From a virus: a DNA stretch of 38,906 bases. Below the pieces are notes generated by a model. It had not been told where the DNA came from. It saw only the letters and a program-made list of their open reading frames with translations, and made no database searches. The stretch is from IMG/VR virus record IMGVR_UViG_3300020595_000077, positions 1 through 38,906 of that record. One strand, given 5' to 3'. This document shows, piece by piece, positions 1 to 38,906 of the stretch. The translations under genes and the position numbers were made by a program. Within the stretch, counting starts at the first letter, position 1. Each line of letters opens with the position of its first letter.

Positions 1-117
1 GATTTGGAACTTGAACCGTTCAGCATGGGAAGCTTCGCGGAGATCATTGGTTCTATGTTTATAGCTGGCAGCGTGCTACTGGTGTTTGTAGCCTATATTG
101 ATGGCCGTCTATTCTAG
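1..117 (+). CDS. 3' part of small membrane protein gene (partial copy)
   Basis: The reading frame is open from base 1 to the TAG at 115-117 and encodes the same residues as the C-terminal 38 residues of the gene at 38753-38887. The difference at base 4 is silent (both codons are Leu). On the circular molecule this is the same gene seen twice. It holds one hydrophobic segment that fits a single membrane span near the C terminus. Confidence 0.75.
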   Translation, partial: DLELEPFSMGSFAEIIGSMFIAGSVLLVFVAYIDGRLF

Positions 118-136
118 CTTTAACCCAGCTACTACC
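1..136. repeat. Terminal direct repeat, left copy
   Basis: These 136 bases recur at 38771-38906. The copies differ at position 4 (t versus c) and at 129-130 (ct versus tc), so all differences lie near the repeat ends. This is what a circular or circularly permuted genome looks like when assembled as a line with overlapping ends. A genuine fixed terminal repeat is possible but the edge mismatches argue for assembly overlap. Confidence 0.9.
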
Positions 137-138
137 TT

Positions 139-163
139 GGGACTTTAATCAGTCCCTTTTTTT
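139..163 (+). terminator. Rho-independent terminator after the rightward early genes
   Basis: A perfect 6-bp stem (GGGACT 139-144, AGTCCC 151-156) with a 6-base loop is followed by seven T. It lies 21 bases after the stop of the small membrane protein gene, so on the circular genome it closes the operon that starts at 37943. Nothing comparable is seen for transcription in the other direction. Confidence 0.85.
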
Positions 164-900
164 ATGCCTGAGTTTTGTGTTGGACCTGAATGCTTGGACT
201 TGGATGGCCCCACCTAACGACACTTATGACAGGTTAGCGCATGGTCCTTAAACCTTTACCGTGCCTGGTATCGATTGATATTAATGACTGCTGAGATGGG
301 TATAGCAACTTGGTAGTGGATATCTCTTGGCATATACACATCAACACATTCAAAACCATCAAACCAAGCAGAGAACCGCATAGGCAACCTGAGAGGCAGC
401 ACCCCCACCCCCAACTTCGGGGCAGTGGTTGCACTAGGATAACCACCCCATACACCGGAGCTATTTTTGGAACCTGATCAGCTAAAAGACCAGCAATATC
501 ATATAGTTGTATGCGAATTTAGGTCTTAGTAGTACCAGATTTGGGACTAGGTGTCGTATATTTGTAGCGTAAGGTATTGTTTTAGAAGGGAATAGACGTA
601 ACTAGGTGCAGAAGTGCAAGGTAGTATTAGGTTCTGAAGGATAAAAGAACCCCAGTAAAGACCTATAACAGATCTAAACTTGGTTCCTTTTACCCTTAGT
701 CGCATTTAGGACTTCGGATAGTCTGCAATTAACGCTTTATGCAAACTCGACTGCCTTCTACTAGCGTGTAGTCCACCCCCTGTTCAGTCTTTAGAACTCA
801 GATGCGCCGTGGGGTATCTTTTTGCGCTTTAAGTCTTGAGCGGTGAGGGAGGCTTTCGCCGGACATATCCTTCAAGACCGAGACCACTATGTACGCTATT
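164..900 (+). ncRNA. Candidate large structured non-coding RNA
   Basis: No reading frame here has a ribosome site, start and length like the neighbouring genes, in a genome that is otherwise packed with genes. Many short complementary segments are visible: 182-186/243-247 enclosing 214-218/233-237; 261-265/329-333; 384-389/427-432 enclosing 409-412/419-422; a competing hairpin 419-430/441-449; 486-491/522-527; 521-527/658-664; 630-635/646-651; 698-702/748-752 enclosing 710-713/720-723; 758-761/768-771; 782-785/794-797; 804-807/824-827; and 833-839/872-878 enclosing 841-846/856-861. The octamer ACTAGGTG occurs at 546 and 601. Size and place in a phage recall the large ornate RNAs GOLLD and ROOL, but I cannot match the sequence to either. 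The strand is inferred from the flanking terminator and downstream late genes. Boundaries are approximate. It could instead be a long leader of the late operon. Confidence 0.45.
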
Positions 901-927
901 GCATATAAAGATATATTTCTCTATATA
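899..927 (+). promoter_or_regulatory. Candidate sigma70 promoter for the late operon
   Basis: TTGCAT (899-904) and TATATA (922-927) are separated by 17 bases in a very A+T-rich stretch. It points toward the late operon that begins at 1157. A second, similar arrangement lies near 1008-1036 (TTGCTA, 17 bases, TATATA), so the exact start is uncertain. Such matches are common in A+T-rich DNA. Confidence 0.35.
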
Positions 928-938
928 AACTTTACTAA

Positions 939-946
939 GTGATCAC
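939..946. promoter_or_regulatory. Palindrome GTGATCAC, possible operator
   Basis: A perfect 8-base palindrome lies about 12 bases after the -10 box of the candidate promoter at 899-927, where a repressor could block initiation. No regulator can be assigned to it. Confidence 0.25.
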
Positions 947-1073
947 GATAAGTATACATTAACCTTTAGTAACCTGCATCTAAATTGTCATTTTTTTAGC
1001 GTTTTTTATTGCTATTTTGCATCTTTTTTGCTATATATTTTACAGCTCCGATTTTAGTCCCTATACTGTCTTG

Positions 1074-1130
1074 GTCGGCTACCCCTCTCTCAGGCCGACT
1101 GCTTCTCTCTAGCGTTCGCTAGGGGGAGGC
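1074..1130 (+). promoter_or_regulatory. Two tandem hairpins in the late-operon leader
   Basis: The first hairpin pairs GTCGGC (1074-1079) with GCCGAC (1094-1099). The second uses every base from 1101 to 1130: two 14-base arms, with G-U pairs allowed, around two central bases (in practice 13 pairs and a 4-base loop). Neither is followed by a T run, so they are not ordinary terminators. They lie 27 bases before the first late start codon and could stabilise the message, process it or control access to the first ribosome site. Confidence 0.55.
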
Positions 1131-1156
1131 ATTAAAAATAACGGCTAGGAAATAAT

Positions 1157-1531
1157 ATGCGTTACCTACAAGATCCAGCCTTTATGAAAAGGGCTAATCT
1201 CTCAAAAGATAAAGCTCCAGTTATAGAAAACAGAAACGGCAGCGTTTCTACTCACAGAATGGCGGCAGAAAAGTACAAAGGGGAGTGGTACGCATTTCCA
1301 ACAGTTGTACAGCAGAAAGACGGAAAGCTAAAAGAGTACGAAGATCCATTTAAAGCATTAAAAGCAAACCTGAAAGTGGGTAATGCCATGAGATTTGGCA
1401 AAGATAAAGATGCTGCTATAAAGTTTGCAAAAGGCGGGTACAAACAAGGTACTCCAATGGAAACAAACCCAATATTAAAAGCCTTGTCTAATAATGACGC
1501 TAACGCGCTGCTCGCATTCGCTCGCAGATAG
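1157..1531 (+). CDS. Conserved phage protein, first gene of late operon
   Basis: The protein has 124 residues and no signal peptide or membrane segment. The ATG is preceded by TAGGAAATAAT, a usable ribosome site. Residues about 22-52 contain a pattern (ENRNGSVSTHR, then EWYAFPTVV) that I know as a recurring block in phage virion-associated proteins, where the consensus is a DGSxSTxR element followed by a Trp/Tyr-x-x-Pro-Thr strand. The rest is Lys- and Ala-rich and helical. Standing ahead of the lysis and structural genes, it may be a minor virion protein. No enzyme motif is visible, and the function is not known. Confidence 0.7.
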   Translation: MRYLQDPAFMKRANLSKDKAPVIENRNGSVSTHRMAAEKYKGEWYAFPTVVQQKDGKLKEYEDPFKALKANLKVGNAMRFGKDKDAAIKFAKGGYKQGTPMETNPILKALSNNDANALLAFARR

Positions 1532-1546
1532 GAATAGGTAAAGATA

Positions 1547-1906
1547 TTGGAGCTTAGTGAGAATACGGGCATAACAATACCAATCAGAAACCTAGTGGCT
1601 ATGATTGTTTTTACCTGTGTATCTACTATGGCTTACTTTAGCGTTCAAGAACGACTAAACATTTTAGAGCACGCCTTAGACAAGACGCAGATAGATATAA
1701 GCCAAAATAGTGAGTTTAGAGTAAAATGGCCGAGAGGTGAGCTAGGATCACTTCCTGCTGATGCTAGGCAAGATATGCTTTTAGAGTATATTAGTGATCA
1801 GCAACAAAAGCAAAACAGCTCTACTGAAAAGTTAGTAGAATCGATTACCGACTTAAAGCTACGTATAGCCGCCCTAGAGACTGGCGTAGAACTAAAAAGA
1901 AACTAA
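1547..1906 (+). CDS. Small membrane protein with coiled coil, lysis cassette
   Basis: The protein has 119 residues and starts with TTG, chosen because GGAATAGG lies at the right distance and no ATG is placed better. One hydrophobic segment at about residues 12-31 is followed by a charged, heptad-like region that should form a coiled coil, and a second helical stretch ends the protein. It is followed 16 bases later by a clear holin. The layout (one N-terminal anchor, soluble coil) fits an inner-membrane spanin-like or accessory holin role, but neither is shown by a motif. The function is inferred from the neighbours. Confidence 0.65.
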   Translation: MELSENTGITIPIRNLVAMIVFTCVSTMAYFSVQERLNILEHALDKTQIDISQNSEFRVKWPRGELGSLPADARQDMLLEYISDQQQKQNSSTEKLVESITDLKLRIAALETGVELKRN

Positions 1907-1922
1907 AGAGGTTGCCAGAGTA

Positions 1923-2318
1923 ATGCTACAAGCTCTAATTGGCCCAGTATCTTCTCTATTGGAGAAGTTTATACCAGACAAAGATCTTCGCAGTAAGCTA
2001 TCTCATGAGATCGCTACTATGGCGGAGAAGAACGCGCATGAGCAGATTAAAGCGCAGCTAGAAATCAACAAGACAGAAGCACAACACAACTCATTATTTG
2101 TTAGCGGCTGGCGACCTGCGGTAGGCTGGACTTGCTGTTTAGGTATGGCGGCTAACTTCTTAATTATCCCAATGACTAACTTTGCTTTAGCGTTGGCCTC
2201 ATCTAACATATCAATCCCGTTAATAGATTTAGAAACTATGCTGCCAGTCTTGCTAGGAATGCTTGGGCTTGGTGGTATGCGTAGTTTTGAGAAATCTAAG
2301 GGCGTATCAAGGAAGTAA
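1923..2318 (+). CDS. Holin, three-helix GTA-holin type
   Basis: The 131-residue protein has a charged N-terminal half, then a GWRP motif at residues 62-65 followed by two long hydrophobic segments (about 69-95 and 106-119) and a short basic tail. The GWRPxVGW element directly before the membrane helices is characteristic of the holin family described for gene transfer agent release (Holin_3TM). Holins form lesions in the inner membrane at a set time, which lets the endolysin reach the peptidoglycan. It stands between two other small membrane proteins. The nearest muralytic candidate is far away at 18891. Confidence 0.85.
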   Translation: MLQALIGPVSSLLEKFIPDKDLRSKLSHEIATMAEKNAHEQIKAQLEINKTEAQHNSLFVSGWRPAVGWTCCLGMAANFLIIPMTNFALALASSNISIPLIDLETMLPVLLGMLGLGGMRSFEKSKGVSRK

Positions 2319-2319
2319 T

Positions 2320-2598
2320 ATGCAACTTGACAAGAAATTCACACCAGCAAACGTAATAACAGTAGTTTTAACAGTAGCCTTCGCGTTAATGGCGTGGCAG
2401 GATGTGAAAGGTCAAGTTGAGGTAAACTCCTCATCGATACATAAAGGTCAGATTGTAGCGGAAGAAATGAGAGATAATGTACACACACTAAAGGTTGATG
2501 TGGCTCTATTGAAGCAAGACTCAATCAATGCAGCGGCATCAAGAGAAGAGATTAAGGCTAACCAGGCTGAAATATTAAAATTATTACGGAGCAAATAA
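2320..2598 (+). CDS. Small single-span membrane protein, lysis cassette
   Basis: The ATG at 2320 is chosen because AAGGAAG lies just before it and the preceding gene ends at 2318; a longer frame would begin inside the holin gene. The 92-residue product has one hydrophobic segment (about residues 10-27) and then a charged helix with coiled-coil character up to a basic C terminus. The topology is similar to the product of 1547-1906, so this phage makes two anchored coil proteins around the holin. It could be a spanin, a second holin or an antiholin. No lipobox is present. Confidence 0.7.
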   Translation: MQLDKKFTPANVITVVLTVAFALMAWQDVKGQVEVNSSSIHKGQIVAEEMRDNVHTLKVDVALLKQDSINAAASREEIKANQAEILKLLRSK

Positions 2599-2741
2599 TG
2601 ATATTAGAAGAACTGCAAAAATTTAAAGAACTTGTTGAGCCTAGCGAATTTGAAAGAGTTTGCAATTTTGAGAGGGTTCAAATAGCTGCTGGGCTAACCG
2701 AGATAACTGAAGATCAAATTAAACAACTACTTGGCGAATAG
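2598..2741 (+). CDS. Small hypothetical protein, 47 residues
   Basis: The start overlaps the preceding stop (TAATG), a typical sign of translational coupling. The product is acidic and probably all helical, with two Cys-free amphipathic stretches apart from a single Cys. It lies directly before the fibre-like gene at 2745. No family is recognised. Coupling and the gap-free fit between two genes support it as real. Confidence 0.6.
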   Translation: MILEELQKFKELVEPSEFERVCNFERVQIAAGLTEITEDQIKQLLGE

Positions 2742-2744
2742 TAA

Positions 2745-5252
2745 ATGGCTTTAATTACTGATCTAATTACAAGAAAGCAAAGAAATACAATAGATCATAG
2801 CCGAGTTGCTTGTTTTTGCGATACCAGCTCACCTAATGCGCTTGCTCAATGTCAGGCGTATTATGCTGCCTATCCAGACTTAAATCCAAACCTTATATTT
2901 CAGTATGACTTATCTACTGCTGGCGCTAAAACAAGAGAGACTGCTTGGGAATTATGGGGAAAAGACTGGCACGATTTTATTGTGTCAAATAACATAGAAG
3001 GAATTTGCTGCAATCCAGAGTTTGATATTGACTCACCTCTATGGCCTGGGTATAGCGCTTTAAACGTATTGGGCGACATACTATCTTTAAGAAGAAGTAT
3101 GTTAGTAATAAACCCACCAACTCCAGATGTTTTTAAATCTATTAGCCCAAGAGTTTCACCAACACCTTATAGTAATTCACAATACCCATATCAATTTGTT
3201 GGCTGGTACAATTTTGGCGGAATAAGACAAGATGGCCCCTTTCCTCCGCCTAACCCTTTTGTTCCTGAGTCTATAATTTCGGCTGAAGGAGATAACGCTT
3301 ACGATTATACGATAACTGGAGTTGTTCCAGAAAACAAGAAATGGGATTATAGTGGAGGAATGCTTTCTGGGGAATGGGATTTTTCCAGAGATTATTTAGG
3401 GCAAAAAGTTATATATATTCCTACATGGCGGATAGGGTGGAAATCTGGCTCCCTGAACCCTTCAGAAATAACTACAGCAGAAATAACTGCTATGGTTGAA
3501 AGATCTAAATCTACAAAAGGAAGCATAAGCTCTAATATAGATAAACCAATAGTTACCAGCTCAAGACAAAGAGTTTCTAACAGATATTTTATTGGTCAGG
3601 CTATGTTTACAGATACTATATTTAAAGACTTAGGCTTTACAGATGTAAAATGGGGCTATTCTAAAGATCAAAGCGGAGTAAGTATATTAAACTCTTACAA
3701 CACTAAGTTAAACACTAACAACTACGATCCAGATGAAACATCAAATACAAATGTACAGTTTACACTTGACAATATTGCTGGTACGGTTGGCAATCAGTAC
3801 AGAGATTTAGGTCCAAACTATTTAGTAGAAGATAACTATAAATGGCACGCTCATAATACAAATACATTTCCTATGCCAGTGTTTACCTATGTAGGTGGGT
3901 GCTTAGTAAATATGAGTGTAAACACAAATGGTTCATGGTGCGATGGTGGAGCAGATGCTGTCTTTGATATACAAGATGGAGCTGTTTTGTTTGAAATGAC
4001 ATCTCATTTCTTGCAGTATGCTGGATGGGCTATAAAAAATGGAGCCTCAGCAGTTCATGGGTCTTATGTAGAGCCTTTCGCTCCACAGGTAAATAGCGGT
4101 GGAAACTTTGCATCAAATTTATTAAAAGGAAATCAGGTAGCAACTTCTGCTGTTTTTGGTATGTCTTCAACACCAAAAAATATAGAAGTTTGGGGGGACG
4201 GGTTAGCCGCTCCGTACTATTACGAATCAACAGAAGAAGAAGGTACAATGGAACATAAAAAAGCAATTACAATAGCTACAGCAACCCCAAATGACATAGC
4301 CGCAACAACAAAAGACACATTTGGTTATTATGGATTTGGTAGTACAAACCCTTACGCACAACGAGGAGGCGGCTCAGGAAGCGGAAGAAAATATAACTTC
4401 CTCTGGCTTCCTCCAGCATCTCCTAATGTTGGAACAATTTATAGTGCTAGGGGGGTTATATCTACAACCAGTATGTTCTTAGACTATGAGGCTGTTGCTG
4501 GAGATACTCAAGAAGATGTTGTTGACGGCATTCTTGCAAGCACTTATAACAACTCTGCCGAACTAGAAAATACGTTCTATTTTGAAAAGGTTATTGGCCC
4601 ATCAGGAGGGGATTACGCTGGGCAATTTGGGATTCAAATTTCAGGAGCGGCAGAATATTTCTGGTCAGGAGCAATGAATCAAACCTTTGGTGTAGGAACT
4701 GTAAACCCCACAGGATGGCTTGCTTCTGGAGTTGAATGGCCAAAAGGTAAAGATATAGCTGGAGTAGACACGCTAGATAATTATTATGATAAAAATGGAA
4801 ATATAGCGTTTCAGTTTGGCGTTGTCAATATAGCTTCGGCTGACAGGATGTGGTTTGTAGATGATACAACTGGATGGCCAAATGATACTGTTACAGGATT
4901 TATGCTTACAGGTATTGATGCAACTGACGCAGCTTCAGTTATTTCACAATATGAAGGAACAACACCTAAAATTGAAAAAATAACATTTAAAAATATTAGC
5001 TCACCAGGAGCAGGAATTGCAGATATTGTTTTAACAAGAGAAGACTTTTTGCCGTATGTATCTCAATATTCTATTTACCTGTTAGCCCCATTAAGCGGGG
5101 TTAATGGAGCTGCTTATAGAGCCCTACCATTTATTGCAAATAATAATTATGAGGCAACAATTGAGTTTTCTGCTTCAGACTTAGGATTTTCTAGCGGAGC
5201 AAATAAGTCAGTTATCTCACGATCAGTAATTTCACACAACACAGAATCATAA
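2745..5252 (+). CDS. Large fibre or spike-like protein with TIGR03790-like N-terminal region
   Basis: The product has 835 residues. Residues about 18-100 (an RVACFCDTSSPNAL start, then AYYAAYPDLNPNLI) and about 400-500 (GAVLFEMTSHFLQYAGW, GASAVHGSYVEPF, VWGDGLAAPYY) resemble the beginning and end of the TIGR03790 family of bacterial proteins of unknown function. The remaining C-terminal 330 residues are Gly-, Asn- and Thr-rich with many short strands, as in receptor-binding fibres. The position between the lysis cassette and the terminase genes, and the length, fit a tail fibre or spike. No signal peptide or chaperone motif is visible. Base use is more A+T-rich than in the capsid genes, with many AGA and ATA codons, which suggests separate ancestry. 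The start has only a weak ribosome site. Confidence 0.65.
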   Translation: MALITDLITRKQRNTIDHSRVACFCDTSSPNALAQCQAYYAAYPDLNPNLIFQYDLSTAGAKTRETAWELWGKDWHDFIVSNNIEGICCNPEFDIDSPLWPGYSALNVLGDILSLRRSMLVINPPTPDVFKSISPRVSPTPYSNSQYPYQFVGWYNFGGIRQDGPFPPPNPFVPESIISAEGDNAYDYTITGVVPENKKWDYSGGMLSGEWDFSRDYLGQKVIYIPTWRIGWKSGSLNPSEITTAEITAMVERSKSTKGSISSNIDKPIVTSSRQRVSNRYFIGQAMFTDTIFKDLGFTDVKWGYSKDQSGVSILNSYNTKLNTNNYDPDETSNTNVQFTLDNIAGTVGNQYRDLGPNYLVEDNYKWHAHNTNTFPMPVFTYVGGCLVNMSVNTNGSWCDGGADAVFDIQDGAVLFEMTSHFLQYAGWAIKNGASAVHGSYVEPFAPQVNSGGNFASNLLKGNQVATSAVFGMSSTPKNIEVWGDGLAAPYYYESTEEEGTMEHKKAITIATATPNDIAATTKDTFGYYGFGSTNPYAQRGGGSGSGRKYNFLWLPPASPNVGTIYSARGVISTTSMFLDYEAVAGDTQEDVVDGILASTYNNSAELENTFYFEKVIGPSGGDYAGQFGIQISGAAEYFWSGAMNQTFGVGTVNPTGWLASGVEWPKGKDIAGVDTLDNYYDKNGNIAFQFGVVNIASADRMWFVDDTTGWPNDTVTGFMLTGIDATDAASVISQYEGTTPKIEKITFKNISSPGAGIADIVLTREDFLPYVSQYSIYLLAPLSGVNGAAYRALPFIANNNYEATIEFSASDLGFSSGANKSVISRSVISHNTES

Positions 5253-5262
5253 GGAAAGAACA

Positions 5263-5547
5263 ATGGCTTCAGCAATATACATAGCATCAGGAATAACAGC
5301 AGCAACAGGAGCTGACTTTCCTTTGGACGCAGGATCTTCACGACTATTTTACTGTAAACCGGCATTAGGCTCTAACGAGGCTTTAACTTTAGACATTAAA
5401 AATGTTGACGGAACTTACACTCAGGTAGGCACTCTAGCAAACTCTAGCAACCAAGCTGGTACAGTTACAGCAACAGGTGCTGGGACAAGTACATTTAGAG
5501 TAAGTCGATCTACCGTTAGCCCAGCAAAGACTGTATACTTCGATTGA
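5263..5547 (+). CDS. Small beta-rich virion protein, possible decoration protein
   Basis: The 94-residue product is rich in Ala, Thr, Gly and Ser and alternates polar and nonpolar residues as in a small beta sandwich. It starts with ATG 8 bases after an AGGAAAG site. The gene lies between the fibre-like gene and the small terminase gene and overlaps the latter by one base of its stop. It could decorate the capsid or cap the fibre. No named family is recognised; the structural role is inferred from composition and place. Confidence 0.6.
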   Translation: MASAIYIASGITAATGADFPLDAGSSRLFYCKPALGSNEALTLDIKNVDGTYTQVGTLANSSNQAGTVTATGAGTSTFRVSRSTVSPAKTVYFD

Positions 5548-6002
5548 TGATTAAACGACAAAAGAAAAGAAAGCTAACAAAGCAGCAGGATAAGTTTGTT
5601 GATCTTATGGCCCGTGGTTATCACGAAGGCCGAGATCCTACAAAGATGACTGTAATGGATGCTTTCCGTCTTGCGGGCTATGCGCCTGACAACGGTAACG
5701 CCTATCGCTTATACAAAGACCTAAAAGATATAATCAAAGAGCGAAGGGATGATCTGGTTGAAGAAAACCAGGTTGCCTCTTTAGCAACTAAGATTATTGA
5801 AGACATAATGGTTGATCCAGATAATCGACCAGAGATACGTTTAAAAGCGGCTCAAGATATTCTGCACAGAACAGGCCATGATAAGCCTAAAGAACTAAAT
5901 GTTAACCAAACCGTATCAGACCTTTCTGATGCAGAACTTGATGAACAACTATCGGAACTGATTGAATCATCTACTAATGTCAAACAACTTAAACAAGGCT
6001 GA
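5547..6002 (+). CDS. terS: Terminase small subunit
   Basis: The 151-residue protein has the layout of a DNA-packaging recognition subunit: a basic N terminus (KRQKKRKLTKQQDKFV), a helix-turn-helix-like region in which a DAFRLAGY element is followed by a second helix (about residues 35-65), a central helix pair and an acidic C-terminal tail. The ATG at 5547 overlaps the previous TGA. The frame also has a TTG one codon earlier. It overlaps the large-subunit gene by 26 bases, the usual pairing. It would bind the phage packaging site and deliver DNA to the large subunit. The family is inferred from layout and context rather than a strong signature. Confidence 0.75.
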   Translation: MIKRQKKRKLTKQQDKFVDLMARGYHEGRDPTKMTVMDAFRLAGYAPDNGNAYRLYKDLKDIIKERRDDLVEENQVASLATKIIEDIMVDPDNRPEIRLKAAQDILHRTGHDKPKELNVNQTVSDLSDAELDEQLSELIESSTNVKQLKQG

Positions 6003-7443
6003 GAAAGAGAAGCTCCTTCAATTAATGAAGGAGAAAGAAGAGAGGATTCTATTTAATCAAATAGGACAATGGACTCCCTATGGCTGGCAGGAACTACTGT
6101 CTAATGCTACAGAGGAGAACAATCAGTGCTTGGCAATGGCGGGCAACAGGGTCGGTAAGACTTATACTGGAGCTAGAATTACCGCTTGTCACTTGACGGG
6201 TAAGTACCCAGACTGGTGGGAAGGCAAGCGATTTACCAAGCCTATTAACGCATGGGCAGCGGGTGCTAGTACAGTTACCACACGGGACATCTTGCAGAAA
6301 GAATTGCTAGGTGATCCTGTGAATCTATTAATGCGTGGCTCTGGGGCAATACCTAGAGATTGCATAGTTGATGTGGTCAGAAAGCCGCAGATACCTAATG
6401 CAGTAGAGAGTATTGTGGTTAAATTCCACAACGCCTTTGGTGTGCATATAGGCGAGTCAGTAATCTCGTTTAAGTCATACGAGATGGGTGAAGAGAAGTT
6501 CATGGGTTCTTCGCTTGACTGGATCTGGCTAGATGAGCAGCCAGCACAGAACATCTATACTCAGTGTTTGACAAGAACACTTGATAAGCGTGGGTTCGTT
6601 ATGATGACGTTCACACCTGAAAGCGGTATGACACCTGTTATTCAGCAGTTTATGAATGATAGGAAGAAAGGTCAGTTTCTAGTACAAGCTGGTTGGGATG
6701 AGGCTCCTCACTTAGATGAAGATGCAAAAGAGCAGATCCTAGCCCAGTACCTCCCTAATGAGCGGGAGATGAGAACCAAAGGCCAGCCGGTATTTGGTAG
6801 AGGTATGGTATTCCCATACACTCTCGATAAACTTGTGGTCGAAGATTTTACAATACCCGCTCACTGGAATAGAATCTGTGGCATAGATTTTGGGTTTGAT
6901 CACCCTACAGCTATTGTTTGGGGTGCAATAAACCCAGATAATGGCTGCTTTTACATTACAGACGAGTACAGAGAGTCTCGTCAAACAGCAACGCAACACG
7001 CTATAGCGATTAGAGCAAGAACAGTTCAGCCACCTATAGCTTGGCCGCACGATGGCAATAGAACATTTGATGGTGGTGATTCAATGGCGGTGCAGTACAG
7101 ACAGGAAGGTGTAAACTTCTTGCCTGAGCATTTCACCAATCCACCAGACTTGTCGCAAACTAAAGGCGACATAAAGATAGCTCCAGGTATTACCGCTATT
7201 TCTCAAGCAATGGAAAAAGGGTTATTTAAAGTATTTCAAAGTTGTCAGTATTGGCAACAAGAGTATGGCGCATATCACTTTGGCGAGAACGGTAAAATTG
7301 TTGATAAAGCAGATGATTTAATGTCAGCAACTAGATACGCATTTCAAAGCCAGCGATGGGCAGAGCCAAGTAAAGATAAATCAAAAAGACAGCGCCCTTG
7401 GGAAACTAAGGAATCTAAAAGCAATTACAACTGGGTCACATAA
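5977..7443 (+). CDS. terL: Terminase large subunit (packaging ATPase and nuclease)
   Basis: The 488-residue protein carries a Walker A motif GNRVGKT at residues 56-62, a Walker B IWLDE at 183-187 with the catalytic Glu, and a C-terminal RNase H-like nuclease part with the first acidic residues in GIDFGFDHP (Asp304, Asp308) and a further DD pair near residue 460 (KADDLMSATRYAF). It pumps DNA into the prohead through the portal and cuts the concatemer. The ATG at 5977 is chosen over a TTG 15 bases earlier. The stop overlaps the portal start (TAATG). Length and motif order are normal for the family. Confidence 0.93.
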   Translation: MSNNLNKAEKEKLLQLMKEKEERILFNQIGQWTPYGWQELLSNATEENNQCLAMAGNRVGKTYTGARITACHLTGKYPDWWEGKRFTKPINAWAAGASTVTTRDILQKELLGDPVNLLMRGSGAIPRDCIVDVVRKPQIPNAVESIVVKFHNAFGVHIGESVISFKSYEMGEEKFMGSSLDWIWLDEQPAQNIYTQCLTRTLDKRGFVMMTFTPESGMTPVIQQFMNDRKKGQFLVQAGWDEAPHLDEDAKEQILAQYLPNEREMRTKGQPVFGRGMVFPYTLDKLVVEDFTIPAHWNRICGIDFGFDHPTAIVWGAINPDNGCFYITDEYRESRQTATQHAIAIRARTVQPPIAWPHDGNRTFDGGDSMAVQYRQEGVNFLPEHFTNPPDLSQTKGDIKIAPGITAISQAMEKGLFKVFQSCQYWQQEYGAYHFGENGKIVDKADDLMSATRYAFQSQRWAEPSKDKSKRQRPWETKESKSNYNWVT

Positions 7444-9407
7444 TGATCACAAACAAAGATTTACTGAGTACAATTAATTCCTATGAAGATAATGTTTCTG
7501 ATCACATGGATAGCGATGCAGCGCAAACTCGTGCTGATTTACTTGATTACTATCTTGGTGAGTCTTACGGCAACGAAAGGGATGGCTACTCAAGTATTGT
7601 TACACGAGAGGTCTACCAGACCGTTGAGAATATTAAGGCAGATATAGCGGAGTTATTTGTAGCTGATGATGAGACTGTACGATTTGAACCAGAAGGTCCA
7701 GAGGATGTTGAAGCAGCACAGCAAGCTACTGACTACATTCGCTATGTATTTTATCGCCAAAACGATGGCTTCAGCAATATCATGGATAGTCTTATCGATG
7801 GTTTACTACAGCGTCAAGGTGTTATTAAGCGTTGGCGAGCTATGGAAGACTCTACAACCAGGCACTCGTTTGATGACATATCTCCGCAAGCATTCGAGCT
7901 ACTTGAAGCTGATCCAGAAGTTGAAATCTCTGATTTTGAAGAATACTTAGATAGATTTACAGGTGAGATTACTTACTCTGGCAGCATGCTTCATACAGTA
8001 ACTAAAAGCTCTACTCGTATTGAAGTTGTTCCTTCTGAAGAGTTTGGCATTGATCGTAACGCTACTACAGTACAAGAAGCTAGATTTGTTCGTCAGCGTA
8101 GTCAAAAGTCTAAAAGCGATCTGCTTGAGATGGATTTTGATGAGGCTAAAATTGACAAAGCGTCAACTTCTTCTGGTTACAATGAATATGATTCACCTGA
8201 GCGTATTGCTCGTAACTTCGATACAGATGATTACGATGGCGATGAGAACCAGATTGCAAACACTTACGACCTACATGAGATTTATATTCGTATAGACCGT
8301 GACGAAGATGGTTACGATGAATTGCTTAAAGTTTGCAAAATTGGTAACACAGTATTAAACGTCGAAGAAGTTGATGAAATTCCTTTTGAAATCTGGACTC
8401 CTATCCGTATGCCTCACAAGCTTACAGGTCTTTGCCCAGCGGATGCCGCAGCACCCATCCAAAAGATGAAGAGCACGCTTTGGCGTAACCAGCTAGACAA
8501 TCAGTACAACCTGAATAACGGTCGTCCTGTGGTCGTAGAGGGCCAGGTAGACCTAGACTCAGTAATGAGCAGCAAGCCTGGAGCACCTTATTTAGTCAAG
8601 CATCCTAATGCTATCTCATTCCCAGGACAGCCTTCGTTTGGCGCTCATACCAACAATATGATGGGTATGGCTGATCAGATGCTAGAAAAGGATGTAGGGT
8701 CTACTGATAACTCGCTTAACCCAGACATTCTTAATGGCAACACAGCAGCGGGTGCAGTTAGCCAAGTATTGTCCAAGCGACAAGCTCGTATTCGTTTAAT
8801 TGCTCGTGAGTACGGTGAATTCTTGCGTAAAGTCTTTATGGGCGTTTATGAGTTAGAGATTGCTCATGCAGATGACAAGTCTATCTTTAGATTAAACAAT
8901 AAGTTTGTAGAGGTTGATCCTCGCACATGGAATGCTCGAAAAGACGTTACAGTCCTAGTTGGTTTGGGTAACGGCTCTAAAACTGAGCAATTGTTCCATA
9001 TGCAGCAAACTATGCAGGCACAACAAACAATGGTATCGGCTGGTGGCTTAGGTGTTACTGTAATGCCGCATCAGATTGTACAGTTGCAAGAAGATATGGT
9101 AAGACTGTATGATAAGGCAGCATACGGGCGATACTTTACAGATCCTGGTCCAGAGTTTACCGGTCAGCCAGAAGGTCCGTCACCAGAGCAACAAGCGGCT
9201 ATGCAAGCGCAGCAAGTGCAGACAGAAGCTGTTATGGCTCAAATTGAAATTGAGAAAGCTAAGATCGAGCTTGATAGAGCAGAACTTGAGCTTAAAGAGC
9301 AAGAGTTTATGCTTGAAGTTAAGAAGCATGAAGATGAGAACGAATTTAAAGTGGCTGAAATAAATCTGGAGGCACGCAGTGAGAGAGCAGTCAAGATTGG
9401 TAACTAG
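7443..9407 (+). CDS. Portal protein
   Basis: The 654-residue protein follows the large terminase directly, which is where the portal gene is placed in tailed phages. The N-terminal half is acidic and helical. A segment near residues 415-450 (STDNSLNPDILNG, then AGAVSQVLSKRQARI) matches the pattern I know from P22-like and SU10-like portals. The last 100 residues are Gln- and then Glu/Lys-rich and should form a long coiled coil, like the barrel helices of such portals. It forms the dodecameric ring at one capsid vertex and docks the terminase and tail. Confidence 0.85.
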   Translation: MITNKDLLSTINSYEDNVSDHMDSDAAQTRADLLDYYLGESYGNERDGYSSIVTREVYQTVENIKADIAELFVADDETVRFEPEGPEDVEAAQQATDYIRYVFYRQNDGFSNIMDSLIDGLLQRQGVIKRWRAMEDSTTRHSFDDISPQAFELLEADPEVEISDFEEYLDRFTGEITYSGSMLHTVTKSSTRIEVVPSEEFGIDRNATTVQEARFVRQRSQKSKSDLLEMDFDEAKIDKASTSSGYNEYDSPERIARNFDTDDYDGDENQIANTYDLHEIYIRIDRDEDGYDELLKVCKIGNTVLNVEEVDEIPFEIWTPIRMPHKLTGLCPADAAAPIQKMKSTLWRNQLDNQYNLNNGRPVVVEGQVDLDSVMSSKPGAPYLVKHPNAISFPGQPSFGAHTNNMMGMADQMLEKDVGSTDNSLNPDILNGNTAAGAVSQVLSKRQARIRLIAREYGEFLRKVFMGVYELEIAHADDKSIFRLNNKFVEVDPRTWNARKDVTVLVGLGNGSKTEQLFHMQQTMQAQQTMVSAGGLGVTVMPHQIVQLQEDMVRLYDKAAYGRYFTDPGPEFTGQPEGPSPEQQAAMQAQQVQTEAVMAQIEIEKAKIELDRAELELKEQEFMLEVKKHEDENEFKVAEINLEARSERAVKIGN

Positions 9408-9660
9408 TCTACCTAGTGATAAGGCAGAACTAGATATAAGAATTCGGGTGGCAAATGCCTCCGCAAGGCTTATAGAAGACGAAGCAATACAGTTTATTTT
9501 CCAAGAAATGGAAGATAATTTGTACAGGGCTTTTTCTGGAGCATCAAGACCTGATCAGGTTGAGCATATCTGGAGAGAGGTTAAAGTAGTTAAGGCTTTA
9601 AAAGAGAATATGGAGTGGTATGCAAACCAACGAGAAAGCCTCGCCAAGCGAGCAAAGTGA
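9379..9660 (+). CDS. Hypothetical protein downstream of portal, 93 residues
   Basis: The gene starts with GTG inside the portal gene; TGGAGG lies six bases before it, which supports this start. The product is helical and charged, with a repeated pattern of hydrophobic residues and no Cys. The short distance to portal and scaffold genes and the conserved length of such genes in this position suggest a small structural or packaging helper. I do not recognise a family. Confidence 0.65.
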   Translation: MREQSRLVTSLPSDKAELDIRIRVANASARLIEDEAIQFIFQEMEDNLYRAFSGASRPDQVEHIWREVKVVKALKENMEWYANQRESLAKRAK

Positions 9661-9829
9661 AGAATATTTTATTGTGTCTAGTGAGTTAATTAACTGGATG
9701 CGAGCAATGGCTTTTACAAAGCTAACAATGAAAGACGTAGAGGGTGCTGTTGATGAGTTGTGGAATTGCCCAACAATTGAACAATACCTAAAACTAAAAG
9801 ACGAACAAAAACCAAAGATTATTACTTAA
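9620..9829 (+). CDS. Hypothetical small protein, 69 residues
   Basis: The ATG at 9620 overlaps the preceding gene by 41 bases and has TGGAGTGG just before it. The product is mostly helical with an aromatic-rich centre (ELINWMRAMAFTKL) and a basic end. It sits between portal and scaffold genes. Nothing in it points to a function; the coding call rests on the ribosome site and the gap it fills. Confidence 0.6.
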   Translation: MQTNEKASPSEQSEEYFIVSSELINWMRAMAFTKLTMKDVEGAVDELWNCPTIEQYLKLKDEQKPKIIT

Positions 9830-9871
9830 CAATTGAGGACAACGGGAAACCGACCCTTTGAGGAGATACAA

Positions 9872-10918
9872 ATGTCAGACAATGAGAACAATTCTTCGGA
9901 ACTCTCTAGTAACGAACCCATTACGCAGGATGCTGGAATAGAAGCAATTTTGGGCATGGTCAATCCTAAATCTAATTTAGGAGAAATTGAAAATGAACCT
10001 GTAGCTGAAGCGGAATCTGAAGAAGAATATTCTGAAGAAGAAGTGGACGAAAACTTGGATCAACTAGAAGAAGTTGAAACCGAAGATAGTGATGAAGGCG
10101 GAGAAGAAGAACTCTCTGGTGACATCGAGCTTGAAGACGGTGAATATGAATATCTAGTCAATGCACGCGAATTTCTTGTTGAAAATGGTCTTGACGACAT
10201 TGAGAAGATTAAGAGCGGCGTTTTGATGCAAGGTGATTATACACGCAAGACTCAGGCGTTATCTGAAGAGCGAAACACTTTTGAGGCAGAGCGAGGAGCA
10301 TCTCTTGAAGAAACAGCAAAGCTGTTAGAGTATGCACAAGCTATGGTTTACGGGCAAAAACCCACTCACACCACTCAAGAGTTAATAGCTTTAAAACAAT
10401 CAGATCCTTACGCTTATGAACAGGCATTAGAGAATCGAGTTCTTTACGAACAAAAAGAACAAGAGATCAATGCTGTAGCCGCTCAAGTAAATGAGCAATA
10501 CGAAGGTCAAAGATTACAAAACTTGCAAGCTGAGTCAGCCAAACAGGCTGAGTTATTAATTCAGTTAGAGCCAAGCTTTAGTGATACGAAAGTAGCTTCA
10601 CAGAAAGTAGAAGTTATGACCGAGTACTTTGAAAGCATTGGTGGTAGCGCAGAAATGCTGTCTACTGTCACAGATGCCATTGTACTTAAAGTATTGCACG
10701 ATGCTGCCATGGCTAGTAGCACTAAGAAGCAAGTAGAAGCAACTAAAAAGGCTCCTAAGAAAAAAGCTTCTAAGACTGTTCTAAGAAAAGGCGCGTCAGC
10801 GAGTCGAGCACAAAAACAGGCTGCTGCACAATCTAAAAAGTTTAAGAATGCCACACAAAATGATGGCTCTTTTTCAAGAGATTCTGCGGTAGATTTAATT
10901 CTCGATTCTTTTAAATAA
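9872..10918 (+). CDS. Capsid scaffolding protein
   Basis: The ATG at 9872 is chosen because GAGGAGATACAA precedes it; the frame is open upstream to 9833 without a ribosome site. The 348-residue product has a strongly acidic N-terminal third, a long central helical region with coiled-coil spacing, and a Lys-rich C-terminal tail (KKAPKKKASKT) before the last 40 residues. That composition, with the major capsid gene 14 bases downstream, is typical of scaffolds, whose basic helix-turn-helix end binds coat protein while the prohead forms. No protease gene is seen nearby, so the scaffold may leave intact. Confidence 0.8.
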   Translation: MSDNENNSSELSSNEPITQDAGIEAILGMVNPKSNLGEIENEPVAEAESEEEYSEEEVDENLDQLEEVETEDSDEGGEEELSGDIELEDGEYEYLVNAREFLVENGLDDIEKIKSGVLMQGDYTRKTQALSEERNTFEAERGASLEETAKLLEYAQAMVYGQKPTHTTQELIALKQSDPYAYEQALENRVLYEQKEQEINAVAAQVNEQYEGQRLQNLQAESAKQAELLIQLEPSFSDTKVASQKVEVMTEYFESIGGSAEMLSTVTDAIVLKVLHDAAMASSTKKQVEATKKAPKKKASKTVLRKGASASRAQKQAAAQSKKFKNATQNDGSFSRDSAVDLILDSFK

Positions 10919-10932
10919 ATAGGTAAATTAAC

Positions 10933-11970
10933 ATGTCTACAATCGCATCAACCTCAGTGGTAGCATTAGATAATGCAAATAACATCCGTGAAGACTTAGG
11001 TAACGTAATTTTTAATGTTACTCCTTTCATGACTCCTTTCACTTCTGGTATCGCACAAACTCGCGCTACTGCTGATACTCATGAGTGGTTAACTGACACT
11101 TACGAAGACGCTATTGATACTAATGCTCGCGTTGAAGCAGGTCTTCCTCAAACCTCAACTGCCGGTACTACTCGTGTTCGTCTTGGTAACTTTATTCAAA
11201 TTGCAGATAAAACTGTAACCGTTACTAAGAAAGCTGAATTCATGGATCGTGCTGGTGTTCCTGGCAAAGAAATGGCTTATCAGCTAATGAAGCTTGGTAA
11301 AGAGTTGCAAATGGATGTCGAAAAGCAAACTTTAGGTTGCTACGGCGCTGTTTCTACTAAATCTCAAGGTGACGCCACTAATGCTGGTATTTCTGGTTCA
11401 TTCGGCTCTTACATTGGTACTAACCAAACAGTTAATGGCGCAACTAACGCTGTTATTAACGAAGGTGTTGGCGGCGCAGGTGTTCTTTTTGATGGCTCTA
11501 CTGTACCTACAGCTGGCGATAACAATCCTGCAATCAGTCAAACCACAATGGATTCATTGCTTGATGGTGTTTGGGATAATTCTGGCGACATTAACAGCGC
11601 TAAGATTATGGCTTCTGCTGGCGTTGTGTCTTCATTGCGTAACGGTTTAAGTGGCATGGCTACTAATGCAGATTCTGTAGTTTCAAACTTAGACGCTAAC
11701 ACTACTAGCGGCGGCAACATTATCGCTCGTGTAGCTGTTTACGTTTCTCAGTTTGGCCCTATCGCTGTTGTTCCTAACAAGCATATGCCTGCTAACACTT
11801 TGTACGTTGTTGACTATAGCACTTGGGGCTTGGCTTTTGCTGGTGGTAAGAAGATTCATACTACTGACGTAGCTACTCAAACCTCTGCTGAACAGAAACT
11901 TTTAGAGTGTTACTACACTTTAGAAGCTCGTTCTGAAGCTGGTAACGCTGCTTACTACAACATTGCTTAA
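10933..11970 (+). CDS. Major capsid protein, SU10-like (DUF5309 type)
   Basis: The 345-residue protein begins with a short N-terminal arm followed by VTPFMTPF and, at about residues 52-60, ADTHEWLTD, the hallmark I know from the DUF5309 family that includes the phage SU10 coat protein. A conserved core (RVRLGNFIQIADKTVTVT) follows. The central insert from about residue 145 to 215 is Gly-, Asn- and Thr-rich and may form a surface domain. It builds the icosahedral shell on an HK97-type fold. Codon use is strongly biased toward codons ending in T, as expected for the most highly made protein. A terminator lies 20 bases after the stop. Confidence 0.9.
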   Translation: MSTIASTSVVALDNANNIREDLGNVIFNVTPFMTPFTSGIAQTRATADTHEWLTDTYEDAIDTNARVEAGLPQTSTAGTTRVRLGNFIQIADKTVTVTKKAEFMDRAGVPGKEMAYQLMKLGKELQMDVEKQTLGCYGAVSTKSQGDATNAGISGSFGSYIGTNQTVNGATNAVINEGVGGAGVLFDGSTVPTAGDNNPAISQTTMDSLLDGVWDNSGDINSAKIMASAGVVSSLRNGLSGMATNADSVVSNLDANTTSGGNIIARVAVYVSQFGPIAVVPNKHMPANTLYVVDYSTWGLAFAGGKKIHTTDVATQTSAEQKLLECYYTLEARSEAGNAAYYNIA

Positions 11971-11988
11971 TGTTTAAGTAACTAAGGT

Positions 11989-12010
11989 GGGGGAGCTTCG
12001 GCTCCCTTTT
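11989..12010 (+). terminator. Rho-independent terminator after major capsid gene
   Basis: GGGAGC (11991-11996) and GCTCCC (12001-12006) enclose a TTCG tetraloop and are followed by TTTT. The T run is short, so some transcription probably continues into the tail genes. That would give the capsid message higher levels than the message for the genes after it. Confidence 0.8.
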
Positions 12011-12036
12011 CCTGTATCTAACTATTGGAGAAGATT

Positions 12037-12117
12037 ATGCCAGCAGGTAAAGGAACATACGGAACTAAAGTAGGACGACCACCAAAGAAAAGTAAGAAGA
12101 AAAAAACTAAGAAGTGA
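12037..12117 (+). CDS. Tiny basic protein, 26 residues
   Basis: The ATG follows TTGGAGAAGATT, a good ribosome site. The product begins with PAGKGTYGTKVGRPP and ends in a run of Lys and Ser, so it is very basic (more than ten Lys and Arg). Short basic proteins of this kind occur next to capsid genes in other phages and may travel with DNA in the head. The similarity to a GRP AT-hook (GRPPKK) suggests DNA contact. The function is inferred. Confidence 0.6.
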   Translation: MPAGKGTYGTKVGRPPKKSKKKKTKK

Positions 12118-12124
12118 GAGAGTT

Positions 12125-12457
12125 ATGGATAAGCATATAGATACAGAGACAAATAACGGAGTCACTGAAGACAATTACCTTACCTCAGACGGAGCAATTG
12201 TTCAGAACTTCAGTCAAGACATTACTCAGTTATTAGAAGATAACAAGAACGCAAGAAACGCTACTAGCGATTGGGTTAAATACGATCCTAAACAGAATTA
12301 CCATCAAGTTTTAGATTTATCTATGACTGATGCAATGAGAATAAAACAAGAGCATGGAATCGATATACTTAACGATACCGATATGGATTGGAAGTATTTC
12401 TTCAAGCTCATTGAAACACACTACCCATACATGAAAACCACAACAGCGAGACTGTAA
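12125..12457 (+). CDS. Hypothetical protein before head-tail adaptor
   Basis: The 110-residue product is acidic and helical. It starts at ATG 12125 after GAGAGAGTT and ends on the base where the adaptor gene begins. Its second half (DLSMTDAMRIKQEHGIDIL) has the character of a small helical bundle. The place between coat and adaptor genes suggests a role in head completion. No family is recognised. Confidence 0.65.
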   Translation: MDKHIDTETNNGVTEDNYLTSDGAIVQNFSQDITQLLEDNKNARNATSDWVKYDPKQNYHQVLDLSMTDAMRIKQEHGIDILNDTDMDWKYFFKLIETHYPYMKTTTARL

Positions 12458-13071
12458 TGGCTTTAACAACAAACGCAGATCTACAGGCAGCAATTGCCGA
12501 CTGGTTAAATAGATCAGACCTTAGCGCTCAGATCCCAGACTTCCTGACTTTAGCTCAGTTAAAAATAAACCGTAGATTGTCTATTGTGGAGCAAGAGATT
12601 CTTGCAGAGATTACTCCTGTAGCACAAACTACAGCTTTACCAGCAGACACTAAGTTTGTTATTAGCGTATCAGATGCTAATGGTCGTAACATCGAGCCTG
12701 TATCCATACAAGAGCTTTTAGACTATGAGGCGATTAGCGGTTCAGTAACTCGCTACGCTATTTCCGGTGATAAGATCTATTTAGCGCCAACACCAGCAGC
12801 AGATAACACGTCTAAGTTTAGAATTCTTTACAGCGCAGACCGAGATCTAAACAACGGTACAAATGGTCCTGTGTTACTACAAGATATTTATTTAAACGCA
12901 GCATTACACGAAGCTTATGTCTATCTTAAAGATGATGGCCGAGTAGCATATTTTAAAGGTATGGTTGATGAAGCCGTATCGAATGTACAAGCAAGACGAG
13001 CCAAACAAGGCATCGGTAGAGCAAGAATTAAAGACGATAGCATACAAGCCAATGGAGGCCCGTTAGTCTAA
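12457..13071 (+). CDS. Head-tail adaptor protein (SU10 adaptor/tubular A-like)
   Basis: The 204-residue protein has the pattern of podovirus adaptors: an N-terminal helix with WLNRSDLSAQIPDFL, then a second helix with NRRL, a strand-rich centre, and a C-terminal helix ending in basic residues. I know this order from the adaptor that sits under the portal in SU10-like and T7-like tails (tubular protein A analogue). It forms a ring that joins portal to nozzle. Its start overlaps the preceding stop (TAATG) and its stop overlaps the next start. Confidence 0.75.
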   Translation: MALTTNADLQAAIADWLNRSDLSAQIPDFLTLAQLKINRRLSIVEQEILAEITPVAQTTALPADTKFVISVSDANGRNIEPVSIQELLDYEAISGSVTRYAISGDKIYLAPTPAADNTSKFRILYSADRDLNNGTNGPVLLQDIYLNAALHEAYVYLKDDGRVAYFKGMVDEAVSNVQARRAKQGIGRARIKDDSIQANGGPLV

Positions 13072-14207
13072 TGACTTCAGCAATAGTAAGAACTAATCCA
13101 ACAGCAGGTACGGCCACAACTTCTAGCGTTAGAGATAACTTTGGATTTGCTGCCGATGAAATTAACGTACTACAAAGATCAAGCACTGAGCTAAAATCTA
13201 CTACGTCTGGGCCGATAGCTTACGCTGTAAACTTTGGGTCTAGCCCAGTATTCTCGCTTGTTGATGGAGCAAGAATATCAGTAAAAATTAATGTTACAAA
13301 TACCGCATCGCCACTTATTACTGTTTCTCCTGGAATTTCTCCTGTAGGCATAGTTAAATCTGATGGTTCAGCTTTAGTTGCGGGTGATCTTGTCGCGGAT
13401 AGTATTTATGATTTAATGTATAACGCTACTACCTCAAAGTGGGTAGCGCTTAATGTAGATGTTATAACTTCACAAGACGCACTTTTAACAACTATCCTTG
13501 GTGGTTTATATCCAGTAGGCGGCTTACTAACAACTACTAACTCTGCAAACCCAGGCGATGAAGATTATTTCTTTAGCGGTATTACGTTTGGTACTTGGGA
13601 AGCTTATGCACAAGGCCGTACCATTGTAGGTATTGATACTGGTTTTGGTACAGGATTCGTCTCAGGATCTGCATCCCTTGGTCAGATTACTATAGTTATT
13701 GCTGAAAAAGCCTTATCTAAAGGAGACTCAATAACTGTTAGCGGATTTACAGGCACTAGCATTATAGCAAACGGCTCTCATACTGTTGATTCAGCAGTTA
13801 CCGCTGCTGGACAAACAACAATAATTTATGATGTTGTTGATCAAGATGAATTAGCTTCATTAGTAGGAACAGATGTTAAAGTTATTAATGAGGACTTTGA
13901 CACATCTCAAGAAATTGGTGGTGAAAGCACTACTACTGACCTTATAGACCATGAGCATCACGTTCTTAAAAACGGCTATCAAAACAACGGAGACATAGGT
14001 GTAAGTGACTATGTTTCAGAGGCTAGTTCCAATAACAATGGTGATTATCAGTTAAGACCTGGACTTACTGCACAACCTTTTATTGGAAGGTCAAGCCCGC
14101 CAATAAGCGCGTCAGATCCAGACATAAGCTCACCTACTGCTGATGCTATAACAAACTTACAGCCATACATAACCACTTATATCTGGAAACGTGTAGTCAC
14201 ACCATAG
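13071..14207 (+). CDS. Tail collar or fibre-like protein
   Basis: The 378-residue product has a Thr/Ser/Gly-rich beta pattern throughout. Near residues 290-300 it has DHEHH, followed by a Gly/Asn-rich segment, and it ends in LQPYITTYIWKRV. A His-rich element followed by this NxQPY-type ending is typical of phage tail-collar domains, where a His pair binds a metal inside the fibre. It lies between adaptor and nozzle genes and is probably a short fibre or a plug. Separate from the larger fibre-like protein at 2745, it suggests two types of adhesion parts. Confidence 0.7.
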   Translation: MTSAIVRTNPTAGTATTSSVRDNFGFAADEINVLQRSSTELKSTTSGPIAYAVNFGSSPVFSLVDGARISVKINVTNTASPLITVSPGISPVGIVKSDGSALVAGDLVADSIYDLMYNATTSKWVALNVDVITSQDALLTTILGGLYPVGGLLTTTNSANPGDEDYFFSGITFGTWEAYAQGRTIVGIDTGFGTGFVSGSASLGQITIVIAEKALSKGDSITVSGFTGTSIIANGSHTVDSAVTAAGQTTIIYDVVDQDELASLVGTDVKVINEDFDTSQEIGGESTTTDLIDHEHHVLKNGYQNNGDIGVSDYVSEASSNNNGDYQLRPGLTAQPFIGRSSPPISASDPDISSPTADAITNLQPYITTYIWKRVVTP

Positions 14208-14216
14208 GATTAGTCA

Positions 14217-16286
14217 ATGCCATTTGAAACTGATAAAGGCGGTGGTTTTAAGATAGATGCTTCTGATCTTCTAAAGACTGGCGTATACCCAGAACGATTT
14301 GATAGACAGATCCCATTTTGGGAAACTGTAAACGGTGTACAGTATACTGAGTTTGGTATGCGAAGAAAGGCTGGTCGAGAACTTGTACACGACTACAAGA
14401 TAGCTCCACAAAGCTCTAACACTCCAGTACGAGGAATTACAGCGACAAGAGAGTTTGATACAAAGGTTGCGTACTTAGGCGATCTTAGAAACATATACTC
14501 ATATTTAGACAGAGATCCGATTACTGGCGTTCCTTCTTACAATACAGTCGGCACTGGATATAACCTTCTTCGCACATCGCAAGGAACAGAGTGGGATGCA
14601 GGTCAAACACTAAATATAGTTGCTGCCGAAAAGCTTGGTCAAAGTGGACAGATAGTTATTACAACCGCAACTCCTCATGGGTTAATACCTGGAGTAAGTA
14701 TAACTGTAGCAGGTCTAGGATATACAACTTACAATCCTAATGGTGTTAAGGTAACTTCATTCCCTACCGGTGTTCAAACATTAGCCTCTCAAATATACAT
14801 ATCTACTGGTGTCACAGGAGCAGAAACTTATGACGCATCGAGCGCAACAGTCACTCTAGGTGAAACCAATTGGGACGCTTCGCAAACAACTTGGGATGAA
14901 GCTGTAAACGAATCAGACCAGTGGGATTTTGAAACCTTTGGTTCTTTTGTCGTTGGTGCCGCAGGATCAGGCAAACCAGTAATTAAAAAAAATAACGTAA
15001 ACTTTAATACGTTCCACAACGATCAAGTCAGCGGCGCAACAATCCTATCAACAAATACAGGCGGGACTGATTACAGTGTAGGTGACGCACTAACTACAAC
15101 TGTATCTCCTGCTGGTGGTAGTGGATTAACTGCTACAGTAACAAAAGTTAATGCGAGTGCAATTGTTGATTTTAAAATAACAAACTTTGGTTCTGGTTAC
15201 GCAAATGGAGATGTAGTTACATTCTCTGGCGGTACAACTCCAGCAACTGCAACCTTAACCGTCCCTGACATCGACTTTGATTCGCTAGAGTGCTTTCACC
15301 GTCAAGGCCCGCACATGCTTGCGTTTAACTACACTAAGGGCGCTGTAGACTACAGTACAAGCTTTGCATGGTGTAGCGCAGATAGCTTAGACGTTTGGGG
15401 CGCACTAGCAACAAACACCGCTGGTAGTTTGTTAATTCGTGAAGCAGAGACTCCCATACGTTGCGTATGCCAATTAGGTACTGGGTTAGCAGTTTACACA
15501 GATACTCAAATGTTCGTAGTCAACTATGTTGGTCTACCTAATATATTTGGTTATCAAGTGGCGCTAGAAGGTAGCGTTGGAGCAGTGTCTCCTAACTCAG
15601 TTATTTCCGTTGGACGCAAAAACTACGGCGTAAGCAGAGATGGATTCTTTGTTACTGATGGGTCTTCTGTACAAATGATTGGCCGTGAAAGCGGTATGAA
15701 CCAATTCTTTAGAGATAATGTGGCTCGTTCAGAGCTTGCTCAAGTATATGGCTTTGACAACTCAAAAGAAAATGAAGTTGTATGGGGCGTACCTATAGAT
15801 TCTGCGAGTATCACTAAGGAAATATATTACAACTACAAGACTGGCCAATGGGGAATGCGAGATCAAACTATCTCTGCTTATTTAGATAGAGGCGTATTCC
15901 ATACAGCTTTATCGGCAGACTCTATTGGTAACTTTTATAGAGAAGGAAATGTTCCATCATTAGCTAACCCTAGCGTGTTTGCAATTACTAAAGCTCACGA
16001 TCTTAATGATGCAGATCGCATTAAAGAAATATCAGCTATTCGCGTAGGTATGGAGATAGGAGAAGACTCTGGAAACCCAACACTTTCTGTTGGATTCTCA
16101 AGCACTATTGATGCCACTCCAACATTCTTACAAAAAGATAGCTTTATTATTGACGACACATTTAAGAGTTTCCCAGTTAGAGCTGCTGGTCGATACATTA
16201 CCATTAAGATCGAAAGTAATGGCTCTGCTGATAACTGGACAATTACTAACCTAGTGGTTCAAGGTCGAATGGAAGGTGAGCGATAA
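14217..16286 (+). CDS. Tail nozzle or tubular-B-like protein
   Basis: The 689-residue protein starts with a sequence (LLKTGVYPERFDRQIPFW) of a kind found at the start of large beta-propeller-like nozzle proteins of podoviruses. It is strand-rich, Gly/Thr-rich and without membrane segments. Residues 260-340 contain a Gly-rich repeat region (TGGTDYSVGD and GSGYANGDVV), and the segment from 370 to 500 has the pattern of a second propeller. By place and length it should form the distal tail tube. I cannot name a family with certainty. Confidence 0.7.
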   Translation: MPFETDKGGGFKIDASDLLKTGVYPERFDRQIPFWETVNGVQYTEFGMRRKAGRELVHDYKIAPQSSNTPVRGITATREFDTKVAYLGDLRNIYSYLDRDPITGVPSYNTVGTGYNLLRTSQGTEWDAGQTLNIVAAEKLGQSGQIVITTATPHGLIPGVSITVAGLGYTTYNPNGVKVTSFPTGVQTLASQIYISTGVTGAETYDASSATVTLGETNWDASQTTWDEAVNESDQWDFETFGSFVVGAAGSGKPVIKKNNVNFNTFHNDQVSGATILSTNTGGTDYSVGDALTTTVSPAGGSGLTATVTKVNASAIVDFKITNFGSGYANGDVVTFSGGTTPATATLTVPDIDFDSLECFHRQGPHMLAFNYTKGAVDYSTSFAWCSADSLDVWGALATNTAGSLLIREAETPIRCVCQLGTGLAVYTDTQMFVVNYVGLPNIFGYQVALEGSVGAVSPNSVISVGRKNYGVSRDGFFVTDGSSVQMIGRESGMNQFFRDNVARSELAQVYGFDNSKENEVVWGVPIDSASITKEIYYNYKTGQWGMRDQTISAYLDRGVFHTALSADSIGNFYREGNVPSLANPSVFAITKAHDLNDADRIKEISAIRVGMEIGEDSGNPTLSVGFSSTIDATPTFLQKDSFIIDDTFKSFPVRAAGRYITIKIESNGSADNWTITNLVVQGRMEGER

Positions 16287-16882
16287 TGGCTAATCTTCCA
16301 GCAGAGTATAACAGGCCGGTACTTGAGGATGAGCTGAGAAAGCTTAACCAAAGGATTGACGACATGAAGACGTTGTTAACCTTTATTCCTCAAGCGTCAC
16401 CAGTGGCAAACCCTAAGATTGGAATGGTTATGTATTCCGATGGAACTACTACTGACTTTAGCAACCATACGGAAAGAGGTCTTTACCGCTATGACTATGT
16501 GAACCCAGACACAGATGGTATTCTTGGGTGGATGCACTTTGCTATGAATGATATGGAGCCATTTAGTATTACTGGGACTAATGGCGATGTAATTGATTAC
16601 ACTCAGTCTAATGATTTTGTAACACTTAGTAATTCAAATGGAGGATCTTGGACGCTAAACCTACCCTCTCCTGTTGATCAGTCTTTTAGGACAATAAGGT
16701 TTATATCAGACGATACAACTACAGGTGTAAGTAAAATAATTTTAGACGCAGGAACTTTTATCATACAACCACCAGGTGGTATACCAGCGGGATCAAATAC
16801 ATTTGATATAGCTAGAAAATATGAGGGGATAACATTGTACAGTGATGGAACTCAGTGGATTGTAATACAATTGTCATCATAA
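16286..16882 (+). CDS. Probable tail protein, 198 residues
   Basis: The start overlaps the nozzle gene's stop (TAATGG). After an N-terminal helix with coiled-coil spacing (residues 10-30) the product is beta-rich, with SDGTTTDFSNHTERGLYRYD and a C-terminal strand pair ending in SDGTQWIVIQ. The short endings resemble small trimeric fibre or collar subunits. It may attach to the nozzle. The role is inferred. Confidence 0.65.
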   Translation: MANLPAEYNRPVLEDELRKLNQRIDDMKTLLTFIPQASPVANPKIGMVMYSDGTTTDFSNHTERGLYRYDYVNPDTDGILGWMHFAMNDMEPFSITGTNGDVIDYTQSNDFVTLSNSNGGSWTLNLPSPVDQSFRTIRFISDDTTTGVSKIILDAGTFIIQPPGGIPAGSNTFDIARKYEGITLYSDGTQWIVIQLSS

Positions 16883-16899
16883 ATTAAAAAGAGAGAGAG

Positions 16900-17325
16900 A
16901 TGAATCCAGTAGTAGCAGATATAAAGAAAGAGTGGGACTGGGTAGGATTTGGAATAAATGAGATCCTTAATCAGTTCCACTGGTTTGAGTACAGAGCTGA
17001 AGATGTTTACTCAGCATGTGTAAATGGATCAGCAGTATTGTATAAGACAGATAATGGCTTTGCGATATTTGTAATAGAGATTCACCCTTTAACAGAGGAA
17101 AGAACATTTTTGTGCTGGCTTGCTGGGGGCAAAGGAAAAGGTCTAGGCTTGGTTAAACAGCACTTTGACTTTTTTTGCGAAGAAGGAAGAAGAATAGGAT
17201 GTACAAGATTTAAAACAAGAACAGCCATAGATGGATTGGATAGTATGTTTACAGGTATGGGGTTTAGATGTGATATGAGAGATTTTAGTTACGATTTAGC
17301 GGATAAATCCGCATCAGGAGAATAG
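16900..17325 (+). CDS. GNAT-like protein
   Basis: The 141-residue product has a helix at the N terminus, a strand pair around residues 45-62, then LAGGKGKGLGLVKQHFDFF and GCTRFKTRTAIDG, which is the order of elements in GNAT-fold proteins; the Gly-rich GGKGKG turn occupies the usual acetyl-CoA pyrophosphate loop. GNAT-like proteins occur at this point in podovirus structural operons and are often thought to be internal virion or modifying proteins. The GxGxG spacing is only partly canonical, so enzyme activity is uncertain. Ribosome site GAGAGAGAG lies six bases upstream. Confidence 0.65.
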   Translation: MNPVVADIKKEWDWVGFGINEILNQFHWFEYRAEDVYSACVNGSAVLYKTDNGFAIFVIEIHPLTEERTFLCWLAGGKGKGLGLVKQHFDFFCEEGRRIGCTRFKTRTAIDGLDSMFTGMGFRCDMRDFSYDLADKSASGE

Positions 17326-17326
17326 C

Positions 17327-18085
17327 ATGGGCGGCGGCGGCGGTTCACAACCAGCAAATACAACAACAACAAGTAAACCATTTCCAGCGCAGGAAAAGGC
17401 TTTAACTGAATTATTTGGAATGTCTCAGGCTGCATTTGATGCTGGTCCACAACAATTCTATCCAGGTCAGACAGTAGCGGATCAAGGCTTTAACACTTTG
17501 GCTGGTCAGCAGCTAGGTCTTGATGCTGCCGGTATTCAAGGTGGTCTTGGAATGCAAGCTGCTCAGAACTTGAGTGCAGCGTTCGATCCTAACTCAGATC
17601 AAAGCCAAGCCATTATCAATCCGTTAGTTGCTAACTTGCAAAGCCAGATCCTTCCTGGAATTGGCAGTCAAGCTATCCAACAGGGCGCATTTGGTGGTGA
17701 TCGACAGCGTATACAAGAGCAGAGTGCTGCTGAGGCTACAGCAGGAGCCGCTACACAGGCTATCTTGCGTAATCAACAGAATGCCATTCAGAACCTTGGC
17801 AGCGTCCAGAGCGGCCTTTTAGCGCCTGCTAGGACTGCATCTGCCGTTGGTGCTCAGCAGGATGCTTACAGACAAGCTCTTATTAACGCTGATAGAGAGC
17901 GTTTTAGATTCGAGCAGGAAGCTCCTGAGACTGCACTTGACCGATTGGGTAGCCGTATTAGCGGTATTAACCTTGGCCAAATTGGTAACACTACTACCAG
18001 TGGTGGCGGTGGTGGTAATAGCGCAGCTACAGCAGCGGGTGGTGCAATGGCCGCTTACGGTCTATTTGGTGGAGGTGGATCGTAA
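17327..18085 (+). CDS. Probable internal/ejection protein, 252 residues
   Basis: The protein opens with a run of Gly (MGGGGGSQP), has a central helical region rich in Gln and Ala (about residues 60-180) and ends in Gly-rich tail GGGGNSAATAAGGAMAAYG. The helical region includes GGDRQRIQEQSAAEATAGA. Ala/Gln/Gly-rich proteins of this kind, next to one another before the giant genes, are typical podovirus ejection proteins that cross the envelope ahead of the DNA. The start follows AGGAGAATAGC. Confidence 0.65.
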   Translation: MGGGGGSQPANTTTTSKPFPAQEKALTELFGMSQAAFDAGPQQFYPGQTVADQGFNTLAGQQLGLDAAGIQGGLGMQAAQNLSAAFDPNSDQSQAIINPLVANLQSQILPGIGSQAIQQGAFGGDRQRIQEQSAAEATAGAATQAILRNQQNAIQNLGSVQSGLLAPARTASAVGAQQDAYRQALINADRERFRFEQEAPETALDRLGSRISGINLGQIGNTTTSGGGGGNSAATAAGGAMAAYGLFGGGGS

Positions 18086-18891
18086 TGGGTTGGGGAGGCG
18101 GGACAAGTAATAATACACCCACAGCATTGACTGACATGCAAAAACGGTATGAGGCTGAAACTGGCAGCACAATGTTTTCTCAGCCAAAAAGTGAATCTGG
18201 GGGTCGCAACCATCAAAAAAGAAACTCTGAAAAAGAAGCTTATAGTGAGTGGGCAAAGTCGACTGCTGGCATGGACGCAGGGAGAAACAGATTTAACGAG
18301 ATGATGGCTAATCGCAGCCAGAATCCCGTATTAGGTCAGACTCAAGCAGGAATGAGTGGCTTTGATCAGTTCCAAGCAATGCAGGCTGGTAGAAATGTTC
18401 CAACTTTAGGTCAATCAAGCAGCGTTACACTTTCGGGATGGCCTGGAGTGCTTCAGGCTGTTGGTGACATGAAGAGAGCTGAGCAAAGAGATGTAGCTCA
18501 AGGCGCTAAATTAAATCAAGCAGGCTACGATAAATTTCAAGCAATGCAGGCTGCAAGAGGCGCTGCTACAGATTCTTATAATAATAGCAAACTTGATGGA
18601 TTTGATTCCCGTGGCGCAATTGGCGGTCTTGTAAATCAATTAAATTCCCAAGGAAAGCTATTTACAAATACTGCTGTAAACCAACAGCCAGGCTACGATA
18701 GTTTCCAATCACAAATGGGACAAAGACAAATGGGGCCACAATTTAATGCCTTTGGTTTTGGCGCACAGCCAGGATTAGCGGCTCAAGGTGGTCAAGGTGG
18801 CAGTATGCTTGCGAATATGTCTACTCAAGGTATGAATCAGCTTGCAGCAGGCCAGCAAAATAACCCAACAATATTTAAAGCGAAGTCTTAA
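18085..18891 (+). CDS. Repeat-containing virion protein
   Basis: The 268-residue product carries imperfect repeats of a GxDxFQxMQxxR unit at residues 92-104, 147-159 and 203-215, and a more distant one at 67-77 (NRFNEMMANR) that is, like the second, followed by LGQ. The repeats are about 55 residues apart. The rest is Gln- and Gly-rich and low in hydrophobic residues. The gene overlaps both neighbours at its ends. The composition suggests a flexible internal or ejection protein; the repeats may bind one partner in several copies. No family is recognised. Confidence 0.65.
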   Translation: MGWGGGTSNNTPTALTDMQKRYEAETGSTMFSQPKSESGGRNHQKRNSEKEAYSEWAKSTAGMDAGRNRFNEMMANRSQNPVLGQTQAGMSGFDQFQAMQAGRNVPTLGQSSSVTLSGWPGVLQAVGDMKRAEQRDVAQGAKLNQAGYDKFQAMQAARGAATDSYNNSKLDGFDSRGAIGGLVNQLNSQGKLFTNTAVNQQPGYDSFQSQMGQRQMGPQFNAFGFGAQPGLAAQGGQGGSMLANMSTQGMNQLAAGQQNNPTIFKAKS

Positions 18892-19235
18892 TGTTTAAAT
18901 ACTTTAAGTTAGAAGATTTTGATTGCCAAGAAACAGGCGTTAACGGTATTAATGTTGAGTTTGTTTTAAAGCTAGATGAGTTAAGGGAAGCCTGCGGGTT
19001 TCCTTTTATTATTACTTCTGGCTATAGAAATCTCAGTCACAGCATTGAGGCTAAGAAGCCTAGACCTGGAACTCACGCTCAAGGCATTGCAGCAGATATA
19101 AAAGTAACAGGTGGAGCGCAAAGAATGGCAGTTGTGGAACACGCTGTTAAACTAGGCTTCACAGGAATAGGCGTAGCAAAGAGCTTCGTCCATGTAGATA
19201 TAAGAGAAACTACACCCGTATTGTGGTGTTACTAA
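18891..19235 (+). CDS. Peptidase M15-type endolysin
   Basis: The 114-residue protein has the motif set of M15 metallopeptidases: SGYR at 43-46, HAQGIAADI with the zinc ligands His62 and Asp69, and FVHVDI with His101. These enzymes cleave peptide bridges of peptidoglycan. At 114 residues it is a single catalytic domain without wall-binding part, as in endolysins against Gram-negative hosts. It lies inside the ejection-protein cluster and not beside the holin at 1923, so it may act in lysis, in virion entry, or both. No signal peptide is present, so lysis would depend on the holin. Confidence 0.88.
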   Translation: MFKYFKLEDFDCQETGVNGINVEFVLKLDELREACGFPFIITSGYRNLSHSIEAKKPRPGTHAQGIAADIKVTGGAQRMAVVEHAVKLGFTGIGVAKSFVHVDIRETTPVLWCY

Positions 19236-19246
19236 TAGGATAAATT

Positions 19247-20245
19247 ATGGCACTCCCATTCTTAATACCAATGCTTATAGGCGCTGGCGTTGGCGCAATA
19301 ACAAACCCAGATGATCGGCTTAGAGGCGCATTACTTGGTGGCACATTAGGCGCACTTACTGGTGGGTTAGGTGGTGGCGCAGGAGCCGCCGCGCAAACAG
19401 GTGGTCAAGCCGCAGTGCAAGCAGGTGGTCAAGCCGCAACAACGGAAGCAGCTAAAACCATAGCTCTTCAAGAAGCTACTAAACAAGCTGGATTAGAGTC
19501 AGCTAAACAGGTAGCAGCTAAAGAGGCTGCAACAGAAGCAGCCAAGCAAGCAGCAACAGAAACGGCAAATCAGGTTGCTGGTGATCAATTGCTTCAAAAC
19601 GCTGCAACTAGGGATGCTGCAAATTTTATGGCTCGGTCTGGCGGTCAGGTGTCTGCAAATCCAAAAACGGCTATGGATTTAACTGCTCAAGGACAAATGA
19701 GTCCTACTCTTCAAGGCGTTCAAGGTGGAACAGCTAACCCAGTAACTACTGCGACAAGACCTGAAATCTATAACATAATGGATAACGCCACAGAGGTTAA
19801 GCCAGGATTTTTTGATAGCTTTGGAAGTAATGACCTTGGTGTATCACAAAACCCTGGAGTTACTTATAATAGTCAGGTTCCACAAAGCCAAATAAATCAA
19901 AGTTTACAATCTGCACCGGCTAATACCGGACTTGATTTTGGCAGAGCTGGTGAAAGACTTGGCGCAGCGGCAAAAGAGAATCCTATGCAGACAGCGCAGT
20001 TTACTTCTCAAATGTTAGGCGGAAATCAACAGCAGCAACAAGCAGCACCAGTATATGCAGCTCCTATAGAGCAAAACTTTAATGCCTCTCCCCCACCATC
20101 AATAGAAGAAAGACTAGCAATGACTGGCGGTAACGAACCTTCTTTTGTTCCTAGAGGTTTATTTGAAGAGGAAAGAGCTTTACTGGATGATGAAGAGCGA
20201 TTAAAAATAATGAACCAACAATTTAGATCGGCGGGATTAGTATAA
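19247..20245 (+). CDS. Ala-rich internal/ejection protein
   Basis: The 332-residue product begins with a hydrophobic, Gly-spaced region (LIGAGVGAI, ALLGGTLGALTGG) that resembles a glycine-zipper membrane insert, continues with a long Ala/Gln/Lys amphipathic helix up to about residue 110, and is Gln/Pro-rich afterwards with an acidic, helical end. Proteins with this composition are ejected with the DNA and help build the channel across the cell envelope in podoviruses. The role is inferred from composition and place. Confidence 0.65.
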   Translation: MALPFLIPMLIGAGVGAITNPDDRLRGALLGGTLGALTGGLGGGAGAAAQTGGQAAVQAGGQAATTEAAKTIALQEATKQAGLESAKQVAAKEAATEAAKQAATETANQVAGDQLLQNAATRDAANFMARSGGQVSANPKTAMDLTAQGQMSPTLQGVQGGTANPVTTATRPEIYNIMDNATEVKPGFFDSFGSNDLGVSQNPGVTYNSQVPQSQINQSLQSAPANTGLDFGRAGERLGAAAKENPMQTAQFTSQMLGGNQQQQQAAPVYAAPIEQNFNASPPPSIEERLAMTGGNEPSFVPRGLFEEERALLDDEERLKIMNQQFRSAGLV

Positions 20246-20246
20246 T

Positions 20247-21998
20247 ATGGCTACACAACAAGAAAGTTTTGATGACATGCTACAACGGATTTTAGCCGAG
20301 TCTGGTCAGCTTACTTCAGATTTTGGAGCAAGCGAGCCAGTAGATCCGATTAGAGCTGAAAGATTAGCTTATGAAGCATCTTTAAATCCTCAAGCAGCCG
20401 CGCAACCAGTTAGAGACGTTAGAGCGGAAAGACTTGCCTCTGAAGCATCTCAAGCAGCTCCAGCTAATCGTTTTGCAACTCCTGTAGCGCCAGAGCAGCC
20501 AGCTCCAGGTTCTAGGGATGCGCTACTTGCCCAGCAAGAGCAGCTTAGACAGAATGCTATAGCTCAACAAGAAGCTTTTCAAACGTCAACAGAAGCTATT
20601 ACGCAACGCCCAAGACAGCGCTTTCTCAACGAAGGCCAAGGCTTTATGGATGCATTTAAGAATCCAGGTGCAGGGCAAAGGCAGTTTGCTATTAACGCAG
20701 GACTAGCTCTACTTTCTAGCGGTGGCACTCAGGATCTATCTCAGCGTATTGGTCACGCTTTAGGTGCTGGCGTACAAGGTATGCAACAAGCTCGTCAAGG
20801 AGAACTTGATGTAGCTTCACGATTAGCTCAAGCAGAACAAGCAAAACTTGGCTTAGAAGAGAAAGGTTTAACAAGAGAAGTAGGGTTTACTAAAGCTCTA
20901 ATGGACCTTGATACATCTACAGCAGCAGCCGCAGCAGCGACAACTAAAGCAGAAGCAGATTTAGTAAGACAGACCGCATTGCAAGATAGGCAGGTGACTA
21001 CTTTTACTCAGGCTCAAAACGCAATAAAGCCAACAACAAAAGTTGTGTTTGGACCTAGTGGCGTTAATGAAGAAGTTTACACTGACGCGAATGGTAACTT
21101 TGTAACTGCTAATAGAATACCTTTAAGTGATGAGCAAATTTCCAGAATGGGACAAAGACCATCAGCTACAGCGGGTCTCCAGATTACAACTAACAAAGAA
21201 GGAGAAACTGTAATTACGCAAGGCGGTCCTGCTAAAGGTCAGCCTGGAAATCTTGGTACAGCTAAACCAGCAGGTCTTGAAACTGTTGACTTTATGAAGA
21301 ATGCTCAAGATGATGCTACAGCGCTAACATCTATTGCAGACATAATACTTAGCCCTGGCTTTGAAAGCATACAAGGTAGTGTTCAAGGTCTAGCTTATGG
21401 ATCAGAGTTTCTAGCAGGCTTTATGCCGAAAGAGCAAAGGCTGTTAAATTCACAGCTATCAAAGTTAGATAATTTAATAGCTATAAAAAACTCAGATTTT
21501 ATGAAGCCAATGTCTGATAAAGATTGGCCTATTATTCAGCAGATATTTCAAACAGATAGAAGATTAGATCAGTCTGAAACTATTGATGTTATGGTTGCTC
21601 AAAAAATACCTGCTGCGGCAGAGGCTATTGAAAGAGGCTGGAATGCAGAAAATGTTAAACTGCAATCAAGAGGATTGCCAGGTATGACTGGCCCTCAAGC
21701 AAGAATGGGTTTTGCTAGTAGCGTTATGCTTCCGTTTATGCAAAAAGCTGTGCTTCCTTTACAGGCTAATCCGACTAGCGCGTCTATGAGGAAAGCTATT
21801 AACACTTTCCCTAAACCTGATTCTAGTTTAATCGGCCAAGGTTTCTTTTATTCTGCAAAGCTTAACAGAGTTATTCCAAAGGAAGCTATTGAATCTTTAG
21901 CGTTATCTGTAAATGATGCGTTAAGAGAGCAAAAAGGAATGCCTGTCGAATTCGGTTATGATGACGCAATAAATATGTTTCAAATTGAGGAATACTAA
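20247..21998 (+). CDS. Internal/ejection protein, 583 residues
   Basis: The N-terminal 200 residues contain two copies of an RAERLAYEAS / RAERLASEAS element (about residues 30 and 55) and Gln-rich helices. The centre has long Ala/Glu-rich helices (TSTAAAAAATTKAEADLV) and the C-terminal 250 residues are a more globular helical domain with Trp. It follows the preceding stop after one base. Length and order (medium, then giant protein) recall internal virion proteins B to D of podoviruses. No enzymatic motif was seen. Confidence 0.65.
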   Translation: MATQQESFDDMLQRILAESGQLTSDFGASEPVDPIRAERLAYEASLNPQAAAQPVRDVRAERLASEASQAAPANRFATPVAPEQPAPGSRDALLAQQEQLRQNAIAQQEAFQTSTEAITQRPRQRFLNEGQGFMDAFKNPGAGQRQFAINAGLALLSSGGTQDLSQRIGHALGAGVQGMQQARQGELDVASRLAQAEQAKLGLEEKGLTREVGFTKALMDLDTSTAAAAAATTKAEADLVRQTALQDRQVTTFTQAQNAIKPTTKVVFGPSGVNEEVYTDANGNFVTANRIPLSDEQISRMGQRPSATAGLQITTNKEGETVITQGGPAKGQPGNLGTAKPAGLETVDFMKNAQDDATALTSIADIILSPGFESIQGSVQGLAYGSEFLAGFMPKEQRLLNSQLSKLDNLIAIKNSDFMKPMSDKDWPIIQQIFQTDRRLDQSETIDVMVAQKIPAAAEAIERGWNAENVKLQSRGLPGMTGPQARMGFASSVMLPFMQKAVLPLQANPTSASMRKAINTFPKPDSSLIGQGFFYSAKLNRVIPKEAIESLALSVNDALREQKGMPVEFGYDDAINMFQIEEY

Positions 21999-22000
21999 GA

Positions 22001-25000
22001 ATGGCCGATAACAACACGCCAATAAATCCAACTGAAGAAGAATTATTAGCAGTAGAGAGAATGATTACTGGGGAAGCTGCTCCTCAAGCAGCGGCTACAA
22101 GCTTTGTGGGGCAGTTTGATGAATTGCCTACAGCAGATCAGCAATCTTACTCAAGTGTAGTGGGCGATGCTTTTGGGTTCACTCCATCATTAGGGGACGG
22201 TATGACTGAGCCTTTAGTTGATGAGGTAGCTAAACTTCCCGGTGGCGTTGATGACTTTATGCTAAGTTCAGCTCAGTCAGCAGCCAGGGGCGCAACAACT
22301 CTTTTAGATATATCTCCTATGGTGTGGAATGCAAGTGGATGGATCTTAGATAAGGTTACGCCTGACTCTGCATTTCAGCCAACATACATTGACTACCCTA
22401 GCGATATCATTTCAGAGTTAACTGGTATTGGTGATGCATCTAAAAAGCTTAGCGCTAACCGTTTAAAAGCAGCAGGAAAGCAAACTTTAGTTGACCTGGG
22501 TTTAGCGGATGAGTCGATCTTACAGGGTCAAGACTTTAGAATCCCTGAAGCAGAACTAACAAATCTTCAGCAAACCAGTATCAGACCTTTAGGTCTTGGG
22601 CTTGAAATAATGTCTGGCGGAGGATTGTCTGGCGCATTAGGTAAATCTGGTGCAGCAGGAAGCCTGTCTCGCGGCAGGGATGCAATGCTTGATGGGTCAA
22701 AAACCGCATCAATAAATCCATACCTAGAAAAGATTGGTGATGGTGGAGGTATTCTGCCAAGAAACTTTAATGATTTTAGAAGCATGGTTCCACAAGTTAG
22801 GACTACTTCTGGTGGTGTCCCAATAGCTCAGTCTGCACTTCCAAGGTTTAAGGAAGGCAGTACTGTAGTGGGTATAGCTAACGCTCCTGAATTAGAAATA
22901 CCTTTTACATCTATTGTAAACAAAGGGATTGCAAAAGCAAAAGGTGAGGCAACAGATATTCCTTTTGCTAACATATCAACAGGCATATCAAAGCAAGAGT
23001 TAAAGTATTCTGGAATATCAGCTCTTGGTGGCGGATTGGCAAGTGCCGCTAGTGGTAATGACCCAATGTGGGAGGCTGCTGGTACAATTTTATTCCCTAG
23101 TGTCGGTGCTGTTAAGCAGATGATTAAGCAAAAGACTGGGAATGTAAAAGAGACTGTTGAAATGCTAACTTCTCAGGAAGGTCAAGCATTAACTTCTGTA
23201 GATTTAATACTTTCTTTTGCAGATGATAAATCATTATCCCTTCAAAACTTAGACGAAGCTATTAAAGCCGCGAACGGTAAGCCATTAAACATGAGTTTAG
23301 GTATGGCCACTAAAGACCCAGGTCTTATTGCGTTAGAGAATGGTCGCAGACAAATAAACACAGACCTAAGCAAGCTAGATGATGCTGGTAGAGCAATGCT
23401 TGGCGGTATGCTTAACGATATTGCTGATCAGGGTCTTGAGTCAGTTACTGAGATTCACTTGAAAACAAGACTTGATGATATTGAGAACCGTATTCAAGGA
23501 TCTGTTAATGAGGCTGTACAGGAAGCAAGGCACGCAGCAGATGTTGCTGGCACTCCATTATCAACAGAGCAGGCCGGTATAGTTTTAAGAGACGGTCTTG
23601 ATGTTGCAAGAGCAAATGCAGTTAAGATGCAGAAAGAAGCTTACGATTCGTTTCCTGACGCTACAGTAAACGCTAGAGAGATCCTAGCTGATATTGATAA
23701 TTATATTGAAGAAACTTTCACCACGCAAGCAGCAAAAGAAAACTTCTTTAAAGGATTTGAAGACGAGTATAGGATATTACAAGAAGCTGCTGGAGCAACA
23801 CCTGCTGCCTCTGTTCCTAATAAAGAAGCGTATGTGAATGCTGTAGATGCTTATAAAGCTGACTTAGTGGCGTATAAAGAATCTCAAAAGCAAGCTAAAG
23901 CTGTTGCAAAGCAGAACGCAAGTACTGAATACAAGTACACAAACATTGACGCAAAGAATAAATCGTTTGTCGATAACGATGGTCAGCAAGTTGAGCTAAA
24001 GAAATTAAGTCAAGAACAGCTTGAAGCTGAAGGTCTTGGTTATACTGGCGATGACAAGAAGACTGGTGCTCAATGGGCAATTGTTGATAATGGCCGAGTT
24101 GTTGATACCAGGAAGACATTACAAGAGATTAAAGACTCTGTTATTGATAACTATGGTCAGAAAGCATCTGTACCTAGTCCTGAAGTTATTCCTCAGCCAG
24201 TAAAGCCGAAGCTTGAAGACTTTACTACAAAACCAGACCCTAAAAATCCAAACATTGACATTAGTGAAATCATTGACCTTCGCTCTTTAGTTATGTCTAA
24301 ACTAAGAAGCCTACCTAAAGCATCTGAGTCTGCTGGCGGTGTTGCCAATCCATTTAACAGAGCATTCGGGAGCAAGTTACAAGAAGCAATGTTTGACTCT
24401 ATAACTTCTGACGAGTACGGAATAGCGTCTGCAATTACCAAGAAGATCAAAGCTACATTTGACGATCCATCTACAGTTGTTCGCGCTGGTGATGAGGTAG
24501 GTCAGCTATTAAACTCTAAGATATTTAGACGAGGAGATGCTGGCGCTAAAGCAGCAGACGAGCTGTTAAGAGCTGCTGAGTTTGCTCCAGGCGTTACAGG
24601 AATGGTTGTTGAGAATGTTAAGGCTTCATTCGCTTCATCGGTATTTAACAATGGCGTTATTAATAAAGCTGCTGCTGAAAAGTTCCTAGACGCTTATGCA
24701 CCTTTCTTGCGTAGACCTGAGTTTAAGGCTGTAAGAGAGCAGCTAGAAGAAGCTACAATTAAAGGTAATGATGTAGAGCTTGCAGAGCTTGCAGCAAAGC
24801 AGTCAAGAAAAGATGTTAAGCAAAGCGTAGCTCACTTGTGGATAAACGCTGATAGCCCAAACAAAGCTATAGACTCAATCATTCGTGGTAAGGCCGGTAA
24901 GCCAGGCAAAGCTATGGACGAACTAATCAAGCAAGTAAGCATGGATAAGACTGGTAAGGCTTTAGAGGGACTTAGATCGAGCTTTATAAGCCGTATAGTA

Positions 25001-25537
25001 GAAGATGGTCGAGTAATACCTTACCGAACAAGAAAAGCCATCCTGCCTGAGCTTAAAAAGTTATTTGGCGAAGATAAAGGTAAGATCATTGATGATATCT
25101 TAAAGAAGAATGATGAGATTGTTTCAAGACCTGGTTACGGCAAAACTGATTCTGATTACCAGAAGTCTTTATTGTTAAGCACTATCGGTAAAGTATTGGG
25201 TGCTAAGATTGGTGCTCAGTTTGGTCAATCTCCACTAATCATGGCTAATGTTGGCGGTCGAGTTATGGAAAAGGTTCTTGAGAAAATACCTCAAGATAAG
25301 ATGTCCTTGTTAGTAGATGAAATGCTTTTAGATCCAACTCAGTTTGCGTCCTACGTTAAGAAAGTAGATAAAATTAAAAACGTAGATGAAGCTGTAGCTA
25401 TGGTCCATCAATGGCTTTTGATTGCGGGTGTTCAAACTAACTTGTCTATTAGACAGGCAAACAATGCTCCTAGTATTATTCGTGAAGATCCTAACTTTAA
25501 CCCACAGCAGCTTGGCAATAGGTTACGAGGAATCTAG
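22001..25537 (+). CDS. Giant internal/ejection protein, last late gene
   Basis: At 1178 residues this is the largest product of the genome. It is helical, without membrane segments of usual length apart from Gly/Ala-rich parts around residues 340-380. Long coiled-coil-like stretches cover residues 430-700. The N terminus is acidic. As the last gene of the late operon and after two other probable ejection proteins, it matches the place of the largest internal protein in T7-like order. No transglycosylase motif was found in it; the muralytic activity may instead come from the M15 peptidase at 18891. Confidence 0.7.
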   Translation: MADNNTPINPTEEELLAVERMITGEAAPQAAATSFVGQFDELPTADQQSYSSVVGDAFGFTPSLGDGMTEPLVDEVAKLPGGVDDFMLSSAQSAARGATTLLDISPMVWNASGWILDKVTPDSAFQPTYIDYPSDIISELTGIGDASKKLSANRLKAAGKQTLVDLGLADESILQGQDFRIPEAELTNLQQTSIRPLGLGLEIMSGGGLSGALGKSGAAGSLSRGRDAMLDGSKTASINPYLEKIGDGGGILPRNFNDFRSMVPQVRTTSGGVPIAQSALPRFKEGSTVVGIANAPELEIPFTSIVNKGIAKAKGEATDIPFANISTGISKQELKYSGISALGGGLASAASGNDPMWEAAGTILFPSVGAVKQMIKQKTGNVKETVEMLTSQEGQALTSVDLILSFADDKSLSLQNLDEAIKAANGKPLNMSLGMATKDPGLIALENGRRQINTDLSKLDDAGRAMLGGMLNDIADQGLESVTEIHLKTRLDDIENRIQGSVNEAVQEARHAADVAGTPLSTEQAGIVLRDGLDVARANAVKMQKEAYDSFPDATVNAREILADIDNYIEETFTTQAAKENFFKGFEDEYRILQEAAGATPAASVPNKEAYVNAVDAYKADLVAYKESQKQAKAVAKQNASTEYKYTNIDAKNKSFVDNDGQQVELKKLSQEQLEAEGLGYTGDDKKTGAQWAIVDNGRVVDTRKTLQEIKDSVIDNYGQKASVPSPEVIPQPVKPKLEDFTTKPDPKNPNIDISEIIDLRSLVMSKLRSLPKASESAGGVANPFNRAFGSKLQEAMFDSITSDEYGIASAITKKIKATFDDPSTVVRAGDEVGQLLNSKIFRRGDAGAKAADELLRAAEFAPGVTGMVVENVKASFASSVFNNGVINKAAAEKFLDAYAPFLRRPEFKAVREQLEEATIKGNDVELAELAAKQSRKDVKQSVAHLWINADSPNKAIDSIIRGKAGKPGKAMDELIKQVSMDKTGKALEGLRSSFISRIVEDGRVIPYRTRKAILPELKKLFGEDKGKIIDDILKKNDEIVSRPGYGKTDSDYQKSLLLSTIGKVLGAKIGAQFGQSPLIMANVGGRVMEKVLEKIPQDKMSLLVDEMLLDPTQFASYVKKVDKIKNVDEAVAMVHQWLLIAGVQTNLSIRQANNAPSIIREDPNFNPQQLGNRLRGI

Positions 25538-25543
25538 TATGAT

Positions 25544-25563
25544 GGAGTCAGACCTTAGACTCC
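25544..25563. other. Perfect 6-bp hairpin after the last late gene
   Basis: GGAGTC (25544-25549) and GACTCC (25558-25563) enclose eight bases. There is no T run after it in either direction, so it is not a terminator on its own. It may protect the 3' end of the late message, since the true terminator follows 20 bases later. Confidence 0.45.
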
Positions 25564-25574
25564 ACATTAAATTG

Positions 25575-25736
25575 TTACTTACGGCCTCTGGGAAGAATCT
25601 TATTTTCATTCTTCTTGGAGGCTTTTTTCTTTTCTAAAGAGCCTTCCTTCGTATTGCTCCAGTCTATCCCATCAAACTTCTTACTAAACTCTTCTCTGCC
25701 TATATCAATAGGTCTTGGCTTCGATCCTTTACCCAT
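25575..25736 (-). CDS. Small phage protein, 53 residues
   Basis: The start is set at the codon for MGKGSKPRP because GGAGG lies nine bases before it; the longer frame lacks a site. An MGKGSKPRP beginning is recurrent in small phage proteins of unknown function. The second half, KKKASKKNENKI, is coded by the late-operon terminator and is probably a late addition to the conserved first half. The gene is the last of the leftward operon and converges with the late genes. Confidence 0.65.
   Translation of the reverse strand: MGKGSKPRPIDIGREEFSKKFDGIDWSNTKEGSLEKKKASKKNENKILPRGRK
25584..25628 (+). terminator. Strong terminator of the late operon
   Basis: A 15-pair stem, with three G-U pairs in the middle, runs from 25584-25598 to 25608-25622 around a 9-base loop and is followed by six T. 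It points rightward and closes the operon that starts at 1157. The whole element lies inside the 3' end of the leftward gene 25575-25736, so it also codes for the last residues of that gene. Confidence 0.88.
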
Positions 25737-25962
25737 TTTTACTAGCCTCCATAATCTCAATCATTTTGTTTAAATACCAAGCTGCTTTCTTAGCGTCTTC
25801 TATCGTATTTCCTTTGTGCCTTAGCCTTGTTCCGGTGTATTTAATTACATTGCCGTGACAGTAGCTTAGAGCGTCAACATCACCAAGAACATCAACTATG
25901 TAGTCGATAGTCTCTATGTTGCCTTTGGTGTAGTGCGCGGGGTGATTCACGTTATCAGTCAT
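25729..25962 (-). CDS. DUF3310 family protein
   Basis: The 77-residue protein has the full signature of this phage family: NHPAHYTKGNIETIDYI at the N terminus, GNVIKYTGTRLRHKG in the centre, and AAWYLNKMIE at the end. Members are also called SaV-like and have been linked to nucleotide kinase activity, but a catalytic P-loop is not present here. It overlaps the next gene and follows the 2-oxoglutarate oxygenase-like gene after a structured spacer. Probably a small protein of nucleotide metabolism or regulation. Confidence 0.88.
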   Translation of the reverse strand: MTDNVNHPAHYTKGNIETIDYIVDVLGDVDALSYCHGNVIKYTGTRLRHKGNTIEDAKKAAWYLNKMIEIMEASKNG

Positions 25963-25994
25963 TATATCTCTCGCTAATTAGTTAGTTGCTGGCT

Positions 25995-26042
25995 TTGGGG
26001 ATAAGGTAGGCCAGCGCTACCCAAGGAGGTTCAACTCCCCAA
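25995..26042 (-). promoter_or_regulatory. Structured spacer with alternative hairpins
   Basis: TTGGGGA (25995-26001) pairs perfectly with TCCCCAA (26036-26042) and encloses GGTAG (26005-26009)/CTACC (26017-26021). A competing hairpin, GGAG/CTCC (26025-26028 with 26035-26038), would break the outer stem. The spacer lies before the ribosome site of the DUF3310 gene on the leftward transcript. It has the form of a switch between two structures, or of a processing site. A tRNA was considered and excluded. Confidence 0.4.
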
Positions 26043-26525
26043 TGTCGTAAGTAAATCATAATAATCTAAGCTGTTTTTGTCCTCATCAAACTCAATACTA
26101 AACATTAATCTATCTTCTCCAAAGTTAATTACAGAATGATGCTGTTGCGTGTTAAGCAGGTAGTATGTTGATGGTTTGTACTCTAGCTCAATAAAACTGT
26201 TCACCGTTGAAAGTGGCTCATTAGAAAACAAGCAGTGACTATTATCACCTCTTATCATCATATTTAAACTAGCGCCTCTATTGTCATCAATATGCCAGTT
26301 ATAAATGTTTTTGCTTCTTATTAGAAGTATTGCTGCATTAAAAGTGTGCTTATCGTGAAGTGATTTTAAAAAACTATCTTTTAAAAAAACATCTTTAGGT
26401 ACAAGTTTTACTCCAAAATTAAAGTATTCAACAAATAGCTCGCTGTTATCTGCAATCAAAAGCAAGTCATCCATAATGCTAGACTTGCAATCGATTTCCT
26501 TATAACAATCCACAGAGTTAACCAC
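26031..26525 (-). CDS. 2-oxoglutarate/Fe(II)-dependent oxygenase-like protein
   Basis: The 164-residue protein has a WHIDD element with the iron ligands His78 and Asp80, then about 50 residues later HHSVINFGEDR with the third ligand His130 (or 129) and Arg139, which would bind the 2-oxoglutarate carboxylate. The spacing and the NT...H.V.N....R pattern are those of the aspartyl/asparaginyl beta-hydroxylase-like group. It would hydroxylate a protein or a small molecule; the substrate cannot be told. The GTG start overlaps the preceding stop (TAGTG). Its place in the early operon, after NinG, suggests a host-directed or DNA-metabolism role. Confidence 0.7.
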   Translation of the reverse strand: MVNSVDCYKEIDCKSSIMDDLLLIADNSELFVEYFNFGVKLVPKDVFLKDSFLKSLHDKHTFNAAILLIRSKNIYNWHIDDNRGASLNMMIRGDNSHCLFSNEPLSTVNSFIELEYKPSTYYLLNTQQHHSVINFGEDRLMFSIEFDEDKNSLDYYDLLTTLGS

Positions 26526-26761
26526 TATAGATCCGTTAGAAGACTATCAAGCTCGTCCTCAAGCTCCTCAATGTCAATTCCGCACTCGCATAAGAACTTA
26601 CCTATAGTAATAGCTGTTGCACTCTCGGTTATAGTAAACGTGTAAGGTTGTTCGTACCCATCAATACTTAAAATTAAAGTCTTATCTTCTGGCAAATACT
26701 CTGCCATCAAAGCCTTTTGTGAAGTTGGATCATCTGCGGTAATGCTAATAACTGAAATCAT
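26525..26761 (-). CDS. Hypothetical acidic protein, 78 residues
   Basis: The ATG overlaps the stop of the NinG gene (ATGA) and AGGGC lies just before it. The product is acidic, with strand-rich N-terminal half and an acidic helical end (GIDIEELEDELDSLL). No cysteine pair or enzyme motif is present apart from a CECG element at residues 58-61. It is coupled with NinG and the oxygenase-like gene, so the three are probably made together. No function is recognised. Confidence 0.65.
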   Translation of the reverse strand: MISVISITADDPTSQKALMAEYLPEDKTLILSIDGYEQPYTFTITESATAITIGKFLCECGIDIEELEDELDSLLTDL

Positions 26762-27192
26762 TGCCCTATTCTCTCTAATTGTCTAAGTATTCGTTGGTTA
26801 AAATCTTCGATCATATCTCTATAGTCAGCAGCGTAAAGCTTCTTCGGCTTCTTTGCGTCTGCAAGCATTTGCTCAACAAACTCTTTGCTAAAAAGTTCTT
26901 GCATGTAGATTGTATAATTCTGAGCAGCAACACCATGCTTCATACCGAATTGATTACAATAAGCGCACTGGGGATGAATATTATCAATCTCTAAAGCCCA
27001 ATAGCTGCTAGAGCCTTTGGGAATAAAGTGACCGCCTTGCATACCCTCGTTCCACTTCTTTGTAACTCCACAGGTTACGCAAGTACAATACCCATTGTCA
27101 TCAGACTCCAACAACCTAACCAGCTTCTGAATAGCTTTGAGTGCTTCCTTGCGTAACTCTTGCGAAGTTTTCGCTTTCTTTTTAGCGGCCAT
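26758..27192 (-). CDS. ninG: NinG-like recombination endonuclease
   Basis: The 144-residue protein has the pattern of lambda NinG (Rap): a basic helix with KKKAKTSQELRKEALK, a Cys pair CTCVTCG, QGGHFIPKGSS, IDNIHPQCAYCN with two more Cys, and a helical tail. The four Cys bind zinc next to an HNH-type active site with the His of GGHF. Rap cleaves branched DNA and D-loops made in recombination. Here it stands in one operon with an ERF annealing protein and an SSB-like protein, so the three probably form the recombination set of the phage. Confidence 0.88.
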   Translation of the reverse strand: MAAKKKAKTSQELRKEALKAIQKLVRLLESDDNGYCTCVTCGVTKKWNEGMQGGHFIPKGSSSYWALEIDNIHPQCAYCNQFGMKHGVAAQNYTIYMQELFSKEFVEQMLADAKKPKKLYAADYRDMIEDFNQRILRQLERIGQ

Positions 27193-27194
27193 TA

Positions 27195-27449
27195 CTAAAA
27201 AGGCATATCATCGTCAAAGTCATCTGCTGGTGTTGCAGCAGCTTTAGCAGGCTTGGCTTGCTCATCCTTAGCCTGAACACTTAAACTTAGCGCAGGGGCT
27301 TTAGGATTATCCTTATTGCCAATCCAGGCACTTAGCCAGTAGTCTACGCCAGCAACATTAATGCTACCTTTGTATTGCGGATGCTTATCTGATTTGCGAT
27401 CTTCATTTTTCCAGATAGCGCCTCGGTTGTTGTTATCATAATCAGTCAT
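27195..27449 (-). CDS. SSB-like protein with acidic tip
   Basis: The 84-residue protein has a short beta-rich domain (GAIWKN, QYKGSINVAGVDYWLSAWIG, APALSLSVQAKD), a linker of Ala, Pro and Lys, and ends in DDFDDDMPF. That last element copies the acidic tip by which bacterial SSB calls DNA-processing proteins. A small OB-type fold is likely. GGAGAG lies before the start. Being next to ERF and NinG, it probably covers single strands in recombination or replication. Confidence 0.75.
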   Translation of the reverse strand: MTDYDNNNRGAIWKNEDRKSDKHPQYKGSINVAGVDYWLSAWIGNKDNPKAPALSLSVQAKDEQAKPAKAAATPADDFDDDMPF

Positions 27450-27458
27450 AGTTCTCTC

Positions 27459-27692
27459 CTAGTGCATAGTTTCAGTTGGGAAATCATCTTCATTTAATAT
27501 TGGTGCGTTAATTGCACCCGTCATATAAGTTAACATTGTAGCGATGTGACATGCTTCATTTTTGACCGGCTCTTCCAGCTCTAAATCTATAGAAAGACTA
27601 GCAGGTCCGTACATTATAGGCTTACCTTCTTCATAAAACACTTCTTTAATAGAAATTTCGTTGCCTATTTTCACAATTCTATAGTTCCACAT
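27459..27692 (-). CDS. Hypothetical protein, 77 residues
   Basis: The start MWNYRIVK is chosen because GGGTGG lies close before it and the upstream gene ends two bases earlier; a longer frame runs into that gene. The product has a strand-rich first part (MWNYRIVKIGNEISIKEVFY) followed by a helix with His and Met (ACHIATMLTYMTGA). Small proteins with this first element occur in other phages, also with unknown role. It sits upstream of the SSB-like gene. Confidence 0.65.
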   Translation of the reverse strand: MWNYRIVKIGNEISIKEVFYEEGKPIMYGPASLSIDLELEEPVKNEACHIATMLTYMTGAINAPILNEDDFPTETMH

Positions 27693-27693
27693 A

Positions 27694-27876
27694 TTACCAC
27701 CCGACTCCAAACCAGATGCCGATACCGTGAACAACTCCTACTGGGAATATAAATCCCCCAGCAATAAGTAATAAGTATTTTGCATACACTAAACAGTGAA
27801 TTATATGCGTAACCCAAGCTGCAAGACACGCTATAACTGCAACCATTAATATGTAACCGCCGGTTTCTTCATTCAT
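27694..27876 (-). CDS. Small two-span membrane protein, 60 residues
   Basis: Two hydrophobic segments (residues about 8-30 and 33-55) leave very short loops; the second ends in FPVGVVHGIGIWFG, a motif I have met in other phages' small membrane proteins. The start overlaps the preceding stop (ATGA). It may sit in the inner membrane and alter host functions or exclude other phages. No measured function is known to me. Confidence 0.7.
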   Translation of the reverse strand: MNEETGGYILMVAVIACLAAWVTHIIHCLVYAKYLLLIAGGFIFPVGVVHGIGIWFGVGW

Positions 27877-28169
27877 AGTTCTGTACCCTTTTCTGGTTGA
27901 TATTTTTGAATCGACTTATCTTCTTTTTCAAACAGCTTAAAGTAATACTCTGCCATTGCTTTAAGCATAACCTCATCTTCAGCTTCAGTTTCCTCTTTAG
28001 ATATTAGCTCAATTCGACCATCAAAAGCGTACCCACTACCCTTTAAAAAGTCACTAAACACCTCAATAATTTCGTATAGGTTTGCATCGCAATTGACGGA
28101 CATCTCAATAGACCTCATTGCTGTATAGCATCCTTCATTTTCTGGCACTGTATAGTTAAATTTAATCAT
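27873..28169 (-). CDS. Hypothetical acidic protein, 98 residues
   Basis: The ATG has GGAGC at ten bases. The product has a beta-rich first half and a helical, Glu-rich second half (KEETEAEDEVMLKAMAEYY). It has two Cys without spacing for metal. It stands directly after the ERF gene (three bases apart) and overlaps the membrane protein gene by four. Possibly an early, host-directed protein; no family recognised. Confidence 0.65.
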   Translation of the reverse strand: MIKFNYTVPENEGCYTAMRSIEMSVNCDANLYEIIEVFSDFLKGSGYAFDGRIELISKEETEAEDEVMLKAMAEYYFKLFEKEDKSIQKYQPEKGTEL

Positions 28170-28172
28170 TGT

Positions 28173-28838
28173 TTATGCTCCTTTAAGTAATTTACGTTCT
28201 TCGGTTGTTAAAAATGCTGTTTCACACTTGCTTGGTGCTACCCACATAGCGCGTTGATCTTCTTCTGGTATCTCGCCAAAGGCTTCTTTAGCTAACGCTA
28301 CATTATCGCTTGTAGGGTCGATAAGCATTCTGCGTATAAACTGTAGAGAATCATAATGGAGATCCACCGCTAACCCACACAGTTGCTCTTTTGTTTTCTC
28401 CTGTACGTACAGTTGCTCCTTTGACTTCGCCGGTGACTTTCCCCGCATCATCGCAGCCTCTGCATCATCATCCGCTGTAGGAATGCCAGCCATTGCCTGT
28501 AAAGCATAACGTCTAGCGTAGGTAATCGCTGAACCACCGCCTTGCGGATCTTTCTTAGCTAGGGGCAAGTAGAACTCTGACTCTAGCCATTCGCCTGAAG
28601 AGTGCATTAGCACAGTCACAACACCTATTCCTCCACCGCCTTCAGATGTAACAGGAAACTGCGAGTAAGATAAACCATTACTGGCAAACGGTTCTTTGAT
28701 TGCCTTTATGACCGCTGTAAGATCAGCGTAGTTAGATTTAAAGAACGGGTTCTTTGCATCCTTAACTGCACCGCCCATTTCATTCTGCGCTTTACATAAT
28801 GCTTTTGCTAAATTACTTATACTTTCTGACTTATTCAT
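28173..28838 (-). CDS. erf: ERF family single-strand annealing protein
   Basis: The 221-residue protein has the ERF hallmarks: NLAKALCKAQNEM at the N terminus, NPFFKSNYADLTAVI, FASNGLSYSQFP, and, at about residues 98-122, DPQGGGSAITYARRYALQA, which is the core motif of the family. ERF proteins form rings on single strands and anneal them in phage recombination and genome circularisation. The start at 28838 is favoured by GGGAGAGG before it; the frame is open six codons further. The C-terminal third is less conserved and may contact partners. Confidence 0.92.
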   Translation of the reverse strand: MNKSESISNLAKALCKAQNEMGGAVKDAKNPFFKSNYADLTAVIKAIKEPFASNGLSYSQFPVTSEGGGGIGVVTVLMHSSGEWLESEFYLPLAKKDPQGGGSAITYARRYALQAMAGIPTADDDAEAAMMRGKSPAKSKEQLYVQEKTKEQLCGLAVDLHYDSLQFIRRMLIDPTSDNVALAKEAFGEIPEEDQRAMWVAPSKCETAFLTTEERKLLKGA

Positions 28839-29028
28839 TTTCCTCTCCCTTTTCATTAAAAATTTTATTTACTCTTAAAAGCAGTACATGATACCTATCT
28901 GTCTCTTGGTCATGGTCAACCTCGGCATCACTTATACCGTAAAAAGCGCCACCATCGTCTACCGTAACAATCGTATCGTCGTCAAGGTCTTGAATTAATT
29001 TTTTTAAATCAGCAACATTAAATATCAT
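28831..29028 (-). CDS. Hypothetical acidic protein, 65 residues
   Basis: The start is set at MIFNVADLKK because GGAGAGG lies just before it. The product is acidic (DLDDDTIVTVDDGG) with alternating strands and ends in NEKGEENE. The same ending, NEKGEEN, is shared with the next gene upstream (29018-29164), because a 24-base junction segment is duplicated. It overlaps the ERF start by eight bases. The pattern DDxTIVTVDDGG occurs in small phage proteins without known role. Confidence 0.65.
   Translation of the reverse strand: MIFNVADLKKLIQDLDDDTIVTVDDGGAFYGISDAEVDHDQETDRYHVLLLRVNKIFNEKGEENE
28838..28861. repeat. Junction repeat, copy 1
   Basis: These 24 bases match 29031-29054 at 23 positions. 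Read leftward, each copy codes for the last residues of one gene (FNEKGEEN) and supplies the ribosome site of the following gene. This suggests duplication of a gene-junction module. Confidence 0.75.
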
Positions 29029-29164
29029 CGTTTTCCTCTCCTTTTTCATTAAAATAATTGACATTACAATCCTCACAAACCAAGTCGTACCCACCTACAC
29101 TTTCGCACGGGTCATAATCGCCGTCTTTCATACCATTACAATACTCACAAATATATATAGCCAT
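29018..29164 (-). CDS. Small zinc-ribbon protein, 48 residues
   Basis: The start has GGAGGGATA directly before it. The product has two Cys pairs, CEYC at residues 6-9 and CEDC at 30-33, about 20 residues apart, the layout of a zinc ribbon. It ends in NEKGEENDDI. The gene overlaps the next by 11 bases. Small zinc ribbons in phages often bind DNA, RNA polymerase or another protein; which applies cannot be told. It was too short for an automated list and was found by reading the strand. Confidence 0.7.
   Translation of the reverse strand: MAIYICEYCNGMKDGDYDPCESVGGYDLVCEDCNVNYFNEKGEENDDI
29031..29054. repeat. Junction repeat, copy 2
   Basis: Second copy of the 24-base junction segment described at 28838-28861, with a single mismatch. 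It lies over the end of the zinc-ribbon gene and before the start of the 65-residue gene. Confidence 0.75.
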
Positions 29165-29173
29165 TATCCCTCC

Positions 29174-29515
29174 TCAGAGACAGTTATAGTGTTCGTTTGC
29201 TCTTTCCTGGTGGGCCTCTATAGCTCTGCGCTTCTCAATATCTACAGCTATATAGCCCGCTTTCTTTTCTTTCTTTGCAATAATCTTTCTTTGCGCTTCT
29301 TGTTTACATGGTACGCATTTAGATGTGCTGCCTTTGCTTACCCAGACTCTAGTGTAAGATCCACACTTGAGGCAACTTGCATCAGATATAAAGCGACTGG
29401 TTCCAGATCTTAACCTCCTAGAATGCTTCTCGTATCTAACACCTCGGTGCTCATGGTTTACAGCTTTAAAATGCTCATGGTTTACCGGATTGAAATCTGC
29501 TTCGATAGGAGTCAT
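29174..29515 (-). CDS. Zinc-binding protein, 113 residues
   Basis: The product has CLKCG at residues 48-52 and CVPC at 68-71, so a zinc ribbon in the middle. Before it stands a basic region (RYEKHSRRLRSGTSR), and after it a very basic helix (AQRKIIAKKEKKAGY). Near the N terminus NHEHFKAVNHEH contains a small tandem repeat of VNHEH. Basic flanks on a zinc ribbon suggest nucleic acid binding. The start overlaps the preceding stop (TAATG). Confidence 0.7.
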   Translation of the reverse strand: MTPIEADFNPVNHEHFKAVNHEHRGVRYEKHSRRLRSGTSRFISDASCLKCGSYTRVWVSKGSTSKCVPCKQEAQRKIIAKKEKKAGYIAVDIEKRRAIEAHQERANEHYNCL

Positions 29516-29763
29516 TAGAATGGTAACTCCTTATCAGCGTTGCGCTCTGCTATAGCTTTTTGCTCGGTTCGCCATAACTCTAAAGCTAAACCCTCTACAT
29601 GTTTTGCAAACGCATAACCATTAACAAAATCATTAGACTTCATATAGTTATTCATAGTGGCCATCAGCTCATACTCAAGCCAGCCTTCCTGCGCCTGAGC
29701 AGACATAGCGTCACCAATGTCAGAGCCAGTAAGACCATTCTCTGCTAAGTTTTTAACTTTCAT
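29515..29763 (-). CDS. Hypothetical protein with SSB-like end, 82 residues
   Basis: The product is mostly helical (EGWLEYELMATMNNYM, FAKHVEGLALELWRTE) and ends in ADKELPF, which resembles the acidic, Pro-Phe ending of SSB proteins and of the product of 27195-27449. GGAGCG lies before the start. It could use the same binding pocket on host proteins that recognise SSB. Otherwise unknown. Confidence 0.65.
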   Translation of the reverse strand: MKVKNLAENGLTGSDIGDAMSAQAQEGWLEYELMATMNNYMKSNDFVNGYAFAKHVEGLALELWRTEQKAIAERNADKELPF

Positions 29764-30038
29764 AGCGTGCGCTCCACATAATTAGATACAATTGAGCTAA
29801 GAAGATCTTGCATATCAAGCTGCACTTCATCGGCGTTGCGAGTGTGCATCTTACGCATCCAATGGTGGATTAAGCAGTTTTCGACAATATAAGTTTCTAG
29901 GTACTCATGGAATGCACTGTCATCAACATCCGAATCCAAGTAAGCTTCAATAAGATCAAACTTAGCTTCATCAATGGAAAAACCTCTAGGTGATTCTGGT
30001 GGTGCTACTCGTGCGGAATTATCTGGAATGTTGTTCAT
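29760..30038 (-). CDS. First gene of the leftward early operon, 92 residues
   Basis: The start MNNIPDNS is chosen because AGGAGGA stands seven bases before it; the longer frame would cover the promoter. The product is acidic, with Pro-rich N-terminal part and helical rest (FHEYLETYIVENCLIHHWMRKMH). It is not a CI-type repressor: no helix-turn-helix or peptidase part is visible, although it lies where lambda has its repressor. As the first gene after the promoter it will be made early. Confidence 0.7.
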   Translation of the reverse strand: MNNIPDNSARVAPPESPRGFSIDEAKFDLIEAYLDSDVDDSAFHEYLETYIVENCLIHHWMRKMHTRNADEVQLDMQDLLSSIVSNYVERTL

Positions 30039-30068
30039 GTGATTTGTCCTCCTCAGAACTGAGTACGA

Positions 30069-30097
30069 ACTATAGTTTAATTTATTTAAAAAAACAA
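30069..30097 (-). promoter_or_regulatory. Leftward early promoter
   Basis: On the minus strand TTGTTT (30092-30097) and TATAGT (30069-30074) are 17 bases apart in A+T-rich DNA. The -10 lies within the perfect palindrome AACTATAGTT (30068-30077). Transcription would begin near 30062, about 24 bases before the first start codon, and read the operon down to 25575. Confidence 0.65.
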
Positions 30098-30104
30098 TTA
30101 ACGA

Positions 30105-30150
30105 TTTGTAATAAACAAAGCGCTTGCTATTCTGTGTAAGCTGGATTACA
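30105..30150 (+). promoter_or_regulatory. Rightward early promoter with two operator-like repeats
   Basis: TTGTAA (30106-30111) and TATTCT (30128-30133) are 16 bases apart. The inverted repeat TTTGT-N5-ACAAA (30105-30119) covers the -35 region, and TGTAA-N6-TTACA (30135-30150) covers the expected start point. An 8-base palindrome AAGCGCTT (30118-30125) lies between. The Cro-like protein made from the first gene is the natural candidate to bind them, as in lambdoid phages; this is inference. Confidence 0.5.
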
Positions 30151-30179
30151 TTCACCGCTCACATCAATTGGAGGTATTT

Positions 30180-30359
30180 ATGAAAGTAAGTTACGAAGAG
30201 TTAGTAGAGTTCTTTGGTTCACCTATGGAAGTGGCTGAATACTTTAACTGTAAGGTGCAGGCTGTCTATCAGTGGAAAGAAGATGTTCCTGACACTAGAG
30301 CTAGAGAATTCAAGTTAGTTAAGGAGCTAAGGAGTGCAGTATGTCAGCAGACAAGCTAG
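30180..30359 (+). CDS. Cro-like DNA-binding regulator
   Basis: The 59-residue protein has a single helix-turn-helix: VAEYFNCKVQAVYQWKEDVP (about residues 17-36) has the pattern of Cro and YdaS-type proteins, including the QAVYQW recognition helix and the VP turn before the C-terminal helix. GGAGG lies before ATG 30180. It is the first gene of the rightward operon and overlaps the next. It probably binds the operators at 30105-30150. No CI partner is visible in the genome. Confidence 0.8.
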   Translation: MKVSYEELVEFFGSPMEVAEYFNCKVQAVYQWKEDVPDTRAREFKLVKELRSAVCQQTS

Positions 30360-30733
30360 TGTCAAAGCTTAATCACGCCAAGGAAGTAAAGGCTAGAAAA
30401 GGTCACACTAGAAGTTGGGTGGCATTATGCCCAGCACACGATGACAAAAGCCCCTCACTTTGTATCGATGAGGCAGACAATGGCAAAATTTTAATCAAGT
30501 GTTGGTCTGGATGTGGTGCCAATGAAGTTATTGATAGCGTTGGGATGAAGTATCACGAGTTATTTCCTGATGATGGGTACGAATGTCACATTAAACGCAG
30601 GATAAAACCCGTTGGTTATCACGAATTGCATTTAGATATAGTACAAAGCAGGAGAGAAAAAGGTTTGAAGCAGACAAAAGAAGATAAGAACGATGAACTA
30701 GCATCGTTTATGGCGCTGAGAGGCTCTGTATGA
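30341..30733 (+). CDS. Stand-alone CHC2 primase zinc domain protein
   Basis: The 130-residue protein has ALCPAHDDKSPSL and IKCWSGCGA: Cys30, His33, Cys54 and Cys58 form the CHC2 zinc site by which DnaG-type primases read the template. The catalytic TOPRIM part is absent; the C-terminal 50 residues are basic and helical. It might guide host primase or act with the helicase at 31379. AAGGAG precedes the start, which overlaps the Cro-like gene. Lack of the catalytic domain is not due to a frameshift, because the next gene begins in an overlapping ATGA and is unrelated. Confidence 0.82.
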   Translation: MSADKLVSKLNHAKEVKARKGHTRSWVALCPAHDDKSPSLCIDEADNGKILIKCWSGCGANEVIDSVGMKYHELFPDDGYECHIKRRIKPVGYHELHLDIVQSRREKGLKQTKEDKNDELASFMALRGSV

Positions 30734-31368
30734 GCGCACAGGCGACATTCTGGGCTTGGGGTATACAAGTGCCTTCCTCTGAGAAGTTAGTGCTTTTATG
30801 CCTATCAGATTGTCATAATGGTGATACAAGCCAGTGTAATCCTAGTGTGAATTACATCGCTAAGAAAACATCGCTAGATAGAAAAACTGTATTGAAAGCT
30901 TTACGGCTTTTAGATGAGAAAGAATTACTCAGCAGGATCAAAGTTGAGGGTTCTAGTAATCAGTATTTTCTAGCTATAGGGGGTAGTCCGTTAACGGTAC
31001 TTGGGCATACCCAAATTTCCCCAAAAGCAGTACCAAATATGGGACACAAACCTATAAGTAAACCTAAAAAGAACCTACACTACGAAAATGGTGATCTTGA
31101 AACAGCAGAAACGATCTACAATTTGATCTTAACTTTGAATCCAAAGCATCGAAAACCAGCTATGGAATCTTGGGCTAATGAGATCAGGTTGATGAGAGAA
31201 AAAGATAACTGCACTCATAGCGAGATACTAAGTTTATTTAGGTTTGCCAATAGCGATGATTTTTGGAAGTCAAACATCCTGAGTCCAAAGAAATTAAGGG
31301 ATAAGTGGGATGTATTAACAATCAAGAAAGGCGATAGTAGACAGCAAGAACCATCAATATGGGTTTAA
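30730..31368 (+). CDS. Replication initiator, O-like
   Basis: The 212-residue protein has an N-terminal winged helix: VPSSEKLVLLCLSDC, then CNPSVNYIAKKTSLDRKTVLKALRLL (in two pieces about residues 35-62), as in phage O and related replication proteins. A Pro/Lys-rich linker (about residues 88-118) follows, then a helical C-terminal domain that in relatives binds the helicase or its loader. The gene overlaps the zinc-domain gene (ATGA) and precedes a helicase gene. The linker-coding DNA carries palindromes, as lambda ori lies within gene O. Confidence 0.78.
   Translation: MSAQATFWAWGIQVPSSEKLVLLCLSDCHNGDTSQCNPSVNYIAKKTSLDRKTVLKALRLLDEKELLSRIKVEGSSNQYFLAIGGSPLTVLGHTQISPKAVPNMGHKPISKPKKNLHYENGDLETAETIYNLILTLNPKHRKPAMESWANEIRLMREKDNCTHSEILSLFRFANSDDFWKSNILSPKKLRDKWDVLTIKKGDSRQQEPSIWV
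30988..31034. other. Candidate replication origin inside the initiator gene
   Basis: Within 47 bases lie the perfect palindrome CCGTTAACGG (30988-30997), the inverted repeat TTGGG-CATA-CCCAA (31001-31014) and an enclosing GGTAC (30996-31000)/GTACC (31030-31034). TACCCAAAT and TACCAAAT may be two iteron-like units. A+T-rich DNA follows to about 31100. The location in the linker of an O-like gene is that of the origin in lambdoid phages. No test was possible. Confidence 0.45.
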
Positions 31369-31378
31369 GGAGAGAGAA

Positions 31379-32311
31379 ATGCAAAAGATTGATATTACGG
31401 ATAAAGAGTTACTAGGTTTTATTGGGAAGCAAGAGAGTCAAGAAATTGGCGCATTTAATTCCTATGGCGATAGGTTACTAAAACAGTTGGAGGGTGGCAG
31501 TGGTTTGGTTGGCGATAAACTGCCTTGGTCAAAGACTCATAGCGCTGTGAGGCTAGGGCAGGGCCAGCTATCAATATGGTCAGGAATCAATGGTCACGGC
31601 AAGACACTTTTGCTGAGTAATGTTTTTACTTATTTAATGGCCAGAGGTCGCAGGTGTTTGGTAGCGTCAATGGAGATGAAGCCAGAAGAAACATTACAAT
31701 GGATGTGCTCACAAGCAGCAGGCTGCTCACCATCAAGAGATTTTGCGCTAGGTTGGTTGGAGAGAATGAAAGAGGTAGGACACATTTATGATTGTTTAGA
31801 TAAAGTTCCACAGGAGCGTGTACTGGGCCTTGTGCACTATGCTGGGCAAGAGCTTGACATCAACCACTTAGCGATAGATAGTCTAACAATGTGCGGCGTT
31901 GGTCGTGAAGACTACACAGCTCAAGGTGAGTTTGTTAACCAGTTGAGAGCAGCCGCTAAAATGTACAACATGCATATTCATTTAGTGTGCCACATGCGTA
32001 AAGGTTCAGATGAGAATGAGCAGGTCGGTAAATTTAGTATTCGAGGTGCCGGTGAAATATCTGATTTAGCGGATAAGGTTTTTGTAGTGTTTAGAAATAA
32101 GGCTAGAGAGAAAGCTATGGCGTTAAAAGATAATAATTTTGCCTTCGATGAAAAGTTTTTAAATCAGCCGGATGTTTATCTTAAATTAGTTAAAAACCGG
32201 CAAGATGGGACAGAGTTAGATTTTGGGTTATACTTTCATAAAGATAGTATGCAATTTACAAGCAAAGAAGGTAAGGCTATGCCTTTAGAGGGGAATGTAA
32301 GTGATTACTAA
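31379..32311 (+). CDS. Replicative helicase, RecA-fold (DnaB/Twinkle type)
   Basis: The 310-residue protein has Walker A GINGHGKT at residues 69-76, a SMEMKPEE element at about 97-104 as in DnaB H1a, Walker B LAIDSL at 164-169, and a His-containing strand VCHMRKGS near 206 matching motif H3. It lacks the N-terminal primase-binding domain of DnaB, so it is a bare motor. It would form a hexamer and unwind DNA at the fork. AAGGAGAGAG precedes the start. The neighbours, O-like initiator and zinc domain, complete a small replication set that depends on host polymerase. Confidence 0.88.
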   Translation: MQKIDITDKELLGFIGKQESQEIGAFNSYGDRLLKQLEGGSGLVGDKLPWSKTHSAVRLGQGQLSIWSGINGHGKTLLLSNVFTYLMARGRRCLVASMEMKPEETLQWMCSQAAGCSPSRDFALGWLERMKEVGHIYDCLDKVPQERVLGLVHYAGQELDINHLAIDSLTMCGVGREDYTAQGEFVNQLRAAAKMYNMHIHLVCHMRKGSDENEQVGKFSIRGAGEISDLADKVFVVFRNKAREKAMALKDNNFAFDEKFLNQPDVYLKLVKNRQDGTELDFGLYFHKDSMQFTSKEGKAMPLEGNVSDY

Positions 32312-32603
32312 TATGCATCAAAAAAGATATAACGAGGTTAAGGATCATCCAGTAAGAATTGATCTTTATAATCGAGTTAAAAATTATTCAGGAAAAACAG
32401 CAAAGCAATACGCTGAAGATATGGATAAACGTCCAAGTGATATAAATAGGCACCTAAGATCGATGGAGAATGGTGGATTGCTTTACAGTGCGCCGTTGCC
32501 AAAGAATACAAACGTACATGGATGGCACATTAACACGCTAGACATGGAAGCCAAGAAAACAAAAATTGTAACGCAACTATGGAATCGAAATTTAAAACTG
32601 TGA
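32301..32603 (+). CDS. Winged-helix-like small protein, 100 residues
   Basis: GTG 32301 is preferred to ATG 32313 because GAGGGG lies eight bases before it. Residues about 25-60 (VKNYSGKTAKQYAEDM, then SDINRHLRSMENGGLLYS) have the pattern of a winged helix with recognition helix and wing, followed by a basic end. It probably binds DNA. It overlaps both neighbours. The target is unknown. Confidence 0.65.
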   Translation: MITNMHQKRYNEVKDHPVRIDLYNRVKNYSGKTAKQYAEDMDKRPSDINRHLRSMENGGLLYSAPLPKNTNVHGWHINTLDMEAKKTKIVTQLWNRNLKL

Positions 32604-32941
32604 CTACTAGCAGCCGAGCAGGTAAGACTAAAAACGTAGAGTGGAGAAATAACTTCATTAAAATTCACTCTGTCGTTAAGCGATTAGCGCCTATGTTTGG
32701 CTATGATCATAGCTCTGAGTGTTGGGCATCGCCACAAAAAAAGCTGATGCTATCAGTTATCGAGTTGGCCTTGATTGATAAGCACAACTGGGACCAGGTT
32801 ATGATGCGCCAACCATCACAGGAAGAAAGGAATCTGATTAACAATGCTAAAGGCTATCTTGATGGAGAGCTTTGGCACGCAGAGGTCTGCGGAGTTGATT
32901 CTGATTACGTTAAAAGAGTTATTAAGGAAGAGGGTTTATGA
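32579..32941 (+). CDS. Hypothetical protein, 120 residues
   Basis: The product has a basic N-terminal third (KTVTTSSRAGKTKNVEWR) and then helices with aromatic residues (WASPQKKLMLSVIELAL, HNWDQVMMRQPS). The start lies within the preceding gene by 25 bases without a strong ribosome site, so coupling is likely. Nothing identifies a family. It sits between two small DNA-binding proteins in the replication operon. Confidence 0.6.
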   Translation: MESKFKTVTTSSRAGKTKNVEWRNNFIKIHSVVKRLAPMFGYDHSSECWASPQKKLMLSVIELALIDKHNWDQVMMRQPSQEERNLINNAKGYLDGELWHAEVCGVDSDYVKRVIKEEGL

Positions 32942-33162
32942 ATTTTAATGATGGTATGACTAGGAAAATGATAAAACTCTTAGATCATACGGAGCTAACA
33001 AATACTGAGATAGCTGAAGCAGTCGGAGTTCATCGACAAGATGTGGAAAAGTTTAAGCGCCGCAGGAATGAGCCTACATCGCTATCGGACGAGGAATTAG
33101 CTTGCACTCAGCCGACCGATGGCTTCCTATACTACTTGCGAGGTGGTAACGATGGAGTTTAA
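32938..33162 (+). CDS. Helix-turn-helix protein, 74 residues
   Basis: Residues about 8-43 have a clear helix-turn-helix: MTRKMIKLLDHTELTNTEIA, then EAVGVHRQDVEKFKRRR, similar to resolvase-like and sigma-like recognition folds. A short acidic tail follows. It overlaps the preceding stop (ATGA). It may regulate late genes or act at the origin; a late activator of transcription would be a reasonable guess because none else is seen in the genome. Confidence 0.7.
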   Translation: MNFNDGMTRKMIKLLDHTELTNTEIAEAVGVHRQDVEKFKRRRNEPTSLSDEELACTQPTDGFLYYLRGGNDGV

Positions 33163-33592
33163 GGTAGCAGAAAAGTGTCAATTGCACGCAGCATTGCTAA
33201 ATGCGCCTATTGAATACAGTAAAGACGGCTATATGGTCACAATTACGGCGATTAGCGCCGGAAAAAAGCCGAAAACTAAATCGCAAAGGGACGCTTTCCA
33301 TTTATGGTGCGGTCTATTAGCCGAGGAATTAAATGATGCTGGCCTTGATCAGCGTGTTGTCCTTGCTGCGATGAAAGAGGGTTTTGAAATACCTTGGCAA
33401 AAGCTAACAGTTAAAGAAAATCTTTGGAAGCCAGTGCAAGCAGCAGTGGTAAGAAAAGCATTTACCGAGGATTTAGCGGTAGATGAGCACAATAAAGTGT
33501 ACAACATATTGCACAAGTGGCTATCTGGGCTTGGTTGGCCTTGTCCAGCTTGGCCAGACCGATGGAATGCAGGAGTAAAGCGCAATGACTAA
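33152..33592 (+). CDS. Conserved phage recombination-region protein, 146 residues
   Basis: The start MEFKVAEK is set by GAGGTGG before it. The centre reads KTKSQRDAFHLWCGLLAEEL, then NDAGLDQRVV and EIPWQKLTVKENLWKPVQ. This block occurs in many phages beside replication and recombination genes; some are called NinB-like, which I cannot confirm. The end (GLGWPCPAWPDRW) is Trp/Pro-rich. It overlaps both neighbours. Perhaps a DNA-binding accessory protein. Confidence 0.7.
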   Translation: MEFKVAEKCQLHAALLNAPIEYSKDGYMVTITAISAGKKPKTKSQRDAFHLWCGLLAEELNDAGLDQRVVLAAMKEGFEIPWQKLTVKENLWKPVQAAVVRKAFTEDLAVDEHNKVYNILHKWLSGLGWPCPAWPDRWNAGVKRND

Positions 33593-33860
33593 TGTAATAA
33601 ACTTTAAAGACCATATTGATCTGGATGGATTAAGTGAGTTTGAGGCAATATTACTGCAAGCGATAAGAGATTCGCAAGCGGTTGACTTTGATCCGATCCA
33701 ATTTGTATTACTAGCGGTTTCACCGACCGACGACGAGCAAACTTCGCTTGTTTACAGCTTTAACCCGCACGACGAAAGTATGATGACAGCCATTGGCTAC
33801 TTAACCACACTTGTAGCGCACGCAAATAACTTACACATGGAGGAATTAGGTGATGATTGA
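33585..33860 (+). CDS. Hypothetical acidic protein, 91 residues
   Basis: The ATG overlaps the preceding stop by eight bases. The product is acidic, with strand-rich middle (DFDPIQFVLLAVS) and a helical end rich in Met and His. No motif for an enzyme or for DNA binding is seen. It overlaps the phosphoesterase gene, so the two may be made together. Confidence 0.6.
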   Translation: MTNVINFKDHIDLDGLSEFEAILLQAIRDSQAVDFDPIQFVLLAVSPTDDEQTSLVYSFNPHDESMMTAIGYLTTLVAHANNLHMEELGDD

Positions 33861-35010
33861 TGAGACTTTACTAGAATTTTGCGAGACAGACGCGCAACGA
33901 AAGGCTGTTGAGGCTAGAATTAACACTAGAACGGCGCAGGAAGCAGCAGATTTAGTAGGTATCAGCCTTAGAAACCTGTACCAAAACATTGCTAATGCCA
34001 AAAAGAACGCTGCAAGGCGTGGCTGGTCGCCTGAGCACGATATGACTCGCACGGTTCCCGATGGTTTTGTCGCTAAAGGTGTTTCTACGCTATACGGCGA
34101 TGACGGACAGGTAAAAATTCAGTGGGTTAAGAGCAATCTTGCACATGAAGAGCAGATACAGTCAGTAAAGCGGGCACTTGACACGTTTATTGAGTACCAA
34201 AAAGGTAAATCTCCGTTTGTACCTAAGCCGCAAAAGAAAATTAAGGGTAATGAGTTGGCCGTAGTCAATATTGGTGACTCGCATTTTGGAATGCTGGCAA
34301 GTGAGAGCATTAGTGGTGATGATTATAACCTGGAGATCGCTGCTCAACGTCATAAGGATGTGTTTATGCGGCTTATGAATAACGCACCAGACTGCGAAAC
34401 GATAGTGATTAACCAGTTAGGTGATTTTTTTCACTCAGATAATTTTGAATCTACCACTACAAAGGGCACCAGAGTCGATACCGATGGCCATTTAGAGGAG
34501 ATTTTTGCTGTTGGGCTAGAAGTGCTGTCATTTATCACCGAGGAAGCGCTGAAACGGTACAAAAAAGTAATTGTACGGCACGTTAAAGGTAATCATGACT
34601 CAGTGCTTAGCATAGCGATAAAAGCTCACCAGCAGGCATACTGGCGCAATAACAAGCGAGTCACAATTGAGATGAGCGATGCGCCCTGTTGGGTGTTTGA
34701 GTGGGGTAAAACTGCGTTTCTTGTGTCACATGGTCACGCACCTAAACCAAATAAGCTGGCTGAGTACTTTACAGCCAAATATCCTGAAATCTGGGGCCGA
34801 ACTAAGCACCGATATTGTTATCACGGCCATATTCATAGCAAAAATACGACAATGGAGACCTATGGCGGGTGTATCACCGAATCGTTTGCCGGTTTGCCAA
34901 GTTCTGATAAATGGCACAATGAACAAGGCTATGTTAGCGGGCAATCTATGTGTTTGATTGTGTTAGATAAAGAAAAGGGCGAAGTTAGGCGATCTACTGA
35001 ACGATTGTAG
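33853..35010 (+). CDS. Metallophosphoesterase with N-terminal helix-turn-helix region
   Basis: The 385-residue protein has all calcineurin-type metal motifs: GDSH at 141-144, GDFF at 190-193, GNHD at 246-249, SHGH at 292-295 and GHIH at 325-328. The N-terminal 60 residues (EARINTRTAQEAADLVGISL) form a helix-turn-helix like that of small terminases, followed by GWSPEHDMTRTVPDGF, a link that recurs in phage enzymes of this kind. It may be a nuclease or phosphatase directed to DNA by its first domain. Ribosome site GGAGGAATTAGG precedes the ATG. Last gene of the operon. Confidence 0.85.
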   Translation: MIDETLLEFCETDAQRKAVEARINTRTAQEAADLVGISLRNLYQNIANAKKNAARRGWSPEHDMTRTVPDGFVAKGVSTLYGDDGQVKIQWVKSNLAHEEQIQSVKRALDTFIEYQKGKSPFVPKPQKKIKGNELAVVNIGDSHFGMLASESISGDDYNLEIAAQRHKDVFMRLMNNAPDCETIVINQLGDFFHSDNFESTTTKGTRVDTDGHLEEIFAVGLEVLSFITEEALKRYKKVIVRHVKGNHDSVLSIAIKAHQQAYWRNNKRVTIEMSDAPCWVFEWGKTAFLVSHGHAPKPNKLAEYFTAKYPEIWGRTKHRYCYHGHIHSKNTTMETYGGCITESFAGLPSSDKWHNEQGYVSGQSMCLIVLDKEKGEVRRSTERL

Positions 35011-35013
35011 GCA

Positions 35014-35244
35014 CTAGTCTACATCGTTAAATAGACAATCTATGAATTGGTCATAAATAACATCCTTCACAGTGTCGGAATTGCCCGCATGCAGGGCAGT
35101 TTCAATCTGCTGAATTTGATCTTCGCTAAACGTCAATACTGCGCGATCTAATATTGATCTAATGTAATTAGGTTCGCAATCTGTTGAAATTAGTGATCTT
35201 GCGCGGTGACTTAGGTCGTACCAGTTTACTGCTTCTATAGACAT
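35014..35244 (-). CDS. Hypothetical protein, 76 residues
   Basis: The gene runs leftward toward the end of the phosphoesterase gene. CAGGAGCG lies seven to twelve bases before the start. The product is acidic and helical (ESEDQIQQIETAL type pattern) with two Cys. A terminator for the upstream operon lies 70 bases before it, so it needs read-through or its own promoter, which I could not place with confidence. No family known. Confidence 0.6.
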   Translation of the reverse strand: MSIEAVNWYDLSHRARSLISTDCEPNYIRSILDRAVLTFSEDQIQQIETALHAGNSDTVKDVIYDQFIDCLFNDVD

Positions 35245-35310
35245 TGTATTCGCTCCTGTAATTGTCTGTATTCGATTCTACCAGTAAACCTGAGCAAAGT
35301 GCTAGGGCAT

Positions 35311-35334
35311 AAAAAAAGCCCATTTAAGGGCTTT
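35311..35334 (-). terminator. Terminator of the leftward small-gene operon
   Basis: AAAGCCC (35315-35321) and GGGCTTT (35328-35334) form a perfect 7-bp stem with a 6-base loop. On the minus strand it is followed by a run of seven T (complement of 35311-35317). It lies at the stop codon of the last small gene. On the plus strand only three T follow the stem, so it might act weakly there. Confidence 0.85.
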
Positions 35335-35494
35335 ATAAGTTAAAAAATTTGTCTAGTGAGTCGTATATTATTAAAGCTAAACCGATTAAAAGTATATCTT
35401 TAAACAAAAGCCACTTTTTGTGATTCCTTAAATATTTAAACACTAAACCCCAAATTATTGGCATCAATACCAAGCTAAAAAGTAATTGCCCCAT
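35333..35494 (-). CDS. Small two-span membrane protein, 53 residues
   Basis: The ATG overlaps the stop of the 22-residue peptide gene (TAATG) and has no good ribosome site of its own, so it should depend on coupling. Two hydrophobic segments (residues about 4-19 and 33-43) flank a basic loop (KYLRNHKKW). It ends within the terminator. A function in the membrane early in infection is likely but unknown. Confidence 0.6.
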   Translation of the reverse strand: MGQLLFSLVLMPIIWGLVFKYLRNHKKWLLFKDILLIGLALIIYDSLDKFFNL

Positions 35495-35562
35495 TACATA
35501 AGTTTATCTAAAATTAAAAACAAGCTCAAAAGCACTATTAGCATGAAAATATCTTCTTTCAT
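35494..35562 (-). CDS. Tiny hydrophobic peptide, 22 residues
   Basis: GAGGGCG lies right before the ATG. The peptide has an acidic start (MKEDIF), a run of Leu, Ile and Val, and a short polar end (DKLM), enough for one membrane span. Its start overlaps the previous stop (ATGA) and its stop overlaps the next start (TAATG). It may be a functional mini membrane protein, or a leader that couples translation of its neighbours. Confidence 0.5.
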   Translation of the reverse strand: MKEDIFMLIVLLSLFLILDKLM

Positions 35563-35702
35563 TGTTCGCCCTCTATAGTATAGTCTAGGGAGTCGCTGTC
35601 CATTAAGTCTGTTAGGTGAGTGTAAACACTATCTTTTAACATGCCTTCTGTTAGCTCTTCTTTTGGTACATCAATGAACTCTAGCTCAATTAATACTTTC
35701 AT
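35559..35702 (-). CDS. Small acidic protein, 47 residues
   Basis: GGAGGG stands six bases before the ATG. The product starts with a beta strand (MKVLIELEFIDV) and continues acidic and helical (EELTEGMLKDSVYTHL). It overlaps the tiny peptide gene by four bases. Too short for a secure family; it belongs to the chain of coupled small genes that ends at 35333. Confidence 0.6.
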   Translation of the reverse strand: MKVLIELEFIDVPKEELTEGMLKDSVYTHLTDLMDSDSLDYTIEGEQ

Positions 35703-35715
35703 TTTAAACCCTCCA

Positions 35716-35985
35716 TTAGACAAATACCTCGGTTTCGATGTAGACGGTTAACCCATCGTGCGGCTTTTCTGTGACTATATACCCGATAAGGTTACAGTAA
35801 TGATGACTTGGCCCAGTGATATACACTTGAGCGTTTTCGTCGTCCTCGTGGTCGTCATATGTTACAGACCATACGTGATCAACGCTTAATCCAGTTTGCT
35901 TCATTGCCTGATCGACGGTTTCAAAGTAATCGCCGCTAGGTAGTTTTATTTCATCAAATGGGAATTCAGTATCTTCATAAATCAT
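35716..35985 (-). CDS. Hypothetical acidic protein, 89 residues
   Basis: The start MIYEDTEF is set by GGAGG before it. The product is acidic, with DYFETVDQAMKQTGLS and a His/Asp-rich element (YDDHEDDENAQVY) followed by strands with a GPSHHY turn. The His and Asp cluster could bind metal, but the order matches no family I know. Confidence 0.65.
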   Translation of the reverse strand: MIYEDTEFPFDEIKLPSGDYFETVDQAMKQTGLSVDHVWSVTYDDHEDDENAQVYITGPSHHYCNLIGYIVTEKPHDGLTVYIETEVFV

Positions 35986-35986
35986 T

Positions 35987-36184
35987 TTAAAACCTCCATT
36001 CCATTTTATCGATGATAATAGCCAGATCAACTAAGTACTGCCTTGCTTCGCTTTCTTCGTCAAAGTATGGCGTAGACTCGCTGGAGAAATTAATTTTATC
36101 AATGCCGCCAGATTCTAGCTGATGGGTTAGATCCTGATGATAATTTTTTAAATAATAATTTATTTGTTGTTGTGTTATTTCCAT
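35987..36184 (-). CDS. Hypothetical protein, 65 residues
   Basis: The ATG is preceded by GAGAGGGCAAG and overlaps the end of the previous gene by ten bases. The product is helical, Gln-rich at the start and acidic in the middle (FSSESTPYFDEESE). It ends two bases before the next gene. No function recognised; it is one of the chain of small leftward genes. Confidence 0.6.
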   Translation of the reverse strand: MEITQQQINYYLKNYHQDLTHQLESGGIDKINFSSESTPYFDEESEARQYLVDLAIIIDKMEWRF

Positions 36185-36351
36185 GACTTGCCCTCTCTTA
36201 TGTTGTATTGAATGTATAACGCATCCTCATCTATAACAGGTGCGCACGGTTTAGGTTTAACAGTAGCCAACGCTATAGACTTGGCTATAGTCGCGGCATA
36301 CTTGTCGTTATATTGCTTTATAGCGGCATCTGGTACGATTATCGGGCGCAT
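36175..36351 (-). CDS. Hypothetical protein, 58 residues
   Basis: The start codon directly follows the stop of the upstream gene (TAG then ATG), which fits coupled translation. The product has an N-terminal element MRPIIVPDAAIKQYN and a basic, Ala-rich centre (YAATIAKSIALATVK). The end overlaps the following gene. It is just below the length at which open frames are usually listed. No family is known to me. Confidence 0.6.
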   Translation of the reverse strand: MRPIIVPDAAIKQYNDKYAATIAKSIALATVKPKPCAPVIDEDALYIQYNIREGKSWK

Positions 36352-36516
36352 CTAATTAAACTCAGCCTGATACAGTTTGCGGCCATGATCGATAATTGAT
36401 CTGGCCACTTCAACATCAAGCGCGAAGTATTCCGCGAAATATTCGTAAGTCGCAAAATTGTTAAAGTATTCTAAAAACATATCCATAAAATACTGATTAG
36501 ACTCTGATTGTTCCAT
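36352..36516 (-). CDS. Hypothetical protein, 54 residues
   Basis: The start MEQSESNQ is set by AAGGAGTG before it; the longer frame covers the previous gene. The product is rich in Phe and Tyr (DMFLEYFNNFATYEYF) and acidic, so probably a small aromatic helical protein. The ribosome-site segment is repeated exactly before the gene 36533-36646. Confidence 0.6.
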   Translation of the reverse strand: MEQSESNQYFMDMFLEYFNNFATYEYFAEYFALDVEVARSIIDHGRKLYQAEFN

Positions 36517-36532
36517 TATTCGCACTCCTTTA
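36514..36532. repeat. 19-base exact direct repeat, copy 1 (ribosome site)
   Basis: The 19 bases recur at 36644-36662 without change. Read leftward, each copy consists of a TAAAGGAGTG ribosome site, a short spacer and the ATG of a gene. It is a duplicated translation-start module. Confidence 0.85.
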
Positions 36533-36646
36533 TTAACTATAATCTGCATAATAGGCCCACTGGCCATTTTTTAATTGCTTTCTCCATAGCTTAGGATTAG
36601 ATAAGCCGCCCAACTTATAAAACTGATGCTTCCCTATTTCTTTCAT
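36533..36646 (-). CDS. Small phage protein, 37 residues
   Basis: AAGGAGTG precedes the ATG, and the start overlaps the previous stop (TAATG). The product contains FYKLGGLSNPKLWRKQ and ends in WAYYADYS. A Lys-Leu-Gly-Gly-x-Ser/Asn-x-x-x-x-Trp-Arg pattern recurs in very small phage proteins of unknown role. Despite the length it is well supported by site, coupling and this pattern. Confidence 0.65.
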   Translation of the reverse strand: MKEIGKHQFYKLGGLSNPKLWRKQLKNGQWAYYADYS

Positions 36647-36662
36647 TATTCGCACTCCTTTA
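36644..36662. repeat. 19-base exact direct repeat, copy 2 (ribosome site)
   Basis: Exact copy of 36514-36532. It provides the start region of the 37-residue gene and at the same time the last codons of the zinc-ribbon gene upstream. Confidence 0.85.
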
Positions 36663-36825
36663 AATTATTAGTTGTGCACTCGTTGCATATGGCCTCATTG
36701 GTGTTGTGGCTTCCCATCGGTTTGTGGCATTGTGCACAATCGATTATTATATGCGTGCGCCAGTTTCCAACCGAATAGCCTTCGTGCTGGTTATCACTAT
36801 ATAAAGCGTTTTGTAATTCAGTCAT
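36646..36825 (-). CDS. Small zinc-ribbon protein, 59 residues
   Basis: CAGGAGAAAAATAA precedes the ATG. The product has CAQC at residues 30-33 and CNEC at 47-50, a zinc ribbon with 13 residues between the pairs, plus one Cys at the end. It could bind nucleic acid or a host protein. The stop overlaps the next start (TAATG). Confidence 0.7.
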   Translation of the reverse strand: MTELQNALYSDNQHEGYSVGNWRTHIIIDCAQCHKPMGSHNTNEAICNECTTNNLKECE

Positions 36826-37131
36826 TTATTTTTCTCCTGATTTAATTTCTGTTAGTTGGTGCCTTGCTACTACCTGACGGCAAACTGTACCGCCAATTTT
36901 CCCGCGATAAACGCGCAACTGGTTAGGTATAAAATCTTTATTCGTGTGGTTGTGGTATATATGCCAAGAACCAATCAAGTCTAGCTCCTTGTGTAACTCA
37001 ACTTTAGCGCTCGCATAAGTGTCCGCTATTTTGTAGGCGTGTTTTATGCCGCGTGATAAAAAATTGGCGGCTATTCTTGTGAATACCCGTCCGTCTTTGT
37101 GTCTTAGTTCAAAAATTCCATAATGATGCAT
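36826..37131 (-). CDS. Hypothetical basic protein, 101 residues
   Basis: The ATG has AGAGGGTAG at the usual distance. The product has many His and Lys, starts with a strand pair (YGIFELRHKDGRVFTRIA) and holds a central helix (AYKIADTYASAKVEL). Its basic end (VRGKIGGTV type) might bind nucleic acid. It lies five bases after the Cys-rich gene. No family is recognised. Confidence 0.65.
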   Translation of the reverse strand: MHHYGIFELRHKDGRVFTRIAANFLSRGIKHAYKIADTYASAKVELHKELDLIGSWHIYHNHTNKDFIPNQLRVYRGKIGGTVCRQVVARHQLTEIKSGEK

Positions 37132-37135
37132 TTTT

Positions 37136-37807
37136 CTACCCTCTGGCTATGATATCGGCTTGTTTTTTCTTAGTGCCATGGGCGCGAAAGCCAACAATAA
37201 AGTTTCTTTTTGAGTCCGCACAAAATGAATTAGCACAATTTCCGCACTTTACTCGGTCGCTCTTTTCACTAGGACAAGCGACAATTTTAACGCCGTCCAC
37301 AGTCTGCACGTTAGGCGCATCAACTGGTAACACTGTTACAACCGGCAAACCTAGCTTTTTATATTCTATTGCCTGAGCTACATTGTTTGAGCTTAAATTA
37401 ACAGTAAAGCCGCCATTATTGGCCGCTCTTAATGCTTGGACGTTTTCGGCATTCGGCTTGTAGTGGGTATACGTGAAGCCTTGCTTTTTTCTGTACTTGC
37501 TTGCCTGTGTCAATTGCTTTAATGATTTGTTGTCGATGTATTCGCCTTTTCCGCGCAGGTCGCCAGCTATATTATGTCGCCATAGTGCGCCAGCAGGTAA
37601 AGCTTTGACGTTATCAAGTAAACCTTGCCAATCGGTTCCGCGCTCGCCACTGGATACCTTGGACCAATGACGATTGACGTGAAAATTATCGGCATAGCAT
37701 CCATTGCCCGCTAAGGGGCACGATTTGGGGCAGGTACTTTTATTGCTATACGTTTTGTATATATTGACTTTATTGGCTCCGCTTGGATTGTGGATAGAGT
37801 AATTCAT
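37136..37807 (-). CDS. Cys-rich phage protein with TCPxxCPLxGNGCYA motif
   Basis: The 223-residue protein starts with a small strand region and STCPKSCPLAGNGCYAD (residues about 24-40), which I know as the fixed element of a family found in phages and plasmids. A second Cys group, VKCGNCANSFC, stands near residue 192. The middle shows TYTHYKP and VNLSSNNV. Six to seven Cys in two clusters suggest a metal or iron-sulfur site formed by both ends. The function of the family is not known to me. It is the first gene after the leftward promoter at 37849. Confidence 0.75.
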   Translation of the reverse strand: MNYSIHNPSGANKVNIYKTYSNKSTCPKSCPLAGNGCYADNFHVNRHWSKVSSGERGTDWQGLLDNVKALPAGALWRHNIAGDLRGKGEYIDNKSLKQLTQASKYRKKQGFTYTHYKPNAENVQALRAANNGGFTVNLSSNNVAQAIEYKKLGLPVVTVLPVDAPNVQTVDGVKIVACPSEKSDRVKCGNCANSFCADSKRNFIVGFRAHGTKKKQADIIARG

Positions 37808-37841
37808 TTTGTGGCCCTCTCTGGCTATTTCAAGTTATGAC

Positions 37842-37851
37842 AGTCGCGACT
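37842..37851. promoter_or_regulatory. Palindrome AGTCGCGACT overlapping the leftward -10
   Basis: A perfect 10-base palindrome covers the expected start point and the first bases of the -10 box of the leftward promoter. A bound repressor or a methylase acting on it could shut the promoter. Confidence 0.4.
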
Positions 37852-37877
37852 ATATAGCTATTAAATAACTATTGCAA
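37849..37877 (-). promoter_or_regulatory. Leftward promoter of the small-gene operon
   Basis: On the minus strand TTGCAA (37872-37877) and TATAGT (37849-37854) are 17 bases apart. The same TATAGT box is used in the leftward promoter at 30069. It would start transcription near 37842, 35 bases before the Cys-rich gene. Confidence 0.65.
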
Positions 37878-37901
37878 GCTGGCTTTCAAACTGGTTATAA
37901 T
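37872..37901 (+). promoter_or_regulatory. Rightward promoter sharing its -35 with the leftward one
   Basis: TTGCAA (37872-37877) and a perfect TATAAT (37896-37901) are 18 bases apart. TTGCAA is its own reverse complement, so the same six bases can be the -35 box of both divergent promoters. Only one polymerase could bind at a time. Confidence 0.7.
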
Positions 37902-37927
37902 GGCGTGCGGCTACTTTTGGCCGCGCC
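37902..37927 (+). promoter_or_regulatory. Hairpin at the 5' end of the rightward early message
   Basis: GCGGC (37907-37911) pairs with GCCGC (37920-37924), and GGC (37902-37904) with GCC (37925-37927). With a start point near 37907 the RNA would begin with the inner stem, directly before the GGGAGGA ribosome site. Such a 5' hairpin would protect the message from decay or modulate translation. Confidence 0.45.
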
Positions 37928-37942
37928 ATGGGAGGACACAGC

Positions 37943-38233
37943 ATGAGTATTGTTAGAGAAATTCAGTACGATCTGGACAGCAAGAACGCCAACAAGCCAA
38001 AGGTACTAGCCACTTGGTTGAAAGCCTTAACTGATTATGAGCAGGGTATGCTGGCCGATAGCCGTTATCATCCAAGTCTTAACTATTTGATTGAAATGGA
38101 ACCAGCACATCGTAATCATTATCATTATCAGGACTATATTAACCATATAGCCAGCATATTAAAGGACGACTTAGACCAGTCCATCAAAGCTGAACAGCTT
38201 CTGTTAACTCGTTTGGGAGTAACTATCAAATGA
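37943..38233 (+). CDS. First rightward early gene, 96 residues
   Basis: ATG 37943 is chosen because GGGAGGA lies eight bases before it; an in-frame ATG five codons earlier is part of that site. The product is helical with many His and Tyr (HRNHYHYQDYINHIA) and an acidic end. As the first gene after a strong promoter it is probably among the earliest and most highly made proteins. No family is recognised. Confidence 0.7.
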   Translation: MSIVREIQYDLDSKNANKPKVLATWLKALTDYEQGMLADSRYHPSLNYLIEMEPAHRNHYHYQDYINHIASILKDDLDQSIKAEQLLLTRLGVTIK

Positions 38234-38424
38234 TTACATTGAAAGAGAACCCTATCCCAAAGCAAGGAATTTTTGTTACACAAGAAAGCTTTAATGATTT
38301 GTCGGCGTTCTTGGCTGACACTTACGGCGGTAGTTCCGAGCAATTGCACGCTGCCATGTCTGCCATGATTTTTACTCTCAACACTTGCCATCAAGTTATC
38401 GAAACTCAAAAGGAAGCCAGCTAA
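38230..38424 (+). CDS. Hypothetical early protein, 64 residues
   Basis: The ATG overlaps the previous stop (ATGA) and GGGAG lies ten bases before it. The product has KENPIPKQGIFVTQE at the start and a helical rest with LADTYGGSSEQLH. It overlaps the next gene by one base. It may be an anti-host early protein. No family is known. Confidence 0.65.
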   Translation: MITLKENPIPKQGIFVTQESFNDLSAFLADTYGGSSEQLHAAMSAMIFTLNTCHQVIETQKEAS

Positions 38425-38648
38425 TGACAACCACAACAAACATTCATCACGTTACAAAGTTAAACACGTCAAACATTGATGCCAACTGGGTAACTATCGA
38501 GTACGAAACTGATTCAGGTGAGCACGGTTCAATTACGTTTTTTCCTAGCACGTTAACCAGCTCAACCGAGTTATTGCAACTATTGAAACAAAACATCGAT
38601 TGCGACTTAGATGTTAGTGACGACCGAGTCTGCCATGATACCAAGTAA
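38424..38648 (+). CDS. Hypothetical early protein, 74 residues
   Basis: The start overlaps the previous stop (TAATG) and AGGAAG lies before it; a longer frame lacks a site. The product is strand-rich and acidic (NWVTIEYETDSGEHGSITF) and ends with two Cys near Asp residues. It could be a small beta-barrel protein. The role is unknown. Confidence 0.65.
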   Translation: MTTTTNIHHVTKLNTSNIDANWVTIEYETDSGEHGSITFFPSTLTSSTELLQLLKQNIDCDLDVSDDRVCHDTK

Positions 38649-38752
38649 AGATTTGCATTATCTGGTATCAAGTCTAAGCTATTAATTCAACTAACCAAGG
38701 AGTCACACGACTGATCAACGACAACAACCACAGCAAGCGCAAACCTTTTACT

Positions 38753-38887
38753 ATGGCAACCAAGAACGAAGATCTGGAACTTGAACCGTTCAGCATGGGA
38801 AGCTTCGCGGAGATCATTGGTTCTATGTTTATAGCTGGCAGCGTGCTACTGGTGTTTGTAGCCTATATTGATGGCCGTCTATTCTAG
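38753..38887 (+). CDS. Small single-span membrane protein, 44 residues
   Basis: From ATG 38753 the product is acidic at first (NEDLELEPFSMG) and ends in a hydrophobic segment (residues about 24-38, FIAGSVLLVFVAYID), so a C-terminal anchor. No ribosome site precedes the ATG. The AAGGAG at 38697-38702 lies eight bases before an in-frame CTG at 38711, which would add 14 mostly polar and basic residues. The gene is copied in part at 1-117, and its terminator is at 139-163 on the circle. Confidence 0.6.
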   Translation: MATKNEDLELEPFSMGSFAEIIGSMFIAGSVLLVFVAYIDGRLF

Positions 38888-38906
38888 CTTTAACCCAGTC
38901 ACTACC
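38771..38906. repeat. Terminal direct repeat, right copy
   Basis: This copy equals bases 1-136 except for three positions near its ends (38774, 38899, 38900). See the left copy. Confidence 0.9.

Follow-up and report, generated by a model that had tools for sequence, protein, structure and literature searches.

The stretch of DNA analysed here (hereafter the window) is a virus record from IMG/VR, 38,906 bases long, that represents a marine phage genome. Its ends, 1-136 and 38771-38906, overlap over 136 bases with 97.8% identity and three mismatches, which makes the record either circular or terminally redundant. The gene plan is lambda-like, with an early side that includes an O-like initiator, a DnaB-like helicase, ERF and NinG, and a late side with holin, terminase and portal, the terminase distantly resembling those of Vibrio phages; the late region is headed by an 835-aa protein (2745-5252) that has no PHROGs match. 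A preliminary description of this DNA had reported 164-900 to be free of genes, and this is borne out over 164-1156, where the sole open reading frame of at least 60 aa is a 73-aa GTG frame on the minus strand (234-455). Across the region the relatives differ by indels of 1, 2, 5, 7, 11 and 13 bases, so it is non-coding and holds no conserved reading frame.

The preliminary description had also suggested a giant structured RNA in 164-900, with stems drawn on the plus strand. A structured RNA does appear to be encoded here, but its helices lie elsewhere and on the minus strand, and the conserved element spans about 400-945 (Table 1), so that the right edge had been set too short. The segment 164-399 is alignable only with one relative (L015), folds like shuffled sequence (z -0.02) and is outside the conserved RNA. 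Relatives were first gathered by scanning with two proteins encoded to the right of the region, and pattern scans raised the set to 33 uncultivated viral contigs, window included, across which the RNA can be aligned end to end. DNA identity over 400-891 is 77-94% in full-length relatives, and the 5' domain is 81-98% identical among the viral contigs. Conservation sets in sharply on the left at ACCCCCACCCCCAACTT (401-417), sequence beyond this G-tract is not conserved, and the closely conserved core stops at GACCGAG (876-882). In two contigs, L104 and L093, identity of the 5' domain is still 89%, against no more than 55-58% for the protein of the adjacent holin, which suggests either strong constraint on the RNA or its movement between phages. 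The RNA is missing from several relatives that have the same holin and a similar record length, and it is therefore not essential to the wider group. No relatives were found in cultured phages or plasmids. Further pattern matches in viral contigs (L114-L119, L122-L144, L155-L163) and in the genomes L121 and L154 were judged to be chance; that in L158 sits inside a 1301-aa frame.

Table 1. Features of the proposed RNA gene in the window, with the paired segments of each helix in brackets.
Feature	Position	Strand	Remarks
-10 box TATACT of RNA promoter	951..956	-	sigma-70-like; just upstream of covarying P0
RNA gene, about 545 nt	400..945	-	5' end near 945; 3' conservation boundary near 400; based on end-to-end alignment in 33 viral contigs, wobble pairs and distant homolog L120
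P0, 5'-terminal hairpin	882..944 (938-944 with 882-888)	-	stem sequence varies by clade, pairing kept
P1	797..882 (880-882 with 797-799)	-	invariant, hence without covariation evidence; not clearly present in L120
P2	832..879 (872-879 with 832-839)	-	834/877 covary; most pairs have other letters in L120
P3	851..860 (858-860 with 851-853)	-	covarying; GNRA loop in most members
P4	804..827 (824-827 with 804-807)	-	covarying 805/826
Pseudoknot	775..815 (ACCYC 811-815 with GRGGU 775-779)	-	crosses P4 and P5; covarying 778/812
P5	749..789 (785-789 with 749-753)	-	covarying 750/788
P6	758..771 (768-771 with 758-761)	-	4/4 pairs change on both sides
P7	720..747 (740-747 with 720-727)	-	6/8 pairs change on both sides
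P8, long interrupted stem	638..696 (682-696 with 638-652; inner 654-661 with 673-680)	-	remade in L120
Conserved 3' element GCUCCGGURUAUGGGGUGGWUAU	438..461	-	from the alignment
G-tract AAGUUGGGGGUGGGGGU	401..417	-	3' edge of conservation; altered in L020, L094 and L104; absent from L120

Compensatory changes among the relatives support nine helices, one of them a pseudoknot. In the 5' domain (20 distinct sequences, 40 pairs), 98.8% of the 800 cells are paired and 15 of the 40 pairs show change on both sides, in 83 cells; none of 500 shuffles matched either the pairing or the two-sided-change figure, and pairing fell to 31-39% when partners were slid by 1-3 columns. A wrong register served as the control for the pseudoknot. 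Under a tree-preserving null, nine of 85 candidate pairs were significant, and these come from five helices together with the pseudoknot and the inner segment of P8. This null was our own script after the idea of R-scape, which replays the substitutions of the tree, here a shallow one, at random columns. The restricted set of candidate pairs was used because an unrestricted scan was dominated by the tree: its top pairs included two that are unable to pair (640/717 and 642/719), so that tree signal is strong there and power limited. At P0, the variants GAUCA/UGAUC, GAUU/AAUC and GCAA/UUGC replace one another, with AGCUAAA/UUUAGCU in L120; the hairpin is present in nearly all of 29 loci and was not seen in L104 or L093. 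The fold of the variable middle (470-620) is without support. In two relatives, L005 (about 187-275) and L101, insertions flank the same spot of this middle, equivalent to window 567-596 (21 and 32 bases in L005, 10 and 10 in L101), and although not clearly complementary they look as if a stem there were lengthening.

The assignment to the minus strand comes from the wobble pairs. Candidate helices obtained with plus-strand rules were rich in A-C mismatches, which are G-U pairs on the other strand; in the final model there are 745 Watson-Crick, 45 G-U, 10 other and no A-C cells on the minus strand, and the same 45 cells would read as A-C on the plus strand. A plus-strand structure was therefore rejected and the minus strand taken as the RNA strand. 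Under minus-strand rules P7 is paired in 99% of cells, and RNAalifold, run on the minus-strand alignment with no structure supplied, recovered the main helices. An initial helix search with plus-strand rules and strict pairing had missed the best hairpin and found no excess of multi-pair helices over the null. A strand reading from wobble pairs can overturn a first impression. The stems drawn on the plus strand in the preliminary description are paired in fewer cells among relatives (36% for 419-430/441-449, 43% for 486-491/522-527, 76% for 384-389/427-432 and 79% for 521-527/658-664) than the minus-strand helices, at 92-100%; these four stems are not conserved, and the competing pairs proposed there are rejected as well. 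Of the three refuting conditions set by that description, folding energy counted against it and a coding frame did not, while compensatory changes do occur in relatives, at pairs other than those it proposed. Folding energy is unexceptional for the region overall: 164-900 on the plus strand is less stable than shuffled sequence (z +1.4, with 19 of 20 shuffles equal or better), and on the minus strand single-sequence folding of the 5' domain gives z from -3.4 to -0.9, with several full-length values near 0. Minimum free energy gave little signal in most members, whichever strand was folded, and was not counted for or against the structure.

A distant homolog among genome contigs, L120, provided an independent test. 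It is a 7.75-kb phage-like contig with a phage-type endolysin and a ribonucleotide reductase, and it was binned with a Bacteroidetes genome, which is no proof of host. The 5' domain of L120 shares 60% identity with that of the window. An nhmmer profile built without it finds it at E 5e-24, and the covariance model R1, built with L120 included, scores it at 124 bits (E about 1e-40). Within L120, P2, P3, P4, P6 and P7 re-form with different letters, P8 also re-forms and the pseudoknot is kept; folded by itself, L120 gives z -3.2 for the RNA strand versus -1.35 for the other. Among 395 genomes of the same phylum, a search returned only L120 itself and one weak partial match.

The surroundings of the RNA would fit a transcription unit of its own. 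A TATACT, TATAAT or TAAACT box lies immediately upstream of the RNA on the minus strand in 29 of 29 loci examined, and the most divergent members have -35 boxes at the exact spot (TTGTAA-17-TATAAT in L094, TTGACA-18-TAAACT in L120); a clear -35 box was not found in most other loci. No consistent terminator was found among relatives, and T-runs seen by eye beyond the G-tract in several of them suggest that termination may occur within about 100 nt. To the right of the RNA there is always a rightward operon, divergent from it, whose first gene varies, and to the left the genes are unrelated between loci and lie on either strand. With such variable neighbours and a constant divergent operon, the RNA looks like a gene of its own.

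To our knowledge, only a handful of bacterial or phage RNAs of such size and complexity are known. The solved structures of GOLLD, ROOL and OLE are RNA-only assemblies, and the purpose of GOLLD and ROOL is not known. ColE1 RNA II, which is a replication primer, is likewise structured, about 550 nt long and G-rich near its working end, and the present RNA is set beside it by description, not by sequence. GOLLD (RF02032) resembles the present RNA in being large, non-coding and phage-borne, in combining a strongly conserved region with a variable one, and in its occurrence in aquatic metagenomes; however, GOLLD conserves its 3' region and varies in the 5' part, whereas here the 5' domain is conserved, and many GOLLDs exceed 800 nt as against about 545 nt (PMC12286853). 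ROOL (RF03087) is phage-borne, of similar length and pseudoknotted, with no known protein partner (PMC12286853). Expression of GOLLD rises in lytic growth and it forms an RNA nanocage, ROOL forms a homo-oligomeric cage and is found in phages and prophages, and both often lie near tRNA islands (PMC12286853). In contrast, a tRNA search found none in the window or in twelve related loci, and the GOLLD and ROOL covariance models give no match.

The preliminary description had guessed at GOLLD, ROOL or a new class, and the latter is the better half of that guess. Descent from GOLLD, ROOL or some other Rfam family, with divergence past recognition, would account for its size, phage location, pseudoknot and single more conserved domain, but we regard this as highly improbable: cmscan against Rfam at E<=10, with the window and three diverse members (L094, L104 and L120), returned only chance-level microRNA, CRISPR-repeat and leader models, direct searches for GOLLD and ROOL were empty in seven records, that for ROOL being run without a positive control so that the result for ROOL rests on cmscan, and tRNA is absent nearby. 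The literature that was searched contained no description of this RNA. A primer like ColE1 RNA II, in which a persistent R-loop formed by the 3' G-tract would be cleaved to provide the primer for DNA synthesis, is suggested by the length and by the G-rich 3' boundary (GGGGGUGGGGGU), beyond which conservation ends. This, too, is improbable, as an O-like initiator and a DnaB-like helicase are encoded by the phage itself far off at 30730-32311, GC skew in the window tracks gene direction with no origin signal found at the RNA locus, and the intact G5-U-G5 has been altered in three members (L020, L094, L104) and is missing from L120.

Another possibility is that the RNA acts in cis, controlling the late operon or the left-hand genes as a leader or antisense partner. 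Its place is always next to the late operon, the promoters of the two being divergent, the two -35 boxes of L094 overlap, and leftward genes follow the RNA in many relatives. We nevertheless consider such control unlikely, since the late operon is transcribed away from the RNA, the nearest downstream gene is in the opposite orientation in the window, L015, L093 and L104, which leaves no common gene to lead, and a pseudoknotted RNA of 545 nt exceeds what the spacing of promoters needs. A conserved DNA element, such as a packaging or recombination site, would suit a region that holds a promoter pair and sits at the junction of gene blocks; however, wobble pairs on one strand and the remade stems of L120 are expected of RNA and not of double-stranded DNA, and this explanation is hardly credible.

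We hypothesise that the locus is a gene in its own right for a large, structured RNA that acts in trans, and we hold this to be likely. The data show the conservation, the non-coding character, the strand, the fold of the 5' domain and promoter-like boxes in a constant position, whereas transcription in the cell, the precise ends and action in trans are inferred. Host RNA polymerase would start leftward near 945 from the sigma-70-like promoter, placed back to back with the late promoter, which points rightward, and produce an untranslated transcript of about 545 nt. This would fold into a 5' hairpin, a closely conserved pseudoknotted domain P1-P7 of about 170 nt and the long stem P8, followed by the variable middle and, at the 3' end, a conserved G-rich segment, and in the infected cell it may act in trans as a folded RNA or an RNA-protein particle, and not as the leader of a neighbouring gene; this step is modelled on how GOLLD and ROOL are thought to work. 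It is best read as a new class of large phage RNA, possibly similar to GOLLD and ROOL in its working but neither of them. We lean, with some reserve, towards a class unrelated by descent to GOLLD, ROOL and OLE, present in two or more clearly distinct groups of phages, that would build during infection a machine of RNA, or of RNA and protein, around a pseudoknotted core. With promoter, strand, fold and a distant relative in hand, such an additional, independent class would be a test case for the uses that phages make of large RNAs.

Other conserved elements flank the RNA. A motif GGATATCYC-N5-ATATACACATC occurs once in the window, at 318-343, and is kept in relatives 60-120 bases to the left of the RNA, with no conservation of the intervening sequence; it could be a promoter or operator. 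On the right, the late-operon promoter TTTACA-17-TATACT (1039-1067, plus strand) stands back to back with that of the RNA, and two hairpins (GTCGG..CCGAC and GCYTCYC..GGGAGGC) are conserved after it in nearly all relatives, promoter and hairpins together lying in 1024-1145 on the plus strand. The layout may recall the put antiterminator RNA of phage HK022 (PMC9378689). In many relatives a fixed motif, GCTGCTCGCATTCGCTCGCAGATAGGA, directly follows the late leader, and in the window a 124-aa gene (1157-1531) appears inserted between the leader and this motif (about 1508-1534); the genes that open the late operon have the look of a cassette site.
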